A stretch of 64,000 bases of DNA from Marinobacter persicus (GTDB lineage Bacteria; Pseudomonadota; Gammaproteobacteria; Pseudomonadales; Oleiphilaceae), in contig NZ_PTIV01000002.1 in the NCBI RefSeq assembly GCF_002934325.1, positions 124,001-188,000 of the forward strand. Reading direction: 5' to 3'. Every line of letters starts with the position of its first letter. Position 1 is the first letter of the stretch. A program made the position numbers and the translations under genes. Of the stretch, positions 1 through 64,000 are shown piece after piece. Under the pieces are notes generated by a model. That model had not been told where the DNA came from and made no database searches. It saw only the letters and a list, made by a program, of their open reading frames with translations.

Positions 1-1265
1 GCCAGAATGCCTGGCACCTTCATGTCGCTGCCGCAAGCGGAAACCAGGGCCACCTTGCGCGTGCTTACTTCGCCATTCGGGAACTCTTCTTCCAGCGCCT
101 TCACCACACGCTTGACGTGCTTGAGCGTGGTGTCCACATAGTGGGTGATGGTGTTGGCGTTGGTGTCCTTGCCCATGAAGCGCACTTTGAAACGGGTCAG
201 AACGTCCAGAATCTTGCGATCCGAACCCGGTTCGCCCTGCATATCCTGATCGAACACTTCAATGGCAAACACACCCTTGGCACCGGCGATGATCTCCACC
301 TGGGGCTTTTCACTGACATAGTCGCCGGTGATCAGCGTGCCGGTGTGCTCCGGCTCAAAGGTGTTCATCACCCGCAACGGGATTTCATCCTGACGGAGTC
401 CCTTGCCGGCACGGGGGTGAATCGCTTCCATCCCCAGGTTGGCCAGCTGGTCGGCGATGTCGTAGTTGGTGCGGCCCAGCGGCACCACCTTGTCTTCGCC
501 CACCACTTTCGGGTCGGCCGAACTCAGGTGATATTCCTTGTGGATAATGGCTTCGCGGGCGTTGGTGATCACCGCCACCCGGCTGAAGGTCATCTCACTG
601 TAGCCGCGATCGAAGGTCCGCATCAGGCCCTCTTTACACTGGGCATAACCGGTCACAATCGGCAGTTCGCGGCTCAGGTCCACGTTATCGAACGCCTGCT
701 TCAGCTTTTCATCCAGAGGCAGCAGCTCGGCGTCACGCCAACCGGTCAGATCCACGAAACGGGCATTGATGCCTTCCTGCTGCAGCTTCAGCGCGGTGTT
801 GAACGCACTGTGGGCTTCACCGATGCCGGCCAGCATTTCACGAACCGTCAGCAGGTGCTCTTCGAGCTGGAACTGGCCGTAAGAGCACAGACGCTGCAGG
901 TCGATCAGGCAGCCCCGAACGCCTTCAATACGGTCGGTGATGAACTGATCCGCCTGCTGTTTAAGCATGGGATCTTCAAACAGGTTGCCGTTGAGGTCGG
1001 TCAGGAACTTCACCAGCTTGGTGAGATCGTCACCCCAGGCCCAGTCCGATTCGGCATCGGCAAACAGGGCGTAAACGCCCGGCTCGCCGGTTTTCTTGTG
1101 CTCCAACAGCTCGTCCGTCACACCACCGTAGGCGGACACCACGAAAATGCGCTGGTAGAGGTCGTCTTTATTGCGATTACCAACAATGATGTTGTCGCGC
1201 ACGGCCTCGTAGTTGCTCATGGAAGTACCGCCGATCTTCTCGACGGTATGTTGTGCCGTAGTCAT
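1..1265 (-). CDS. ask: Ectoine-type aspartokinase (Ask_Ect), 3' end cut by window edge
   Basis: Aspartate kinase phosphorylates L-aspartate, the first step toward aspartate semialdehyde and hence ectoine. The reading frame is open from an ATG at 1265 to the window edge, giving 421 codons. The N-terminal substrate motif KIGGTSM is present, followed by a kinase domain with long insertions (for example GEPGVYALFADAESDWAWGD) and a C-terminal ACT-like part. This matches the specialised aspartokinases of ectoine clusters rather than housekeeping LysC. AAAGG lies 7 nt before the ATG. It starts 54 bp after the ectB stop, so it is probably co-transcribed. The C-terminus lies beyond the window; from memory of family length perhaps 50 residues are missing. 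The gene normally found between ectB and ask, ectC, is not here. Confidence 0.88.
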   Translation of the reverse strand, partial: MTTAQHTVEKIGGTSMSNYEAVRDNIIVGNRNKDDLYQRIFVVSAYGGVTDELLEHKKTGEPGVYALFADAESDWAWGDDLTKLVKFLTDLNGNLFEDPMLKQQADQFITDRIEGVRGCLIDLQRLCSYGQFQLEEHLLTVREMLAGIGEAHSAFNTALKLQQEGINARFVDLTGWRDAELLPLDEKLKQAFDNVDLSRELPIVTGYAQCKEGLMRTFDRGYSEMTFSRVAVITNAREAIIHKEYHLSSADPKVVGEDKVVPLGRTNYDIADQLANLGMEAIHPRAGKGLRQDEIPLRVMNTFEPEHTGTLITGDYVSEKPQVEIIAGAKGVFAIEVFDQDMQGEPGSDRKILDVLTRFKVRFMGKDTNANTITHYVDTTLKHVKRVVKALEEEFPNGEVSTRKVALVSACGSDMKVPGIL

Positions 1266-1319
1266 GTAGTTGCCTTTGCTATGTGCAGAATGAATGTTCC
1301 GTCAAACAGTATAGGCGCC

Positions 1320-2588
1320 TTATGACGCCTCGTTGACGCCTTCCTGCATGATTTCATCGACACACTCACCGAGGATCTTGGTGCCCAGGCGCAGGTCGTC
1401 CTCGCTGGTGGTCAGCGGCATCAGGCACTTGATGACTTCGTCGTTCGGGCCACTGGTCTCAATGATCAGGCCTTTCTCGAAGGCACGCTTGGTGATCGGG
1501 CCGGTCAGGTCAGCGTGAGTCGCGGAGATACCGCGCATCATGCCACGGCCCTTCAGGCGGAACTCGCTCGGATACTTGTCGCAGATCGCCTGCAGGCCTT
1601 CAGCCAGAACGTCCGATTTGGCTTTCACTTCGTTGGCGAAGGCGTCGTCTTTCCAGTAAGTCTCAACAGCGGTACGCGCTGTCACAAACGCCATGTTGTT
1701 GCCACGGAAGGTACCGTTGTGCTCACCGGAAGCCCACACGTCCAGTTCCGGCTTGAACAGCACCAGTGCCATCGGCAGACCGTAGCCAGACAGGGACTTG
1801 GACACGGTGACGATGTCCGGCTTGATGCCTGCGAACTCAAAGCTGAAGAAATCGCCGGTGCGACCATTACCCGCCTGGATATCGTCCAGAATCAGCAGGA
1901 TGTCGTGTTTCTTGCACAGCTCGGACAGGCCTTTGAGCCATTCGGCACGAGCCGCGTTCAGACCACCTTCACCCTGGATGGCTTCGACAATCACTGCCGC
2001 CGGCAGCTCAACACCGGAGGAGCTGTCAGACAGCACCTTGTCCATGATCTTCAGGGTATCTACGTCTTCACCCAGGTAACCGTCGTAGAACAGGAAATCC
2101 ACGCCAGTCAGCGGCAGGCCAACACCACCCCGGTGGTGCTCATTACCGGTGGCGGCAACCGCGCCGGTGGTCACACCGTGGAAGCCGTTGGAGAAAGAGA
2201 TAATGTTGGTGCGGCCCTTCACCTTACGAGCCAGCTTCATGGCCGCTTCCACACAGTTGGTACCGGTGGGGCCAGTGAACTGCATTTTGTAGTTCAGGCC
2301 ACGGGGCTCAAGGATGTGCTTCTTGTAGGACTCCATGAAGTCGTGCTTGGCCGTGGTAAACAGGTCCAGGCCCTGACTGACGCCGTCAGCCTCAATGTAC
2401 TCGAGCAGGGCTTTCTTCAGGGTGTCGTTGTTGTGGCCATAGTTCAGGGAGCCAGCGCCGGCCAGAAAATCGAGATATTCCTTACCATCTTCTGTGTACA
2501 GGTGCGCGTTCTTGGCGCGGTTAAAGATCACCGGGAAGGCACGGGAATATACACGTACTTCGGATTCGGTCGACTTGAAAAGTTCCAT
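1320..2588 (-). CDS. ectB: Diaminobutyrate--2-oxoglutarate transaminase EctB
   Basis: EctB converts aspartate semialdehyde plus glutamate to L-2,4-diaminobutyrate with PLP, the first committed ectoine step. The 422-residue protein is a class III aminotransferase. It has the glycine-rich [17 protein letters not shown] region, the PLP-contacting D in [13 protein letters not shown], and the Schiff-base lysine in [15 protein letters not shown] chose the ATG at 2588 over an earlier in-frame ATG (2606) because AAGAGG sits 7 nt before it. EctA lies 180 bp upstream and aspartokinase 54 bp downstream on the same strand. Length and motifs are intact, so it should be functional. Confidence 0.95.
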
Positions 2589-2694
2589 GGTCTTGCCTCT
2601 TAGCATATTAGGTTCGAGGTAGATGCGCGGGGAGCTTGCGGGGGTCTGTATAGGTGTCGCAGCAAGCCCACCGTGCGTTGGTTAAAGCCTTGAA

Positions 2695-2720
2695 GGCAGG
2701 CCCACCTCGGGCGGCCTGCC
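2695..2720 (-). other. Stem-loop in the ectA-ectB spacer
   Basis: GGCAGGCC (2695-2702) and GGCCTGCC (2713-2720) form a perfect 8-bp stem with a 10-nt loop in the long ectA-ectB spacer. No U-run follows on the minus strand, so this is not a classical terminator. It could set the ectA:ectB transcript ratio or protect an mRNA end. The function is inferred only. Confidence 0.5.
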
Positions 2721-2768
2721 GGCTAGTCCAATTCACAGTTGGTCACGAAAAGTCGTGTACCGGGGCTA

Positions 2769-3284
2769 TCAGACAGACTTCGTAAAGGGCCCAATGCGCA
2801 GCAGGAACTCGGAGTCGTGCTCGCCGCCGAAGTGGGTCTCTTTCTCGAAGTGCTCGTGGTAGGTGAGCTCGGCTCCCATGTCACGGGCGAATGAGCGGAA
2901 CAATGCCCAGGAAGCCTCATTGTCTTCGGTAATGGTGGTTTCCATGTGTGTGACGTTCTTGCACACATCACGGGCCACGATTTCCTTCAACATGCGCTTT
3001 GCCAGGCCCTGGCCACGACCTTTCTCGTGAACGGCCACCTGCCAGACAAACACGGTTTCAGGCTGTTGGGGAGGGATATATCCGGAGATAAAGCCGACCA
3101 GATCGCCGTCCATCTCCGCCGCCACGCCGGTCTCGGCAAAGTGGCTACACTGCAGGAGGTTGCAGTAGATCGAATTGGGGTCCAGTGGCGGGCATTCCGC
3201 AATCAACTGGTAGAGTCTGTAGCCATCATCTTTCACGGGAACGCGAAGTTTGATGGCGGTCGTATTCGAGCCTTCTGATGTCAT
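2769..3284 (-). CDS. ectA: L-2,4-diaminobutyric acid acetyltransferase EctA
   Basis: EctA is a GNAT-fold enzyme that acetylates diaminobutyrate on the gamma nitrogen using acetyl-CoA. The protein is 171 residues from the ATG at 3284. The frame extends to a TTG at 3293, but the ATG has the better start context. Family hallmarks are visible: VFVWQVAVHEKGRGQGLAKR (acetyl-CoA pyrophosphate loop) and HMETTITEDNEASWALF. It is the first gene of the ect transcription unit, with a strong promoter about 30 bp upstream. Length is normal for the family. Confidence 0.95.
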   Translation of the reverse strand: MTSEGSNTTAIKLRVPVKDDGYRLYQLIAECPPLDPNSIYCNLLQCSHFAETGVAAEMDGDLVGFISGYIPPQQPETVFVWQVAVHEKGRGQGLAKRMLKEIVARDVCKNVTHMETTITEDNEASWALFRSFARDMGAELTYHEHFEKETHFGGEHDSEFLLRIGPFTKSV

Positions 3285-3317
3285 ATTGATCAACTCGCTG
3301 CCTAACGTTGGTGAGAA

Positions 3318-3345
3318 ATTATATAGACCACGAAATATATTTCAA
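3318..3345 (-). promoter_or_regulatory. Probable sigma-70 promoter of ectA with overlapping palindrome
   Basis: On the minus strand TTGAAA (3340-3345) and TATAAT (3318-3323) are separated by 16 bp, a near-consensus sigma-70 promoter ending about 30 bp before the ectA ATG. The perfect palindrome GAAATATATTTC (3332-3343) overlaps the -35 box and would suit a dimeric regulator, such as the MarR-type EctR known for some ect operons. No ectR gene is next to it. Confidence 0.7.
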
Positions 3346-3436
3346 GTTGACCGCACCCAGCGACACCCAAGCGCGGCCACTCAACCCTAAGAATAGACAA
3401 AATTGGAGTGATCGCCAGCCAGGCCCTTGACCGGCG

Positions 3437-4402
3437 TCAAGCAGGGAAAATCAGTTGATTCGCTGGCACGCCGGTTCCGGCCGTAAGTCGATCCCGGTAA
3501 GACACGGCCGCCTCGGAACCCGGCGGCCAGATCCGATCAAAACAGCTCAACCAGGCTTCGACATCGAAGTGCACGGGCAACAGGGAAAGCTCCATACCCG
3601 CCATGCCGTGGCTCGCCAGAGGCGTCATATGCAACTTCTCACGGGCAATCCGGGTGATCAGGCCTCGCGGGTCACCGGCCAGGTTGCCCATCCCCGCAGC
3701 ACCGTTATTCAACACCACCGTGGTTCGCCCGCCAGACCGCCCGTGCCAGATCGCCGGCAGACAGGTATGGGTACAGGCCATGACATCGGCACCGGTCCTG
3801 TCGAACCACTCCGAAACAGGGCCTTGTTTCCCGGACGACAGGTACTCACGGGACAACCCCCAACCGGCCAGCGATTCGGGGTCGCCATGGAGCACCAAAA
3901 TCTTTAGGCCTCCAAATATCAGGCAACGATAACGAGGCAAAGTTGCCAGTCGGTTGAGAATATCTCCGTGATTCTCGGCGGTCGCCTGCAGCCGGACCAT
4001 GATCCGGTTCGAGCGTTCAACCACGCCCTGATCGACAAAATCCGGGTAGGCGCAACCGCAACCGGCACCGTCACTGGGAATGGCCAGTTCGTACTCCACG
4101 TTGCCCAGACTGGCGGTGTGCGCAAGCACCCGCTGGTTGATCGCCCGGAACAGCGCGTCGTCGGCGTTGAACCAGTTAAAGTCGCCGTTGAATACCAGCC
4201 GCACCCGGCGTCCCAGCCGTTCCTCGGCCGCCGCCATGCGCTCAATTTCATCCAGCGCTTCCAGATTGCCATACAGCCCGCCGACCACGTACAGGACGTC
4301 CTCGTTCACCGGCTCCGGATCCTGACACAGCACTTCCGGCCGGTACCGGTACGCCAGCGGGCAACTGCGGCCTTCAGTCATGGCACTTTTGCTCTTGGGC
4401 AC
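3437..4402 (-). CDS. Metallophosphoesterase-like protein with degenerate first motif
   Basis: This 321-residue cytoplasmic protein resembles calcineurin-like phosphoesterases. The order is VVGGLYGNLEALDEI (motif I position), FNGDFNWF (GD motif II), GNVEYE (GN motif III), LHGDPES and CTHTCLP (late His motifs). The usual GDxHG of motif I reads GGLYGN, so one metal-binding Asp and the His are replaced. It may bind only one metal or a different ligand. The GTG start at 4402 lies 2 nt after the symporter stop, with GAGG 7 nt upstream, so it is translationally coupled to the symporter. The substrate is unknown. Confidence 0.6.
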   Translation of the reverse strand: MPKSKSAMTEGRSCPLAYRYRPEVLCQDPEPVNEDVLYVVGGLYGNLEALDEIERMAAAEERLGRRVRLVFNGDFNWFNADDALFRAINQRVLAHTASLGNVEYELAIPSDGAGCGCAYPDFVDQGVVERSNRIMVRLQATAENHGDILNRLATLPRYRCLIFGGLKILVLHGDPESLAGWGLSREYLSSGKQGPVSEWFDRTGADVMACTHTCLPAIWHGRSGGRTTVVLNNGAAGMGNLAGDPRGLITRIAREKLHMTPLASHGMAGMELSLLPVHFDVEAWLSCFDRIWPPGSEAAVSYRDRLTAGTGVPANQLIFPA

Positions 4403-4404
4403 GA

Positions 4405-5808
4405 CTACACCTCGCCCGCCGCCAGGGACCGCCCGGCCAGCCGGCGCAGGGCCAACGGCAGGAAGAAGCCCGCGCTACAGATCAAAAAGCCCCAGGCATT
4501 CACGCCCAACAGCATGGCGTATTTGCCGTCACCAATCGCCCAACTGGCGGGAATCAGCCCCACCGCCAGCAACACACCCAACGCCAGGCCGCTCCAGAAA
4601 CTCAGGTGGAAGCTCCAGGGCGACCAGCGGGTCAAGCCGTAGAACAGGAACACCGGCGCCAGTCCCATCACCATGGTGCCGGAAATGGTGGTGGCCTTGA
4701 GAATATCGGTGCCGGCAAACATGGGCAGGTTGCCCAAAAGGGCAAACACAATCATCACCACCGAGCCCACGCGCATGCTCGGCAACCGCTCACCCAGCTT
4801 GCCCGCCAGCCGGGGCAGATCCACCGCCAGGGACTTGGCCAGGGAGGTAAAGGTGGAATCGAGTGTGGAGCCGGCAGAGGTCATCATCACCACGCTCATA
4901 AAGAACAATGCCGCCAAGCCCAGGGACTGCCCCACCGCTGCCGGCGCGTTACCCAGCACTTCAATGCCGTTCAAGCGCGCATGTACGCCCACCAGACTGA
5001 AAATGAACACCGCCACAAAGCCCAGCAACCCGGCCACCACGAAACTCTTGAGCATGGTTTTTTCTTTATTCACAAAGCCCCGGTCGGTCAGCACCGGATC
5101 GTGGAAGGGGTAACTGAACAGCTGCAGCAGCGCCACCAGCAACAGATCAAACCCGGCATCCAGCCGGAATTCGCCATTACTCAGCAACGCACTGGTGTCA
5201 TTGGCCGGCACAACCAGGAAAAGCACCGCGCCAACAAAGAACACAAAGACAAAGGCCTGGATCACATCGGTGAAAATCGACGAGCGCAGCCCGCCTTTCA
5301 GGCTGTAGGCCAGAGTGAATGCGGTAAACAGCATGGCAGCGGTGTAGTATTGCCACTCCCCGGGCAGGCCGAAATACCCGCCCACCACGGCGGTGTTACT
5401 CCACACCTCGTTGTAAAGGCGAATCAAAATCGCTGCGGCGAAAGCCAAACTGGCCAGCCGCCCGAAGCGGGAGGTCAGAAATTCCTGCAGGCTCCGCGCG
5501 CCGGTCTGGGTACGAATCAGGTAAATGATGTAACCGGCCACCGGAATCGACAGCCAGTAACTAGCATAGGCCAGCCCACCGGTTACGCCATAGGCCGCCC
5601 CCAGGTTGGCTGCGTTGGTCACCGACTTGGCGAAAATCCAGCTGATAAAGATACTGGCCGTCAGCGACCACTGGCCCACCGGGTTGCCCTGGTCATCCGC
5701 GCCTTTGTAGAAGGAATTGGCATTCCGGCTCTTGGGCGACAAAACATACATCACCACGCCGTACACCAGCAGGAATCCCCAGAAAAGCGTTCCCTCAAAA
5801 CCTGTCAT
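4405..5808 (-). CDS. Sodium:solute symporter (SSS) family permease
   Basis: This 467-residue, strongly hydrophobic protein has about 12-13 predicted membrane helices and SSS-type features: an unwound TM1-like SWIFAKSVTNAANLGAAYGVTGG, and LKGGLRSSIFTDVIQAF resembling the G-G-x-x-x-x-x-TD-x-x-Q signature of the family. It should couple inward Na+ flow to uptake of a small solute; no substrate can be assigned. It lies between a radical SAM protein upstream and a coupled phosphoesterase-like protein downstream, which suggests a shared substrate or product. Confidence 0.85.
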   Translation of the reverse strand: MTGFEGTLFWGFLLVYGVVMYVLSPKSRNANSFYKGADDQGNPVGQWSLTASIFISWIFAKSVTNAANLGAAYGVTGGLAYASYWLSIPVAGYIIYLIRTQTGARSLQEFLTSRFGRLASLAFAAAILIRLYNEVWSNTAVVGGYFGLPGEWQYYTAAMLFTAFTLAYSLKGGLRSSIFTDVIQAFVFVFFVGAVLFLVVPANDTSALLSNGEFRLDAGFDLLLVALLQLFSYPFHDPVLTDRGFVNKEKTMLKSFVVAGLLGFVAVFIFSLVGVHARLNGIEVLGNAPAAVGQSLGLAALFFMSVVMMTSAGSTLDSTFTSLAKSLAVDLPRLAGKLGERLPSMRVGSVVMIVFALLGNLPMFAGTDILKATTISGTMVMGLAPVFLFYGLTRWSPWSFHLSFWSGLALGVLLAVGLIPASWAIGDGKYAMLLGVNAWGFLICSAGFFLPLALRRLAGRSLAAGEV

Positions 5809-5851
5809 TTATCCATTCCATCTTCTTTTTGATAGTTAGCACGAGGCCTTT

Positions 5852-5925
5852 CGGCCCTGGGGTGGGGGTTCCAAAACATTCAGGAAAACCACGTTTTCCG
5901 TTTTGGAACCCCCACCCCAGGGCCG
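5852..5925. repeat. 26-bp perfect inverted repeat with nested hairpin
   Basis: Arms 5852-5877 and 5900-5925 are exact reverse complements over 26 bp (left arm begins CGGCCCTGGGGTGGGGG). The 22-nt loop holds a second 7-bp stem, GGAAAAC/GTTTTCC, at 5883-5899. It lies between the radical SAM stop and the symporter start, both minus strand. No T-run follows on either strand, so it is not a simple intrinsic terminator. It resembles a REP-like or small non-autonomous palindromic element. Part of the arm (GGGGTTCCAAAA) recurs near 39926-39940. Confidence 0.8.
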
Positions 5926-5951
5926 GAAGCCGGAGTCAAACACGACCTCCA

Positions 5952-6923
5952 TCAAGAAGGCGCGGAGCAACTGGCCCCGAACCGGTAACAGGCAAAACAC
6001 CGGTGATGGCGCAGCATGATTCGCTCGTCCATGCTTTCCGCCAGGGTGCCGCCCAAGTCGTACTGGGGGTCATCGTCCACCAGGGTGCAGGCATACACCC
6101 GCACCTGATCGCCCTTCTTCACCAGCATTCGGGTGTAGGTGCACATGAAGTGCGATCGGGACTCCCTGGTCGGGTACTTCTCCATGCAGGTTTCGGTGAT
6201 CTCCGGGCTGCCGTCTTCCGAGCCGGGCGTCCCCAAATCCGGGAAGGCGGTGAAGGACAGGTCCTCGGGAATGTTCCATTCCCGGAATATGGCCCGGAAG
6301 GCCGCTTCCACGTCCTGTGGGTTTTCATCCGGGTCGGTCTGCCGGGCAATGGACACCTCGAAACCCTGGTTGATCAGCCAGCGAATGCCATCCAGCGCCT
6401 GCTCAAAACTGCCTTCGCCCCGATCCTTGTCATGCCGGGCACGATCCGGGAAATCCAGGCTGACACGGAAGTGGATCGGGTAAGGATTGTCCAACAGTGG
6501 CAACACCTGGTGTTCGCGTTTGTGCAGCGGCTCGGTGGCGTTGGTGAGCACGAAGCAGGGCCGGTGCTGGCTGGCGTAATCCAGGATGTTGACGAAATCC
6601 CGGATCACGAACGGCTCGCCACCGGTGAAGGAGAACTGCTCCACGCCCATGTCCAGCGCTTCGTGGATGAAGGGCTTCACGTCACTGAGCTTCATGCCCG
6701 GAATGCGGCCATCGCCGGGATGGGAGCCTTCCAGGCAGAAGGGGCAGGCGAGGTTGCAGGCGGTGCCGGTATGAATCCACAGCTCCTGGAGCCTGTGCGC
6801 GTCAATGTAACCGCGCGGGTCGCCGTTGCGGGTGTGGGTCCAGCTGTCCCGGGCCCGGGGTTCGAGAACTTCAACAGCGGGGATGCGGTTTTTGCTTCCC
6901 GCTTTCGTCGCGGTCAGGGGCAT
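5952..6923 (-). CDS. Radical SAM protein with C-terminal cysteine-rich segment
   Basis: This 323-residue enzyme has the CxxxCxxC cluster motif CNLACPFC (Cys 56, 60, 63) and GGEP at 101-104, which define a radical SAM TIM barrel binding [4Fe-4S] and S-adenosylmethionine. The last 65 residues carry further cysteines (FMCTYTRML, YACTLVDDD, RCFACYRFGASCS), suggesting a SPASM/twitch-like auxiliary cluster as in enzymes acting on peptides or other large substrates. AAGGAG precedes the ATG. The neighbours downstream are a Na+ symporter and a phosphoesterase-like protein. I do not recognise a named subfamily, and the substrate is unknown. Confidence 0.85.
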   Translation of the reverse strand: MPLTATKAGSKNRIPAVEVLEPRARDSWTHTRNGDPRGYIDAHRLQELWIHTGTACNLACPFCLEGSHPGDGRIPGMKLSDVKPFIHEALDMGVEQFSFTGGEPFVIRDFVNILDYASQHRPCFVLTNATEPLHKREHQVLPLLDNPYPIHFRVSLDFPDRARHDKDRGEGSFEQALDGIRWLINQGFEVSIARQTDPDENPQDVEAAFRAIFREWNIPEDLSFTAFPDLGTPGSEDGSPEITETCMEKYPTRESRSHFMCTYTRMLVKKGDQVRVYACTLVDDDPQYDLGGTLAESMDERIMLRHHRCFACYRFGASCSAPS

Positions 6924-7018
6924 GATCGCTCCTTGGTTATTACCATTGTCTGGAGAACTGACACGAAACTGGCCCGTTTGTTACCGGCAGTCGCCATACG
7001 TTCAGCAATTTCGATTTT

Positions 7019-9196
7019 TTACGCGCTTGGGGGTTGGTATCGATCTGTCCCCCGACGCCAGTTGTGGAACTTTTCAAGTATTCTCAAAGCCGCGCCCGGC
7101 GCGTGGGCTTTTTTCCACTCACCGGCGGCAAATTTGGCCGATTCATTCCAGGTCGGGTAGGGGTGGATGGTGCCCAGAATTTTATTCAGACCCAGACCGT
7201 GTTTCATGGCCAGCGTGAATTCCGCCAGAATTTCTCCGGCGTGGGCACCCACCACCACGGCACCCAGTATCCTGTCCTTGCCGGGTGGGGTCAGAACTTT
7301 GATGAATCCCGTTTCCTCGCTTTCAGCAATGGCACGGTCCAGGTCGTCCAGACCGTAACGGGTAACTTCGTAAGCGATGCCTTTTTCTTTCGCCTCGGCT
7401 TCACTAAGGCCCACTCGGGCCACTTCCGGCGAGGTGAAGGTAACCCAGGGCATTACCCGGTAATCCACCCGGAAGCGCTTGAACTGGCCGAACAAGCCGT
7501 TAACCGCCGCGTACCAAGCCTGGTGCGCGGCCGCGTGGGTGAACTGGTAGGGGCCAGCCACATCGCCGCAGGCAAACACGTTCGGATAACGCAGGCTCAT
7601 GTCTTCTTCCACCGGCACAGTGCCGTTGGGCAGGGCTTCCAGACCGATCCGGTCCAACCCCAGATTGTCGGTGTTGGCCGCACGGCCCACGGCCACCAGG
7701 ACTTCGTCGAAAGGGATACGTACCTGCTTGCCGTTATGATCACAGTAAGCCACCTTCTCTCCCTCTTCGACACAGAACCCCGTTGCCGCGTGATTCAGCC
7801 GGACATCGATACCATCGGTCTCAAACTGCTTGAGGATCAGTGCCGACACATCGGTATCTTCTTTTGCCAATAAGCGGTCTCCCCGCTCCACCTGAATCAC
7901 CTGGCTATCCAGGCGGGCAAACGCATGGGCCAGCTCGGAGCCAATCGGACCACCACCCAACACCAGCAGACGCTTAGGCTGTTGTTCCAACTGCCACAGA
8001 TTGTCGGAGGTGAGCGGCTGCATGTCTTCCAGCCCCGGAATCGGCGGCAACGCCGGTTTGCCGCCGGTGGCCACGACAATACTGCGAGCAGTCAGGTGCC
8101 TGGTTCCGCCGTCGTTCAGACGCACCTGCACTTCCCAGGGGGAGACAAAGCTCGCTTCACCACCGATACACTCCACGCCCAGTTGTTCATAGCGTTCCGG
8201 CGAATCGTGCGGTTCCACTTTTTTGATCACGCTCTGCACCCGCTCCATGACGGCTTTGAACGACCCTTTCACCGGCACCGACTCCAGGCCATAGCGGTTG
8301 GCGTGGCGCAGGGTGTCGGCGGCCTTGGCGCTTCGAATCAGGGCCTTGGAGGGAATACAGCCGGTATTCAGGCAATCACCGCCCATTTTGTCTTTTTCGA
8401 TCAGCGCCACTTTCGCCTTCACCGCTGCGGCAATGTAGGCCGACACCAGCCCGGCAGAACCGCCACCAATCACCAGCAGGTTGTAGTCAAAGTGCTCCGG
8501 CTTCTGCCAGCCGGCATACACCTTGCGCCGGCGCAGGAAACCCACCACGAACTTGGCAATCAGTGGAAATAGCCCCAGCAGGGCGAACGACAGCAACAGA
8601 TCCGCCGAGACAATGTCCGAAGTGGACTGGATCTGCCCCAGCTGGGTGCCGGCGTTCACATACACCAAGGTGCCCGGCAGCATGGCCGCCCAGCTGACCC
8701 AGGCATAGGTACGCAGCTTCATGCCGGTCAGGCCCATGGCCAGGTTGATCAGGAAGAAGGGGAACACCGGCACCAGGCGCAGGGTGGCCAGGTAAAAGGC
8801 GCCGTCTTTCTCGATACCCCGGTCTATTTTGGCGATAGTCTCCCGGTACTTGGCCCGAAGGGTGTCGCGCAAGAGGAAGCGGGCCACCAGGAACGCCAGC
8901 GAGGCGCCGATGGTCGAGGCAACCGAGACCGCCAGCAAGCCATACAAGTTGCCAAAAAAAGCACCGCCGGCCAGCGTCATGATGGTGGCACCGGGTAACG
9001 ACAGCGCGGTGACCAACACATACAAAACGCCATAACCGGCCACTGCGAGTATCAGGTTCTGCTCAATCCACTGGGCCACCGACGCCTGATGTGCTTGCAG
9101 ATTATCCAGGGTAAGCAGATTGTGGCCGCCCAACCCCAGGAAAAGTGCCACGATGACGGCAATCGCTCCCAGAAGTATCAACTTGTTTCGATTCAT
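7019..9196 (-). CDS. TVP38/TMEM64 membrane domain fused to mercuric-reductase-like flavoprotein
   Basis: Residues 1-225 form a VTT/TVP38 (DedA-like) domain with several membrane helices. Residues from about 235 to 725 form a pyridine nucleotide-disulfide oxidoreductase: FAD motif VIGGGSAGLVSAY, redox disulfide CLNTGC, NAD(P) motif VLGGGPIGSELAH, and a C-terminal dimer domain with HPYPTWNE. The C-terminal Cys-Cys and N-terminal HMA domain of true MerA are absent, so mercury reduction is unlikely. The ATG at 9196, preceded by AGAAGG at 7 nt, was chosen over an upstream frame extension to 9250. The fusion suggests a membrane-tethered thiol or quinone redox enzyme. Confidence 0.9.
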   Translation of the reverse strand: MNRNKLILLGAIAVIVALFLGLGGHNLLTLDNLQAHQASVAQWIEQNLILAVAGYGVLYVLVTALSLPGATIMTLAGGAFFGNLYGLLAVSVASTIGASLAFLVARFLLRDTLRAKYRETIAKIDRGIEKDGAFYLATLRLVPVFPFFLINLAMGLTGMKLRTYAWVSWAAMLPGTLVYVNAGTQLGQIQSTSDIVSADLLLSFALLGLFPLIAKFVVGFLRRRKVYAGWQKPEHFDYNLLVIGGGSAGLVSAYIAAAVKAKVALIEKDKMGGDCLNTGCIPSKALIRSAKAADTLRHANRYGLESVPVKGSFKAVMERVQSVIKKVEPHDSPERYEQLGVECIGGEASFVSPWEVQVRLNDGGTRHLTARSIVVATGGKPALPPIPGLEDMQPLTSDNLWQLEQQPKRLLVLGGGPIGSELAHAFARLDSQVIQVERGDRLLAKEDTDVSALILKQFETDGIDVRLNHAATGFCVEEGEKVAYCDHNGKQVRIPFDEVLVAVGRAANTDNLGLDRIGLEALPNGTVPVEEDMSLRYPNVFACGDVAGPYQFTHAAAHQAWYAAVNGLFGQFKRFRVDYRVMPWVTFTSPEVARVGLSEAEAKEKGIAYEVTRYGLDDLDRAIAESEETGFIKVLTPPGKDRILGAVVVGAHAGEILAEFTLAMKHGLGLNKILGTIHPYPTWNESAKFAAGEWKKAHAPGAALRILEKFHNWRRGTDRYQPPSA

Positions 9197-9363
9197 GTTT
9201 CTGCCTTCTAATAAAGGGGTGCGTCGTATCCTGGTATCACAGACACTCATAACCGGTGGATGTTACACAAGCCGCAACAATCCGGTCCGGGTATAACGAG
9301 CCACTGTCTCAAGGCTTTACGGTCTGTGATACTCATATAGCTCAACATCAACAGAGGATTGGC

Positions 9364-10116
9364 ATGCTCCTGAACTGGCTCTCCCGTCACCTGGCCGCCT
9401 ACCTTTCCAAACAGGTCACCCAGCGATCGATTCGCACGTCCACCTGGGAAGCCCTGCAAAACTCTCTCAAACCCGGTGACGTATTGCTGGTCGAGGGCAA
9501 CACGCGCATCAGCACCGCCATCAAATACCTGACTCAGTCTACCTGGTCTCACGCGGCACTGTACCTTGGCCCGGACGCCGGTCTGGGAATAAGCTCCACC
9601 GGCGAGCCTCATGTTTTGATTGAGGCGGACCTGGAAGAAGGCATACGGTCCCTGCCGCTGTCGTTCTACCGGCACACCCATACCCGTATCTGCCGTCCGG
9701 TGGGGCTCAGCGACAGTGACATCGAGAAAATCACCGCCTATTCCATCAGCCGCCTGGGCCATCAATACGACCTGAAGAACGTGTGGGACCTGGCCCGTTA
9801 CCTCTGGCCCACGCCACCCGTGCCGTCCCGCTACCGGCGCTCCCTGCTGGAAATGGGCAGTGGCGACCCCACCAGGGCCATCTGCTCCACCTTCATTGCC
9901 GAAGCCTTCCAGCTGCTGCGTTATCCTATCCTGCCGATCATGGTCGACGGCCCGGAATACGACCCGGACAGCGACTGGCGCCGACAGGAAGCTTTCCGCT
10001 CCCGCCACCACTCGCTGTTCGCACCTCGGGATTTCGATGCATCGCCCTATTTTGACGTAATCAAACCCACACTGGAGCAGGGATTTGATTACCGTCAATT
10101 TCAGTGGATTGATTAG
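9364..10116 (+). CDS. YiiX/YebB-like permuted NlpC/P60 cysteine hydrolase
   Basis: This 250-residue protein belongs to the permuted papain-like amidases. The catalytic His appears first in STWSHAALYLG, then the acidic region HVLIEADLEEG, and the nucleophile Cys near the C-terminus in AICSTFIAEAF. LKPGDVLLVEGNTRIS is the typical entry strand. Family members hydrolyse amide or lipid-linked bonds; no substrate can be named. No clear signal peptide is seen. The ATG at 9364 with AGAGG 6 nt upstream was chosen over an upstream extension to 9256. It is divergent from the TVP38-reductase gene and followed by an ECF sigma factor. Confidence 0.75.
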   Translation: MLLNWLSRHLAAYLSKQVTQRSIRTSTWEALQNSLKPGDVLLVEGNTRISTAIKYLTQSTWSHAALYLGPDAGLGISSTGEPHVLIEADLEEGIRSLPLSFYRHTHTRICRPVGLSDSDIEKITAYSISRLGHQYDLKNVWDLARYLWPTPPVPSRYRRSLLEMGSGDPTRAICSTFIAEAFQLLRYPILPIMVDGPEYDPDSDWRRQEAFRSRHHSLFAPRDFDASPYFDVIKPTLEQGFDYRQFQWID

Positions 10117-10141
10117 CTTAACCCCCTCAATGCTCTGGATG

Positions 10142-10179
10142 TTGCTCACCCGATCAACTAGAATTTTTGAGCAATCGCT
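10142..10179 (+). promoter_or_regulatory. Inverted repeat upstream of ECF sigma gene
   Basis: TTGCTCA (10142-10148) and TGAGCAA (10168-10174) form an inverted repeat with a 19-nt spacer directly before the sigma gene. The right arm is part of a 16-mer, TTTTTGAGCAATCGCT (10164-10179), that recurs exactly at 18317-18332 upstream of the HAD gene. It is a candidate operator or shared promoter element; nothing shows which protein binds. Confidence 0.4.
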
Positions 10180-10200
10180 AAAGTATATAAGGGCCAGACC

Positions 10201-10821
10201 ATGGATACATCCCAGGCAACCGGTTCGGAAGAGGAACTGATCGAAAAGCTCAAGGAGCAGGACCCGGCAAGCTATCACCTCGCCGTCAGAACCTACTCCC
10301 CGGGCATGCTGGCGGTGGCCCGCTTTTACCTTGACCCTTCCACGGCCGAGGAGGTGGTCCAGGACTGCTGGGTCACCGTGATTGATGCCATTAACAAATT
10401 CGAGGGTCGTTCTGGCCTGAAAACCTGGCTGCACCGCATTGTCTCCAATCGCTGCAAGAACAAACTGCGTTCCGCCAAACGGGAGGTCTCCACTGACTTT
10501 CAGGAACAACTGGACCCGGATCTGGCCGACCGTTTCAATGCCTCTGGTCGGTGGCAAACGCCGCCAAAGCTGCGCTTTGAAGAAACCGCAGAGTCACTTT
10601 TGGAGAACGGTGCGCTCAGCGACTGCCTGGACAAACACCTGAGCAAGCTTCCCGAAACCCAGCGCAGCGCCCTGATGCTTTACGAAGCGCACCAACATAA
10701 ATCCGAAGATGTCTGTAACATTCTGGATGTGAAACCATCTAACCTGCGTGTACTCTTGCACCGTGCAAGGCAAAAAATCTTCCTGATGGTCGAACACTTC
10801 CAGGAGACCGGCGAATGCTGA
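10201..10821 (+). CDS. ECF-family RNA polymerase sigma factor
   Basis: The 206-residue protein has the two-domain ECF layout. Region 2 spans about residues 25-90 (FYLDPSTAEEVVQDCWVTVI, GRSGLKTWLHRIVSNRC). Region 4 spans about 140-195 (KLPETQRSALMLYEAHQHKS, LRVLLHRARQKI, a helix-turn-helix). It directs RNA polymerase to a stress regulon, probably under control of the overlapping zinc-finger anti-sigma gene, whose ATG lies inside its last codons. The inverted repeat upstream could allow autoregulation. Confidence 0.93.
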   Translation: MDTSQATGSEEELIEKLKEQDPASYHLAVRTYSPGMLAVARFYLDPSTAEEVVQDCWVTVIDAINKFEGRSGLKTWLHRIVSNRCKNKLRSAKREVSTDFQEQLDPDLADRFNASGRWQTPPKLRFEETAESLLENGALSDCLDKHLSKLPETQRSALMLYEAHQHKSEDVCNILDVKPSNLRVLLHRARQKIFLMVEHFQETGEC

Positions 10822-11075
10822 TGTGTAAGGATCTGGCGGGCATCGCCAGTGATTATATCGACGGGGAACTGAGCACCGGGCAGAACCTGTCGGTGAAGTT
10901 CCACCTGATGATGTGTGGCGATTGCCGCACGTTTATCGGCAACCTGCGCATGAGCACCAAACTCATGCAGGCCCACAGTGGCAGTGTGCCGAATGAAGAG
11001 TTTATCCGTGAAATCGACCGGCGGGTTCACGAGGCGCTGGAACAGAAAAAAAGCCGCACAACCGATTCCGATTGA
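10815..11075 (+). CDS. Zinc-finger (zf-HC2) anti-sigma factor
   Basis: This 86-residue soluble protein carries the ZAS signature: an early Cys in MCKDLAGIASDYIDGEL and then HLMMCGDC (HxxxCxxC). These residues bind zinc and let the domain cage an ECF sigma factor, as in ChrR/RsrA-type partners. The start overlaps the sigma gene by 7 bp, so the two are translationally coupled. There is no membrane segment, so sensing is likely cytoplasmic (redox or metal), which is an inference. Confidence 0.88.
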   Translation: MLMCKDLAGIASDYIDGELSTGQNLSVKFHLMMCGDCRTFIGNLRMSTKLMQAHSGSVPNEEFIREIDRRVHEALEQKKSRTTDSD

Positions 11076-11122
11076 ACGACTCAGACGCAATGGCCGTGGC
11101 CGTTACTCTCAGTTACTCCTGA

Positions 11123-11401
11123 CTATTCCTGCAGGGCCCACGCCTGCTTGCGATGGTGCAGATCCTTGCTGACGCTGGTGTAGGTAGACACCAGGTAAGG
11201 CACGCAGTAGGTCAGCACGACTTTGACCCAATCAAACTTCGCCGCCCCATTGAAAGCCTCCCACTGATTGATCACCACCAGAAGACTTCCCACCACCAAG
11301 GCCAGTTTGGCAGCCCGCCTGGGCGTACCATGACTCACGGCCAGTTCACAGGCATCCGCACAGGTGCGAACGGGCGTTTTCAACAGGGCGGGCAAAACCA
11401 T
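11123..11401 (-). CDS. NrtS-like nitrate/nitrite transporter small membrane protein
   Basis: The 92-residue protein has two predicted membrane helices and the motif pattern RRAAKLALVVGSLLVVINQW then LTYCVPYLVSTYTSV, which I associate with the NrtS family linked to nitrate assimilation in marine bacteria. The ATG at 11401, with GGAGG 8 nt upstream, was chosen over a frame extension to 11518 that overlaps the next gene. It converges on the anti-sigma gene. No other nitrate genes lie nearby, so the role is tentative. Confidence 0.6.
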   Translation of the reverse strand: MVLPALLKTPVRTCADACELAVSHGTPRRAAKLALVVGSLLVVINQWEAFNGAAKFDWVKVVLTYCVPYLVSTYTSVSKDLHHRKQAWALQE

Positions 11402-11441
11402 TGCGATTCCTCCGTGGGTTATTTCAGCATTTGACGGGTGA

Positions 11442-13583
11442 TTAAAATTTCCGGGCCAGGGCCGCATGGTCCCGTGCCGGAGCGGGCTTACCAAACAGAA
11501 ACCCCTGCAGTTCGTCACAGTCCGCCCCTGTCAGCCAGGTGGCCTGGGCCTCGGTTTCCACCCCTTCGGCAATCACCTCGCATTCCATGTTGTGGGCCAT
11601 GCTGATGATGCTGCGGCACAGGGCCGCATCCTGGTGATTGCCCGGCAGACCGGTCACAAAGGCCCGGTCAATCTTGATGCGCGAGACCGGCAGCATTTTC
11701 AGATACGCCAGGGAAGAATAGCCGGTGCCAAAGTCGTCCACGGCCACGAGCAACCCCTGCGCCCGGAACTGCCTCAGGGTGGAGAGCGCACAATCAATGT
11801 TTTCCATCAACGCGGTCTCGGTGATTTCCAGTTCCAACTGCCCGGCCTCCACTCGATAGCGCTGCAGCAGCTCGGCAATCCGCTGGCTCAGGGTCGGGTC
11901 ATTAAGTTGCACGGCCGAAACATTGACCGCCACACGGCCCTTAAAGCCTTCGGCGACCCAACCCGACAATTGCGCCACGGCCTGCTCCAGGACCCAGTCA
12001 CCCAATTGCCGTATCAGCCCGGTTTCCTCCGCCAGGGGGATGAATTCTCCAGGGGAGACAAAACCCTGGGCCGGGCGTTGCCAGCGAAGTAACGCTTCAT
12101 AGCCGACAATTCGTCGGGCCTCATCCAGTTGGGGCTGGTAATGAAGCTGAAGCTGCTCGCGCTCCACGGCCACTTTCAGATCCCGCACCAGAGCCTTGCG
12201 GCGCTGTACCTGTTCCCCCAGTTCCGAGGCAAAGAACTGCACCTGTGTGCCGGAGGATTTCTTCGCCCGGTGCATGGCGATTTCCGCATGACTGAGCAGT
12301 GTTCTGGCATCCTGCCCGTCCAGGGGCGCCACCGCCACGCCGGCGCTGAATTCACACTCGTGGGTGTGCCCGTTAATGACAACGGGTGCCTCGCAGGCTT
12401 CGATGATTTTCGAGATTCGGGTTTCGACGGGCTCGTGGTCCGTACCCTGCACCAGCAACCCGAACACATCGCCGCCCAACCGGGCCACATGGCCATGATC
12501 CGAGCTGAAACCCGCCAGCCGCCGGGCGACTTCCTGCAATACCCGGTCACCGATGTCGTGGCCCGCCAGACCGTTTAGGGTCTGAAAATCGTTCAGCCCG
12601 ACCACCATGAGCGCCTCCGTTGCCGGATGCTGGGCCGCCGGCAACCGGAAGAACCGCTCCAGTTGTTCCTCGAACAGATTTCGATTGGCCAGTCCCGTCA
12701 GTTGATCGTACAGGGTGCGGATTTCCAGCTCCTGCTCGGTCCGGCGCAGGGACCGGGTGCGCTCATCCAGCAACTGATCCAGCTCACTATTCAGTTCGTG
12801 CAAACGAGAGAGATAGGAAGCGTTACGGCGAAGCAGGTCGTTGAAGGCCGATTCCACCTCACCGAACTCGTCACACCGTTCCGGGGCTCGGACATATTCA
12901 AGCGGGTGTTCGGCATCGTCGCCGGCCAGACTGATCCTGCCGCGCAATCGCAACAGTGGCGACAGCATCATCCGGTCCACCACTGCCATGGCCACCAGGG
13001 TGACGAAGACGGCAATGAGCAAAGAGAGCCCCAGGATCCGGAACACAAAAGCCACCAGTTCGCCGGGGATCTGGTTCATATTGACAAGCCCCTGAACCCG
13101 ATAGCCGGGTGCCAGTACACCCGAGGGCCAGTTCACGGCCAAATTGCCCGACGCCGTGCGGGCCTGATCTCTAAGCTCACCGCTGGCAGGGCCCGGGTTA
13201 TCAACCGCAGCCCCGGTGGCCAGGTCCTGGGTTTCACCCTTGATAACAATGCCTTCCAGAGGGCTTTGCGCCATCAGACGTTGCAGAGCGTTTTCGGACA
13301 GCCCGCCCGGTTCCGTCTGGGTCAGCAGAGTGGTTAATGCCTGGGCAGCCACATCCACCCGTTGGCGTAAAAGATCTTGTTCATAATTCCGGTAGGAAGG
13401 AATCAGGATGACCATTTCAATCAGCAGGATGGCAAAGAAGGAAGCGGCGGTCAGGTTGCGACACAGCCGACAGCCGACAAAGCGCTTCCACCATCCGATC
13501 AACCCACGGGCCTTCCCTGTTGCCTGTTGTGACCCCTGGATCTGAGCAGCGGGTGCGTCCTGCGTTTCAACAACCGTTTTCAT
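11442..13583 (-). CDS. Membrane GGDEF/EAL protein, probable c-di-GMP phosphodiesterase
   Basis: The 713-residue protein starts with a helix at about 45-64, a periplasmic sensor region (65-175), a second helix (about 178-203), a HAMP-like linker, a GGDEF domain (about 285-450) and an EAL domain (about 465-713). The diguanylate cyclase signature reads GGDVF (370-374), so cyclase activity is probably lost. The EAL motifs are intact: YEALLRW, EITETALM, DDFGTGYSSLAYL and VIAEGVETEAQ. It should hydrolyse c-di-GMP, with the degenerate GGDEF acting as a regulatory site. A CRLC motif sits just before TM1. Confidence 0.93.
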   Translation of the reverse strand: MKTVVETQDAPAAQIQGSQQATGKARGLIGWWKRFVGCRLCRNLTAASFFAILLIEMVILIPSYRNYEQDLLRQRVDVAAQALTTLLTQTEPGGLSENALQRLMAQSPLEGIVIKGETQDLATGAAVDNPGPASGELRDQARTASGNLAVNWPSGVLAPGYRVQGLVNMNQIPGELVAFVFRILGLSLLIAVFVTLVAMAVVDRMMLSPLLRLRGRISLAGDDAEHPLEYVRAPERCDEFGEVESAFNDLLRRNASYLSRLHELNSELDQLLDERTRSLRRTEQELEIRTLYDQLTGLANRNLFEEQLERFFRLPAAQHPATEALMVVGLNDFQTLNGLAGHDIGDRVLQEVARRLAGFSSDHGHVARLGGDVFGLLVQGTDHEPVETRISKIIEACEAPVVINGHTHECEFSAGVAVAPLDGQDARTLLSHAEIAMHRAKKSSGTQVQFFASELGEQVQRRKALVRDLKVAVEREQLQLHYQPQLDEARRIVGYEALLRWQRPAQGFVSPGEFIPLAEETGLIRQLGDWVLEQAVAQLSGWVAEGFKGRVAVNVSAVQLNDPTLSQRIAELLQRYRVEAGQLELEITETALMENIDCALSTLRQFRAQGLLVAVDDFGTGYSSLAYLKMLPVSRIKIDRAFVTGLPGNHQDAALCRSIISMAHNMECEVIAEGVETEAQATWLTGADCDELQGFLFGKPAPARDHAALARKF

Positions 13584-13662
13584 ACCTGAGCCCCATCCTC
13601 CGGGAAGTGATATCCAACAGACACAGGACGTTGCTATTTGTTACAAGGTGGTCACCACACCT

Positions 13663-13695
13663 AAAAAAAGGCCCGCTCGGGGTCAGAAGCGGGCC
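13663..13695 (-). terminator. Intrinsic terminator of the cytochrome/TTL operon
   Basis: GGCCCGCT (13670-13677) pairs with AGCGGGCC (13688-13695). On the minus strand the stem is followed by seven T residues (complement of A at 13663-13669). It lies 30 bp after the cytochrome stop, ending the right-to-left unit. Confidence 0.9.
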
Positions 13696-13724
13696 AAAGA
13701 GCACAACAACGCAACAATACCCCT

Positions 13725-14411
13725 CTATCGGCCTTTGAATGCCTCCTGTTCCTGGCGCATGAACTCGGTCAGCGCCGCCAGTTGCTGACCATCCCAGTCA
13801 AGTGGCTCGGCGGCCATGGGGGCGACCATACAGATCTGCACCATTTCATCGAGGTACACTTCATCCATATCGAAATCCCTCTGGGCCATGGCCACAGGGT
13901 GGGGGTAGTCGTTTTTGAAGGAGGCAGAATAACCGGCCCCGTTCGCATGGCAGGTGGCGCAGGACAACCCGTTCGAGGACAGGGTCTTGTCGTTGAACAG
14001 TTTTTCACCCTGTGCCACAAGCTTGGCCACATTACCCTGATAAGGGGTGTAGCCCTCGGGGCGGCTCACTGCATCTTTCAGGCTGGCGGAGGAGCCTTCG
14101 GCTTCCGCCTCACCTTCGCCCTCGGCGGCGCCTTCTGCCTCTCCTTCTCCTTCACCTTGCCCTTCTGCTTCCCCTTCGGCCTGGCCCTCAGCTTCCGCCT
14201 GACCTGCTTCGGCTTCACCCTGGGCCTCGCCCTCGGCTTCACCGTAGCCTTCAGCCTCTCCCTGGGCCGCCTCGGCGGAAGGAATCAAGCTGAATGAAGA
14301 AGCATTGCTGTCACTGAAACCGGCCACCGCAACCACCGTCATCATGGGCACGGTGACCACCAGATTTCGGGACAGTTTTCGCAATAGGTCCTTTCGTTTG
14401 TCATCGGCCAT
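13725..14411 (-). CDS. Exported mono-heme cytochrome c with long Glu/Gly/Ala/Gln-rich segment
   Basis: This 228-residue protein has three parts. Residues 1-48 look like a signal peptide (basic start, hydrophobic LVVTVPMMTVVAVAG, possible cleavage after SAEA). Residues 50-106 consist almost only of E, G, A and Q. Residues 120-228 form a class I-like cytochrome domain with CATCH at 151-155 and candidate axial Met 195 or 199. It probably carries electrons in the periplasm. GGAGG 6 nt before the ATG supports the start. It is the last gene after the TTL-like ligase and the DinB-fold gene. The acidic segment looks like a tubulin C-terminal tail, the natural substrate type of TTL-family ligases, which makes the neighbourhood striking. 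Confidence 0.85.
   Translation of the reverse strand: MADDKRKDLLRKLSRNLVVTVPMMTVVAVAGFSDSNASSFSLIPSAEAAQGEAEGYGEAEGEAQGEAEAGQAEAEGQAEGEAEGQGEGEGEAEGAAEGEGEAEAEGSSASLKDAVSRPEGYTPYQGNVAKLVAQGEKLFNDKTLSSNGLSCATCHANGAGYSASFKNDYPHPVAMAQRDFDMDEVYLDEMVQICMVAPMAAEPLDWDGQQLAALTEFMRQEQEAFKGR
14094..14264 (-). repeat. Coding low-complexity repeat (GEAEG-type) in cytochrome gene
   Basis: These 171 bases encode 57 residues of degenerate GEAEG/GEGEG/GQAEA units. Codons are mixed GAA/GAG and GCC/GCT/GCG, so it is a protein-level repeat rather than a perfect DNA tandem repeat. It may still vary in length between strains by slippage. Confidence 0.85.
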
Positions 14412-14464
14412 ATCGTCCTCCGATCATCCTGTTGTTGTCGAAACGAGAGCAAAGTTGCCCGCTC

Positions 14465-15073
14465 TCAAGACACCGACACCCCACTACCGGCATTGTTACA
14501 GGCGCTCTTTTTACTCCCACCGTTTTTTTCTTCCTGTTGAGCCCAATACCGCAGGGTTGAAGGGTTAACACCAAAACTCTCATCCACCTGCTGGCCAGCC
14601 TGCTCTGCAAGCAAACCGATGATGGCCATATGGTGCACAGTGTGATTGGCCAGAAAGACCAGTTCCCGTCCGACACTGCTCGAAAATAACTGGTGATGTC
14701 CCTCACTGTTATGATTCAGCACAAACGGCTTCACTGGTTTATCCCGCAGAATTCCTGACAGCTCCCGGGCCAGGCCCACCAGGCAATGGATTGCGGACTC
14801 CCGATCCTCTTCCAGCGCTACATCCCGCTGGCGCTGTTCATAGTCAAGCGCCTCGTCGGCACCTTTGCCCGCCAGTCCCAGAAACGTGAGGTAATGGTCG
14901 ATAACATGCCGAACGTGCTTGCCAATGCTGTGTTGACCGCGATTTCCGGAGACGCCCCGGTACAAAGCATCATCCAGGCTTTCAAGAAAGGCGGTTAGCT
15001 GAGCAAGGGTATGCATGTTTTCATCGATAATGGGGCTGACAAACTCCTCAGCCTTCCAGTCTGGCAAAGTCAT
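14465..15073 (-). CDS. DinB/YfiT-fold putative metal-binding protein
   Basis: This 202-residue protein is a predicted four-helix DinB-like protein. It has a metal triad of histidines: HVRHVIDHY near residue 50 and ELVFLANHTVHHMAII near residue 145. DinB-like proteins include thiol-dependent transferases and many uncharacterised members. The ATG at 15073 has AGGAGG 8 nt upstream and lies inside the end of the TTL gene (26-bp overlap), so the two are translationally coupled. The stop overlaps a small GAGAGC/GCTCTC hairpin (14445-14466). Its role with the ligase is unknown. Confidence 0.75.
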   Translation of the reverse strand: MTLPDWKAEEFVSPIIDENMHTLAQLTAFLESLDDALYRGVSGNRGQHSIGKHVRHVIDHYLTFLGLAGKGADEALDYEQRQRDVALEEDRESAIHCLVGLARELSGILRDKPVKPFVLNHNSEGHHQLFSSSVGRELVFLANHTVHHMAIIGLLAEQAGQQVDESFGVNPSTLRYWAQQEEKNGGSKKSACNNAGSGVSVS

Positions 15074-17375
15074 GGTGCCCACCTCCTGTTTTCACGATGT
15101 TTTCCAGAACCTCTGCAGCGGCACCGGGCTCCCGGCAATCGACCAGCCAGCACTCCCGGGCTTCAACCCAGCTTGATAGGGCCGTAAACTCACCGGCGCT
15201 CAGGGGTCGGCCACCAACCCCACAACAGATCGGAAGCATGTGTTGGAGTACCTCGCCAACGGTCAGGCGGCGGGCGACGATCCTGGTCGTCGGGTTCTGC
15301 GGCAAGGGCGCGGGAATCAGGATGGCAGAGACAAAGCACGACCCACCGGTAGCCGGCGTGGCCAGTGGTTCCACGCGATCATAGGCACCCAGCAACAGCC
15401 CACGGCCAATGGTGGCTTGCAATGCACTGGACAGGCTTTCCTGCAGGCCCTGTCCTCCGGCAGCAACCATCACCGTCTGGCCTGCCACCCCCGGCATCAA
15501 CAGCACACTGGCATCCATGGCGATATCGCCTGGCCCAGGCGCCTCGCGCATCAGGCAGGTGAACAGCGCTTCGGACATAGCGCTCAGCGGCCGCCGGGAG
15601 ACCACCACCTCGCCATCCAGAATCATTGTGTAGCCCGGGGCATCCCGAACGATGCAAAGCTCGGGCAGGCTGTCCGGGGCAGGATGCTCCGTTACGTGGA
15701 ACCGCTCGATCATTGGGTGGATGTACTCACGCAATGGCATGCTGTCGACCTGCAAGCGCACCATGGCACGACCGGATTGCAGGACCGTCGATAGCCAGGT
15801 AACCGGCAGTTGAGGACGTTCTTCACGGGCCGCCTGTTCGCCTTGCCCGTCACCGAATTGACTGTCACTGGCTTGCACGAGGAAACGATTGCCAGCCCAA
15901 TCCGCCAGCGTATCCCAGACCTGTTGGCGAATAGGCCAGGCGTCCGGCGGGCCGGCCTGGGTGTGGAGCGCGGATTCGAGCAATGTCGAGGCAATTGCGT
16001 CCGGGCCGGCACCCTCCGTCGCCATCAACCAGATTACCGAGGCGGTTTCATTCAGGGCGCTGAAATGACCAAGGCGGGTGTCGTAGAGCAGGACCTGTTC
16101 ATCGGTGACCATTTCTTCGGCCACCCATCGCTCCATAGCGGGTTGGGGAAGTGGTTTCCCCGACAGGGACTGAGCCAACACCCAATCCTCAAGGCGGGGC
16201 AGGGCCATGTACGGCAGGTAGCGTGAGGGGGCCACACCCGGAATCAGATTTCTGAAGCCACCACTGCGGCTTAATTCTTCGCGGGTCTGCTGAATAACTT
16301 GTTGCTCCGGGGACTGGTCCGGTTCGCCTTTGATGGGCCGATTCAATCCCACCAGTTCCACGAGATCGGCCACCAGGCCGCCCTTGATGGTTTCCTCAAT
16401 CCGACCGCCACTTTCGGGGCCGGCACACACTTCCAGGGACGGGCTGAGGTTGCACTCCAGCACCCAGGGCTTTAGGTCCTCATCAATCAGGCAATCGATA
16501 CCCATCAGCTCATAGCAGCCCCGGGGATCGGCGCCAATGGCGCGGCACCGTTCACGCATGGGCTCCTGCGCGGCCAGACAAGTCAACGCCACTGCATCGT
16601 CAATGCGGGCAAACAGGGCCTGGTCGTCATGCCCCTGCTCACGCAGCCAGGCCCGGTAGCGGTCGAAATCGACGAACTCCACCGGCACTTCGGCCTCAAG
16701 ATTGAGCGCGTTGATATCCGGGTTAGTCAGGTAACTGTAGGGGTTGCTGGCGTTTTCATCGTTGTAGGGCAAGGAGGCCAGCTTGGCAAAACCCTGGTGA
16801 TAGACGTAAACCCGGAAGGGGGTCACGGAAGAAACCAGTACGTACAGGCGCAGCACATATTTGCGGCCGTGCATGGTGTGCGGATGTTCCAGATATTCCT
16901 GTATCAGCCAGGAGGCGTCCATGGGCACATTGGCGGGGTCATCGACCAACCGGATCCCCTTGCCCTTGGATGCATTCTTGGGCTTTAAAAGCCAGCGCTT
17001 TTCCGGGTTTTCCCACGCAGCCTGCTGGAAGTAGTGGTAATCCTCGGGCATGGAGTAGACATGGGGCATAAAATCCAGCCGCCGGGTCCGGGGGCCGACG
17101 CCTTTTTCCTGGCGTTGGACCCGGTCTTTCAGGTCCATCACACTTCGGTAAAGCCGACTTTTGACCGTCAGGACGTTATTGCCGGGGATGTGGTTGATCT
17201 TGCGCTCTGGCCCCACTTTCTCGAAATATTCAGGGCCCGGCATTCCGGTGTACCAGCAAGCCTGCCAGTCTTCCGCGCTTTTTGCCCTTTGCCATTGCGC
17301 CTTGTCCAGGGACGCTTCGAAAAAGCGATCCTGCTCATAGGAGCGGTTGCCACCCATCCAGTAGTGCCGTGTCAT
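15048..17375 (-). CDS. Tubulin-tyrosine-ligase-like ATP-grasp enzyme fused to PqqD-like and HprK-like domains
   Basis: The 775-residue protein has three regions. Residues 60-345 match the TTL/TTLL ATP-grasp fold: WLLKPKNASKGKGI (127-141), IQEYLEHPHTMHGRKYVLRL (158-177), YHQGFAKLA, LTNPDI, and YELMGIDCLIDEDLKPWVLE followed by CNLSPS with E307 and N309 as Mg-ATP ligands. Residues 420-500 resemble PqqD/RRE peptide-binding domains (EQVLLYDTRLGHFSALNETA, then VIWLMATEG). Residues 525-775 resemble the PqqD-linked HprK-related proteins, but the P-loop position reads MPGVAGQTVMVAAGG, so kinase activity is doubtful. TTL-family enzymes ligate an amino acid to a protein carboxylate. The ATG at 17375 was chosen; an open frame continues to 17933 but would run over the divergent gene. 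Confidence 0.8.
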   Translation of the reverse strand: MTRHYWMGGNRSYEQDRFFEASLDKAQWQRAKSAEDWQACWYTGMPGPEYFEKVGPERKINHIPGNNVLTVKSRLYRSVMDLKDRVQRQEKGVGPRTRRLDFMPHVYSMPEDYHYFQQAAWENPEKRWLLKPKNASKGKGIRLVDDPANVPMDASWLIQEYLEHPHTMHGRKYVLRLYVLVSSVTPFRVYVYHQGFAKLASLPYNDENASNPYSYLTNPDINALNLEAEVPVEFVDFDRYRAWLREQGHDDQALFARIDDAVALTCLAAQEPMRERCRAIGADPRGCYELMGIDCLIDEDLKPWVLECNLSPSLEVCAGPESGGRIEETIKGGLVADLVELVGLNRPIKGEPDQSPEQQVIQQTREELSRSGGFRNLIPGVAPSRYLPYMALPRLEDWVLAQSLSGKPLPQPAMERWVAEEMVTDEQVLLYDTRLGHFSALNETASVIWLMATEGAGPDAIASTLLESALHTQAGPPDAWPIRQQVWDTLADWAGNRFLVQASDSQFGDGQGEQAAREERPQLPVTWLSTVLQSGRAMVRLQVDSMPLREYIHPMIERFHVTEHPAPDSLPELCIVRDAPGYTMILDGEVVVSRRPLSAMSEALFTCLMREAPGPGDIAMDASVLLMPGVAGQTVMVAAGGQGLQESLSSALQATIGRGLLLGAYDRVEPLATPATGGSCFVSAILIPAPLPQNPTTRIVARRLTVGEVLQHMLPICCGVGGRPLSAGEFTALSSWVEARECWLVDCREPGAAAEVLENIVKTGGGHHDFARLEG

Positions 17376-17607
17376 GGTTCCGACTCTCCGTTCCGGTTGT
17401 CCATTGCCTGCTGTTGCCGGGCTATTGCTGGCGTTCATCCCGACAGACACCTGACAATGGCAACTGTTACAACCAACGGTGACATTTCCGCCACAAACGC
17501 CCCGGTTCCGTTTATCAGGTCTGTAACAACTTGATCCCGAAAGTGTCCAAGGGGCGGGTACAATGCTCGTCATGGGCTGCGGAGAATCCCAAACCAGGAA
17601 TTCCTTA

Positions 17608-18279
17608 ATGATCTTTCGAGCATCCATAATGGCCATCGTGATTCTGGCTCTCGCAGCCGCATGGTGGCTGTTACAAGCTTTGGGCATGCCGGCGAGCCTG
17701 ACTTCCCAAACACTGACTGACTGGCTGAACCAGGAGGGCGCGGCAGGGCCAGCGCTGCTGATGCTGCTCATGGTCATTGCCGTGATTGTCGGCCCTATTC
17801 CAACCTTGCCAATCAGTGCGACCGCAGGGCTGGCGTTTGGCCTGATAAAAGGAACACTCATCGCGGCCACCGGGGCCCTGCTGGGGGCACTTTTGGCCTT
17901 CTGGATCGCTCGCTTGCTGGGCCGAGACGCCATCCTTCGCCACTTCCCAGATAATCCGATTCTCGCGGAAGGCGGCTCTCAACGTTTTTTGACCATCGCC
18001 ATTCTCCTGACCCGTGCGATTCCCATCTTTTCATTCGCCCTGATCAGCTATGCCGCGGGCGTTACGGCCATTCATACCTGGCGTTTTGCGCTTGCAACCT
18101 TCTTTGGCATGCTGCCCATGACGATGGTTTTTGCCGGTCTTGGTACCACCTTTGAACTAAACCCGGTACTGACGGTGGTGGCGGGGTTGGCTATTCTGGC
18201 CGTGATGGCGTGGCTGCCCTGGTCCATCAGCCGACACCCGGAGTCAAGGCTTGCCCGCTGGCTCCACCTTCGACAGTAA
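17608..18279 (+). CDS. TVP38/TMEM64 (VTT, DedA-like) membrane protein
   Basis: This 223-residue integral membrane protein has about six hydrophobic segments and the VTT-domain features LPISATAGLAFGLIKGTLIA, ATGALLGALLAFWIAR, and LLTRAIPIFSFALISYAAG. Such proteins act in membrane lipid or solute handling; the exact role here is unknown. The ATG at 17608 with AGGA 8 nt upstream was preferred over 17563. It is divergent from the TTL-like gene across a 232-bp spacer, so the two may share regulation. A second VTT domain in this window is fused to a reductase (7019-9196). Confidence 0.85.
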   Translation: MIFRASIMAIVILALAAAWWLLQALGMPASLTSQTLTDWLNQEGAAGPALLMLLMVIAVIVGPIPTLPISATAGLAFGLIKGTLIAATGALLGALLAFWIARLLGRDAILRHFPDNPILAEGGSQRFLTIAILLTRAIPIFSFALISYAAGVTAIHTWRFALATFFGMLPMTMVFAGLGTTFELNPVLTVVAGLAILAVMAWLPWSISRHPESRLARWLHLRQ

Positions 18280-18316
18280 CGGTCATTTATCGGGATAAGG
18301 AAACAATGGAGCCCGT

Positions 18317-18332
18317 TTTTTGAGCAATCGCT
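18317..18332 (+). promoter_or_regulatory. Second copy of 16-mer TTTTTGAGCAATCGCT
   Basis: This exact copy of the 16-mer found before the ECF sigma gene (10164-10179) lies 48 bp upstream of the HAD gene ATG. It could be part of a common promoter or operator. No partner half-site is evident here. Confidence 0.35.
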
Positions 18333-18379
18333 CATAACCGAGTAAGGTAGCAGGTAATCGTTTTCCTGGAGGCCTGATG

Positions 18380-19066
18380 ATGAATCCTGAAAAGCCCGTA
18401 CTTGTCTTCGACGTTATCGAAACCATCTTTTCCCTGGAGGGCCTGTCCAATGCCTTCCAGTCGCTCGGCCTGCCCGAACACACCAAAGACCTGTTCTTCG
18501 CTCAACTGCTACGGGATGCATTTGCCGTATCCGCCACCGGTACCTATGTGCCCTTCATCGACGTGGCCCGGGGGACGCTGGAGGTTGTGCTGACCAACTT
18601 TGGCGTTTCCTCGACTGCGTCAGCGATAGAGCGGATTTTGCCGGTGTTTGGGCAGCTCGACGCCCACCCGGATGTCCGGGAAGCGTTGGCGCTGGCCAAG
18701 GCCAGAAAAATGGACGTGGTGTTCTTTACCAACGGCTCAAAAGGCAACACCGAGGCATTGATCACTAGAAACGCGCTGGACGAGCTGGTCGATCACGTTG
18801 TTTCAATCGACGCCTTTGGCCAATGGAAACCGAAACAAACCGTTTATCAGGAAGCCGTCCGGAGCGTGGGGGGCGAAACCGCACGTTCGGCGATGATTGC
18901 CGCCCATGCGTGGGATACAAACGGAGCCATGAACGCGGGCATGCTCGCGGGTTGGGTGCGCCGGCAGGACAGCGTTTACCACCCCGCCATGCGCAGACCC
19001 GGGTTCAACTCCGACAGCCTTATAGAACTGGTCGACAAGATGTCGGAAGCCTTGCCTGAAACGTAA
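18380..19066 (+). CDS. HAD-superfamily haloacid dehalogenase-like hydrolase (type II)
   Basis: The 228-residue protein has HAD motifs in order: nucleophile Asp in VFDVIETIFSLEGL, motif II FFTNGS, motif III lysine in WKPKQTVYQEA, and motif IV AHAWDTNGAMNAGM. This pattern fits L-2-haloacid dehalogenase-like enzymes. The second ATG of an ATGATG pair has GGAGG 7 nt upstream. It lies next to, and converges on, the ssuACBF sulfonate operon. The natural substrate is not evident. Confidence 0.82.
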   Translation: MNPEKPVLVFDVIETIFSLEGLSNAFQSLGLPEHTKDLFFAQLLRDAFAVSATGTYVPFIDVARGTLEVVLTNFGVSSTASAIERILPVFGQLDAHPDVREALALAKARKMDVVFFTNGSKGNTEALITRNALDELVDHVVSIDAFGQWKPKQTVYQEAVRSVGGETARSAMIAAHAWDTNGAMNAGMLAGWVRRQDSVYHPAMRRPGFNSDSLIELVDKMSEALPET

Positions 19067-19078
19067 AGAACAGAATCG

Positions 19079-19294
19079 TCACAGTCTCGCTAATGCCACT
19101 TCTGTTGCCTTGACGAAAGCCAGCACATCCGAGCCTGTTTTCAGACCGAGTTCTTTTACAGAGCGAGTGGTAATCACCGAGGTGACAATACCACCCGGTG
19201 TTTCCACATCGACCTCGGACAGCACCGGGCCCTCATTAATGGCCACTACCTGGCCACGGAACTGGTTACGGGGGTTCAGTTGTTGAATACTCAT
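19079..19294 (-). CDS. ssuF: SsuF-like TOBE/Mop-domain molybdopterin-binding-type protein
   Basis: The 71-residue protein is a single TOBE/Mop domain (NQFRGQVVAINEGPVLSEVD, TRSVKELGLKTGSDVLAFVK), a small oligomerising oxyanion-binding fold. In Pseudomonas putida a similar small gene, ssuF, ends the ssuEADCBF sulfonate operon and is needed for sulfonate growth; position and size match here. It follows ssuB by 45 bp on the same strand. GAGAGGAAACC precedes the ATG. Confidence 0.8.
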   Translation of the reverse strand: MSIQQLNPRNQFRGQVVAINEGPVLSEVDVETPGGIVTSVITTRSVKELGLKTGSDVLAFVKATEVALARL

Positions 19295-19339
19295 GTTGGT
19301 TTCCTCTCACTCTTGTAAATCAGTTTCAGATTGATCAAT

Positions 19340-20155
19340 TCAATTGGAAATGGCCAGATAGCCGGAATCTGGCCTTGCGGCCTCCCACTTATGCCTGGGC
19401 AGGCTCTTGTCTGCCGGTTCCACCGGCACCCCGGTAAGGTATTCAAGCAAGCGGGCCTCATAGCCCACGAATATCGGGTCGGTCGCCACCCGGGGTCTTG
19501 GCAACCGGATGTTGATGTCCAGGCCAATAGCACCGTCATCAAGAACGATTACCCGATCCGCCAACATAACTGCTTCGCTGACATCATGAGTCACCATTAC
19601 CAGGGTGAAGCCATGCTCCTGCCAGAGGCTTTCGATCAGCCGATGCATGGTGGACCGGGTAAGCGCATCCAGCGCCCCCAAAGGCTCGTCAAGCAGTAGC
19701 AATTCCGGACGGTGAGCCAGTGCCCGAGCCAGTGCCACGCGCTGCTTCTGGCCACCAGACAGGCTTGCCGGCCAGTTCTGCGCCTTGCTGTCCAGCTCGA
19801 CTTCATGCAAGGCAAATTTTGCTTCGACGGGCTCCACACTGCCGATTCCCACATTCTCGACCACGGTTTTCCACGGCAGCAGGCGAGGCTCCTGATACAT
19901 CATCCGGACACTGTGATCTCTCGATCCTTCCGATTCGCCAACAAAGTCGAGTTTTCCACCGTCGGGCTCATCAAGCGCCGCCAGCAGCCGTAGCAACGTA
20001 CTCTTGCCACAACCACTTCGCCCAATAATGACCAGGCTCTCGCCCGCCTGAATATCCAGATCAAGGCCTTTCAGAACCTTGAGATCGCCAAACTGCCTCT
20101 GAAGGTTGCGGGTGGTAATACCCACTCCCCACTTGGCCGGTGCCTGTTTCGCCAT
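19340..20155 (-). CDS. ssuB: Aliphatic sulfonate ABC transporter ATP-binding protein SsuB
   Basis: This 271-residue ABC ATPase powers sulfonate import. It has Walker A GRSGCGKST, signature LSGGQKQR, Walker B LLLLDEPLGALD, and switch His in VMVTHDVSEAV. The C-terminal extension after residue 215 is typical of SsuB/TauB-type subunits. The ATG at 20155 lies 5 bp after the ssuC stop; an open frame extends upstream into ssuC but is not needed. Specificity for sulfonates is inferred from ssuA, ssuF and the linked ssuD and ssuE genes. Confidence 0.93.
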   Translation of the reverse strand: MAKQAPAKWGVGITTRNLQRQFGDLKVLKGLDLDIQAGESLVIIGRSGCGKSTLLRLLAALDEPDGGKLDFVGESEGSRDHSVRMMYQEPRLLPWKTVVENVGIGSVEPVEAKFALHEVELDSKAQNWPASLSGGQKQRVALARALAHRPELLLLDEPLGALDALTRSTMHRLIESLWQEHGFTLVMVTHDVSEAVMLADRVIVLDDGAIGLDINIRLPRPRVATDPIFVGYEARLLEYLTGVPVEPADKSLPRHKWEAARPDSGYLAISN

Positions 20156-20160
20156 AATGT

Positions 20161-20952
20161 TCAAGCCCCCTGTCCACGTTGATAAGCCGGGTGCCAGCGC
20201 AGCCACCAGAGTTCCAGCCCCTTGGCACTTATATCCGCCAGTTTGCCGAGTACGGCGTAAAGCAGGATGGCGACCAGCACCACATCCGTCTGCATGAATT
20301 CCCGGGCATCCATCGCCAGGTACCCGATGCCGTCGGTCGCGGAAATGGTTTCCGAGACAATCAGCGTCAGCCACATGAAGCCGAGGGCGAACCGCACACC
20401 CACCAGAATCGATGGCAAGGCGCCCGGCAACACCACATGCCAGAACAGCGCAAAGCCCCTGACGCCGTATGACCGGGCCATCTCCAGCAATTGCGTGTCC
20501 ACGTTGCGGATACCGTGATAGGTGTTCAGGTAGATCGGGAACACACTGCCCAGGGCCACCAGGAAAATTTTCGCGGTTTCATCAATTCCGAACCACAGGA
20601 TCACCAGCGGAATCAACGCCAGGTGCGGAATGTTCCGCACCATCTGCAGCGTGCTGTCCAGCAGCAGGGAAAGCCAGCGGGACAACCCGGTGGCAAACCC
20701 CAGGGCCAGGCCAAGGCCACCACCGATCACAAAGCCAATGGCGGCACGTTCAAAACTGCTTTTCAGGTGGAACCAGAGCTCCCCCGATGCCGTCAGGCGC
20801 CAGCCGGCGGCCACGACATCCGTCGGTGCCGGCAGTACCCTGGCGGTAATCCAGCCCAGCTGCGCCCCGGTTTGCCAGGTCAGTAGCAGCGCCACTGGCA
20901 CGATCCAGGGCAGAAAGCCTGCCAGTGCCCGGTTACGTATGGATAGCGACAT
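20161..20952 (-). CDS. ssuC: Aliphatic sulfonate ABC transporter permease SsuC
   Basis: This 263-residue inner-membrane permease has about six helices and the BPD_transp_1 EAA-type loop GVRGFALFWHVVLPGALPSI, which docks SsuB. TauC/SsuC-like features include IPHLALIPLVILWFGIDETAK and FMWLTLIVSETISATDGIGY. AGGAGG lies 8 nt before the ATG. It sits between ssuA (21 bp upstream) and ssuB (5 bp downstream) in one operon. Confidence 0.93.
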   Translation of the reverse strand: MSLSIRNRALAGFLPWIVPVALLLTWQTGAQLGWITARVLPAPTDVVAAGWRLTASGELWFHLKSSFERAAIGFVIGGGLGLALGFATGLSRWLSLLLDSTLQMVRNIPHLALIPLVILWFGIDETAKIFLVALGSVFPIYLNTYHGIRNVDTQLLEMARSYGVRGFALFWHVVLPGALPSILVGVRFALGFMWLTLIVSETISATDGIGYLAMDAREFMQTDVVLVAILLYAVLGKLADISAKGLELWWLRWHPAYQRGQGA

Positions 20953-20973
20953 CGCTTCTGCCTCCTGATCGGC

Positions 20974-21975
20974 TTACTGTGCGTTACGGGCAACCGACGC
21001 AGGACTTTGCCAGAGCACCGAGTCGATGTTGATTTCACGGGGAATCAGGTTCAGCTCGTAAAACACATCGGCAATGGTCTGCTGGGCTGCACCAATCCGT
21101 GGAGTGATCCGGGTCGCGCCGTAGGCATAACGATCAACCGCCAAGCGGAGTGATTCTTTCGATATACCCGTCTCCTTGTGCAGAATGTCGACAACTTCCC
21201 GCGGATGGTCCTTGGCCCAGGCGTCCAGCTCGGCCAATGAGTCGATCACCTCATTAACGATGCCGGGATACCGCTCGGCAAAAGGCCGGGACGCAAGATA
21301 AATCTGGTGGTTATCCACCAGCCCCTCGCCATCACGCAGCGAGCGCGCGCCGGCAATTTCCGCGTCCGCCTGGTACGGATCCCAGATGACCCAGGCATCC
21401 ACATCACCACGATCAAACGCCGTGCGGGCATCGCCCGGTTTGATATAGACCGGCTTGATGTCTCGAATTGACAAATTGGCCTCTTCCAGCGCCCGCACCA
21501 ACAGGTAGTGCACGTTAGATCCCTTGTTCAGCGCCACTCGCTTGCCTTTCAGATCCGCTACGGACTGAATCGGTGAGTCGGCTTTCACCAAAATTGCTTC
21601 ACCCTTGGGTGCGGGTGACTCGTTTGCCACATAAACCAGATCCGCTCCGGCGGCCTGGGCAAAAATGGGCGGGGTTTCACCCGTGGTGCCGAAATCCACG
21701 CTGCCCACATTAAGGCCTTCCAGCAGTTGCGGGCCGGCGGGGAACTCGATCCACTTTACGTCAAAACCCTGTTCGGCAAGCTGCGGCTCCAGAGTGCCCC
21801 GGGCCTTGAGCAGGATCAGGGTGCCGTATTTCTGGTAACCGATGCGCAGGGTGTCTTCCTCTACTTCTGCGCTGGCGCCCAGCGGTGTCAGCAGCAGAGC
21901 GCTTGATGCCAGCAGGCCGATAAATGCCCGGCGACTGGTCCGTAGTCTGTTTCTCAGTGAAGTTTGTTTAGCCAC
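20974..21975 (-). CDS. ssuA: Aliphatic sulfonate-binding periplasmic protein SsuA
   Basis: This is the NMT1/SsuA-type binding protein that delivers sulfonates to SsuCB. The N-terminus carries a Tat-like SRRAFIG before a hydrophobic stretch ending in GASA, so export is likely. The family pattern is clear: LRIGYQKYGTLILLKARGTL, VDFGTTGETPP, LKGKRVALNKGSNVHYLL, and VDAWVIWDPY. The GTG at 21975 has GGAG 9 nt upstream; an ATG at 21990 is an alternative. It is the first gene of the ssuACBF unit and is divergent from an alpha/beta hydrolase. Confidence 0.93.
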   Translation of the reverse strand: MAKQTSLRNRLRTSRRAFIGLLASSALLLTPLGASAEVEEDTLRIGYQKYGTLILLKARGTLEPQLAEQGFDVKWIEFPAGPQLLEGLNVGSVDFGTTGETPPIFAQAAGADLVYVANESPAPKGEAILVKADSPIQSVADLKGKRVALNKGSNVHYLLVRALEEANLSIRDIKPVYIKPGDARTAFDRGDVDAWVIWDPYQADAEIAGARSLRDGEGLVDNHQIYLASRPFAERYPGIVNEVIDSLAELDAWAKDHPREVVDILHKETGISKESLRLAVDRYAYGATRITPRIGAAQQTIADVFYELNLIPREINIDSVLWQSPASVARNAQ

Positions 21976-22236
21976 AACAGTGATCTCCATCCGTTCGATG
22001 ATTTCTGGGCCGGTATCAGCCCCGTTTCGTGGAGACCAAGCTACCAGCGCTTCCGGTCGGCCCAAACCAACTTATCGTGCAGAGCTTCTGAATAAATCAT
22101 CTATTACCGAAATCGCGACTTTCCCTGGGTTTTATGCGTTTCCAGAATAATGAATTCAGAAATGGTTGGTTCGTACACGCCAGCAACACCGGTAAGGTGA
22201 GCTCATTGACAATCAGGCAGAATTGGAGGAAACCCC

Positions 22237-22851
22237 ATGTCCGAGGAAATCGGTTATCTGATCATTCCCGGCTGGAACGGGTCTGGCGCCCACCACTGGC
22301 AAAGCCACTGGCAACTTCTGTTGCCCAACAGCAAGCGGATTCATGTGGCGAGCTGGTCACAGCCGGACCCGGAAGACTGGATTGAGGCCATCGACCGGGA
22401 TGTTCGCAATGCCCCCACAGACAAGGTCGTGCTGGTTGCACACAGCCTGGGCTGCGTCGCGGTGGCGCATTGGTCACGTCGGTATGGTGCTGAACGCGCC
22501 AATCGAATTAAAAGTGCACTGCTGGTTGCACCCGCGGATACCGAAAGGGATTCCGCCCCCGATGCGCTGCGCCCCTTCGCGCCCATTCCCGACGACTACT
22601 TTCCATTTCCGTCCCTGGTGGTGGGTTCCACCAACGACCGGGCCGCATCGGCGAACCGGGCACGGGACCTGGCCCTGCACTGGGGTAGCGAATTCGAGCT
22701 TTTACCGGGTGTTGGCCATGTCAATACCGAATCCGGCCACCAGCGGTGGATTGAGGGGTTGCGATACCTCGCCAGAGCCTCCCGCGAGCCGGCGCCGAGG
22801 GTACTGGTGGCCCAGAGTCAAAGCCTGTCGCCGCAGCTGATCAGTTACTGA
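22237..22851 (+). CDS. RBBP9/YdeN-family alpha/beta hydrolase
   Basis: The 204-residue protein opens with the family signature GYLIIPGWNGSGAHHWQSHW. The nucleophile elbow is VLVAHSLGC (Ser), the acid lies near VVGSTNDRAAS, and the catalytic His is in LLPGVGHVNTESG, so the triad is complete. It is probably a soluble serine hydrolase of unknown substrate. GGAGG lies 7 nt before the ATG. It is divergent from ssuA over 261 bp and converges on the cysB-like regulator, with a G9 run at 22870-22878 in between. Confidence 0.85.
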   Translation: MSEEIGYLIIPGWNGSGAHHWQSHWQLLLPNSKRIHVASWSQPDPEDWIEAIDRDVRNAPTDKVVLVAHSLGCVAVAHWSRRYGAERANRIKSALLVAPADTERDSAPDALRPFAPIPDDYFPFPSLVVGSTNDRAASANRARDLALHWGSEFELLPGVGHVNTESGHQRWIEGLRYLARASREPAPRVLVAQSQSLSPQLISY

Positions 22852-22952
22852 AAAAAGAGCAGTGTGTGAGGGGGGGGGAGGAGGAACCAATCAAGAAAAA
22901 CTCATATCATTGTTAGAAAACCGACGGAGCGGGCAACGGTGCCGACGCCCGC

Positions 22953-23885
22953 TCAGCGACCGGAAGGAAGTGCCAACCGCCCGGCCACAACCTCCTCGGT
23001 CAGCTCCGGAGCGCACAGCTGAATAAACTGGAAGGCATAGTTACGCAACAGATTGCCGCGACGGATACCGATTCGTGTCTGCTTTTCTTCGAACAGGTGA
23101 TCGGTATTGAGCAGCTGTAACCCCGAATCCCGGGCAGGGTTAAACGCTACTGATGCGATGATGCCTATGCCCAGGCGCAATTCCACGTAGGACTTGATCA
23201 CATCCGCGTCCAGGGCGGTCATGATAATTTCAGGCCGCAGGTTCTCGGTGGCAAACGCCTTCTCGATAGAAGCCCGGCCCGTGAAACCCTCGTGGTACGT
23301 GATGATGGGGTAATGCTGGATGTCTTCCAGTGTCAGCCGTTCTATTTCCGTCAGCGGATGCAGTTTAGGCACCACCACACCGTGGTGCCAGCGGTGGTAC
23401 GGGAAAGACACCAGCTGCGGAATATCGCCCAGGGCCTCGGTGGCAACGCCAATGTCCGCCTCGCCACTGAGCAGCATGCTGACAATTTCATCCGGGCTAC
23501 CCTGATGCAGGCGCAACCGCACCTTTGGAAATTGCTGCTTGAACCGACTGACCACCTCGGGCAATGCATATCGCGCCTGGGTATGGGTAGTGGCGATGGT
23601 AAGCTCGCCGGAGTCCTGTTCCTGATAGTGCTCGGCCAGGTTTTTGATGTTACGGGCATCCATCAGCATACGCTCCACATAAACCAGCATCTGCTGACCG
23701 GGCTCGGTCAGCCCCAGCAAGCGCTTACCTTTTCGGACATAAAGCTCAACACCCAGTTCCTCCTCCAGATCCTTGATGTGCTTTGACACACCAGACTGTG
23801 AGGTAAACAGGGCATTGGCCACTTCCGTCAGATTAAAATTCTGCCGGGCGGTCTCCCGCACGATGCGTAGTTGCTGAAAATTCAC
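22953..23885 (-). CDS. cysB: CysB/Cbl-type LysR transcriptional regulator of sulfur metabolism
   Basis: This 310-residue LysR regulator has an N-terminal helix-turn-helix (LTEVANALFTSQSGVSKHIK) and an effector domain with the CysB signature TTHTQARYALP, the sulfate/N-acetylserine pocket. CysB activates cysteine biosynthesis and sulfate uptake under sulfur limitation; Cbl and SsuR are paralogues for sulfonates. I cannot separate CysB from Cbl by eye. The start is a GTG. It lies between ssuACBF and ssuD, in the middle of the sulfur genes it probably controls. Confidence 0.88.
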   Translation of the reverse strand: MNFQQLRIVRETARQNFNLTEVANALFTSQSGVSKHIKDLEEELGVELYVRKGKRLLGLTEPGQQMLVYVERMLMDARNIKNLAEHYQEQDSGELTIATTHTQARYALPEVVSRFKQQFPKVRLRLHQGSPDEIVSMLLSGEADIGVATEALGDIPQLVSFPYHRWHHGVVVPKLHPLTEIERLTLEDIQHYPIITYHEGFTGRASIEKAFATENLRPEIIMTALDADVIKSYVELRLGIGIIASVAFNPARDSGLQLLNTDHLFEEKQTRIGIRRGNLLRNYAFQFIQLCAPELTEEVVAGRLALPSGR

Positions 23886-24060
23886 GGACTGCTTTCCCTA
23901 CTCAACGATAAAACACCTGACGATACACCGCCAGAAAGTAATAAAAACAAATTCGATGATATCTTTGAAGTCTAAGGCAGGCAGCAAGACAAACCGAATA
24001 ATATTTACTGAATTACTAAGCGCTTTTTTTCATAAGGCGCTTTCTGGTCCGGTCAGGCAC

Positions 24061-24091
24061 AAAAAAAGGGCCGGACAACGAGTGTCCGGCC
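24061..24091 (-). terminator. Intrinsic terminator after ssuD
   Basis: GGCCGGACA (24069-24077) pairs with TGTCCGGCC (24083-24091). On the minus strand this is followed by seven T residues (complement of A at 24061-24067). It lies 46 bp downstream of the ssuD stop. A weaker AAGCGC/GCGCTT hairpin lies further along (24018-24042). Confidence 0.92.
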
Positions 24092-24137
24092 AAACGGAGA
24101 GTGCCACGATGAGCACACCACTGAGAGATTCAAAGTT

Positions 24138-25268
24138 TCAGGATGCGGAGGCCTTTGCGGCCCGGATATCAAACGCGCCGCCGGTATGGAAATCCGTATC
24201 GGTAACTGGCTGTTTGCCCGGCAATAACGGGAACACCAGTTCAGCAAACCGGATGGATTCCTCAAGGTGGGGATAGCCAGACAACACGAACGTATCCACG
24301 CCGGCATCCCGGTATTCCAGCAGGCGTTTTGCCACAGTTTCGGGGTCGCCCACCAGGGCCGTGCCAGCACCGCCGCGAACCAACCCGACACCAGCCCAGA
24401 GATCCGGACTGACCTCCAGTTTGTCCCGGCGCCCACCATGCAGTGCCAGCATGCGCTTCTGGCCAACTGAATCCATATTGGCCAGGTTCTCCTGGGATTT
24501 GGCGATGGTATCGTCGTCCAGGTTCTCGATCAGCTTGTCCGCTTCCGCCCATGCCTCTTCACGGGTTTCCCGGACAATCACATGAAGACGCAGGCCAAAG
24601 CGCACCGTGCGCCCATGTTTGGCGGCCTCGGCACGGACACGTTCGATCTTTTCAGCCACGGATTCCGGCGGTTCGCCCCAGGTTAAATAGGCATCCACCT
24701 GTTCACCAGCCAATCGGATGGCTGCATCGGATGAACCGCCAAAATAAAGCGGCGGGTAGGGTTTCTGAACCGGGTCAAAATAGTTTTTCGCGCCCTGAAT
24801 TCGATGGAATTTGCCATCAAAGTCGACAGTTTCCCCCTGCAGCAGGCTGCGCCAGACCTTCAGGAATTCGCCGGCAGCCTCGTAACGCTCATCATGGCTG
24901 TAATACACCCCTTCAGCGGCCAACTCCGCGGCATCCCCTCCGGGTACCACATTCAGCAATAATCGCCCGCCAAGAGCTTCATCCAGGGTTGCAGCCTGAC
25001 GAGCAGACGCCGTTGGTCCGGAAATGGACGTGCGAAGCGCCACCAGCAGTTTTATACGACTGGTCACCGGGGCGAGGCTGGACGCCACTACCCACGGATC
25101 TTTGCAACTGGCCCCCGTGGGAATCAAAAGGCCATCATAACCCAGGTCTTCAGCGGTGGTTGCGACGCGGCGCAGGTAACGGTTGGTCGCCGGCCGGCCG
25201 CTGCCAGGTTTACCAAAATAGCGGGTGTCGCCCGAGGTTGGCAGAAACCAGAATATATCGAGAGCCAT
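24138..25268 (-). CDS. ssuD: FMNH2-dependent alkanesulfonate monooxygenase SsuD
   Basis: SsuD oxidises C1-C10 alkanesulfonates with FMNH2 and O2 to the aldehyde plus sulfite. The 376-residue protein is a luciferase-like TIM barrel. It has the SsuD features [43 protein letters not shown], and [11 protein letters not shown] chose the second ATG (MALDIF) because AAGGA is 8 nt upstream. Reduced flavin would come from SsuE encoded at 32136-32726. It has its own terminator and a 240-bp upstream region, so it is transcribed apart from ssuACBF. Confidence 0.95.
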
Positions 25269-25508
25269 AGTCATTTTCCTTGCAGGTCGTTGTGATTGAC
25301 TGACCCGAGGTTAACGCGCTCCACCACGCTCACAAATCCGATTATCTTCGATCGACATTCCTTTTTATGGATACATGCGTCCGGGGCCTGCGGAAACTAC
25401 TTTTCCGCGTTTTGCGCAAAGCTTTACAGGTTTTCTTGGTTTGGCGCTCACAGGCTGGTTGATAGGGTTCTACCAATTACGAAAGCCAACCTGTCGAGGA
25501 ATTGAATC

Positions 25509-25736
25509 ATGGCCCGCAAAACAACCTTAAGCTGCGGCCTGCCTATTGATCTTATGGCCAGCAGAATCATCGTTGTGTCGCCCGGGCTGGGCTTTATGGT
25601 GCTTAACGCCTCGGAGTTTCTCAATGCCGACATCGTCATTATGGGCATTGTCGTGATCGGACTGATTGCCCTGGCGTTCGATGTCCTGATGCGGTTCATC
25701 GAACGCCGACTGGTACCGTGGAAGGGGGCCGAATGA
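25509..25736 (+). pseudogene. C-terminal remnant of an SsuC/TauC-type ABC permease
   Basis: The 75 codons encode only the last part of a BPD_transp_1 permease. SPGLGFMVLNASEFLNADIV, then IMGIVVIGLIALAFDVLMRF and IERRLVPWKG, match the C-termini of SsuC/TauC/NtrB-like proteins, which are normally about 260 residues. The EAA docking loop and all earlier helices are absent, so it cannot work as a permease. Its stop overlaps the start of the next gene, as would be expected if the coupling to that gene survived a 5' deletion. Confidence 0.72.
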
Positions 25737-26086
25737 GTGTTTTGCATTTTGAGCGCCTGCTCACAGGAAAACCCGTACATACCGGAAATCCTTACCTGGA
25801 GGCTTCGGTCATCAATTTGGGAGCGGCGCTGGTGCTCCGGTGGCTGGGAGAATCCGCGGTGCAGGTTCCGGCACAGAGGTTGCGCGACCACTGCCAGTGC
25901 GATAGCTGCCGGGGCAGGAAGGGTGATCTCGCCCGCCATGCCAACCCCACGACCATTACCCATATCCGCCCTTTGGGCCTGACCGGACTAAGGATAAGGT
26001 TTTCAGACGGGCACGATGCGGCCACTTACGGCTGGACCGCATTGAGAGCATTGTCCGAGCAAATTATTTCTACCGAAGGCACATGA
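25733..26086 (+). CDS. DUF971 (gamma-butyrobetaine hydroxylase-like N-terminal) protein
   Basis: The 117-residue protein contains cysteines in DHCQCDSCRG and the DUF971 strand LRIRFSDGHDAATYGWTALR. In other proteins this fold is the zinc-binding N-terminal domain of gamma-butyrobetaine hydroxylase. The ATG overlaps the stop of the permease remnant. Here it ends a truncated transporter remnant, so it may have lost its original partners. Confidence 0.65.
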   Translation: MSVLHFERLLTGKPVHTGNPYLEASVINLGAALVLRWLGESAVQVPAQRLRDHCQCDSCRGRKGDLARHANPTTITHIRPLGLTGLRIRFSDGHDAATYGWTALRALSEQIISTEGT

Positions 26087-26089
26087 CCG

Positions 26090-26400
26090 GGAAGGGGGGA
26101 AAGGATAGTGGTTGGGGCGACGTCAAACAGGCGCGAACTGATGTCCAGCGCGGCATGATGAGCCGCGACCTTGGCATCGGCGATGGCAATGGCGGTCTCG
26201 CCGCGATCACTGGCGGTGATGGCCGCCCCCTTCGGGAAATGCCTGTCCACCAGTTCCCCGGCAATATCTGCAAGTGCCTGGCCTGCTCCAGTGTATAGCT
26301 GCGCGCTTCGCTGAAAGCGCCTTCCGCGATGCCGGCGTACAGATTCACTAGAACCAGCTGAGCCAGGCAACTGCGGTAATTTTTTCGATCAAGAGTTTTG
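26090..26400 (-). pseudogene. Frameshifted remnant of an SfnB-like acyl-CoA-dehydrogenase family enzyme
   Basis: Reading leftward, one frame from about 26400 to 26275 gives RSCLAQLVLVNLYAGIAEGA then FSEARSYTLEQAR. A different frame from about 26275 to 26090 gives ADIAGELVDRHFPKGAA and later AIADAKVAAHHAALDISSRL followed by FDVA. Together they match the C-terminal helical domain of SfnB/DszC-like flavin monooxygenases, which belong to the acyl-CoA dehydrogenase fold and act in organosulfur use. The N-terminal two thirds are missing and there is a frameshift, so the gene is dead. Confidence 0.65.
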
Positions 26401-26404
26401 CCTT

Positions 26405-27502
26405 ATGAAAGTCATCGACATGCGCTGCCGCCCGGCCTACCTGCACGACTTTTTCGGTGCCACGCCGGGCACCGAGGCCTTTGAAACCGCCCGCTGGCTG
26501 AACCGACGGGTGGGTACCCGGGGCGACGACCAGCACTTTACTCGCTCCCTGACCGAACAGGGATTTCTGGACGAAGTCCGCGACGCAGGTCTGACAAGGG
26601 CCGTGGTGGTTGGCCGGCACACGCCGGCCCAGCACCTGCCCAACGACCACATCTACCAGATCGTGACAGGCCAGGAGCTGCTTCTGGGCGTGGGATCGGT
26701 GGATCCGGTGCTTCAGGGCGTGGACGGAGCCATTGCAGAAATCGACCGGGCCGTGAATGAGCTCGGCCTGGCCGCATTACTGGCCGCAACACTCAATGTT
26801 GCGGCAACGCCGGTTCCGCACGCGGAAATTCTGGAATTTGTAAAACCGGAACTTGCCAGGCAGGGCGCTGAGCTTGAGGTGAAGGTATTCACGGACTATA
26901 TCCAGCCCAACGTGCAGGTGGCCCAGAAACAGCTTGATGCCAATTACTTTCAGCACAAGCCTTACCTGAATGAATTTAACGAAGGCCGCGGCACCAGCCT
27001 GGTACCGGTTGCCGGCATTCACGTGGAGCCCTTTGGTGCCTATTCCAGCAAAATCGATTCTCTGGAAGCGCTGCGCGACGGCGCTACCGTCGCTATCCCG
27101 AACGATCCGACCAACGGTGGACGGGCCCTGCTGCTTCTGCAGAGGGCCGGCCTCATCAAACTCAAAGATGCGACGAACATTACGGCAACAGCCCGCGATG
27201 TTGTCGAAAACCCGAAAAACCTGGATTTCAAGGAACTGGAAGCGGCCACCCTTCCCCGTGTTCTGAACCAGGTGGATCTGGCGCTGATCAATACCAATTA
27301 CGCGCTCGAGTCCGGGCTGGAACCCACCCAGGATGCCCTGGTTATCGAGGGTGCCGAATCGCCCTACGTTAACTACCTGGTTGCCCGTCCGGATAACGAG
27401 GACAGTGAAGCCATCCAGGAACTCGCCAGGGAGCTCCGCTCAGATGCGGTCAGACAGTTCATTCTCGAGAAGTACAAAGGGGCTGTGGTGCCTGCTTTTT
27501 GA
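26405..27502 (+). CDS. Chimeric ORF: amidohydrolase N-terminus joined to MetQ/NlpA substrate-binding protein
   Basis: The 365-residue frame joins two unrelated families. Residues 1-122 (MKVIDMRCRPAYLHDFFGAT through AIAEIDRAVNELGLA) look like the start of an amidohydrolase-2 TIM barrel. From about 123 onward (ALLAATLNVAATPVPHAEIL, PNDPTNGGRALLLLQ, LINTNYALESGL) it is a MetQ/NlpA methionine-binding protein to its normal C-terminus. The junction falls inside the MetQ signal peptide (LAALLA remains), so export is probably lost and the barrel is incomplete. The likely origin is a deletion between two neighbouring genes. No metN or metI follows. Confidence 0.75.
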   Translation: MKVIDMRCRPAYLHDFFGATPGTEAFETARWLNRRVGTRGDDQHFTRSLTEQGFLDEVRDAGLTRAVVVGRHTPAQHLPNDHIYQIVTGQELLLGVGSVDPVLQGVDGAIAEIDRAVNELGLAALLAATLNVAATPVPHAEILEFVKPELARQGAELEVKVFTDYIQPNVQVAQKQLDANYFQHKPYLNEFNEGRGTSLVPVAGIHVEPFGAYSSKIDSLEALRDGATVAIPNDPTNGGRALLLLQRAGLIKLKDATNITATARDVVENPKNLDFKELEAATLPRVLNQVDLALINTNYALESGLEPTQDALVIEGAESPYVNYLVARPDNEDSEAIQELARELRSDAVRQFILEKYKGAVVPAF

Positions 27503-27537
27503 TCAGGCCACCCACCCTCTTGTGCAGTAAAAAGGCC

Positions 27538-28353
27538 TCAGCCGGAGCTGGCAAGCCTGACCGAGCCGGAGGGCGATTTCGCCCCGCCACCATGGCCGTG
27601 GATAAAATCTCGCGCCCGTTCCGACGAGGGGGCATCCAGTACCTCGCTGGCCGGCCCCTGCTCCAGTGCGTCGCCCAGGTACATGAAAACGACGTGGTCA
27701 GCTAGGCGTTGGACCTGCGGCATCAGGTGGGTCACCATGATAATGGTGTAATCCTGTTTCAGGGCCAGCAGGGTTTCCTCCACTCGCTCCGACGAAATCG
27801 GATCAAGGGCGGAGGTTACCTCATCGCAAAGCACCACCTCCGGCTCCACGGCCAGCGAGCGGGCCAGGCTCAGGCGCTGGATCTGGCCCACCGACAGATC
27901 CGCGGCGGGCGCGTTAAGTCGGTCTTTCACCTCGTCCCACAGGTTCACCTTCCTCAGCGACCGTTCGACAAGCTCATCCAGTTCCTGTCGGGACGGGCGG
28001 CCGTGGATCTTTGGTCCATAAGCCACGTTCCGATAGATCGACATGGGCAGCGCCGTGGGTTTCTGCGAGACATAACCGATCCGCCGGCGCAAATCCGGCA
28101 CCGGCTCGCGGGACCGGTAAATCGGGTCCTGCCCGACGTAAACTTCTCCTTCCACCCGGGCGTGAAGCTTGAGATCGTGCAGACGGTTCAGGGACTTGAG
28201 CAATGACGACTTGCCACAGCCGGAAGGCCCGATAATAGTGGTGAGCTGGTTCGCCGGGAAGCGCACACTCACCTGTTTAAGGGCCTGATTGGTTTTATCC
28301 CGGCCGTAAAAGAGGTTGAGATTCTCGGTTCGAATGGCCGAAGTGTCGGACAT
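27538..28353 (-). CDS. PstB-like ABC transporter ATP-binding protein
   Basis: This 271-residue ATPase has Walker A GPSGCGKSS, a PstB-like NRLHDL region, signature LSVGQIQR (variant of LSGGQ), Walker B VVLCDEVTSALDP, and switch His in IIMVTHLMPQV. It energises the PstCA-like permeases encoded upstream on the same strand. The whole pst-like set lies within sulfur genes and lacks phoU, so a substrate other than phosphate is possible. Confidence 0.85.
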   Translation of the reverse strand: MSDTSAIRTENLNLFYGRDKTNQALKQVSVRFPANQLTTIIGPSGCGKSSLLKSLNRLHDLKLHARVEGEVYVGQDPIYRSREPVPDLRRRIGYVSQKPTALPMSIYRNVAYGPKIHGRPSRQELDELVERSLRKVNLWDEVKDRLNAPAADLSVGQIQRLSLARSLAVEPEVVLCDEVTSALDPISSERVEETLLALKQDYTIIMVTHLMPQVQRLADHVVFMYLGDALEQGPASEVLDAPSSERARDFIHGHGGGAKSPSGSVRLASSG

Positions 28354-28356
28354 GTG

Positions 28357-29214
28357 TCAGTGATCCTCCTGGGCAAAACGGGAAAAGCGACGGGCAATGA
28401 ATTTCGAAAAGGCCACCAGCACCAGTACCAGCATCATCAGCACAAAGGCTGCAGCATAGGCATCCTCGCGCACGCTCGGGTAGGCAGACGACGCCTGCTG
28501 GAAAATCAGGATGGGCAAAGTGGTGGCTGGGTCATTCAGACCCGAGGGCATCTCAATGCCGCCACCGGCGGTAAAGAGCACCGCCGCGCCATCTCCCAAC
28601 CCGCGGGCGAAGCCCATGATGACACCGGCTACCACGCCCGGCAGCGCCGCACGCAACAGCAGGCGGAGGGTTTCAAAGCGCGTCGTCCCCAGAGCGTAAA
28701 CCGTTTCCTTCAGATCCGCCGACACCGATTTCAAGGCTTCATCGACAAACCGGGCGATGATCGGGAACTGCAACAGGGATACGGCAAAGGTCGCCGCGAT
28801 CAGGCTGGAACGGCTCTCCAGCATGATCAGCAGAGTTAACACGAACACTCCGTAGACAATAGCCGGCGTTCCCCATAGTACATACAAAAGAACATTGACA
28901 GCGCGGGCGAACCGCTCGCTGCAATAGTCGCTTTGCAGGTAAAGGCCCGAGGCAATGGCCAGCACCGTGGCGATCACGGTGGCAGGCAACACAATCGCAA
29001 AACTGCCAAGAATGGCGTGCAGAAATCCCCCGGAGCCCCCCAGCAGGTATAGCGGCCCCGGCGCGGTGAAGGCAACGGAAGGCTGATTGATCAGCACCTG
29101 CCCGCCTTTGTAGAGAGTCATGCCGATGATCAGCACCAGCACGCCCACCACCAGAACCGCACTCAGCCGGATCAGGGTTTCAATCAGGTATTGCTCAACG
29201 TAGCGGCGGTTCAT
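28357..29214 (-). CDS. PstA-like ABC transporter permease
   Basis: This 285-residue membrane protein has about six helices and an EAA-type loop ALGTTRFETLRLLLRAALPG, followed by IMGFARGLGDGAAVLFTAGG, which is typical of PstA. The ATG overlaps the pstC-like stop by 4 bp, and the gene ends 3 bp before pstB. Confidence 0.87.
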   Translation of the reverse strand: MNRRYVEQYLIETLIRLSAVLVVGVLVLIIGMTLYKGGQVLINQPSVAFTAPGPLYLLGGSGGFLHAILGSFAIVLPATVIATVLAIASGLYLQSDYCSERFARAVNVLLYVLWGTPAIVYGVFVLTLLIMLESRSSLIAATFAVSLLQFPIIARFVDEALKSVSADLKETVYALGTTRFETLRLLLRAALPGVVAGVIMGFARGLGDGAAVLFTAGGGIEMPSGLNDPATTLPILIFQQASSAYPSVREDAYAAAFVLMMLVLVLVAFSKFIARRFSRFAQEDH

Positions 29215-30128
29215 TGGTACCTCCAGTGGCGTTCAAGCCGGTTACGCGCAAAGCTCGCCAACAGATTGAAGGCCGTCACCACGACAAACAGCACCAGCGC
29301 CGCAAAAAGCAGTGCCGAACGGGTTTCCGGCAGAGACATCATTTCGCCGAAGGTGTTCACGATCAGCGTGGGCAGCGTCTGCCCGGCATCAAACAAAGAG
29401 TCCGGAATCAGGTTTTTACCACCAATGACCATGGCAACGGCGATCGAGGCCTCGAACGCCCGCCCCAGCCCGAGCAGAATAGCCGAGAGAATACCGGGGC
29501 CTGCCGCCCTCAGAAGGATCCGGATAGCCATGCCACTCCGGGTTTCTCCAAGGGAAAGCACCGTCTCCCGAAGGGAATCCGGCAGTGCGACCAGAGATTC
29601 CACTGACAGCGACATGATGATCGGCAGTGTCATTACCGCAATCACAAGGCTGGCCGTGAGCAGGCCCAGGCCGGTGCTGCCGGCCCCGAACAGCGGCGCA
29701 ATCACTTCATCCACAAGGGGCGCAACAATCAGCAACCCGAACAGACCGAAAATAACCGAGGGCACGGCGGCCAGGATATCCACGGATGACGACAGCAATG
29801 TACGGATGGAACCGCGTGCGTATTCCGCAATATACACAGACGCAAGCACGGCGATCGGCACAACCAGTATCATGGACACGGACATGGTGATCAGGGTGCC
29901 TACGATGGCGGGCAGAAAACCAAACTGACCGGCTTCCGGATCCCAGGTACCACTGAACAGGATGTCCGCCACGTTATTCTCGGCCAATACCGGCAAGGAC
30001 TGCTGAGTCAGCACCAGTGCCAGCCCGACAAATATGGCAATGCACACCCAGGTCAGAAGCTGGAACAGCGCCTTGGTGGCGCTGTCCAGAAGCAATCGGC
30101 GCCCGGAGCGCAGGGACGTTACAGCCAC
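29211..30128 (-). CDS. PstC-like ABC transporter permease
   Basis: This 305-residue membrane protein has about six helices. PstC features are FLPAIVGTLITMSVSMILVV, SSVDILAAVPSVIFGLFGL, the EAA loop SLGETRSGMAIRILLRAAGP, and LGLGRAFEASIAVAMVIGG. The start is a GTG preceded by GGGGCGG. It follows the binding-protein gene by 9 bp and overlaps pstA by 4 bp. Confidence 0.87.
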   Translation of the reverse strand: MAVTSLRSGRRLLLDSATKALFQLLTWVCIAIFVGLALVLTQQSLPVLAENNVADILFSGTWDPEAGQFGFLPAIVGTLITMSVSMILVVPIAVLASVYIAEYARGSIRTLLSSSVDILAAVPSVIFGLFGLLIVAPLVDEVIAPLFGAGSTGLGLLTASLVIAVMTLPIIMSLSVESLVALPDSLRETVLSLGETRSGMAIRILLRAAGPGILSAILLGLGRAFEASIAVAMVIGGKNLIPDSLFDAGQTLPTLIVNTFGEMMSLPETRSALLFAALVLFVVVTAFNLLASFARNRLERHWRYQ

Positions 30129-30137
30129 GTGCCGCCC

Positions 30138-31121
30138 CTACTGCTGCCGATTGTTGGCTGTCACACCATCGTTCAGATACCGGCGCTGGTGTTCCAGGGC
30201 TGCATCAGGCAGTTTGACGTAGCCATTTTCAACCACGTATTGCTGACCATCCGTGAGAATCCAGTCCACGAATTGTTTGACTTCCCCCTTGAACGGCCCC
30301 TTGCCGGCAACGTACATGCGGCGTGCCGGGGGTGAGGGATAACGGCCATCGGCGACGGCGGCCAGAAAGACATCCCGATTCTGGTAGAAGGATTCATCAT
30401 CACTGATTGTATTGTCGCCATTGAGGTCCAGCGGCACCGGGCGGATATCACCCACGTACTCACCGGTTTCCACGTTGAAGGCAAAGTTGAGGTTATTGAA
30501 GCCAATCGCGTTGGGCTCCTTGGCCACCGCTGCCGCCACGGGCTGGTCACCGTTGAAGTTGGCATCCGCCAGGTTCTGGAAATGCGACTGGGATTCGTCG
30601 CTGAAGAACTTGAACCAGGTCTTGGCTGCGCCGGATGCGTCCGAACGACCATAGACTTCAATGGTGTCATCGTTCAAATCCTTGCCAACCACCTCACCCC
30701 AGGTGGTGACCTGGCCACTGAAGATCGCGTTCAGATCCTCCCTGGACAACCCCTGTTCAACAATTTCCTTATAGGCCGGATTCGATCTGTTCACCGTTCC
30801 CACAACCGAATCCTTGATAATGGCGATCGGAAACAGGCCCTGATCTATCTCTTTCTGCGCGGGATCACGCCCCATCATGCCAATATCCGACTGGCCATTA
30901 AGCACATCAGACACACCCTTGCCCGTGCCGCCACCCGAGACCGTGATATCAACGTTGTCATGGGTTTTCTGATACTCGTTGGCCCAGATCACCATCAGGG
31001 GATAGGGACCCCAGCCGCCTGAAACGCGAATATCGGTCTGTTCCGCCTGGGCAAACGGCGCTGCTGTGATAACAGCAGCAGTCATCACGGCGGACTTCAA
31101 AAACTCTGAGCGTCTAATCAC
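30138..31121 (-). CDS. PstS-like periplasmic binding protein with EF-hand loop
   Basis: The 327-residue protein has a signal peptide (VMTAAVITAAPFAQA) and a PBP fold. The PstS anchor RSDASG (159-164) is present, but the usual N-terminal phosphate loop is replaced by VSGGWGPYPLM and VSGGGTGKG. Residues 232-243 (DLNGDNTISDDE) form a canonical EF-hand calcium loop, unusual in this family. The GTG start has GAGGAG 6 nt upstream. The substrate may be phosphate or another oxyanion; the sulfur-gene context argues for caution. Confidence 0.82.
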   Translation of the reverse strand: MIRRSEFLKSAVMTAAVITAAPFAQAEQTDIRVSGGWGPYPLMVIWANEYQKTHDNVDITVSGGGTGKGVSDVLNGQSDIGMMGRDPAQKEIDQGLFPIAIIKDSVVGTVNRSNPAYKEIVEQGLSREDLNAIFSGQVTTWGEVVGKDLNDDTIEVYGRSDASGAAKTWFKFFSDESQSHFQNLADANFNGDQPVAAAVAKEPNAIGFNNLNFAFNVETGEYVGDIRPVPLDLNGDNTISDDESFYQNRDVFLAAVADGRYPSPPARRMYVAGKGPFKGEVKQFVDWILTDGQQYVVENGYVKLPDAALEHQRRYLNDGVTANNRQQ

Positions 31122-31238
31122 GGCTTACTCCTCAAACTGGTTCGACCTGATAACTCAGCCCGGAGGGCTGGGTTTCGGTAAAAGCGACATGATGACGGCC
31201 CCTCTTTTGCAACCAAACCAAGAATTCCTGAGATCCTT

Positions 31239-31343
31239 ATGAACAAAACTGCTAAAGGCGATACAGCATTGACCTCACTCAAAGCGGCTGCCAGACAAGA
31301 AGAGGCGAATGCTGCCATTGCAGAAAGACTGGAAAGCAACTGA
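31239..31343 (+). CDS. Possible 34-residue small protein
   Basis: An ATG at 31239 opens a 34-codon frame ending in TGA (31341-31343), in the 295-bp gap between pstS and the peroxiredoxin. The product begins MNKTAKGDTALTSLKAAARQ and ends NAAIAERLESN: charged, Ala-rich and probably helical. The upstream ribosome site is weak (CTGAGATCC). I do not recognise it; it could be a real small protein or chance. The rest of the gap shows only possible promoters. Confidence 0.3.
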   Translation: MNKTAKGDTALTSLKAAARQEEANAAIAERLESN

Positions 31344-31416
31344 AGTTTTCTTGGTACTCCATTGATTTTGCACACGCTACCCTGAACATCCATCACATCG
31401 AATAATGGAGTACCCC

Positions 31417-32064
31417 ATGACACTAAGACTCGGCGACACCGCCCCGAACTTTGAACAACAATCCAGCGAAGGCAAGATCCACTTCTATGACTATCTCGGC
31501 GACAGCTGGGGTGTGCTCTTCTCACACCCTGCGGACTTTACCCCGGTATGCACCACGGAACTGGGCCTGACCGCCAAGCTCAAGGACGAATTTGCCAAAC
31601 GCAACGTCAAGGTGCTGGCGCTGAGCGTCGACGATGTCGATTCTCACGAACGGTGGATTGAGGACATCAACGAAACCCAGGGCACGTCTGTGAACTTCCC
31701 GATCCTGGCAGACAGTGACCGGAAGGTATCCGATCTGTACGGAATGATTCATCCGAACGCCAACGACACCCTGACCGTTCGCTCGGTGTTTGTGATCGAC
31801 CCGGCGAAAAAGGTACGCCTGACGCTGACCTATCCCGCGAGCACCGGCCGCGACTTTAACGAAATCCTCAGGGTCATTGACTCGCTGCAACTGACCGAGC
31901 AGCACAAGGTCGCCACCCCGGGTAACTGGCAGCAGGGTGAGGATGTTGTCATTGTGCCGGCTCTGCAGGATGAGGAGGAGATCAACCGCCGGTTTCCGAG
32001 TGGTTATCGCGCAGTGCGGCCTTATCTACGCCTGACGGAAGATCCCTCCAAACAGACCGCCTGA
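31417..32064 (+). CDS. 1-Cys peroxiredoxin (Prx6-type)
   Basis: This 215-residue thiol peroxidase has the active site SHPADFTPVCTTELG, in which Cys attacks peroxide, the Prx6-type segment LALSVDDVDSHERWIEDI, and a long C-terminal domain with RAVRPYLRLT. Length fits the 1-Cys group. It should detoxify H2O2 or organic peroxides. The ATG at 31417, 7 nt after GGAG, was chosen over 31405. A strong bidirectional terminator follows. Confidence 0.92.
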   Translation: MTLRLGDTAPNFEQQSSEGKIHFYDYLGDSWGVLFSHPADFTPVCTTELGLTAKLKDEFAKRNVKVLALSVDDVDSHERWIEDINETQGTSVNFPILADSDRKVSDLYGMIHPNANDTLTVRSVFVIDPAKKVRLTLTYPASTGRDFNEILRVIDSLQLTEQHKVATPGNWQQGEDVVIVPALQDEEEINRRFPSGYRAVRPYLRLTEDPSKQTA

Positions 32065-32081
32065 CCCTTCGTAACCATCAG

Positions 32082-32124
32082 GCCAAAAAAAGACCGGGGG
32101 TTGTGCCTCCGGTCTTTTTTTGGC
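32082..32124. terminator. Bidirectional intrinsic terminator
   Basis: Arms 32082-32097 and 32109-32124 are perfect 16-bp complements, with an AGACCGG/CCGGTCT core flanked by A7 and T7. It can end transcripts from both the peroxiredoxin gene (+) and the convergent ssuE-like gene (-), though it lies downstream of each stop. Confidence 0.93.
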
Positions 32125-32135
32125 TGACGCCAGCG

Positions 32136-32726
32136 TTACACCGCCAGCGTCTCACCCAGCCGGAAATGGGTACGGTCCTTGCTGACCGGGTGGTCGGGGT
32201 GTGACTCAAACCCGTCGATAAAGCGTTCCAGGGCAACGTCCAGGCGCTGCAGAATCTCCTCACCGATCAGGTAGTCTCCCTCTTCCGTCTTCTGGAACTG
32301 GTTATCCGGGGAAAACACCACCGGCAGCGCCTTTTCTGCTTTCAGATTAATGAAAACCGGCTGCAGGGCGTGGTCTACCGCCAGCATGTGGGCGGGCGAG
32401 CCACCGGAGGCCACTGGCAACACGCTTTTATGTTGCAACCCACCCTCCGGGATCAGATCCAGCAGGGTTTTCAAAACCCCTGAGATGGAGGCCTTGTAGA
32501 CCGGGCTGGACACAATCAATCCCGCTGCCCCGGCCACATCACTCATGTAGGCCTGCACCTGTTCGCTCTTGAAATCTGCGCGCAGCAGGCTGTTCGCATC
32601 GAAGCTTTCCACGCTGTAGGTGCGCACTTCCACATCCCGGCCAGCCAGTTCGCCAAGCAGGTACTCTGCGAGCGCGCTGGAGCGGGATTTTACGTTGGGA
32701 CTGCCCAGCAGGGCGACAATATGCAT
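32136..32726 (-). CDS. ssuE: NAD(P)H-dependent FMN reductase SsuE/MsuE
   Basis: The 196-residue flavodoxin-like reductase starts MHIVALLGSPNVKSRSSALA (phosphate-binding loop) and has VSSPVYKASISGVLKTLLDL and SGGSPAHMLAVDHALQPV, hallmarks of SsuE. It would supply FMNH2 to SsuD (24138-25268). AGGAGAATCC precedes the ATG. It lies 17 bp after the cysA stop on the same strand, so it is probably the last gene of the cysPTWA unit. This ties sulfonate desulfonation to sulfate-uptake expression. Confidence 0.92.
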   Translation of the reverse strand: MHIVALLGSPNVKSRSSALAEYLLGELAGRDVEVRTYSVESFDANSLLRADFKSEQVQAYMSDVAGAAGLIVSSPVYKASISGVLKTLLDLIPEGGLQHKSVLPVASGGSPAHMLAVDHALQPVFINLKAEKALPVVFSPDNQFQKTEEGDYLIGEEILQRLDVALERFIDGFESHPDHPVSKDRTHFRLGETLAV

Positions 32727-32743
32727 TGGATTCTCCTGTTGCG

Positions 32744-33850
32744 TTATCGGGGGCCGGTGACCGCTGGCTGCCCCGCTTCAAACCAGTGGGTTTCAGTCGC
32801 GCGCAGGTACACCCGCTCGCCGACGGATAGGTTCAGGGCCCGGAAGTCCCTGCGTGGCAGTTCCACGTCGATCACCTCCGGCAGGCCGTCACTGGCTGCG
32901 TGCTCGGGCACTACCTCCAAGCGGTAGACGCTGCCCATGGGCTGGATGAATTTCACCCGGCATTCCGGCAGCTTTTCCTCGGTGGATTTCAGCAGTTCGA
33001 AATCGTGGGGGCGAATGTAGGCGGCGTAGGGCGTATCGTCGCCCACGTCATCACTGCCTGGCGGACGGATCGGCAGTTGCCATCCGCCGGTGTCCAGGCT
33101 TCCACCCTGGAGGCGGCCGTGGAATACGTTCACATTACCGATAAAAGAGGACACAAAGGGGCTGGCAGGCCGGTCGTAAACCGCCTCCGGCGTGCCGACC
33201 TGCTCGATTCGCCCCTTGTCCATCACCACAATGCGACTGGCCACTTCCATGGCCTCTTCCTGATCGTGGGTTACGAAAATGCTGGTCACGTGCAGCTCGT
33301 CGTGCAGGCGCCGCAGCCAGCGGCGCAGTTCCTTGCGGACATTGGCATCCAGGGCGCCGAAGGGCTCGTCGAGCAGCAGGAACTTGGGCTCTACCGCCAG
33401 CGCTCTCGCCAGGGCCACCCGCTGACGCTGTCCGCCGGAGAGCTGGGCCGGGAAGCGCTTGCTCAGCCAGTCCAGCTGCACCAGGTCCAGCAGCTCATGG
33501 ACCCGCTTACGGATCTGGTCTTCACTGGGCCGCTCGTTGCGTTTGAGAACCCGCAGGCCAAAGGCCACGTTCTCGAACACGGTCATGTGCCCGAACAGGG
33601 CGTAGTGCTGGAACACAAATCCCACGCCCCGCTGCTTGATGTGCTTGCCGGTGACGTTCTCGCCGTTGAGCCAGACTTCGCCTTCATCGACAAAATCCAG
33701 CCCGGCAATCATCCGCAGCAGCGTGGTCTTGCCGCAGCCGGAAGGGCCCAGCAGGGCCACCAGTTCGCCGTCGTCGACATTGAGTGAGACATTGTCCAGG
33801 GCCTTGAAATCGTCAAAGGCCTTGGTGATGTTGCGGACTTCGATGCTCAT
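32744..33850 (-). CDS. cysA: Sulfate/thiosulfate ABC transporter ATP-binding protein CysA
   Basis: This 368-residue ABC ATPase has Walker [10 protein letters not shown], signature LSGGQRQR, Walker [12 protein letters not shown], switch [10 protein letters not shown], and a C-terminal TOBE-like regulatory domain with [10 protein letters not shown], as in CysA. The ATG at 33850 overlaps the cysW stop by 4 bp. It powers uptake of sulfate and thiosulfate through CysTW with the binding protein at 35555-36631. Confidence 0.95.
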
Positions 33851-34710
33851 TGTGTTGCTCTCTCCAGTGACCGCGCCTGTTGCCACTCAACCAGGCTTTT
33901 CAATACCAGTGTCAGGATCGCCAGCCCGGCCAGCAGCGAGGCAACGGCGAAGGCGGCGGTAAAGTTGTACTCGTTGTAAAGAATCTCCACGTGCAGGGGC
34001 AGAGTGTTGGTCTGGCCCCGGATATGGCCAGAGACCACCGACACCGCCCCGAACTCGCCCATGGCCCGCGCGTTACACAGGATGATTCCGTACAACAGGC
34101 CCCATTTGATTTTCGGCAGGGTGATTTTCCGGAACATGGTCCAGCTTCCGGCTCCCAGGGCGATGGCGGCCTCTTCTTCTTCGGAGCCCTGCTCCTGCAT
34201 CAGCGGGATCAGTTCCCGGGCCACGAAGGGTACGGTCACGAACAGGGTGGCCAGAATGATGCCAGGCACCGCGAAGATGATCGGGAAGCCCTGCTCGGCA
34301 AACCAGCTGCCAAACCAGCCGTGGGCCCCGAACACCAGCACGAAAATCAGGCCGGCAATCACCGGTGAAATGGAAAATGGCAGGTCGATCAGGGTGGTCA
34401 ACGCACCGCGCCCGGTGAACTGGAAGCGGGCAATCATCCAGGCCGCAGCAATGCCGAACACGGTATTCAGTGGCACAACAACCGCCGCCACCAGCAGGGT
34501 CAGTTTGATGGCCTCCCAGGTATAGCGGTCATTGATGGCCTGAACGTAGAGATCCCAGCCTTCGCTGAAGGCCTCAATCAACACCGCCGCCAGCGGCAGC
34601 AGCAGGAACAGGCCAATGATGAAAATAGCCAGGCCGGTGAGTACGTAGCGGGGCCACTGCCGGGCACCGGGCTGGTCCAGGCGATCCAGCGCCAGAGTCT
34701 GTGTGTGCAT
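33847..34710 (-). CDS. cysW: Sulfate ABC transporter permease CysW
   Basis: This 287-residue inner-membrane permease has about six helices and the EAA loop [20 protein letters not shown], followed by [20 protein letters not shown], which is specific for CysW. GGAGAGCTCC lies just before the ATG. It sits between cysT (9 bp upstream) and cysA (overlap). Confidence 0.94.
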
Positions 34711-34719
34711 GGAGCTCTC

Positions 34720-35547
34720 CTAGAGTTTACCGGTGCGCTTGCGGGTCCAGGCCTGCAGCATGTTGATCACCAGGAGCATGATGAACGCGACCACCAGCAT
34801 CATCAGCCCGATAGCGGTGGCGCCGGCGTAGTCGTACTGCTCCAGCTTGGTGATGATCAGCAGCGGTACGATTTCCGAGACCATCGGCATGTTGCCGGCA
34901 ATGAAGATCACCGAACCGTACTCACCCAGCCCCCTGGCAAACGCCAGGGCGAAGCCCGTAAGCAATGCCGGAATCAGCGGCGGAAACAGCACCCGCCGGA
35001 AGATAGTCCAGGGTGAGGCCCCCAGGCTCTGGGCCGCTTCTTCAAGTTGGCTGTCCAGATCCTGCAGCACTGGTTCCACCGTGCGCACCACAAAGGGCAG
35101 CCCGATGAACATCAGTGCCACGACGATACCCAGAGGCGTGTAGGCGATGCGGATGCCCAACTCCGTGAAGAAACTGCCAATCCAGCCGTCCGGCGCGTAC
35201 AGGGCCGCCAGCACAATGCCGGCCACGGCCGTGGGCAGGGCAAAGGGCAGATCAATCACCGCATCGAACAGACGCTTGAAAGGCATGGGGTAGCGCACCA
35301 GCACCCAGGCAATCACAAACCCCAGAAACAGGTTGATCAAGGCCGCCGCCAACGCGGTGAGAATGCTTACCCGGAAGGATGCCAGCACCCGGCTGTTGGT
35401 CAGCGTCGCCACCAGCTCGTCCAGACTCAGCTCGGTGGTCTTCCAGACCAGTGCGCAAAGCGGGATCAGAACCAGCAGAGAGAGGTAAAACAGGGTAATT
35501 CCGCTTGCCAGGCGAAAGCCTGGCAAGATGGAGAAGGATCGCTTCAT
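34720..35547 (-). CDS. cysT: Sulfate ABC transporter permease CysT (CysU)
   Basis: This 275-residue membrane protein has six helices. CysT markers are IDLPFALPTAVAGIVLAALY, the EAA loop LEEAAQSLGASPWTIFRRVL, and ARGLGEYGSVIFIAGNMP. The ATG at 35547 has GAGG 5 nt upstream and lies 7 bp after the binding-protein stop; a longer frame to 35586 would overlap that gene. Confidence 0.94.
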   Translation of the reverse strand: MKRSFSILPGFRLASGITLFYLSLLVLIPLCALVWKTTELSLDELVATLTNSRVLASFRVSILTALAAALINLFLGFVIAWVLVRYPMPFKRLFDAVIDLPFALPTAVAGIVLAALYAPDGWIGSFFTELGIRIAYTPLGIVVALMFIGLPFVVRTVEPVLQDLDSQLEEAAQSLGASPWTIFRRVLFPPLIPALLTGFALAFARGLGEYGSVIFIAGNMPMVSEIVPLLIITKLEQYDYAGATAIGLMMLVVAFIMLLVINMLQAWTRKRTGKL

Positions 35548-35554
35548 AATCGCC

Positions 35555-36631
35555 TCATTGCGGGAGGTAGATTGCGTCGAAGACACCGCCGTCGTTGAAG
35601 TGGGTTTTCTGGGCGTTCTGCCAGCCGCCGAACACGTCCTGCACGGTGACCCGGGTCACGTTCGGGAAGCGTTTCAGGTCTTCCTTGTCGGCAAAGTGCT
35701 CGAAGACCGGACGGTAGTAGTGTTTGGCCGCCAGTTGCTGGGCCACCGGAGAATACAGGTACTCCAGGTAGGCCTCGGCCGCCTCGACCGCGCCCTCACC
35801 TTTTTTCTCGACATTGCCATTCACCACGGTGACCGGTGGTTCGGCCAGGATACTGATGGACGGCACGACAATGTCGAACTCACCCTGGCTCAGTTTGTTC
35901 ACCGCCAGCAGCGCCTCGTTCTCCCAGGCCAGCAGCACATCACCCAGACCATGCTTCACAAAGGTGGTGGTGGAGCCACGTGCGCCGGAATCGAGAATCG
36001 GCACGTTCTTGTAGAGCTTGGTCACGTATTCTGTGGCTTTCTGCTCGGCTGCCTTCACTTCGTCGGCGAACTCTGGGTTATCAAGCTTGCTCAGGTCGCC
36101 CAGCTCCTTTTTCAGCACATAGGACCAGGCCGCAAGGTAATTCCAGCGGGCGCCGCCGGAGGTTTTCGGGTTCGGGGTGATCACCTCGACGCCCGGTTTG
36201 GTCAGATCATCCCAGTCCTGAATGTTCTTGGGGTTACCCTTGCGCACCAGAAACACGATGGTCGAACTATACGGGGCGCTGTTGTTGGGCAATCGAGTCT
36301 GCCAGTCGGCCGGCAACTTGCCGGTGCGCTCGCCGATGGCGCTGATGTCATAGGCCAGGGCCAGGGTGACGACATCGGCGGGCAGGCCATCAATCACCGA
36401 ACGGGCCTGTTTGCCTGCACCGCCGTGACTCTGCTCAATCGTTACGGAATCACCGGATTCCGCTTTGTACCAATCGGCAAATTCCTTGTTGTACTCCTGG
36501 TAGAACTCCCGGGTGGGATCATAGGAGACGTTCAGCAGTGAGATATCCTCGGCCTGCGCCGGGCCGGCCACGGAGGCGGCCAGAAGGACACTGGCGGAGA
36601 AAGCCAGCAGTGGTTTTCGGAAAAAAGACAT
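35555..36631 (-). CDS. cysP: Periplasmic sulfate-binding protein (CysP/Sbp)
   Basis: This 358-residue exported protein has the signal [20 protein letters not shown] and is a type II PBP. Sbp/CysP motifs are [34 protein letters not shown], and [18 protein letters not shown], which bind the sulfate dianion without counter-ions. Whether it prefers sulfate (Sbp) or thiosulfate (CysP) is not clear by eye. It is the first transporter gene of the cysPTWA-ssuE unit, with AAGGAG before the ATG. Confidence 0.93.
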
Positions 36632-36698
36632 ATCAGACTCCTTGGGGTTTAGATCGTTGATTGTTCAGTCATTCATCAGGTTTGTGGATAGTGGCCGG

Positions 36699-36866
36699 TC
36701 ATCGGGTGCCCGAGGATTTCTCGAACCGCATCTTCTCCCGCTTTTCCAGTTGCACAAGCTGCCCCTGATGAAATGTCAGTTCGACGGTGCCAAAGTCCAG
36801 CCTGCCAATCAGGTTCTCAATGAGACTGGACAGCTCCTGCACCAGCCTCGGATTGCTGTCGCTCAT
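36699..36866 (-). CDS. DUF2292/YezD-family small protein
   Basis: The 55-residue protein has the DUF2292 pattern LDFGTVELTFHQGQLVQLEK then REKMRF. Members of this small family often sit beside sulfate uptake and assimilation genes, with no known function. GGAG lies 6 nt before the ATG at 36866; a longer frame to 37016 has no supported start. It lies 67 bp upstream of cysP on the same strand and probably leads the operon. I infer a role in sulfur limitation. Confidence 0.75.
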   Translation of the reverse strand: MSDSNPRLVQELSSLIENLIGRLDFGTVELTFHQGQLVQLEKREKMRFEKSSGTR

Positions 36867-37051
36867 CTTTATCTCCATTGACTGTGTCAATATGAGAGAG
36901 GTTACCGATGGCAGCTTAGAAACAGAAACACGAAAAAATGGAATGATTATGAAGAGGGAGAATAAGAAGAGGCTATTGGTCGTGCAAAAAACCTGGGACG
37001 GATGTGCCTGACTCACCGGCGTCGTGGATACCGGGTATCGTGATTGGCAAC

Positions 37052-37081
37052 CGGTTGGCCGCGCGGCGGAACGGCCAACCG
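37052..37081. other. Inverted repeat between DUF2292 gene and small membrane gene
   Basis: CGGTTGGCCG (37052-37061) and CGGCCAACCG (37072-37081) form a perfect 10-bp stem with a 10-nt loop, in the 250-bp gap 36867-37116. Neither side has a T-run. It may be a factor-dependent terminator, an mRNA-stabilising hairpin or an operator. Nothing else in the gap is recognisable. Confidence 0.5.
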
Positions 37082-37116
37082 TTATTTGAGCCGGTTATCA
37101 CCAGCCTGCCGGGACA

Positions 37117-37311
37117 CTAGTCCCTAGTTGACGGACAGGGCGCCCCGCAGGGCGCGCAGGCACTTTCATCCCGCTGCATCAGGGCGGTTTGCACATTGCC
37201 CTGGCCGGAATTGAAAGCGAAGGTGGGGCTGTTCAGGTGGTCCGCCATGATCAGCACCAGGATAACGCCCAGCGCCAGCAGGATGCGGGTTCGGCTGTAG
37301 GCTCGTTGCAT
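37117..37311 (-). CDS. Small single-span membrane protein linked to TsuA
   Basis: The 64-residue protein has one hydrophobic segment (ILLALGVILVLIMADHL) near the N-terminus and a C-terminal tail with three cysteines (SACAPCGAPCPS). GGAGG precedes the ATG at 37311. It starts 17 bp after the thiosulfate importer gene, same strand. The Cys cluster could take part in thiol or sulfane-sulfur chemistry in the periplasm or bind metal. I do not recognise a family. Confidence 0.6.
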   Translation of the reverse strand: MQRAYSRTRILLALGVILVLIMADHLNSPTFAFNSGQGNVQTALMQRDESACAPCGAPCPSTRD

Positions 37312-37328
37312 ACTTGTTTCCTCCCGCA

Positions 37329-38540
37329 TCAGTTGGGCAACCGGAAAAAAGGCCGCAGGCGAATGCCGATCAGCGAACCGGCGAAAGCGCAGGCAAACCA
37401 GATCCAGGCATGCAGGCTGGCCGAGGCAATGCCGGAGAACAGTGCGCCGATGTTGCAGCCAAAGCCCAGCCGGGCGCCGTAACCCAGCAACAGGCCACCC
37501 ACCACGGCTGCCATGAACTGGCGCGCCTCCGGGCGGTTGCGGCTGGCTTCATTGAACTTGTTGGCCAGCCCGGCGGCCAGCATGGCCCCGAGCAGCAACC
37601 CGAAGTTCATGACCGAAGGGATGTGAGTGAGCACGGAGTCTTTCAGGGCGATGGCCGGGTAGTCCCAGGTCCAGAACTCGAACTGGGACATGTTCACGCC
37701 CACGGCTTCCAGCGCCTTGGCACCCCATACGTTGAAGGCAAAGGTGATGCTCCAGGGCGCGCCGCTGATCGCCAGGGTCAGGGCGTTACCGGCCGCCAGA
37801 ATCAGGATCGCCCAGGTGAACGGCCAGCGACCGCTGACCAGGGTGCGCAACACGCCGTGGCTTTGTGATTTCCACAGCAGCTCATTGCGCTGGATGCTGC
37901 CATGAGCCCTCCTCTCGATCCGGTTGACCCACCAGGCAACCAGGCCCAGGCCAACCAGCTGGGCGATGATGGCACCGCTGACACCCAGCGTATTCACCAG
38001 TGGCACCGGATCAAACCCCGGCTGATCCAGCCACCAGGGCAGGTGCATGGAACCAATCACCGTACCGACGATGAAGAACACCAGCGTGACCACCATGCGA
38101 ATGTTGCCGGCACCCACGGTAAACAGTGTGCCGGAACCACAACCGCCACCCAGTTGCATGCCGATTCCGAACAGGAAAGAGCCCACCACCAGCGAAGTGC
38201 CCACCGGCGCCACGGCGCCGATCAATCCTGCCTGGCTGTGCAACATGGGCACCATGATCAGCGACGACAGGCCGAACAACAGCAGTTGCGCCCGCATGCC
38301 GGCACCACGTTTTTTCACCACCAGGTTGCGCCAGCCAGCGGTGAAGCCGAAGGCGCCGTGATACAGGGCCATGCCCAGAACCGTGCCAATGGCAAACAAC
38401 ACCACCATGAAGGGAGCCGTTTCCAGCCAGACCAGCCCGCCCACCAGGGCAAAGCCGGCCAGGGCGGTGGTCACCACGAAGCGGTCAATCTGCCAGCCAG
38501 GGTGTGACGCCCCGGCCTGAATGGCGGCTGCCTCAGCCAT
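37329..38540 (-). CDS. tsuA: YeeE/YedE-family thiosulfate importer (TsuA-type)
   Basis: This 403-residue membrane protein has about 10 or more helices and duplicated cysteine pore motifs, MQLGGGCGSGTLFTVGAGN in the first half and LGFGCNIGALFSGIASASLH in the second. In TsuA such conserved cysteines pass thiosulfate through hydrogen bonds. It is followed by a small Cys-containing membrane protein and preceded 11 bp upstream by a periplasmic rhodanese. This combination points to uptake of thiosulfate or sulfane sulfur. The TsuB partner (TusA-like) is not next to it. Confidence 0.85.
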   Translation of the reverse strand: MAEAAAIQAGASHPGWQIDRFVVTTALAGFALVGGLVWLETAPFMVVLFAIGTVLGMALYHGAFGFTAGWRNLVVKKRGAGMRAQLLLFGLSSLIMVPMLHSQAGLIGAVAPVGTSLVVGSFLFGIGMQLGGGCGSGTLFTVGAGNIRMVVTLVFFIVGTVIGSMHLPWWLDQPGFDPVPLVNTLGVSGAIIAQLVGLGLVAWWVNRIERRAHGSIQRNELLWKSQSHGVLRTLVSGRWPFTWAILILAAGNALTLAISGAPWSITFAFNVWGAKALEAVGVNMSQFEFWTWDYPAIALKDSVLTHIPSVMNFGLLLGAMLAAGLANKFNEASRNRPEARQFMAAVVGGLLLGYGARLGFGCNIGALFSGIASASLHAWIWFACAFAGSLIGIRLRPFFRLPN

Positions 38541-38551
38541 GATTTCTCCTG

Positions 38552-39508
38552 TTAGTTAAACAAATCCATCAGTTTGCCCAGGCCCTTTTTAGCCACCTGC
38601 AGCGGTCGCTCTGGATCGTTGGACCACTCGGCCATGGAGCCGTCGTAAAGCGCCACTTCCTTGAAGCCGGCCAGTTCGCTGAGCACAAACCAGTCGGTTG
38701 CCGCCCAGTGACCTGTATTGCAGAACGCGATAGTACGGGTATCCGCGTCCAGTTCTGCTCGATTCACTCGCTCCCGGATCTGATCGGCATTGAGATACCA
38801 GACGGCATTCTGTTGGCCCAGAAAATCGCTGTGGGGCAGGTTGCGCGAGCCGGGGATGGTGCCCGGACCCTTGGCGGCGGGGGATTTGGTTTCGCCACGG
38901 AAGTAGTCCGCCGGGCGGGCATCCACCAATTGCGCCTGGGTGTCACGGGCCTGCTGGACTTCTTCCAGCGAGGCCAGCAATTCCGGCTGCAGCACACCCC
39001 TGAAGTCGGCAAACGCACGATGCTCTGCCTGCCCCGAGGCAACATCAAAACCGGCTGCCCGCCAGCCGGCAAAGCCACCATTCAGAATGGTCACATCATC
39101 GTGACCCAACACCCGGAAGGTCCAGTACACCCGGGCCGCGCTGCCGAAATCGGTCACACCCGTGCCCGCCGGAACCACGACCACGGTGTCGTCATTGCCA
39201 ATACCCAGACCACCGATCAAACGCTCCAGGCTGGCCACGGGGGGCAAAAGGCCGGTGACGCCGTCGCGGCTTTCACGCCAGCCATCGCCGGTGTAGCTGC
39301 TGTAAATCGAGCCGGGAATATGGGCGTTCCGGAAGCTGCTTCGGTCTCCGCCGTTATCGATCCCGGAACGGACATCCAATACCACCAGGTCTGGCCGGTC
39401 CAGGTTGGTGTTCAGCCAGGCGGCGTCCACCAAGGGCGGTGTCGTGTCTGTCTCTGCCCACGCCAGGCTGCTGACGAAGGCCAATGCAATTGCAATAAGC
39501 CTAACCAT
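38552..39508 (-). CDS. Periplasmic tandem-rhodanese sulfurtransferase
   Basis: The 318-residue protein has a signal peptide (LIAIALAFVSSLAWA) and two rhodanese domains, about 25-150 and 165-300. The second holds the active Cys in FCNTGHWAATDW; the first ends without one, as in thiosulfate or mercaptopyruvate sulfurtransferases. It would move sulfane sulfur from thiosulfate to an acceptor. The ATG at 39508, with GGGAG 7 nt upstream, is the start that gives a proper signal sequence. It is co-directional with tsuA, 11 bp away. Confidence 0.9.
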   Translation of the reverse strand: MVRLIAIALAFVSSLAWAETDTTPPLVDAAWLNTNLDRPDLVVLDVRSGIDNGGDRSSFRNAHIPGSIYSSYTGDGWRESRDGVTGLLPPVASLERLIGGLGIGNDDTVVVVPAGTGVTDFGSAARVYWTFRVLGHDDVTILNGGFAGWRAAGFDVASGQAEHRAFADFRGVLQPELLASLEEVQQARDTQAQLVDARPADYFRGETKSPAAKGPGTIPGSRNLPHSDFLGQQNAVWYLNADQIRERVNRAELDADTRTIAFCNTGHWAATDWFVLSELAGFKEVALYDGSMAEWSNDPERPLQVAKKGLGKLMDLFN

Positions 39509-39719
39509 GATCTCGCTCCCGTCGAATTCTTGAGCAATCATTATGAATTCAATGGAGCGTAATTAAAATACGTGAACCTATAAAATTAAAGAATATATAA
39601 ATCCTGAAAAATTCCTTCTCGTGCGCTGTAACAAATCAGCCGGGCCGGGCGTCTATTGATTGCAGGCACCGCAAAACCAACAAATGGTGCAGGAAAAACC
39701 GCTGAAGAGGTACGACATC

Positions 39720-39875
39720 ATGAAAAAGCTGACACTGACCCTTGCTGCAATCGCACTGGCCTTTTCCGCAACAACGGCCATGGCCATGGGCGGCCAGGCG
39801 GACCGTTACAACGAACGTGGTTATCAGAGCCCGCCTGTAGAACAGCCGGCGATCACCCAAATCATTACCGGATAA
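39720..39875 (+). CDS. Small exported protein of unknown function
   Basis: The 51-residue product has a clear signal peptide, MKKLTLTLAAIALAFSATTA followed by MA, leaving a mature peptide of about 29 residues (MGGQADRYNERGYQSPPVEQ then PAITQIITG). GAGG lies 9 nt before the ATG, and a good terminator follows 20 bp after the stop, so it is a complete single-gene unit. It is divergent from the rhodanese. I do not recognise it. Confidence 0.65.
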   Translation: MKKLTLTLAAIALAFSATTAMAMGGQADRYNERGYQSPPVEQPAITQIITG

Positions 39876-39895
39876 CATCAACGAAAACGAAAAAA

Positions 39896-39921
39896 CCGCC
39901 AGTCAGCACTGGCGGCTTTTT
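39896..39921 (+). terminator. Intrinsic terminator of the small exported-protein gene
   Basis: CCGCCAGT (39896-39903) pairs with ACTGGCGG (39908-39915), followed by CTTTTT on the plus strand and preceded by a run of A. It works best for the plus-strand gene ending at 39875. Confidence 0.9.
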
Positions 39922-39958
39922 CGTCAATCCGGGGTTCCAAAAGCGATTGGAGCCAAGA

Positions 39959-40408
39959 CTACTTGGCCACCGCCGCTTTCGTCATACCCTCGAGTGCCTT
40001 TGTCAATTTGGGCACCACCGCACAATCGCCGACTCCGTGGCGCTCGGCAATGTAAGACGGGGCGCTGTAGCCCAGCCAGACCTGGCCGGCCTCATCTTCC
40101 CAGACCAGGGCCTTCAGTGGCAGATCAATCCCCACCGACTGCGCGCACTGCATGAACGGCGTGCCGCCCTTGGGATTACCAAAAATCAGCAGTTGCGTTG
40201 GCCTCAGGGACTGACCGACTTTCTCGGCTCCGGCGGCATGGTCGATGCGAGCAAACACATTCAAACCCTTGTCCTCGACAATGGACTCCAGCCGATCCAT
40301 GGTGGCCTGGACAGAGTGCGGACTTTTCAGCGAAACCAGGCCATCGGCGGCACTGGCAAACAGACTCACGGCCATCAGGCCGGCCATCGCTATGGCTCGA
40401 ACAATCAT
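39959..40408 (-). CDS. Exported DUF302 protein
   Basis: The 149-residue protein has a signal peptide (AIAMAGLMAVSLFASA) and a DUF302 domain: VQATMDRLESIVEDKGLNVF, RIDHAAGAEKVGQSLRPTQL, LIFGNPKGGTPFMQCAQSVG, and LPLKALVWEDEAGQVWLGY. The family is linked to periplasmic or metal/sulfur stress contexts, but its activity is unknown. AAGGAG lies 6 nt before the ATG at 40408. Confidence 0.85.
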   Translation of the reverse strand: MIVRAIAMAGLMAVSLFASAADGLVSLKSPHSVQATMDRLESIVEDKGLNVFARIDHAAGAEKVGQSLRPTQLLIFGNPKGGTPFMQCAQSVGIDLPLKALVWEDEAGQVWLGYSAPSYIAERHGVGDCAVVPKLTKALEGMTKAAVAK

Positions 40409-40469
40409 AACGGACTCCTTTTGAGGGATGCCGGACCGGAGACCAGTCAAACGACCTCCGGCACGAGCC

Positions 40470-41093
40470 CTAACGCAGATCCGGATTCAGCGTATAGGTG
40501 CCGGTCACCCGGGCGCTGGCCAGCACATGCCCGGCCATGGCTTCGCGTACGGCGGCGCCGTCGAACTCGCCATCCAGGCCAAGGCTCTCCACATCCAGCG
40601 CATGCACTTCGTAGTGGTAGTGGTGAATAATTTCATCGTTCCAGGGCGGGCAGGGGCCATCATAGCCACCGTAGGTGCCTTCCATGTCCGGGTTGCCGGC
40701 CAGGAACTGGGTGTAGTTGTTCACCCCGCGAATACCAATGGGGCCGGGGCCCGGGTCCTTGCCCTTGGGGATCACGCCGTCGCTGTCTTCCCCTTCGGGG
40801 ATACGGCTGACATCCGCCGGCACGTCCACCAACAGCCAGTGGAAGAAATCCACCCGGGGCAGGTCGGCGGGCACGGTTTTGCCTTCCTGGTTCACATCGT
40901 CGGCCTTGCTGGGCACATCCGGATCAAACATCATGACGACAAAGCTTTTGGTACCTTCCGGTGCCCCTTCCCACACCATTTCCGGGTTGCGGTTTGGACC
41001 AAAGCTCATGTGGTCTTCTTCGCTGTAGACACCGAATGCGAACTTCTCCGGCACCGGCTTGCCTTCTTCAACGCCTCGAACCTCTAGTTTCAC
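40470..41093 (-). CDS. YbhB/YbcL-family PEBP (Raf kinase inhibitor-like) protein
   Basis: The 207-residue cytoplasmic protein is a PEBP fold. PEBP motifs include NPEMVWEGAPEGTKSFVVMM, FDPDVPS, FFHWLLVDVPADVSRIPEG, and GYDGPCPPWNDEIIHHYHYE. Bacterial members bind small ligands but lack a defined role. The start is a GTG at 41093 with AAGGAG 9 nt upstream. It follows the AhpD-like gene by 117 bp on the same strand. Confidence 0.88.
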   Translation of the reverse strand: MKLEVRGVEEGKPVPEKFAFGVYSEEDHMSFGPNRNPEMVWEGAPEGTKSFVVMMFDPDVPSKADDVNQEGKTVPADLPRVDFFHWLLVDVPADVSRIPEGEDSDGVIPKGKDPGPGPIGIRGVNNYTQFLAGNPDMEGTYGGYDGPCPPWNDEIIHHYHYEVHALDVESLGLDGEFDGAAVREAMAGHVLASARVTGTYTLNPDLR

Positions 41094-41210
41094 GGTTTGT
41101 TCTCCTTCAACGGTTTTTGTCTGTGTACGCTGTCAGATACCAACAGATTAGCAAAGGTTCGGGCAGGATTCAGAGAAGGGCCGGGAACGCCCGGCCTTCG
41201 GCCCTCCCAT

Positions 41211-41765
41211 TCAGGAGGGTTTCTTCCATTCAAACTTCTTGAACGGCTCGTCAATCGGGGTTTCGGCAATGTGGTTAATGTAGTTACTCATGGTCTTCTG
41301 GGACAGCACCAGAATCACATCCAATACCTGCCGCTTGCCGTAACCGGCGTTGTAGAAGGCTTTCAGGTCTTCCTTGCTGACATTGCCCTGCTTGTTCATG
41401 ACCGCCAGTGTGAAGGTTCTGAGCGCCTCCAGCTTGTCATTGGGCAAAGGGGTCTCATTGCGCAATGCATCGATGATGTCATCCGAGACATCCATCATCT
41501 TGGCAATACCGGTATGTGCCGGCACGCAGTAGTGGCACTCATTCTCCACATTGATGGTCTGCCAGACCACTGTCTTCTCATCGTTATCAAAGGCGCTGTC
41601 CAGCACCAGTTGATGCAGGGTCTGGTAGGCCTCCAGTACCTGGGGAGATTCTGCCATCACCGCATGCAGCCCCGGAATCATGCCCATGGCCTTTTCCGAA
41701 TTCTCCAGCAGGGGTTTGGACGCCTCTGGTGCGGTCGATTTGTCGTGCAGTTTGAAGTCAGTCAT
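41211..41765 (-). CDS. AhpD/carboxymuconolactone-decarboxylase-family protein
   Basis: The 184-residue protein contains the AhpD-type redox motif ENECHYCVPAHTGIAKM (ExxCxxCxxxH), where the Cys pair and His act as a thiol peroxidase or reductase site. The ATG at 41765 has AGAGG 6 nt upstream. It is divergent from a TetR regulator with a promoter and palindrome between them, so it is probably the regulator's target. Confidence 0.87.
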   Translation of the reverse strand: MTDFKLHDKSTAPEASKPLLENSEKAMGMIPGLHAVMAESPQVLEAYQTLHQLVLDSAFDNDEKTVVWQTINVENECHYCVPAHTGIAKMMDVSDDIIDALRNETPLPNDKLEALRTFTLAVMNKQGNVSKEDLKAFYNAGYGKRQVLDVILVLSQKTMSNYINHIAETPIDEPFKKFEWKKPS

Positions 41766-41803
41766 GAAACACCTCTTACTTGAATGATTGCTCAGCACCC
41801 TTC

Positions 41804-41832
41804 ACTCTAGCTATTATTGAACGATGACTCAA
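41804..41832 (-). promoter_or_regulatory. Probable promoter of the AhpD-like gene
   Basis: On the minus strand TTGAGT (41827-41832) and TAGAGT (41804-41809) are spaced by 17 bp, a fair sigma-70 match about 40 bp before the ATG. The palindrome at 41839-41856 lies just upstream of the -35 box. Confidence 0.5.
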
Positions 41833-41838
41833 GTTATA

Positions 41839-41856
41839 GTTGAATGAATCTTCAAC
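41839..41856. promoter_or_regulatory. Candidate TetR operator
   Basis: GTTGAA (41839-41844) and TTCAAC (41851-41856) form a perfect inverted repeat with a 6-bp spacer, between the divergent AhpD-like and TetR genes. TetR dimers typically bind such sites to repress both themselves and the neighbour. No binding data. Confidence 0.55.
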
Positions 41857-41878
41857 ACGAGCACAAACGGGGGCAATT

Positions 41879-42481
41879 ATGGCCAGACACCCTCAGTACA
41901 ACCGGGATGCAGCTTTGCACAAAGCGGTTGGTCTGTTCTGGGAAAAGGGCTACCACGGCAGCTCCATGAAACAGATCGAACAAACCCTGGACATGCGCCC
42001 GGGCAGTATTTACGCCGCCTTTGGCAGCAAGGACGGTCTGTTTTCAGAGGCGCTGGCCCGCTACGCCGAACAGGGTGGTGAGGAACTATCCGGTCATATG
42101 CAACAATACGACTCCATAGTCGATGGCCTGCAGGCGTACCTGCGCCATGTCGCCATGAGCTGCCAGCAGGACGCCTGCCCGTCCCGGGCCTGCATGATCG
42201 TGAAGACCCTGCTGGAAACCAGTCACACCAATGACACTCTCGCCAATCAGGCGCGGGAGGTCCTGGCTGCCATCGAAAGCACCCTGGCCAGCTTGCTGGA
42301 GCAGGCCCAAAGCCGGGGAGAGCTGGTCCCGGGGACTGATTGCAACCGCCTGGCGCGCCTGCTGCAAAGCCAGATCATGGGGCTTCGAGCCATGGCCGAG
42401 CGGGGGCTTTCCGAGCAACAACTGGCCGAACTGGCCGACGACATGGCGAACCTGCTGGAACCCCACCGCACAAAGCATTAA
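41879..42481 (+). CDS. TetR/AcrR-family transcriptional regulator
   Basis: The 200-residue repressor has an N-terminal helix-turn-helix (ALHKAVGLFWEKGYHGSSMK, MRPGSIYAAFGSKDGLFSEA) and a ligand domain with CMIVKTLLETS and a C-x(4)-C (CQQDACPSRAC), which could sense electrophiles or redox state. This fits control of the divergent AhpD-like gene. The ATG at 41879 was chosen over 41840, which lies inside the candidate operator. Confidence 0.88.
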   Translation: MARHPQYNRDAALHKAVGLFWEKGYHGSSMKQIEQTLDMRPGSIYAAFGSKDGLFSEALARYAEQGGEELSGHMQQYDSIVDGLQAYLRHVAMSCQQDACPSRACMIVKTLLETSHTNDTLANQAREVLAAIESTLASLLEQAQSRGELVPGTDCNRLARLLQSQIMGLRAMAERGLSEQQLAELADDMANLLEPHRTKH

Positions 42482-42521
42482 GCTTGCTACTCTTCTGATT
42501 TCATGAGTGGGGCAAGCAGTT

Positions 42522-43832
42522 ATGGACGAGCTTCATCACATTGTAGTGGTCGGCGGTGGTGCCGGCGGCCTGGAACTGGTCACCAGCCTGGGCAACAAGC
42601 TGGGGCGAAAGAAAAAGGCCCGGATCTCCCTGGTTGATGCCGGCCTGACCCACGTATGGAAGCCCCTGCTGCACGAAGTGGCCTCCGGCTCACTGGACGC
42701 AAGCGCCAACGAAATCAATTATCGCGCCCACGCCCGCAAGCACCATTACGAGTTCCAGCTGGGCCGGATGAGCGGCCTGGACCGGGCCAACCGGGAAATC
42801 GTCATCGCCCCTTTCCATGACGAGGAAGGCCACGAGGTGGTGCCGGAACGGCGGATACAGTACGACACCCTGGTGATCGCCGTGGGCAGCACCGCCAATG
42901 ATTTCGGAACCCCCGGCGCGCAGGACCACTGCCTGTTCCTGGACAGCCTCAGGCAGGCCCGGCGCTTCCACAACCTTCTGCTCAACGCCTTCCTTCGTAA
43001 AAACCACGAAGCCCATCAGGGCCAGGCCCACACGCTCAATATCAGCATCATCGGGGCCGGCGCAACCGGGGTGGAACTGGCGGCGGAGCTGCGGCTGGCT
43101 TCCCGGGAACTGCCTACCTATGGCATGAACCACCTGCAGCCCTCCGACATTGCCATTAACGTTATTGAGGCCGCAGACCGAATCCTCCCCGCGCTGCCCG
43201 CCCGGCTATCGGCCGGCGCCACCCGGGAATTGCAGCGCCAGAAGATTCAGGTGTTAACCGGGCAGCCGGTGAGTGAAATTCGTGAGGACAGCCTGGTGAT
43301 GAAGGATGGCACCGAGCTGCCATCGGAAATGACCATCTGGGCCGCCGGCATCAAGGCGCCGTCGTTCCTGGCTGATCTCGACGGCCTGGAAACCAACCGG
43401 GGCAACCAGCTGGTGGTCGAGCAGACCCTGCAAACCACGCAGGATGCCGATATTTTCGCCTTTGGTGATTGCGCCGCCTGCCCGCAGCCGGATTCCGACC
43501 TCCCGGTACCACCGAGGGCACAGGCGGCGCACCAGCAGGCCGATGCCCTGTTCAAGACCCTGTGCAACCGCCTGAAAGGCGAAGCCGCCGTGCCATTTGT
43601 CTATAACGACCATGGCTCGCTGATCAATTTCAGCCGCTACACCACGGTGGGCAACCTCATGGGCAACCTGTCCGGGCGCAGCATGTACATCGAAGGCAAG
43701 GTGGCTCGGCTGTTCTACCTGTCCCTCTACCGGATGCACCAGGTGGCCCTGCACGGGTTCGTGCGCACCGGCATCATCTGGTTGATGGACAAGATCAGCC
43801 GGGCCATGCAGCCACGGCTGAAGCTGCACTGA
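42522..43832 (+). CDS. ndh: Type II NADH dehydrogenase-like flavoprotein
   Basis: The 436-residue protein has FAD motif IVVVGGGAGGLELVTSLG, NAD motif IIGAGATGVELAAELRLA, ATG-like loop IWAAGIKAPSF and FAD motif DADIFAFGDCAACPQ. NDH-2 enzymes oxidise NADH and reduce quinone without pumping protons. The C-terminal amphipathic region (VARLFYLSLYRMHQVALHGF) probably anchors it to the membrane. It complements the complex I operon further along. Its stop abuts that of the convergent flavoprotein gene. Confidence 0.9.
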   Translation: MDELHHIVVVGGGAGGLELVTSLGNKLGRKKKARISLVDAGLTHVWKPLLHEVASGSLDASANEINYRAHARKHHYEFQLGRMSGLDRANREIVIAPFHDEEGHEVVPERRIQYDTLVIAVGSTANDFGTPGAQDHCLFLDSLRQARRFHNLLLNAFLRKNHEAHQGQAHTLNISIIGAGATGVELAAELRLASRELPTYGMNHLQPSDIAINVIEAADRILPALPARLSAGATRELQRQKIQVLTGQPVSEIREDSLVMKDGTELPSEMTIWAAGIKAPSFLADLDGLETNRGNQLVVEQTLQTTQDADIFAFGDCAACPQPDSDLPVPPRAQAAHQQADALFKTLCNRLKGEAAVPFVYNDHGSLINFSRYTTVGNLMGNLSGRSMYIEGKVARLFYLSLYRMHQVALHGFVRTGIIWLMDKISRAMQPRLKLH

Positions 43833-44939
43833 TCACCCGGCCGAAAAGCCCTCGATAAACTTGCGGTCGATACGGTCTTTCAGGCGCCAGACCCAACGAC
43901 CGAAAAAGGTCAGGGGGCCGTAACTGCCAATAGCGGTCTGGTCGCCACACGCCAGCAGGTACAGCGAATAACGGCGCGGTCGGAAGGGTTTCAGGTCGGC
44001 ACCAACCAGCGCTGACCGCAGGTTGCCGGCCAGGACGGGCCCGGCCTTCACCGCGTGCACGCCGGAGCGGTTGAGGGCACCATCCTCGCGGCTGCAGGTA
44101 TCGCCCACGGCAAACACGTTGGAGTGGGAGAGGCTCTGGTGGCAGGCACTCACCCGCACGAAGCCCTCCTCGTCCACCGCCAGCCCACTGTCTTTCAGGA
44201 AAGGCTCGGCCGCCGCACCCGTGGCGGCCAGCACCGGCCCGGCCTTCAGCCGCGTGCCATCGGCCAGCTGCAATTTACCGTCGCGAACCGCAGCGCGCTG
44301 TTCAATCACCGTCACCCGCCGGCGCACCAGCTTCCTGCCCGCCAGCCGGCGCATCAGGGCATTGAAGCCCGGCAGCGGCCCGCTGTCGCCGGCAATCAGC
44401 GACACCCGACCACCCCCCTGATGGTTGTGGCGAACCACGTTGGCCGCCGCCATGGCCAGTTCCACCCCGGCGGCACCGCCGCCCACCACCACGAGATGAC
44501 CAGCGCCGGTGGTCTGGCACTGTTCCTCGAACTCCCGCCACTGGGCCTGAAAGCGGTCGATGGGTTTCACGCTGATCAGCGGGTCGTCGTATCCCTTCAG
44601 GTCTGCCAGGTTGGAGCCGGAGCCGATATCAATCGACAGCCAGTCGTAATCCACCTGCCTGCCATTGTGCAAGCGGATTTTTCGGGCCTCGGCATCCAGT
44701 GCCACCGCCCTGTCGAGGATCAGCTCACCGCCGGCGGCCGACACCTGGGGCTCTACTTCAATACGACACTGCTCCAACCGGTAGTGGCCCGCGATCCAGC
44801 CCGGCAACATGCCCGAGTAGTACTGCCAGCGGGAGGGGCTGATCACCACCAGCTCGGTATCTGGCGGCGGCGATTGGGCAAATTCGCGGAGGACGATCAG
44901 ATGGGCGTGTCCCGCGCCCAGTAATACCAGTCGTTTCAA
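43833..44939 (-). CDS. NDH-2/SelD-N-terminal-like FAD oxidoreductase
   Basis: The 368-residue protein opens KRLVLLGAGHAHLIVLREFA, the GHAH variant seen in a flavoprotein family that also occurs fused to selenide/water dikinase. A second motif, VVVGGGAAGVELAMAAANVV, and NVFAVGDTCSREDGAL complete the fold. The TTG start at 44939 has AGGGAG 6 nt upstream and begins at the first family residue; a frame to 45071 lacks a signal. It is divergent from the transferase pair (TIGR04283/04282-like). The family link to selenium genes is from general knowledge. Confidence 0.8.
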   Translation of the reverse strand: MKRLVLLGAGHAHLIVLREFAQSPPPDTELVVISPSRWQYYSGMLPGWIAGHYRLEQCRIEVEPQVSAAGGELILDRAVALDAEARKIRLHNGRQVDYDWLSIDIGSGSNLADLKGYDDPLISVKPIDRFQAQWREFEEQCQTTGAGHLVVVGGGAAGVELAMAAANVVRHNHQGGGRVSLIAGDSGPLPGFNALMRRLAGRKLVRRRVTVIEQRAAVRDGKLQLADGTRLKAGPVLAATGAAAEPFLKDSGLAVDEEGFVRVSACHQSLSHSNVFAVGDTCSREDGALNRSGVHAVKAGPVLAGNLRSALVGADLKPFRPRRYSLYLLACGDQTAIGSYGPLTFFGRWVWRLKDRIDRKFIEGFSAG

Positions 44940-45010
44940 CGGTGGCTCCCTGACGGTGTTGATCCAGTAGCGGTGATCCAATGGGTCGTTCCGGCAATAA
45001 TGGTAGAGTA

Positions 45011-45733
45011 ATGAATCAAATACCACTGTTTCCGGACAAGCGCATGGCTTCAGACCCAAACAACTGGGCAATCATCGTCCCCATACTCAACGAAGCGGAT
45101 GCCCTGCCCGAATTGCTTGAACACCTTCAGCACTGGCGCGACCAGGGCGCGGAAGTGGTCCTTGCCGATGGCGGCAGCGACGATGCCAGCGCCGACATGG
45201 CCCGCCAGCAGGGATTCACCGTTATCCAGGCACCCCGGGGACGGGCCCGGCAGATGAACGCCGGAGCCAAGGCCAGCAAGGCGCGCCATCTGCTGTTCCT
45301 GCACGCCGATACCCGATTACCATCCGGGGCGGACCAACGGATTGATTCGGCGCTGGGCGACCAGAGCATTGCCTGGGGCCGTTTTGATGTGTGCATTGCA
45401 GGCTGCTCGAAAATGCTGCCGGTCATCGCCTGGTTCATGAATCACCGTTCCCGACTCACCGGCATTGCCACCGGCGACCAGGCCCTGTTCATGACCCGGG
45501 AGGCTTTCGAAACCGTCGGCGGATTTCCCGACCAGCCGCTGATGGAAGACGTGGAAATCAGCCGCCGGCTGAAACAAATTGCCCCACCAGCGTGTCTACA
45601 GGAAAAAGTCACCACCTCCGGCCGGCGCTGGGACACTCGCGGCAGCTGGCACACCATCTGGCTGATGTGGCAACTGCGCTGGGCCTACTGGCGCGGCACC
45701 CCGGCCGAACAACTGGCGGAACGCTATCAATGA
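45011..45733 (+). CDS. Glycosyltransferase, rSAM/selenodomain-associated family 2
   Basis: This GT2-fold enzyme of 240 residues has WAIIVPILNEADALPELLEH, LADGGSDDASADMARQQG, APRGRARQMNAGAKAS and LFLHADTRLPSGAD, the pattern of TIGR04283-type transferases. These accompany radical SAM enzymes such as ArsS in arsenosugar-type loci. The start is uncertain (45011 or 45044). Its stop overlaps the next gene's ATG. No ArsS-type radical SAM gene lies beside it. Confidence 0.8.
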   Translation: MNQIPLFPDKRMASDPNNWAIIVPILNEADALPELLEHLQHWRDQGAEVVLADGGSDDASADMARQQGFTVIQAPRGRARQMNAGAKASKARHLLFLHADTRLPSGADQRIDSALGDQSIAWGRFDVCIAGCSKMLPVIAWFMNHRSRLTGIATGDQALFMTREAFETVGGFPDQPLMEDVEISRRLKQIAPPACLQEKVTTSGRRWDTRGSWHTIWLMWQLRWAYWRGTPAEQLAERYQ

Positions 45734-46377
45734 CACCAGTTCGAATCATTATTATTGCCAAGGAACCCCGGCCGGGCTTTGCCAAAACCCGGTTGATGCC
45801 GGCCCTGGGCGCACGGGGCGCGGCGGACCTGGCCGACCGCCTGCTGCGGCACACCTTCACACAGGCCCTCGCGGCCAAAGTCGGCCCGGTGGAGCTGTGC
45901 GTGGCGCCCGACGCCGAAACCCCCTATTGGCAGGCCCTGGTGGAAAATGCTTCCGGAAATTCCGGTCAACCGGTGGCCCTGACCCAACAGATCGAAGGCG
46001 ACCTGGGCACCCGGATGGCCACCGCCGCCCGGAGGGGGCTGGAAAACGGCACGCCGGTCATGCTGATCGGCACCGACTGCCCGACCCTGGATGCCGGCCG
46101 CCTGGCCAGGATGGCAGCCACGCTGGCCGAACACGACGCCTGCCTGTGCCCGGTCAGGGACGGCGGCTATTCACTGCTGGGACTCACCCGGCTGGACGAC
46201 GCGCTGTTCCAGGACATCCCCTGGAGCACCGGGCAGGTCGCCTCGCTGACCCGCCAGCGCCTGAAGCAGTTGGGCTGGTGCTGGCAGGAAAGTGAGCTGC
46301 TCATGGATGTGGACGAACCCGCCGATCTGCACCACCTTGAAGAGGCACACCCACAACTTGCACGGAGCGAGCCATGA
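45730..46377 (+). CDS. Nucleotidyl/glycosyl transferase-like, rSAM/selenodomain-associated family 1
   Basis: The 215-residue protein has IIIIAKEPRPGFAKTRLMPA, EGDLGTRMATAARRGL and MLIGTDCPTLDAGRLARM, then CPVRDGGYSLLGL, which match the TIGR04282/DUF2064 family of GT-A-like proteins. It is translationally coupled to the family 2 transferase upstream (ATG within its stop) and to the DUF3047 gene downstream (4-bp overlap). The three likely act on one exported product. Confidence 0.85.
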   Translation: MTPVRIIIIAKEPRPGFAKTRLMPALGARGAADLADRLLRHTFTQALAAKVGPVELCVAPDAETPYWQALVENASGNSGQPVALTQQIEGDLGTRMATAARRGLENGTPVMLIGTDCPTLDAGRLARMAATLAEHDACLCPVRDGGYSLLGLTRLDDALFQDIPWSTGQVASLTRQRLKQLGWCWQESELLMDVDEPADLHHLEEAHPQLARSEP

Positions 46378-47162
46378 AACCGACATCACTGCTCGGCCCG
46401 ATACTGGGCCTTACCCTGGCAACTTCGGCCACGGCCGCCCCGGACACCGATACCCTGGGGGATTTCAGCCGCTACGACACCCTGCCGCAGGCACCCTGGC
46501 AGCTGGTGCCCTTCGACGGCCTGCCCCCGACCGAGTACCAACGCGTTACCCAAGGTGGCGTTGCGGCGGTGAAAGCCACCTCCGAGGCCAGCATGGCGCT
46601 GCTGGCCCGGCCCCTGGAAGTAAATCTGGAGCAAAACCCGGTGCTGTGCTGGCGCTGGTGGGTGGATGAGCCGGTGCAACAAGCGGATATGTCGAAAAAA
46701 TCCGGCGACGACTACGCCGCCCGGGTGTATGTGACCTTCGACCTGCCCAGCAGCGCCATGAGCCTGGGCACCCGGATGAAACTGTCGGTTGGCCGGACCC
46801 TCTTTGGCGAACAACTGCCGGATGCCGCGATCAACTACGTCTGGGACAATACGCATGCGGTCGGCACCGCCATGCCCAATGCCTACACCGACCGGGCGCA
46901 AATGCTGGTACTGCGCAGCGGCATGGAAGACACCGGCCAATGGGTGGAGGAGCGGCGCAACCTGCTGGAGGATTTGCAGCGGTTCTTCGACACCGCGCCG
47001 GACCGCCCCCTGCAACTGGCCATCGCCTCGGACAGTGACGACACCGGCAGCAGCGCCAGTGCCCTGTTCGCGGACATTCACCTGGTGGCCGAGGGCGAAC
47101 AATGCCAGTTTCCCTCGCCAGACAATTCTGAAAACACCGAGAGCGCCGGGTCCGGTGGCTAA
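46374..47162 (+). CDS. Exported DUF3047 protein
   Basis: The 262-residue protein has a signal peptide (LGPILGLTLATSATA) and DUF3047 features: WQLVPFDGLPPTEYQRV, CWRWWVDEPVQQADMSKKSG, DDYAARVYVTFDLP, and NYVWDNTHAVGTAMPNAYTD. The domain looks like a periplasmic carbohydrate-binding-type sandwich; its function is unknown. GGAGCGAGCC precedes the ATG. It closes the three-gene unit and converges on nuoN. Confidence 0.85.
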   Translation: MKPTSLLGPILGLTLATSATAAPDTDTLGDFSRYDTLPQAPWQLVPFDGLPPTEYQRVTQGGVAAVKATSEASMALLARPLEVNLEQNPVLCWRWWVDEPVQQADMSKKSGDDYAARVYVTFDLPSSAMSLGTRMKLSVGRTLFGEQLPDAAINYVWDNTHAVGTAMPNAYTDRAQMLVLRSGMEDTGQWVEERRNLLEDLQRFFDTAPDRPLQLAIASDSDDTGSSASALFADIHLVAEGEQCQFPSPDNSENTESAGSGG

Positions 47163-47168
47163 GCGACC

Positions 47169-48605
47169 TCAGTTACCCGCCAAGTGCTGCACCCATCCGA
47201 TCATCGGTGTGGGGTAGATCCCGAGCACCAGAATGATCACCGCCAGGGCGATCAGGGTGATGCCGCCCAGGCGGCTGCCCCAGTCATTGGACACGTCCCG
47301 GGCGCGCATACCCGGCTCTGGCAGGTACAGGGTCACCATCACCCGCAGATAGTAGTAGAGCCCGATGGCGCTGCCGGCGATAACCCCGCCCACCAGCCAC
47401 CAGCGGGCGTCCGCCACGCCCAGGGCGATCACGTAGAACTTGCCGATGAACCCGGCGGTCAGGGGAATGCCGGCCAGGGACAGGAAACTGATGGTCATCA
47501 CCGCCGCCAGGTAGGGCCGGCGCCAGAACAACCCGCGATACAGCGGCAGACCGTCGGCATCCTCGCCCCCGAACGGGCTGGAGACCAGCGTCACCACCCC
47601 GAATGCCGCCAGCGTGGTTACCAGGTAGGTGACCAGATACACGCCCGTGGTTTCCATGGCCAGGGCATTGCCCGCCACAATCGCCACCAGCAGGTAGCCG
47701 AAGTGGGCGATGGAGGAATAACCCAGCAGGCGCTTGAGGTTGGCCTGGAACAGCGCCAGCAGGTTGCCCGCCAGCATGGTCAGCAACGCCAGAACCGTGA
47801 TCAGCCCCTGAACCCACTCGCTGGCAAACACCGGCGCCGCCAGCACCAGCCGTAGCAACACCACGAACACCGCCAGTTTGCTGACCGTGGCCAGGAAGAT
47901 GGTGGCCGGCGCCGGGCCACCCTGGTAGACATCCGGGGTCCACAGGTGAAACGGCACCACCGACAGCTTGAAGCCCAGCCCCACCACCATCAGCGCGGCA
48001 CCGGCCAGCATCCAGGCATCCGGTGCATCGACGAGGGCGCCAGCAATACCGGCAAGATCCATCGCCCCGGTGCGGGCATAGATCAACGCCATGCCAAACA
48101 ACAGGAAGGCGGTGGCCGCCGCTGACAGCAGCAGGTACTTGATGCCAGCCTCCAATGACCGCTCGGCCCGGAAGCTGTAGGCCAGCATGCCGTACAGGGG
48201 CATGGACAACAGTTCCAGGCTGATGAACAGCATGGCCAGGTGGTCGCTGGCCACCAGACCCAGGGCACCAGCCGTGGCGCACAGGATCAGCAGATAGAAC
48301 TCCTCCCGTGGGCCAATGTAGCCGGTCAAATAGTGGTGGCTCAGGATCACCGTCACCAGCGCTGACACCAGCACCAGGGCGCCAGCCATCACCGTCAGCC
48401 CGTCCACCTGCATCAGGGGTGGGGAACTGGCGGCCGGAATGGTCAAAGGCAGGGTCACAAGGGCCGCTACCAGGCCCGCCGCCGAGACCAGGGCTGTGAC
48501 CGCGTGGTGGCGCTGCCAGGCAATTCCCAGCATGGCAATAACTGCGGTTGACCCCACCAGGATCAGCGGCAACAAGGTGATCAGGTGAGCAGCCGTCAGC
48601 ATCAA
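47169..48605 (-). CDS. nuoN: NADH-quinone oxidoreductase subunit N
   Basis: NuoN is one of three antiporter-like proton-pumping membrane subunits of complex I. It has 478 residues and about 14 helices, with the conserved charged positions within LLSLELLSMPLY-type (FISLELLSMPLYGMLAYSFR) and LLGYSSIAHFGYLLVAIVAG. It is the last gene of nuoA-N and overlaps nuoM by 4 bp. Confidence 0.97.
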   Translation of the reverse strand: MMLTAAHLITLLPLILVGSTAVIAMLGIAWQRHHAVTALVSAAGLVAALVTLPLTIPAASSPPLMQVDGLTVMAGALVLVSALVTVILSHHYLTGYIGPREEFYLLILCATAGALGLVASDHLAMLFISLELLSMPLYGMLAYSFRAERSLEAGIKYLLLSAAATAFLLFGMALIYARTGAMDLAGIAGALVDAPDAWMLAGAALMVVGLGFKLSVVPFHLWTPDVYQGGPAPATIFLATVSKLAVFVVLLRLVLAAPVFASEWVQGLITVLALLTMLAGNLLALFQANLKRLLGYSSIAHFGYLLVAIVAGNALAMETTGVYLVTYLVTTLAAFGVVTLVSSPFGGEDADGLPLYRGLFWRRPYLAAVMTISFLSLAGIPLTAGFIGKFYVIALGVADARWWLVGGVIAGSAIGLYYYLRVMVTLYLPEPGMRARDVSNDWGSRLGGITLIALAVIILVLGIYPTPMIGWVQHLAGN

Positions 48606-50131
48606 CGCACCTCCCCGGCCACGCTGGCCAGATCGCCGTCAGGAAACAGCTCCGCGATGGCTTGCGATAAGGTGGCGGTGGTATCAAGCAGAGGTTGCGG
48701 ATAAAGCCCCACCAGGAGCACCAGGGCAAGCAGGGACAGCATCATCACATACTCCCGTCCGTCCGGGCCAAACAGCGCGCCCTCCCGGTGGACCGGCCCG
48801 AAATGCACCCGTTGCATCAGGATCAGCGAATAAATAGCCGCCAATACCAACCCGATACTGGCAACCACCGCCACCACCGGAGCACTGGGGAAGGTGCCGA
48901 ACAGGATCATGAATTCACCCACGAAGTTGGCGGTGGCGGGCATGCCCAGAGAGGCCGCCACGAAACACAGGGTGAAGCCCGGCAACGCCGGCAACCGGCC
49001 CCAGAGACCGCCCATGAAGCGCATGTCACGGGTATGGATACGCTCATAGAGCTGGCCACTGAGAATGAACAACCCGGCCGAGGAAAAGGCGTGGGCCACC
49101 ATCAGCACAATCGCCCCCTGGATCGCCAGTTCCGAGCCGGAGTAGATGGCAATCAGCACAAAGCCCATATGGGAGATACTGGTGTAGGCAATCAACCGCT
49201 TGATGTCCTGCTGGCCACAGGCCAGTACCGCCCCGTAAATGATGCTCACCAGCCCCAGGGTCATGGCCACCGGGGCAAAGTCAGCGGATTGCTCCGGAAA
49301 CAATGGCAGGGCAAACCGCAGCATGCCATAGGCGGCGGTTTTCAGCAGAATGCCGGCCAGATCCACACTGCCTGCCGTGGGCGCCTGGGCATGGGCACCG
49401 GGCAGCCAGCCATGAAAAGGCACCACCGGCAGTTTTACCGCAAAGGCGACAAAGAAGCCCAGCATCAGCCAGTAGGCCATGGGCTCGGGCACGTCGGTCT
49501 GGCGGAGCACCTCATAGCTGAACGACCACTGGCCGGTGTTACCAAAGTGAATGAACACCAGCGCCAGGATCGCCACCAGCATCAGCAGGCCACTGGCCTG
49601 GGTGTAAATGAAGAACCGAGTGGCCGCCCGTATCCGGGTCTGCCCCGGCGAGCCGCTGTGGCCCCAGAGGGCAATCAGGAAATACATGGGCACCAGCATC
49701 ACTTCCCAGAACAGGAAGAACAGGAACAGGTCCATGGCCAGGAAAACCCCGACCACGCCGCCCAGGATCCACAGCAGGTTGAGGTGGAAGAACCCGATAC
49801 GATGGACGATCTCGTGCCAGGAGCACAGTACCGCCAGAGCACCCAGAAAGCCGGTCAGGGCAATCAGGATCAGCGACAGGCCATCGATGGCCAGGTGCAC
49901 CTGAATGCCGAAGCGGGGAATCCAGTCGGCCCGCCATTCCAGCAGCCACTGGTTATGAACGCCAGCGGGCAGGGCAAAATCGCCGGTGACCCAGAGCCAG
50001 AGGGCAATCATCAGCACGAACAGCATGGTGGCCAGGGCAATCCAGCGCGGGGCCTGCTCACCCCAACGGTCGGCCTGCCAGCACAGGATGCCACCCAGGA
50101 ACGGAATCAGGATCAACCAGAGCAGGATCAT
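48602..50131 (-). CDS. nuoM: NADH-quinone oxidoreductase subunit M
   Basis: This 509-residue proton-pumping subunit has about 14 helices. Family motifs are LFFLFWEVMLVPMYFLIALW (key Glu), VKLPVVPFHGWLPGAHAQAP, and KRLIAYTSISHMGFVLIAIY. It overlaps nuoN and nuoL by 4 bp each, giving tight translational coupling. Confidence 0.97.
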   Translation of the reverse strand: MILLWLILIPFLGGILCWQADRWGEQAPRWIALATMLFVLMIALWLWVTGDFALPAGVHNQWLLEWRADWIPRFGIQVHLAIDGLSLILIALTGFLGALAVLCSWHEIVHRIGFFHLNLLWILGGVVGVFLAMDLFLFFLFWEVMLVPMYFLIALWGHSGSPGQTRIRAATRFFIYTQASGLLMLVAILALVFIHFGNTGQWSFSYEVLRQTDVPEPMAYWLMLGFFVAFAVKLPVVPFHGWLPGAHAQAPTAGSVDLAGILLKTAAYGMLRFALPLFPEQSADFAPVAMTLGLVSIIYGAVLACGQQDIKRLIAYTSISHMGFVLIAIYSGSELAIQGAIVLMVAHAFSSAGLFILSGQLYERIHTRDMRFMGGLWGRLPALPGFTLCFVAASLGMPATANFVGEFMILFGTFPSAPVVAVVASIGLVLAAIYSLILMQRVHFGPVHREGALFGPDGREYVMMLSLLALVLLVGLYPQPLLDTTATLSQAIAELFPDGDLASVAGEVR

Positions 50132-51999
50132 CCAACACCTCCCGGCAGCATCACCAGGGCCAACAGAATCACGGTGGCGCCAAAGACCATGGCCGTTGCG
50201 TAGCTGCGCACCCGGCCATTCTGGGCTTTCACCAGGCCCCGGTTCAGGCCTTTCGCCAGCACCGCCGGCAGGTTCAGGGCCAGGTAGACAAAGTCCCGCC
50301 GAAGCAGCCGCACCATCAGTTGCCAGGGTTTCACCAACAGCCCGTCATAAACGGCATCAAACCCCCAGGCGTGGTGCCACAACCGCCAGAGAAAGGCTCC
50401 CGGCCCGCGACTGACCTGCTCGCGCAACCACTGGCGCCGGACCACGAACAACCAGCCGGCCAGGGCCAGCCCGGCAAGCACGGTGCCGGTTGCCAGCAAC
50501 TGCAGGAAAGTGTGGCCGCTTTCGACGCTCTCGCCCGGCGGTGGAGGGAACTGATCCCCGAGGTGCGGGTACAGCCAGGCGCCCAGGAACGTGGACAACA
50601 CCGCCAGCACCCCCAAAGGCAGATGGTGGGTCAGCCAGTCGGTGCCCGGTGAGGCATTACGGGCGTTATCACTACGCGCCTCGCCATGGAAGATGCCCAG
50701 GATCAATCGGACCGTGTAGAGGCAGGTCAACAAGGCACCCAACAGCCCTGCCAGCAGCAGGCCTGGCTGGTCCGCAGCCATATCCTGCCAGAGGATTTCA
50801 TCCTTGCTGTAGAAACCGGCGGATATCAGCGGCAGGGCCACAAGCGCCGCGCCACCCACCAGGAAGGCTCCGTAAACCACCGGCAGGCGCTTGCGAAGAC
50901 CGCCCAGCCGGTTCATGTCCTGCTCGTGATGACAACTGGTGATCACCGCCCCCGCCGAGAGAAACAGCAGCGCCTTGAAGAAGGCATGGGTCACCAGGTG
51001 GAAAATGGCGGCATCGAAGGCCCCCACCCCCAGCGCCAGGAACATGTAGCCGATCTGGCTCATGGTGGAGTAGGCCAGCACCCGCTTGATGTCGGTCTGG
51101 GCCAGGGCGGCAAAGGCCGCCAGCAGCAGGGAGACGGCCCCGATCACCCCCACCAGGAACAGAACATCCGGTGCCAGCAGGAACACACCATTAAGCCGGG
51201 CAATCAGGTACACGCCGGCGGTCACCATGGTCGCGGCGTGAATCAGTGCCGACACCGGGGTAGGGCCGGCCATGGCATCGGGCAGCCAGGTGTGCAGTGG
51301 CACCTGCGCCGATTTGCCCAGCGCCCCGCCCAGCACCAGCAGGGCCACCAGACTGACCGTGGGATCACCCACGGACCAGACTTCACCGGCCCGGGCCATG
51401 ACCTGCTGGATATCCAGGGTGCCCAGGTCCCGGAAAATCAGGAACAGCCCCAGGGCCAGGAACACATCGCCAATGCGGGTGACCAGGAAGGCCTTGAACG
51501 CGGCCCGACCATTGGCGCTGTCGTGGTAGTAGTAACCGATCAGCAGGTAACTGCACAGGCCCACGCCTTCCCAGCCCAGGAACAGCAGCAACAGGTTATC
51601 GCCCAGCACCAGGATCAGCATGCTGAACACGAACAGGTTCATCCAGGCGTAGAAGCGGGTAATGCCGGCCTCGCCGGCCATGTACCAGGCCGCAAACAGG
51701 TGAATAAAAAAGCCCACGCCGGTGATGACGGCCATCATCACCAGGGCCAGGCCGTCCACCGCCAGGCCAATAGTGGGCCGGAAGTCACCCACCTCGATCC
51801 AGGTCCAGAGCGTGTAGCCAAAGGGCTCACCACCGGAGTGCAGGGCAATCGCCCAGGCGGTGGCCAACGCCGCCAGCCCGACACTGCCCACGCCCACCAG
51901 GACCGCCACCCTCGGCCCAAGCCGCCCACCGGAGAGCGCCAGGATCAGGGTGCCGATCAGGGGCAGAACAAACGACAGGGTAACCGGTAGCTCCATCAT
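50128..51999 (-). CDS. nuoL: NADH-quinone oxidoreductase subunit L
   Basis: This 623-residue distal pump subunit has about 16 helices, including the long lateral helix near the C-terminus. Motifs are [60 protein letters not shown] and [15 protein letters not shown]. It overlaps nuoM and nuoK by 4 bp. Confidence 0.97.
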
Positions 52000-52307
52000 C
52001 CACGCATCCTGCTGGCCAGATCGAGATTCAGCGAACGCAGCCGCTGGAACAGCTGGATCATCAGCGCCAGACCCACCGCCGCTTCAGCGGCCGCCAGGGT
52101 GATCACCAGCAGGAACATGGCCTGGCCGTCCGGCTGGTTCCAGGCAGTGGCACCGACCACGAACGCCAACGCCGCCGCATTCAGCATGATTTCCAGGCTC
52201 ATTAGCACAAACAGCATGTTGCGCCGGAGCATCAGCCCCACCAGACCCAGGGCAAACAGGATGGCCGCGAGGGCCAGGCCGTGTTCCATCGGGACTCCCG
52301 ACATCAA
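51996..52307 (-). CDS. nuoK: NADH-quinone oxidoreductase subunit K
   Basis: This 103-residue membrane subunit has three helices. NuoK signatures are [20 protein letters not shown] (conserved Glu) and [20 protein letters not shown] (second conserved Glu), both in the proton path. It overlaps both neighbours by 4 bp. Confidence 0.96.
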
Positions 52308-52822
52308 CGATTGCTCCTGTTCCGTAATGGGTTCGACCGCCGTCCCACATGGGAGGCCGCCACCAGGGCGCCCAACAACAGCAGGCCCGCCAGCTCCACC
52401 ACCATCAGCCAGGGACCGAACAGGGTCAGGCCAACCGCCCGGGCGGTGAGGAACTCGCCATCAATGCTGCGGCCCATCTCACCGCCGACAATCAGCGACA
52501 GCAACACCCCCAGCAGGACCAGGGCCAGGACAGACGGCCCAAGCCAGTAGCGGGGATGGCGCCAGTGGCCAACACCGGCGTCTTCGTCCTGCCCAAGGTT
52601 GAGCATCATCACCACAAACACGAACAGCACCATGATGGCGCCGGCGTAGACGATGATTTCCAGCGCCCCGGCAAAGGGCGCGCCCAGGGCAAAGAACACC
52701 AGCGCCACCGCAATCAGCGAGACAATCAGGTACACCACCGCGTGCACCGGGTTCCGGCCGGTGATCACACCCACGGTGGCCAGTATCGCCACCAGTGCAC
52801 TGAGATAAAAAGCCAGTTCCAT
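52304..52822 (-). CDS. nuoJ: NADH-quinone oxidoreductase subunit J
   Basis: This 172-residue membrane subunit has five helices. NuoJ features are [20 protein letters not shown] and [20 protein letters not shown] (the pi-bulge helix near the quinone site). The ATG at 52822 (MELAFYLS) starts at the first helix; a frame extension to 52849 is unlikely. It follows nuoI by 27 bp. Confidence 0.95.
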
Positions 52823-52849
52823 GGGTCTTCGCCTCCACACTCTCAACAA

Positions 52850-53443
52850 TCAGGGCAACAGGGAACGAACGTCCACCGGTGCTTCCTCGTTCAGGGCCTC
52901 GCCCTTGTCCTTGCCGCCGATGGCCATGCCCGCCACCTTGTAGAAATGGTAGTCGTGGTCCTTGCCCGGGCCGTTGATCAGCAGGTCTTCTTTCTCGTAC
53001 ACCAGTTCCTGCCGGTCGTACTCGCCCATCTCGAAATCCGGCGTCAGCTGGATCGCCGAGGTGGGGCAGGCCTCCTCGCACATGCCACAGAAAATGCAGC
53101 GGGAAAAATTGATGCGGAAGAATTCCGGGTACCAGCGACCGTCCTCCTGTTCCCCCTTCTGCAGGGAAATGCAGTCCACCGGGCAGGCCACGGCGCACAG
53201 GTTGCAGGCCACGCACCGCTCTTCGCCATCCGGGTCCCGGGTGAGCACGATCCGGCCCCGGTAGCGCGGCGGCAGGTACACCTCCTCGTCCGGGTAGTTC
53301 ACCGTCTCGCGCTTGCGAAAACTGTGCATGAACACCATACCCAGGGTACGCAGCTGGCTCCAGGTGGCCGGTACCAGCCAGAGCACGGAGCGGATGAACG
53401 GCACCTTTTCTGCCTCTTGCTCCCTCTCTTTGTCCTTCTCCAT
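52850..53443 (-). CDS. nuoI: NADH-quinone oxidoreductase subunit I
   Basis: This 197-residue peripheral subunit carries clusters N6a and N6b in two ferredoxin motifs: [15 protein letters not shown] and [15 protein letters not shown]. It passes electrons toward the quinone site. The N-terminus includes a highly charged stretch ([16 protein letters not shown]), longer than in E. coli but supported by GAGGAGG before the ATG. Confidence 0.96.
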
Positions 53444-53455
53444 ACCAGAACCTCC

Positions 53456-54439
53456 TCAGCCTTGCGGGGCAACCAGCAGCATCACCGCGCCGGTTGCCAG
53501 CAGGTTGATCAGGGTGAGTGGCAGGCACACCTTCCAGCCAAAGCTCATCACCCGGTCATAGCGGGGCCGGGGCAGGGACGCCCGCAGCAGGATGAACAGC
53601 AGCAGGAAGAAGCCGGTCTTGATGGCAAACCAGAGAATCGGCGGCAGCCAGGGGCCGTGCCAGCCACCAAAGAACAGGGTCACGATCAGCGCCGAGACCA
53701 GCACCATGCCCACGTATTCCCCGATGAAAAACAGCCCGAATTTCATGCCGGAGTATTCGATGTGGTAGCCGTCCGCCAGTTCCTGTTCGGCTTCCGGCTG
53801 ATCAAACGGGTGGCGGTGGGTAACGGCCACGCCCGCAATCAGGAAGGTGCAAAAGCCGAAGAACTGGGGGATCACGAACCACAGTCCTTCCTGCGCGGCG
53901 ACAATCTCGCGCATGTTGAACGAGCCGGCCAGGGCCACCACGCCCATCAGCGACAGCCCCATGAATACCTCATAGGAGACGGTCTGGGCGGAGGAGCGCA
54001 TGGCCCCGAGCAGCGCGTATTTGTTGCCGCTGGCCCAGCCCCCCAGCAACACCGAATAGACGTTGATGCCGGCCATGGCCAGGAAAAACAGCAGACCGAT
54101 ATGCAGATCGGCAATGCCCCAGCCCGGGGTGATGGGAATGACGATGAACGACAGCAGCAGGGAGGCGAAAGCAATCACCGGGGCCACCACGAATAAGGTC
54201 CGGTCGGCAAAGGGCGGAATCCAGTCTTCCTTGAAGAAGATCTTGATCATGTCCGCCACAAGTTGCAGTGTGCCAAACGGCCCCACCCGGTTGGGTCCGT
54301 AACGGTCCTGCCACAGGCCCAGAAAGCGGCGCTCGACAATGGTCATCACCGCCCCCAGCAGCACGGCGCCGAGCAGGATCACCAGGGCCTGGAACATGCC
54401 CCAGAGGATGGCCTGAAGTTCCGGACCGAGCCAGCTCAT
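53456..54439 (-). CDS. nuoH: NADH-quinone oxidoreductase subunit H
   Basis: This 327-residue membrane subunit forms the entry of the quinone chamber, with eight helices. Family motifs are [40 protein letters not shown], and the acidic loop [20 protein letters not shown]. It overlaps nuoG by 4 bp. Confidence 0.97.
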
Positions 54440-57183
54440 GACTTCCTCGCTCCTTCGGGCGTGGAGCCCGGGCCTGCGGTCAGGGTTACTGGCACCCGGG
54501 TAATGGCCCCGGGCGCGGCACAGGCGGGAATACCCACCAGGCCTTCCGGCCAGTCCGCATCCGGCTGGGCGGGCAGGGTCACACAGCCATTATCGCCAGA
54601 CACGGTCACCAGCCCGCCCAGTTCGGCCCCGAGATGGGTGGCATCCGCCATGGCCATGTGCAATACCGGGCGCGCCATGCGCTGTCGAATGGGTTCGGCC
54701 CGGGCGGCGGTTTCCTCGCCGCCAAACAGCCGGGGCAGCATCACCGCCCGGCAACCCGACTCGGCGTTCGCATCGGCCGGTATTGGATCGGCGTAGCGGT
54801 AACTGCCGGGCTGTGGCCACAGCAATCGCACGCCCGGATCGCCGCCACGAAGGTGTCCGCCCACCTCGTCGGTGAACTTGTTCCAGGCCTGGGGCGAGTT
54901 CCAGCCCGGCGCCCAGGCAAACGGCACTTGCTGACGAGGCTCCTGATAACCGCTGTAGCCTTCCATGGAAAAGGTGAAGGCGGTGTCCGGATCCTGGGGT
55001 GCCCGGGGCTCACTGACCGACTGGTTGGCCCGCATGGCGGTGCGGCCACTGTAACGATGGGGTTCCCGGGCCAGGCGAAGGCCTTCTATCCGGTAGTGGG
55101 CGTCCGGGGCGGCATCGACAATGCCGGCCAGCGCCGGACAGGCCTCGGCACAGGCCCGGGTGACTTCATCCAGAACGATGTCTCCGGCCCCCGCCGGTTG
55201 GCCCCGGGCCGACAGTGCATGGAGCCACCGCCAACTCTCGTGAATGCGTGTTTCCGGGCGCAGGTAGCCCGGCTCGAACACCTGGAAAAAGCGCTGGGCC
55301 CGGCCTTCGAGGCTGACCACGGTGCCATCGCCCTCGGCAAAACTGGCGGCTGGCAGGGCAAGGGTCGCGTGATTGAGCGTGCGGGTACGTTGGTGGTCCA
55401 GCACCACCCGCACCTCGGTTTGTTGCAGGGCTGTGTCCACGCGCTCGGCGGGCAGGCGCTGGTACAGGTCGTTCTCCAGGATCACCACGGCATCCGCCTG
55501 CCGCTCGGCCAGTTCATCCATGGCCCAGTCCAGAGTCTGTCCGCCCATGAGCGACAGCCCGGTGCTGTTCACTTCCCGGCGCACCAGCACCAGTCCACCC
55601 CGGCTCGCCCGCCGGGCCAGCGCCCGGGCGATGTTGCCGGCGGCGTCGATAATGGCGGTGGACGCCAGGGCACCGCCACTGACCACCAGGGGCCGGTCGG
55701 CGGCCTTGAGGGTACGGGCGATGTCCCGGGCCTGTTCCCGGAGTTCCGGCGACAGCTCCGGAACCGCCGGCGCGGCCGGATCAATTTCGTGGGCCACGGC
55801 AAACCCGAGCCGGGCAATGTCATCCGGCGCCAGGGACAGCCGCGGGCGGGCAATGCCATCCAGCTCGGTGGCCGCCGGGTAGGCGATGAACAGCGGCTGA
55901 CGATGGTCCTGGGCCAGGGTTTTCAGGGCCTCGGCGTTCCAGGCCGGGATGCCCAGTTTGGCGGCCTGATCCGCCGGCGGGGCGATGATCGCCTGGCGAA
56001 TGGCCAGCCCCAGCCGGGCCGCGCTTTCCATGGGGTCTTCCCCCAGCACCAGCACGGCATCGTGGTCTTCCACCTCCCGCAGGGTGGGAATCGGCAAGCC
56101 ACAGTTGCGGTTCAGTTCATCCATCCGCGACAGGCACGCCTGTTCCCCGGCCTCAATGCCGGTGGAAAAGTTTTCCAGCCCCACCAGTTCCCGCAACTGA
56201 TGGTTGCTCTCAAGGCTGGCGCGGGGCGAGCCAATGCCGATCACCCGGTTCGCGCCATCGAGAGCCTGGCGGATGCGCGCCAGGGCATCATCCACCCCCA
56301 GTTCCCGGGGCGATTCGTCATCCGAGGCTTTGTATTCCGGCACCCGGGGCCGGTCGCTTCGGTTCACGTAGCCATAGCCGAACCGCCCGAGGTCACACAG
56401 GAAGTAGCCGTTCACGTCGCCGTGGTAGCGGTTTTCAATCCGCCGTATGTCCCCGTAACGCTCCCCCGGGCTGACGTTGCAGCCCATGGCGCACTGGTGG
56501 CAGATGCTCGGGGCAAACTGCAGATCCCACTTGCGGGTGTAATGGTCGGAATGGCTCTGATCGGTGAACACGCCAGTGGGGCAGACCTCGGTCAGGTTGC
56601 CGGCAAAGCGGCTTTCCAGGGTGCCTTCCTCGTAGCGTCCGAAATACAGGTTGTCCTTGCTGCCAAAGGCACCGAGATCGGTGCCCCTGGCGTAGTCGTT
56701 GTAAAAGCGCACGCAGCGATAGCAGGTGATGCAGCGGTTCATCTCGTGGGCGATGAACGGGCCCAGATACTGGTTGCGACGGGTGCGCTTGCGGAACCGG
56801 TAGCGGCGGCGGTCGTGGCCGGTCATCACGGTCATGTCCTGCAAATGGCAATGGCCGCCCTCTTCGCACACTGGGCAGTCGTGGGGGTGATTGATCATCA
56901 GCCATTCCACCACGCTGGCGCGGAAGGCCTTCGCCTCCTCGTCTTCGATATCGATGCGGGTGCCGTCCGCCGCCGGGGTCATGCAGGACATCACCAGCAT
57001 ACCCCGGTCATCGTCCTCATCCTTGTACTGGCGCACCGCGCACTGGCGACAGGCACCGACACTGCCCATGGCCGGGTGCCAGCAGAAATAGGGAATGTCC
57101 AGACCCAGGGACAGGCAGGCCTGGAGCAGGTTGTGCGCGCCGTTGACCTCGTAGCGCTGGCCATCCACGTGAATGGTTGCCAT
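54436..57183 (-). CDS. nuoG: NADH-quinone oxidoreductase subunit G
   Basis: This 915-residue peripheral subunit carries several clusters. The N-terminal 2Fe-2S (N1b) site is [15 protein letters not shown]. The His-ligated N5 site is [18 protein letters not shown]4 ligands are in [12 protein letters not shown] and [28 protein letters not shown] plus FLCDLG gives the extra N7 cluster found in E. coli-type NuoG. The rest is a degenerate molybdopterin-oxidoreductase domain. The long Pro/Ala/Arg-rich C-terminal half is typical of high-GC genomes. Confidence 0.97.
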
Positions 57184-57230
57184 GGTGCCGCTTTACTCCC
57201 TGTTTATGGTCGGTTGCCGGTTCATCGTTC

Positions 57231-58601
57231 TCATACCTCTCCCACGGGGATTGGGTCTGCGTGGGCCTCGCCTTTCGGGCGCTGCACGCCCTGCTCGAAT
57301 TCGTGCCGGAAATGCTGCAATGCGGTCTGCAAGGGCATGGCCGCCCCCGGGGCGTGCGCGCAGAAGGTGAGCCCGGGGCCACAATCCGCCGCCAGCTTGT
57401 CCAGCAACTCAATGTCGCCGGGCTGGCCCTCACCCTGTTCCAGGGCACGCAGCAGGCGCACCGCCCAGGGCAGCCCGTCGCGGCAGGGGGTGCACCAGCC
57501 GCAGGATTCACGGGCAAAGAATTCCTCCAGGTTGCGCATCAGCGAGACCATGCTCTGCTCTTCGGTGACCACGGTGATCAGCCCGGTGCCCAGGCGGCTG
57601 CCCTCCTGGCCCACGGTGTCGAAATCCAGGGGCAAGTCCAGGTGGTCGGGTAGCAGGAAACCGGTGCTGGCCCCGCCCGGCAGCCAGGCCTTGAGCTGTC
57701 GGCCGTCCCGCAGGCCTCCGGCGAGATCGAGGATTTCCCGGCCGGTGGTGCCAATGGGCAACTCCCAGAGCCCGGGCCGGTTCACCAGACCCGAGGCACC
57801 ATAGAGCTTGGTGCCGCCATCCTCGGTGCGCCCGCCAGACAGGCCCTGGTACCAGTCCGCGCCCCGCAGCATCACCGCCGGCACGTTGCACAAGGTTTCC
57901 ACGTTGTTCACCACCGTGGGCTTGCCCCACGCCCCGGATTGTCCGGGGAACGGCGGCTTGGCCCGGGGGTTGGCCCGGTTGCCCTCGAGGGAGTTGAGCA
58001 GGGCGGTTTCCTCACCGCAGATGTAACGCCCGGCCCCGGTGTGCAGGGCGATGTCGAAATCAAAACCGCTGCCGGCAATGTCGCTGCCCAGCCAGCCGGC
58101 CTGCCGAGCTTCATCCAGGGCCTGTGCCAGCACCCGGGCGGATTCAACGTATTCGCCCCTCAGGAAGATATAGCCGTAGCGGGCGTTGTTGGCGAAGGCC
58201 GCCAGCACCATGCCTTCAATCAACAGGTGTGGCTGCTGCTCCATCAGCAGGCGGTCCTTGAAGGTGCCCGGTTCCATTTCGTCGGCGTTGCAGACAATGT
58301 AGCCCCGGGGCATGTCCGGCCCCTGCATGGTCAGGCTCCACTTCAGGCCGGCGGAGAAGCCGGCGCCGCCCCGGCCCCGGACATTGGCCTCCTTCATGGT
58401 GGCGATCACCGCCTGCGGGTCTCCGGCCTCCAGCACCTGGCGCAGGGCCACGTAACCTTCCTTCGCCTCGTAGTCCTGGAGGTCCACCACCTGGCCGTCG
58501 TCCCGCAGCCGCCAGGTCAGCGGATGGCTTTTGGGCTGGCGCTCGGACGCCGGTTGCAGAATCCGGCTGCGATAGCTGGAAGACTGGCGCTGGCTGTTCA
58601 T
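57231..58601 (-). CDS. nuoF: NADH-quinone oxidoreductase subunit F
   Basis: This 456-residue subunit binds NADH, FMN and cluster N3. Motifs are [40 protein letters not shown] (FMN), [20 protein letters not shown], and [15 protein letters not shown] (N3 cysteines). The C-terminus continues with [20 protein letters not shown]. It overlaps nuoE by 4 bp; nuoG follows after 47 bp. Confidence 0.97.
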
Positions 58602-59113
58602 GGGTAAGCCTCCAGAATGCCGGGTAAGTCCTCACCGGTCACTGGCCCGTAGACATCGTCCCCGATCATCATCGCCGGCCCGCCGTCGCAGGCCCCCAGG
58701 CAGCAACCCGGCAAGAGGGTAAAACGGTCGTCGGCGGTGGTCTCGCCCAACCCAATACCCAACCGCTCACTCAAGACCTGGCGCAAGGCGTCGTAGCCGG
58801 TGAGAAAGCAGGAGGAGCTGTCGCACACCAGGATCACGTGCCGGCCCACCGGTTGGCGGAAAATCAGGCTGTAGAAGGTGGCCACGCCTTCGACACTGGC
58901 CGGCCCCACGCCCAACACCCGGGCGATGGCGGGTATGGCGTCGTCGGGCACCCAGCCGTGTCGACGCTGGACGGTTTTCAGCGCCTCGATGCACGCGGCC
59001 TGGGGCTGCTCGTAGTGACCGGCCTCCTCACGGATGGCGGCCTCGTCCTCCGGGTGCAGCCGGAAGCCGTCGGTCGCGATGGTCTGCTGGTGCGAAGCCT
59101 GTGTCGGTTCCAT
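58598..59113 (-). CDS. nuoE: NADH-quinone oxidoreductase subunit E
   Basis: This 171-residue thioredoxin-like subunit holds the off-path 2Fe-2S cluster N1a. Ligands are CDSSSC and [40 protein letters not shown] and [15 protein letters not shown] are standard. It follows nuoCD by 2 bp. Confidence 0.96.
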
Positions 59114-59115
59114 GA

Positions 59116-60870
59116 TCAGCGGTCCACGTCTGCCATAACAAAATCGATGCTGCCCAGGTGGGCAATCAGGTCCGGGACGAAGCCCCCGCGCATCACATTG
59201 GGTATCTGCTGCAGGTGCGGAAAGCTCGGTGTGCGTATCCGGGTCCGGTAACTCATGGTGCTGCCATCACTGGTCAGGTAATAACTGTTGATGCCCTTGG
59301 TGGCCTCCACCATCTGCATGGATTCCTCGGGCTTGAGCACCGGCCCCCAGGACACCTGCAGGAAATGGGTAATCAGGGTTTCAATGTGCTCCAGCATCCG
59401 TTCGCGGGGCGGCGGGGTGGTCAGCGGGTGGTCGGCCTTGAACTCGCCGGCCGGCATGTGGTTCACGCACTGCTGGATGATGCGCAGGCTCTGGCGCATT
59501 TCCTCGATGCGCACCTGGCCCCGGTCAAAAACATCGCCCCGGTCCCCCAGGGGCACGTCGAATTCGAAGTTGTCGTAGCCGGAATAGGGGCGCTGTTTGC
59601 GCAGGTCAAAGTTGCAGCCGGTGGCCCGCAGGTTGGGGCCGGTCACGCCCCAGGCCAGGGCCTGGGTGGTATCGAAGGCCGCGACATCGCGCGTTCTGTC
59701 CCGCACCAGGGCGTTCTCCATCATTGCCCGCTCGTATTCCCGCAGCCGGGCGGGCATCCAGTCCAGGAATTCCTGCACCAGTTTTTCCCAGCCCTTGGGC
59801 AAGTCCTGCATCACCCCGCCAATGCGGTACCAGGCCGGGTGCATGCGAAAGCCGGTAATGCCCTCGATCACCTTGTAGGCCCGCTGTCGGTCACTGAAGG
59901 TAAAGAACACCGGGGTCATGGCGCCCAGGTCCTGCAGGTAGGTGCCCAGGAACAGCAGGTGACTGGTGATCCGGAACATCTCGGCCATCATCACCCGGAT
60001 GGTTTTCACCCGGTCCGGCACCTCGATGCCCGCCAACTTTTCCACCGCCAGCACGTAGGGCAGGTTGTTCATCACTCCGCCGGTGTAATCAATGCGATCG
60101 GTGTAGGGAATGAAGCTGTGCCAGGACTGGCGCTCGGCCATTTTTTCCGCGCCCCGGTGGTGGTAACCGATGTCCGGCACGCAGTCGACCACCTCTTCAC
60201 CGTCCAGCTGCAGCACGATGCGAAAGGCACCGTGGGCGGAGGGGTGGTTGGGGCCCAGATTCAGGAACATGAATTCGGTGCCATCCCGCTCCCGGCTCAT
60301 CCCCCAGTGTTCGGGCTTGAATTGCAGGGCTTCCTGCTCGGTGCGCTGGCCCTCGACAGTCAGGGTATAGGGATCAAACTCCGTGGCCCGGGCCGGGTAA
60401 TCCTTGCGCAGGGGATGGCCCGTCCAGGTGGGCGGCATGAGGATGCGTTCCAGGTGCGGGTGGCCGGAAAAAGTAATGCCGAACATGTCCCAGACTTCCC
60501 GCTCATACCAGTTAGCGGCCGGGAACACCCCGGTGACGGTGGGCAGGCTCAGGTCGTCTTCGTTGAGGGCCACCTTCAGCATGATGTCCCGGTTCCGGGT
60601 AATCGACATCAACTGGTAGAACACGGTGAAATCCGAGGCCGGCAGGCCGTGGCGATGGCCGCGCAGGCGTTCATCGATGGCCGAGAGGTCGTACAGCAGA
60701 TCAAAAGGCGCGTTGAGGGTTTTCAGGGTGCCCAGCACATCGGTCAGGGCCTCCCGGGACACCCAGAGCACAGGCATACCGGTGCGCGTCTGCTGGCTGT
60801 GCAGCACACTGGCGCCGAAGTCCCGCTGGAGGGCTTCGATCAGTTCATCACCGGTCGGTTCTGTGTTCAT
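59116..60870 (-). CDS. nuoCD: NADH-quinone oxidoreductase fused subunits C and D
   Basis: The 584-residue protein fuses NuoC (residues 1-180: [27 protein letters not shown]) with NuoD (from about 200: [32 protein letters not shown]). NuoD contributes the quinone-binding His and Tyr (PSAHGA region). The C-D fusion is typical of gammaproteobacteria such as E. coli and Pseudomonas. A 79-bp gap separates it from nuoB. Confidence 0.97.
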
Positions 60871-60949
60871 GCGCGTGGTTCAACTCCTGACAGACAGTGG
60901 GTTAAGCAACGGCGAAGGTGTTTACTCTCGGTTCCTTACGATCAGTTTC

Positions 60950-61627
60950 TTAAAGCTTATCGGGTGTTCTCAACTCGGTGGCCTGGATACGGCGATCCCG
61001 CCATTTCTCCCGCTGGGACGGCATATCGGCCCGGTACACGCCCTGGTCGCCCACCACCCAGGACAGCGGGCGGCGCTCTTCCTGAATGGAATCCTGCAGC
61101 AGCTGCAATCCCTGCAGGAATGCCTCCGGGCGAGGCGGGCAACCCGGCACGTAAACATCCACCGGCAGGAACTTGTCCACGCCCTGGACCACGGAATAGA
61201 TGTCGTACATGCCCCCGGAATTGGCGCAGGAGCCCATGGAGATCACCCACTTGGGCTCCAGCATCTGGTCATACAGCTGCTGGATCACCGGCGCCATCTT
61301 GATGAAACAGGTACCGGCGATGACCATGAAATCCGCCTGCCGGGGGGAAGCCCGGATCACCTCGGAGCCAAACCGGGCGATGTCGTGGGGCGAGGTGAAC
61401 GCCGTGGTCATTTCCACGTAGCAACAGGACAGCCCGAAGTTGTAGGGCCACAGGGAGTTTTTCCGGCCCCAGTTCACCGCCGAATTCAGCACTTCGCTGA
61501 GCTTGCCGGTAAACACATTGCGCTCGAGCTGTTGCTTGATCGGGTCTTCCGTTTTTTCCCCGCGACCCACCGGATAGCGGGCATCGTCCCCCGGGGAGCC
61601 CTCGGCCCGGGTCAGGGTATAGGCCAT
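60950..61627 (-). CDS. nuoB: NADH-quinone oxidoreductase subunit B
   Basis: This 225-residue subunit carries N2, the last cluster before quinone. The tandem cysteine motif is SCCYVEM, with further ligands in [11 protein letters not shown] and [21 protein letters not shown] precedes the ATG at 61627; a longer frame to 61669 would run into nuoA. Confidence 0.97.
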
Positions 61628-61640
61628 GGAATTCCTCCCG

Positions 61641-62027
61641 TTACGATTTTGGTGCCCAGTCCAGGGCACCGGTGCGGCTGTCGTAGATCAGACCGGCCAG
61701 CAGGATAAAAATGAACACTGCGGCGCCCCAGAACCCGGCCCAGCCGACCTCCCGGATCACAATGGCCCAGGCAAACAGGAATACCGCTTCAATATCGAAA
61801 ATCACGAACAGCATGGCCACCAGGTAGAATTGCACCGAGAAGCGCTGGCGGGCGCTGCCGGCACCCACGATGCCGGATTCAAAAGGAAGCGATTTGCTGA
61901 CGCCACCACTACGACCGCCCAAGAGGCTGGAGGCACCGACCATGAAGGCACAGAGCCCAAACACGGCCAGAATAAAAAAGCCGGTGGACCAATACTCGGC
62001 AACCGTGTTCACCACGCTTTCGGACAT
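61641..62027 (-). CDS. nuoA: NADH-quinone oxidoreductase subunit A
   Basis: This 128-residue membrane subunit has three helices. The NuoA loop [20 protein letters not shown] precedes [20 protein letters not shown]. It is the first gene of the nuo operon. The ATG at 62027, with AGAGGG 4-5 nt upstream, was chosen over an extension to 62060. Confidence 0.96.
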
Positions 62028-62192
62028 GAGTCCCTCTCGATTAACCGCGATCACCTGCAATTAATTGATAACCTGAACTGCTTAACAGCCGCGATTTTCA
62101 GACACTTACCTAAAAGCTAGCAACGCTCCCGAGGTTCCGCAAACTGCTCGTAAGATCAAGGCGAAAAGCAGGCATCCGGACCGATGATGGAC

Positions 62193-62266
62193 TGGAGCGG
62201 GCGATGGGAATCGAACCCACGTCACCAGGTTGGGAACCTGAAGCTCTACCATTGAGCTACGCCCGC
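62193..62266 (-). tRNA. tRNA-Gly (anticodon CCC)
   Basis: On the minus strand the acceptor stem is GCGGGCG/CGCCCGC, the D arm is AGCTCAATGGTAGAGCT, and the T arm is GTGGGTTCGATTCCCAT. The anticodon loop is TTCCCAA, giving anticodon CCC, which reads GGG glycine codons. The CCA end is encoded (62193-62195). The gene stands alone between nuoA and the antiporter gene. The 165-bp spacer toward nuoA should hold the nuo promoter, but I see no strong consensus. Confidence 0.95.
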
Positions 62267-62337
62267 CTGCATAATGGCCGTAACAGCAATATAGGCCCGA
62301 TACCCTATTCCGGCCACCCGCTTTCACCTGGAGCCTG

Positions 62338-64000
62338 ATGGACCCCACGTACACCCTGATTGGCGCACTGATGCTGGTCGTCAGCATCGTGCTCAGCCCG
62401 CTTTCGAGCCGCGTAGGCCTGCCCGTGCTGCTGATTTTCCTGGCGGTGGGCATGCTCATGGGCGAAGACGGGCCCGGGGGCATCATATTCGACAATTTCG
62501 AACTGGCCTTCCTGGTAGCCAACCTGGCTCTGGGCGTGATCCTGCTGGATGGCGGCATGCGCACGCGGGTCGAAACCTTCCGGGTAGGACTCAGGCCCGC
62601 CCTGGTGCTGGCCACGCTGGGGGTGGCCATGACAGCCGCTGGCGCAGCCCTGGTGGCTTGGTGGGTGTTTGACCTGCCCTGGCTAATGGCATTACTGATC
62701 GGCGCCATCATTTCCTCCACCGACGCCGCTGCGGTGTTCTCCCTGTTGCAGGGCCGGGGCCTGCATTTGAATGAACGGGTCAGTGCGACTCTGGAAATTG
62801 AATCCGGCAGCAACGACCCGATGGCCATCTTCCTGACCCTGATGCTGGTCACCCTGATCGGTCAGCAGGGCCAGGACACGCCGGGAGCGGTGTTGCTGAT
62901 GCTGGTTCAGCAATTCGGTCTGGGCATCCTGATTGGCCCACTCGGCGGCTTCCTGGTCGTCCAGCTCGCCAATCGCATCCGACTGACGCCCGCCCTGTAC
63001 CCCTTGCTCGTTGCAGCCGCCGGTATCGTGGTGTTCTCGGCCACCAACGCCCTGGGCGGCTCGGGTTTCCTGGCCATCTATCTGACCGGCGTGGTAATCG
63101 GCAACCGGCATGTGCGCATGATGCCCATGATCCTCCAGGTGCACGATGGTCTGGCCTGGTTGGCCCAGCTCTGTCTGTTCCTGATTCTGGGGCTGCTGGT
63201 GAACCCCTCGGACCTGCTACCGCTGGCCGGGGCCGGCCTGATCCTGGCACTGGCACTGATTTTCGTGATCCGGCCGGTCACTGTCTGGCTGACACTCTGG
63301 CCCTTTGGCTTTAACCGGCGGGAACTGGTCTTTATCAGTTGGGTCGGCCTGAGGGGTGCGGTACCAATCGTGCTGGCGCTGTTTCCGGTGATAGCGGACC
63401 TGCCCGACGCCCAGCTGGTCTTCCACGCAGCCTTCTTCATCGTACTGGTCTCGCTGGTGGTGCAGGGCACCACCATGGCTCCCCTGGCCCGGAAACTGGG
63501 ACTGGAAGTACCCGCCAGCGAAGCACCGTTCCGACGCCTGCCGCTGGATGCTCCAGCAGCAGGCGATCACGAACTCATGCTGTTTCCGTTACGCGGCAAA
63601 CACTGGCAACAACCCAAAAAGCTTGGACAACTGCGCCTGCCGGACAACACCGCAGTGGCTGGCGTGTTTCGAAAGCGTCAGTGCCTGCAGCCCACCCAGG
63701 ATTTGGAGGTGTCTGCCGGAGACACCGTGGCCATGTTCGCCACACCATCCGTTCTGACCGATCTGGGCAAGACACTGAGTGGGCGACAGGCCCCCGAATA
63801 TCTGGCCGAGCGCGCGTTTTTCGGTGACTTTGTGCTCAACGGTGATGCCTTGCTGGGAGATGTGGAACAGGCGTACGGCATTGAGTTCGACAATCTGGCT
63901 CCGGAGCTGACATTGGCGGAATGCTTTGCACGGCGCACCAAGGGCCATCCGGTGGTGGGCGACAAGGTTACCCTGGGCCCTGTGACTCTGGTAGCCCGAG
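62338..64000 (+). CDS. NhaP2/CvrA-type K+(Na+)/H+ antiporter, 3' end cut by window edge
   Basis: The frame is open from the ATG at 62338 (TGGAG 4 nt upstream) to the window end, 554 codons. The first ~385 residues form a CPA1 exchanger with about 12 helices: LLIFLAVGMLMGEDGPGGII, LLIGAIISSTDAAAVFSLLQ, ESGSNDPMAIFLTLMLVTLI (ND motif) and ISWVGLRGAVPIVLALFPVI. After about 400 a cytoplasmic TrkA-C domain (QQPKKLGQLRLPDNTAVAGV, SAGDTVAMF) and the start of a CorC/HlyC-like domain follow, as in NhaP2/CvrA. It supports ion homeostasis in a salty habitat, matching the ectoine genes. Confidence 0.88.
   Translation, partial: MDPTYTLIGALMLVVSIVLSPLSSRVGLPVLLIFLAVGMLMGEDGPGGIIFDNFELAFLVANLALGVILLDGGMRTRVETFRVGLRPALVLATLGVAMTAAGAALVAWWVFDLPWLMALLIGAIISSTDAAAVFSLLQGRGLHLNERVSATLEIESGSNDPMAIFLTLMLVTLIGQQGQDTPGAVLLMLVQQFGLGILIGPLGGFLVVQLANRIRLTPALYPLLVAAAGIVVFSATNALGGSGFLAIYLTGVVIGNRHVRMMPMILQVHDGLAWLAQLCLFLILGLLVNPSDLLPLAGAGLILALALIFVIRPVTVWLTLWPFGFNRRELVFISWVGLRGAVPIVLALFPVIADLPDAQLVFHAAFFIVLVSLVVQGTTMAPLARKLGLEVPASEAPFRRLPLDAPAAGDHELMLFPLRGKHWQQPKKLGQLRLPDNTAVAGVFRKRQCLQPTQDLEVSAGDTVAMFATPSVLTDLGKTLSGRQAPEYLAERAFFGDFVLNGDALLGDVEQAYGIEFDNLAPELTLAECFARRTKGHPVVGDKVTLGPVTLVAR

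Follow-up and report, generated by a model that had tools for sequence, protein, structure and literature searches.

Three genes lie in a row on the minus strand of the window, the 64,000-nucleotide stretch analysed here, which is part of a 94-contig assembly (G000) and whose closest named relatives belong to Marinobacter. The first encodes a 775-aa ligase (15048..17375), the second a 202-aa DinB-fold protein (14465..15073) whose gene overlaps that of the ligase by 26 bases, and the third a 228-aa leader-tail cytochrome c (13725..14411). They are followed, on the same strand, by a terminator-like hairpin consisting of a 9-pair stem and a T-run (13670..13695). Gene calls and the hairpin scan therefore agree with the preliminary description, which had reported three co-directional genes, the first two overlapping, with one terminator at their end. 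It is important to note that the number of terminator-like sites is by itself uninformative, given that the scan returned 3 versus a mean of 4.3 in shuffled sequences. Neither the ligase nor the DinB-fold protein had a PHROG match, so a phage origin was discounted for both, and plasmid copies of the ligase were rejected after a plasmid search without a match.

The best Pfam match of the ligase is TTL (PF03133; 186.2 bits versus a cut-off of 20.1, E 1e-54). Its residues 1-390 (16206..17375, minus strand) have a TTLL-type ATP-grasp fold with conserved ATP/Mg residues, and the nearest solved relatives of this core, by sequence as well as predicted fold, are the tubulin polyglutamylases TTLL6, TTLL7, and TTLL11. 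The core is followed in the model by a PqqD-like domain (residues 414-502; 15870..16136, minus strand), the predicted structure of which aligns with TbiB1 over 83 of 84 residues (rmsd 1.7). For the window ligase itself, PqqD scores below the Pfam cut-off (17.2 versus 23.4 bits), which counts against our reading; PqqD is matched at E <= 0.01 by the C-terminal parts of 52 of 54 relatives, at best with E 2.1e-9. Residues from about 524 to 775 (15051..15806, minus strand) are modelled with a PEPCK/HprK-like fold that lacks a P-loop motif and gives a middling structural match (Z 12.3). The ligase is thus predicted, from modelled structures, to combine a TTLL6-type core, a lasso-type RRE, and a PEPCK/HprK-like domain. 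An earlier proposal that the PqqD-like domain docks a leader gains support insofar as the domain models as a leader-binding RRE; the third, PEPCK/HprK-like domain had been overlooked. A microtubule-binding part was unrecognised among the domains listed, absence from such a list not being proof.

Among named bacterial genomes scanned, 102 relatives of the ligase were confirmed, and the locus counts given here cover the best 80 of these 102. A protein with a shared leader and an E/G/A tail is encoded near the ligase in 79 of the 80 loci (78 detected by script and one, L077, by eye), and these same 79 loci display the hallmark of RiPP systems, namely a ribosomal precursor with a conserved leader and a variable core beside a modifying enzyme. 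The exception, L060, is without a leader-tail protein in the 11 kb of locus examined and counts against the reading we favour. In 72 of the 80 loci (71 by script, plus L077), the ligase gene is followed on its own strand, within 1.5 kb, by the start of a small leader-tail protein. The window is unusual compared with its relatives in that no such small protein is present between the ligase and DinB genes. Of the other two partners, a DinB homologue occurs in 72 of these best 80 loci; the acidic cytochrome was counted in 30, several of the misses being cut contigs. The cytochrome, originally put forward as the partner of the ligase, would retain this role in the window, where it is the sole match of the leader profile over the entire genome (E 4.3e-14); in most relatives, the commonest leader-tail protein is the separate small one. 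NCBIfam yielded no names for the leader-tail proteins, its matches being either weak ones to cytochromes or low-complexity ones to unrelated families.

The leader consensus is approximately KRxxLLxxLSRxLxYTAPxLxxVAGG, based on a 39-row alignment whose rows were chosen with the motif in mind, and contains a [Y/V]xxPx[L/M/F] motif of the type bound by lasso RREs. According to excerpts of two papers, lasso-type RREs bind [Y/W]xxPx[L/V/I/F/A], and hydrophobic substitutions are known (PMC13381572, PMC12710340). Among small proteins, 73 of 86 have Y at the first motif position; among 28 cytochrome leaders, 18 have V or I there and 7 have Y. The leader of the window cytochrome (residues 1-48; 14268..14411, minus strand), delimited by alignment and by the own-genome profile match, has V-T-V-P-M-M in place of YxxPxL; the V for Y at the motif start, which told against the reading, is shared with many cytochrome leaders. 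Judging from its sequence, the leader is probably used for export as well.

The DinB-fold protein matches both DinB_2 (E 8.9e-7; 29.8 bits versus a cut-off of 24.8) and DinB (27.9 versus 23 bits). Six histidines (H53, H56, H60, H144, H147, and H148) are kept in 99-100% of 73 aligned DinB-protein rows, and the protein is likely a metal-dependent accessory enzyme.

Between leader and heme domain, residues 50-106 of the cytochrome (14094..14264, minus strand) comprise 21 E, 16 G, 14 A, 5 Q, and 1 Y; this counted composition confirms that the segment is almost only E, G, A, and Q. The mixed synonymous codons that encode it show that it is not a DNA repeat of recent origin, and a tandem repeat finder reported short imperfect arrays only; recent slippage was rejected on both grounds as the source of the tail. 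Across 101 tails, Glu accounts for 42%, Ala for 27%, and Gly for 26%. Tail Glu residues alternate with Gly or Ala: of 1810 tail Glu, 29 are adjacent to another Glu, whereas 200 shuffles within tails gave 1174 on average (minimum 1122), and selecting tails as E/G/A-rich runs, as was done here, does not favour separated Glu. Tubulin tails, unlike the isolated Glu seen here, have runs of Glu, which is a point against the reading we favour.

The position of the tails bears on what a TTLL-type enzyme could do with them. One alternative holds that, like RimK, TTL, and TTLL11, the ligase lengthens the tail proteins at their C-terminus, with no branching at Glu side chains. Such a reaction would suit the small proteins, in which the tail ends at most 6 residues from the C-terminus in 83 of 87 cases, and main-chain extension is known for TTLL11 and TTLL6, according to an excerpt of PMC12366701. 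In all 30 leader-tail cytochromes, however, the tail is internal, ahead of the heme domain, and thus out of reach of C-terminal addition, and the elongase-determining position holds K/R, not Q, in 74 of 74 cases, so we regard C-terminal extension as unlikely. A second alternative, that the ATP-grasp enzyme crosslinks the tail internally in the manner of graspetide enzymes and adds no free amino acid, draws on the fact that the latter are also ATP-grasp ligases, whose precursors are rich in Glu/Asp and guided by a leader (PMC8939145). Graspetide cores pair acidic residues with ring-closing nucleophiles, whereas in 47 of 117 tails the longest E/G/A run is devoid of K, S, T, C, Y, and H; in addition, the core here is TTLL-type with TTL as its best Pfam match, and we consider internal crosslinking highly improbable. 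A single chemistry that serves internal and terminal tails, and does so where ring-closing residues are missing, points to the addition of free amino acids onto Glu side chains.

Co-occurrence of ligase and leader was determined in two families. Given that a ranked sample of the order contained the ligase in only 3 of 274 genomes, which was too sparse, whole families were used instead, giving 325 genomes (144 from the window's family and 181 from the Halomonas-type family of G196, drawn evenly). In the window's family, the ligase was matched in 29 of 144 genomes, 27 of them near-complete (two split over two frames) and two, G360 and G373, with fragments. The leader was found in 28 genomes, comprising all 27 with a near-complete ligase and G336, whose match is a decayed cytochrome. 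The DinB protein of this family is likewise present in all 27, as well as in the remnant-bearing G360; distant DinB homologues (31-36% identity) in 4 ligase-less genomes tell against the reading. In the family of G196, the ligase was matched in 38 of 181 genomes (37 near-complete and a fragment in G418), and the leader in 38, namely the same 37 and G509. The latter encodes an intact acidic cytochrome with the ligase unmatched, which speaks against our reading, and is either a true exception or an assembly gap. Overall, the leader is present in 64 of 64 genomes with a near-complete ligase versus 2 of 261 others, as found with a profile trained on ligase loci that could miss divergent leaders without a ligase. 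The association of ligase and leader exceeds chance (Fisher 3.7e-66, ignoring kinship). In a class-wide sample of 268 genomes, the two coincide in three (G000, G710, and G807); G745 has a core-only TTL protein with RRE and leader unmatched, a further point against the reading, and G784 has a leader match with the ligase unmatched.

The cytochrome domain provides a control for this association. In the window it spans residues 117-228 (13728..14063, minus strand), contains one CxxCH, and is of the SoxA/TsdA type (Pfam SoxA-TsdA_cyt-c at residues 134-220; E 1.6e-7, 31.7 bits versus a cut-off of 27). The same domain occurs in 61 of 144 genomes of the window's family, comprising the 27 with a near-complete ligase, 3 decayed cases (G336, G360, and G373), and 31 others. 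All 31 of these ligase-less relatives, including one open frame that is short and lacks its front part (L160), have at least 5 NPC repeats (NPCAAK-type) in place of the E/G/A run, from which it follows that the acidic tail tracks the ligase and not the cytochrome. The supposition that the acidic segment occurs only where the ligase is present thus stands with one clear exception, G509, in 261 genomes without a near-complete ligase, and the acidic cytochrome is not widespread in the absence of a TTL-like gene, the 31 other relatives being NPC-rich. These comparisons bear directly on a third alternative, in which the acidic tail stays unmodified and acts as a salt-adapted linker or metal sponge, the ligase having another target in the operon. 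The hosts are largely salt-loving genera, in whose proteins acidic low-complexity segments are common, and G509 retains its acidic cytochrome where the ligase is unmatched. Against this stand the co-occurrence of leader and ligase, the replacement of the tail by another repeat on the same cytochrome domain in 31 of 31 ligase-less family members, and the pairing of an RRE-type motif in the leader with an RRE in the ligase; we accordingly judge an unmodified linker to be improbable.

The reading we favour, and hold to be somewhat probable, is that a leader-guided ligase adds amino acids, probably Glu, to the Glu side chains of the tail before export. Building on the domain order, shared leader, tail composition, co-occurrence, and cytochrome control computed here, we infer how leader binding, ligation, its site, the amino acid, and the timing would fit together. 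The RRE would bind the leader in the cytoplasm through its YxxPxL-type motif, after which the ligase would join a free amino acid to the gamma-carboxylate of Glu in an ATP-driven reaction. Its substrate would be the acidic cytochrome in the window and mainly the small leader-tail protein in most relatives. Modification would precede export, given that ATP is cytoplasmic and c-type heme is attached outside the cytoplasm. The resulting branched, anionic tail might then serve outside the cytoplasm, perhaps, as a guess, by binding cations or metals.

Several known systems share parts of this proposed arrangement. Tubulin polyglutamylases (TTLL6, TTLL7, and TTLL11) have the same ATP-grasp core, and the substrates predicted here resemble theirs in being disordered, Glu-rich tails; by contrast, the present ligase is bacterial, combines the core with an RRE and a PEPCK/HprK-like domain in one chain, and has K/R at the elongase position, and its substrates carry a leader and alternate Glu with Gly or Ala. 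Lasso peptide B1 and other RRE-guided RiPP systems are similar in their RRE fold, close to TbiB1, and in a leader with a YxxPxL-type motif. They differ in that the primary enzyme here is TTLL-type, the HprK-like domain is without a P-loop motif, the leader is probably an export signal as well, and the substrates include a whole cytochrome. A lasso B2 leader peptidase and C cyclase were absent from the 8 window proteins scanned, annotation of the recurrent neighbours being incomplete. An HprK-like domain is a frequent companion in HprK-kinase LPP clusters, as stated in the excerpted text of PMC13381572. Bufferins, as far as described in excerpts of PMC12452194, offer a parallel in the pre-export modification of protein-sized substrates with Sec signals and in the DoxX gene found near some loci, but here the enzyme is an amino-acid ligase, and neither a Cys-based core nor an MNIO enzyme was recognised among the window genes scanned. 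RimK, the ribosomal protein S6 glutamate ligase, exemplifies bacterial protein glutamylation by an ATP-grasp enzyme (PMC11957791, in part), although it extends the C-terminus of a cytoplasmic protein and does so without an RRE, a leader, or export. Searches of one literature library found no description joining a TTL-type ligase, PqqD/RRE, and RiPPs, and those pairing a RiPP recognition element with tubulin returned plant cyclopeptides only. RiPP-style leader capture and TTLL chemistry are each known; no account of the two combined on exported tails turned up in these searches.

If our reading is correct, some Marinobacter and Halomonas possess a bacterial counterpart of the tubulin code, and work on leader-guided RiPP biosynthesis would be linked to that on the tubulin code, now a field apart. 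The loci would represent a RiPP-like class of a new kind in which the main step is amino-acid ligation, allow TTLL chemistry to be studied in a simple bacterial model whose substrate is a minimal repeat, and bear on the origin of TTLL enzymes. They would also account for proteins entered in databases as 'amylase', 'tubulin polyglutamylase TTLL5', or 'PqqD family peptide modification chaperone'.

A possible second version of the system is found in G784, which belongs to another order. Its leader match is weak (E 9.6e-5) and is followed by a Pro/Thr-rich tail, and the gene lies just upstream of one whose 610-aa product contains a 2OG-Fe(II) oxygenase domain and matches PqqD above cut-off. The part of this protein after the oxygenase domain is homologous to the RRE and PEPCK/HprK-like half of the window ligase (333 columns, E 1.1e-11, probability 97.4%). 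This single locus, located at a contig end, suggests from its sequence that the catalytic head and the chemistry of the tail vary jointly on a common chassis. A tentative extension, to which we give less than even credence, is a modular 'tail code' in which a common leader type and an RRE-PEPCK/HprK-like chassis would accept swappable catalytic heads, each acting on its own kind of low-complexity tail on exported proteins: a TTLL head would polyglutamylate Glu/Gly/Ala tails, and hydroxylation of Pro/Thr tails would fall to a 2OG-Fe(II) oxygenase head; the former would amount to prokaryotic tubulin-tail polyglutamylation guided by a leader and not by a microtubule. A search for further loci of the oxygenase variant in 3 genomes of the order of G784 returned G784 only, and the variant was unmatched in 239 genomes of the window's order. 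A protein search with the G784 enzyme gave four relatives, context-less, and a search of viral contigs gave 49 matches at 25-44% identity, confined to the oxygenase part and its edge.

The cytochrome apparently occupies one chromosomal neighbourhood that carries either of two alternative tail modules, acidic or NPCAAK-rich. The NPCAAK-rich form was found in the ligase-less relatives (31 other genomes of the window's family of 144; loci L131-L161), and its conserved N-terminus, MSTIHPLRKAIR...WWSA, differs from that of the ligase-associated form. Comparison of this cytochrome and its neighbourhood (L131-L161; L169 4136-8216; L170 4298-11464) with the window (9256-13583) reveals common kinds of neighbour, namely an ECF sigma factor, a zf-HC2 anti-sigma factor, and a GGDEF-EAL protein. 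DUF6969 and DUF3179 genes adjoin the cytochrome in L169.

Genome G509, in which no ligase match was found, encodes an intact leader-tail cytochrome (L123 6780-7487). A few genomes that retain the leader have their ligase sequence divided between two frames (L023 7929-10434; L019 2387-4857; also G341 and G358), and in L023 and G341 the break lies near residue 460, within the RRE.

The TTL protein of L165 (367 aa) consists of the core only, without the RRE, and is followed by a 248-aa protein (together 1426-3471) that appears to be exported and in which a leader match is absent. In L172 (2714-4785), a single protein combines a 2OG-Fe(II) oxygenase with PqqD and PEPCK/HprK-like domains, and adjoins both an NTP_transf_5 gene and a tail protein that bears the leader and is rich in Pro/Thr.

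The gene for a small membrane protein separates the ligase from the small leader-tail protein in some loci of Ectothiorhodospiraceae and Chromohalobacter type (L066 10377-10811; L174 5345-5764, where it encodes DoxX).
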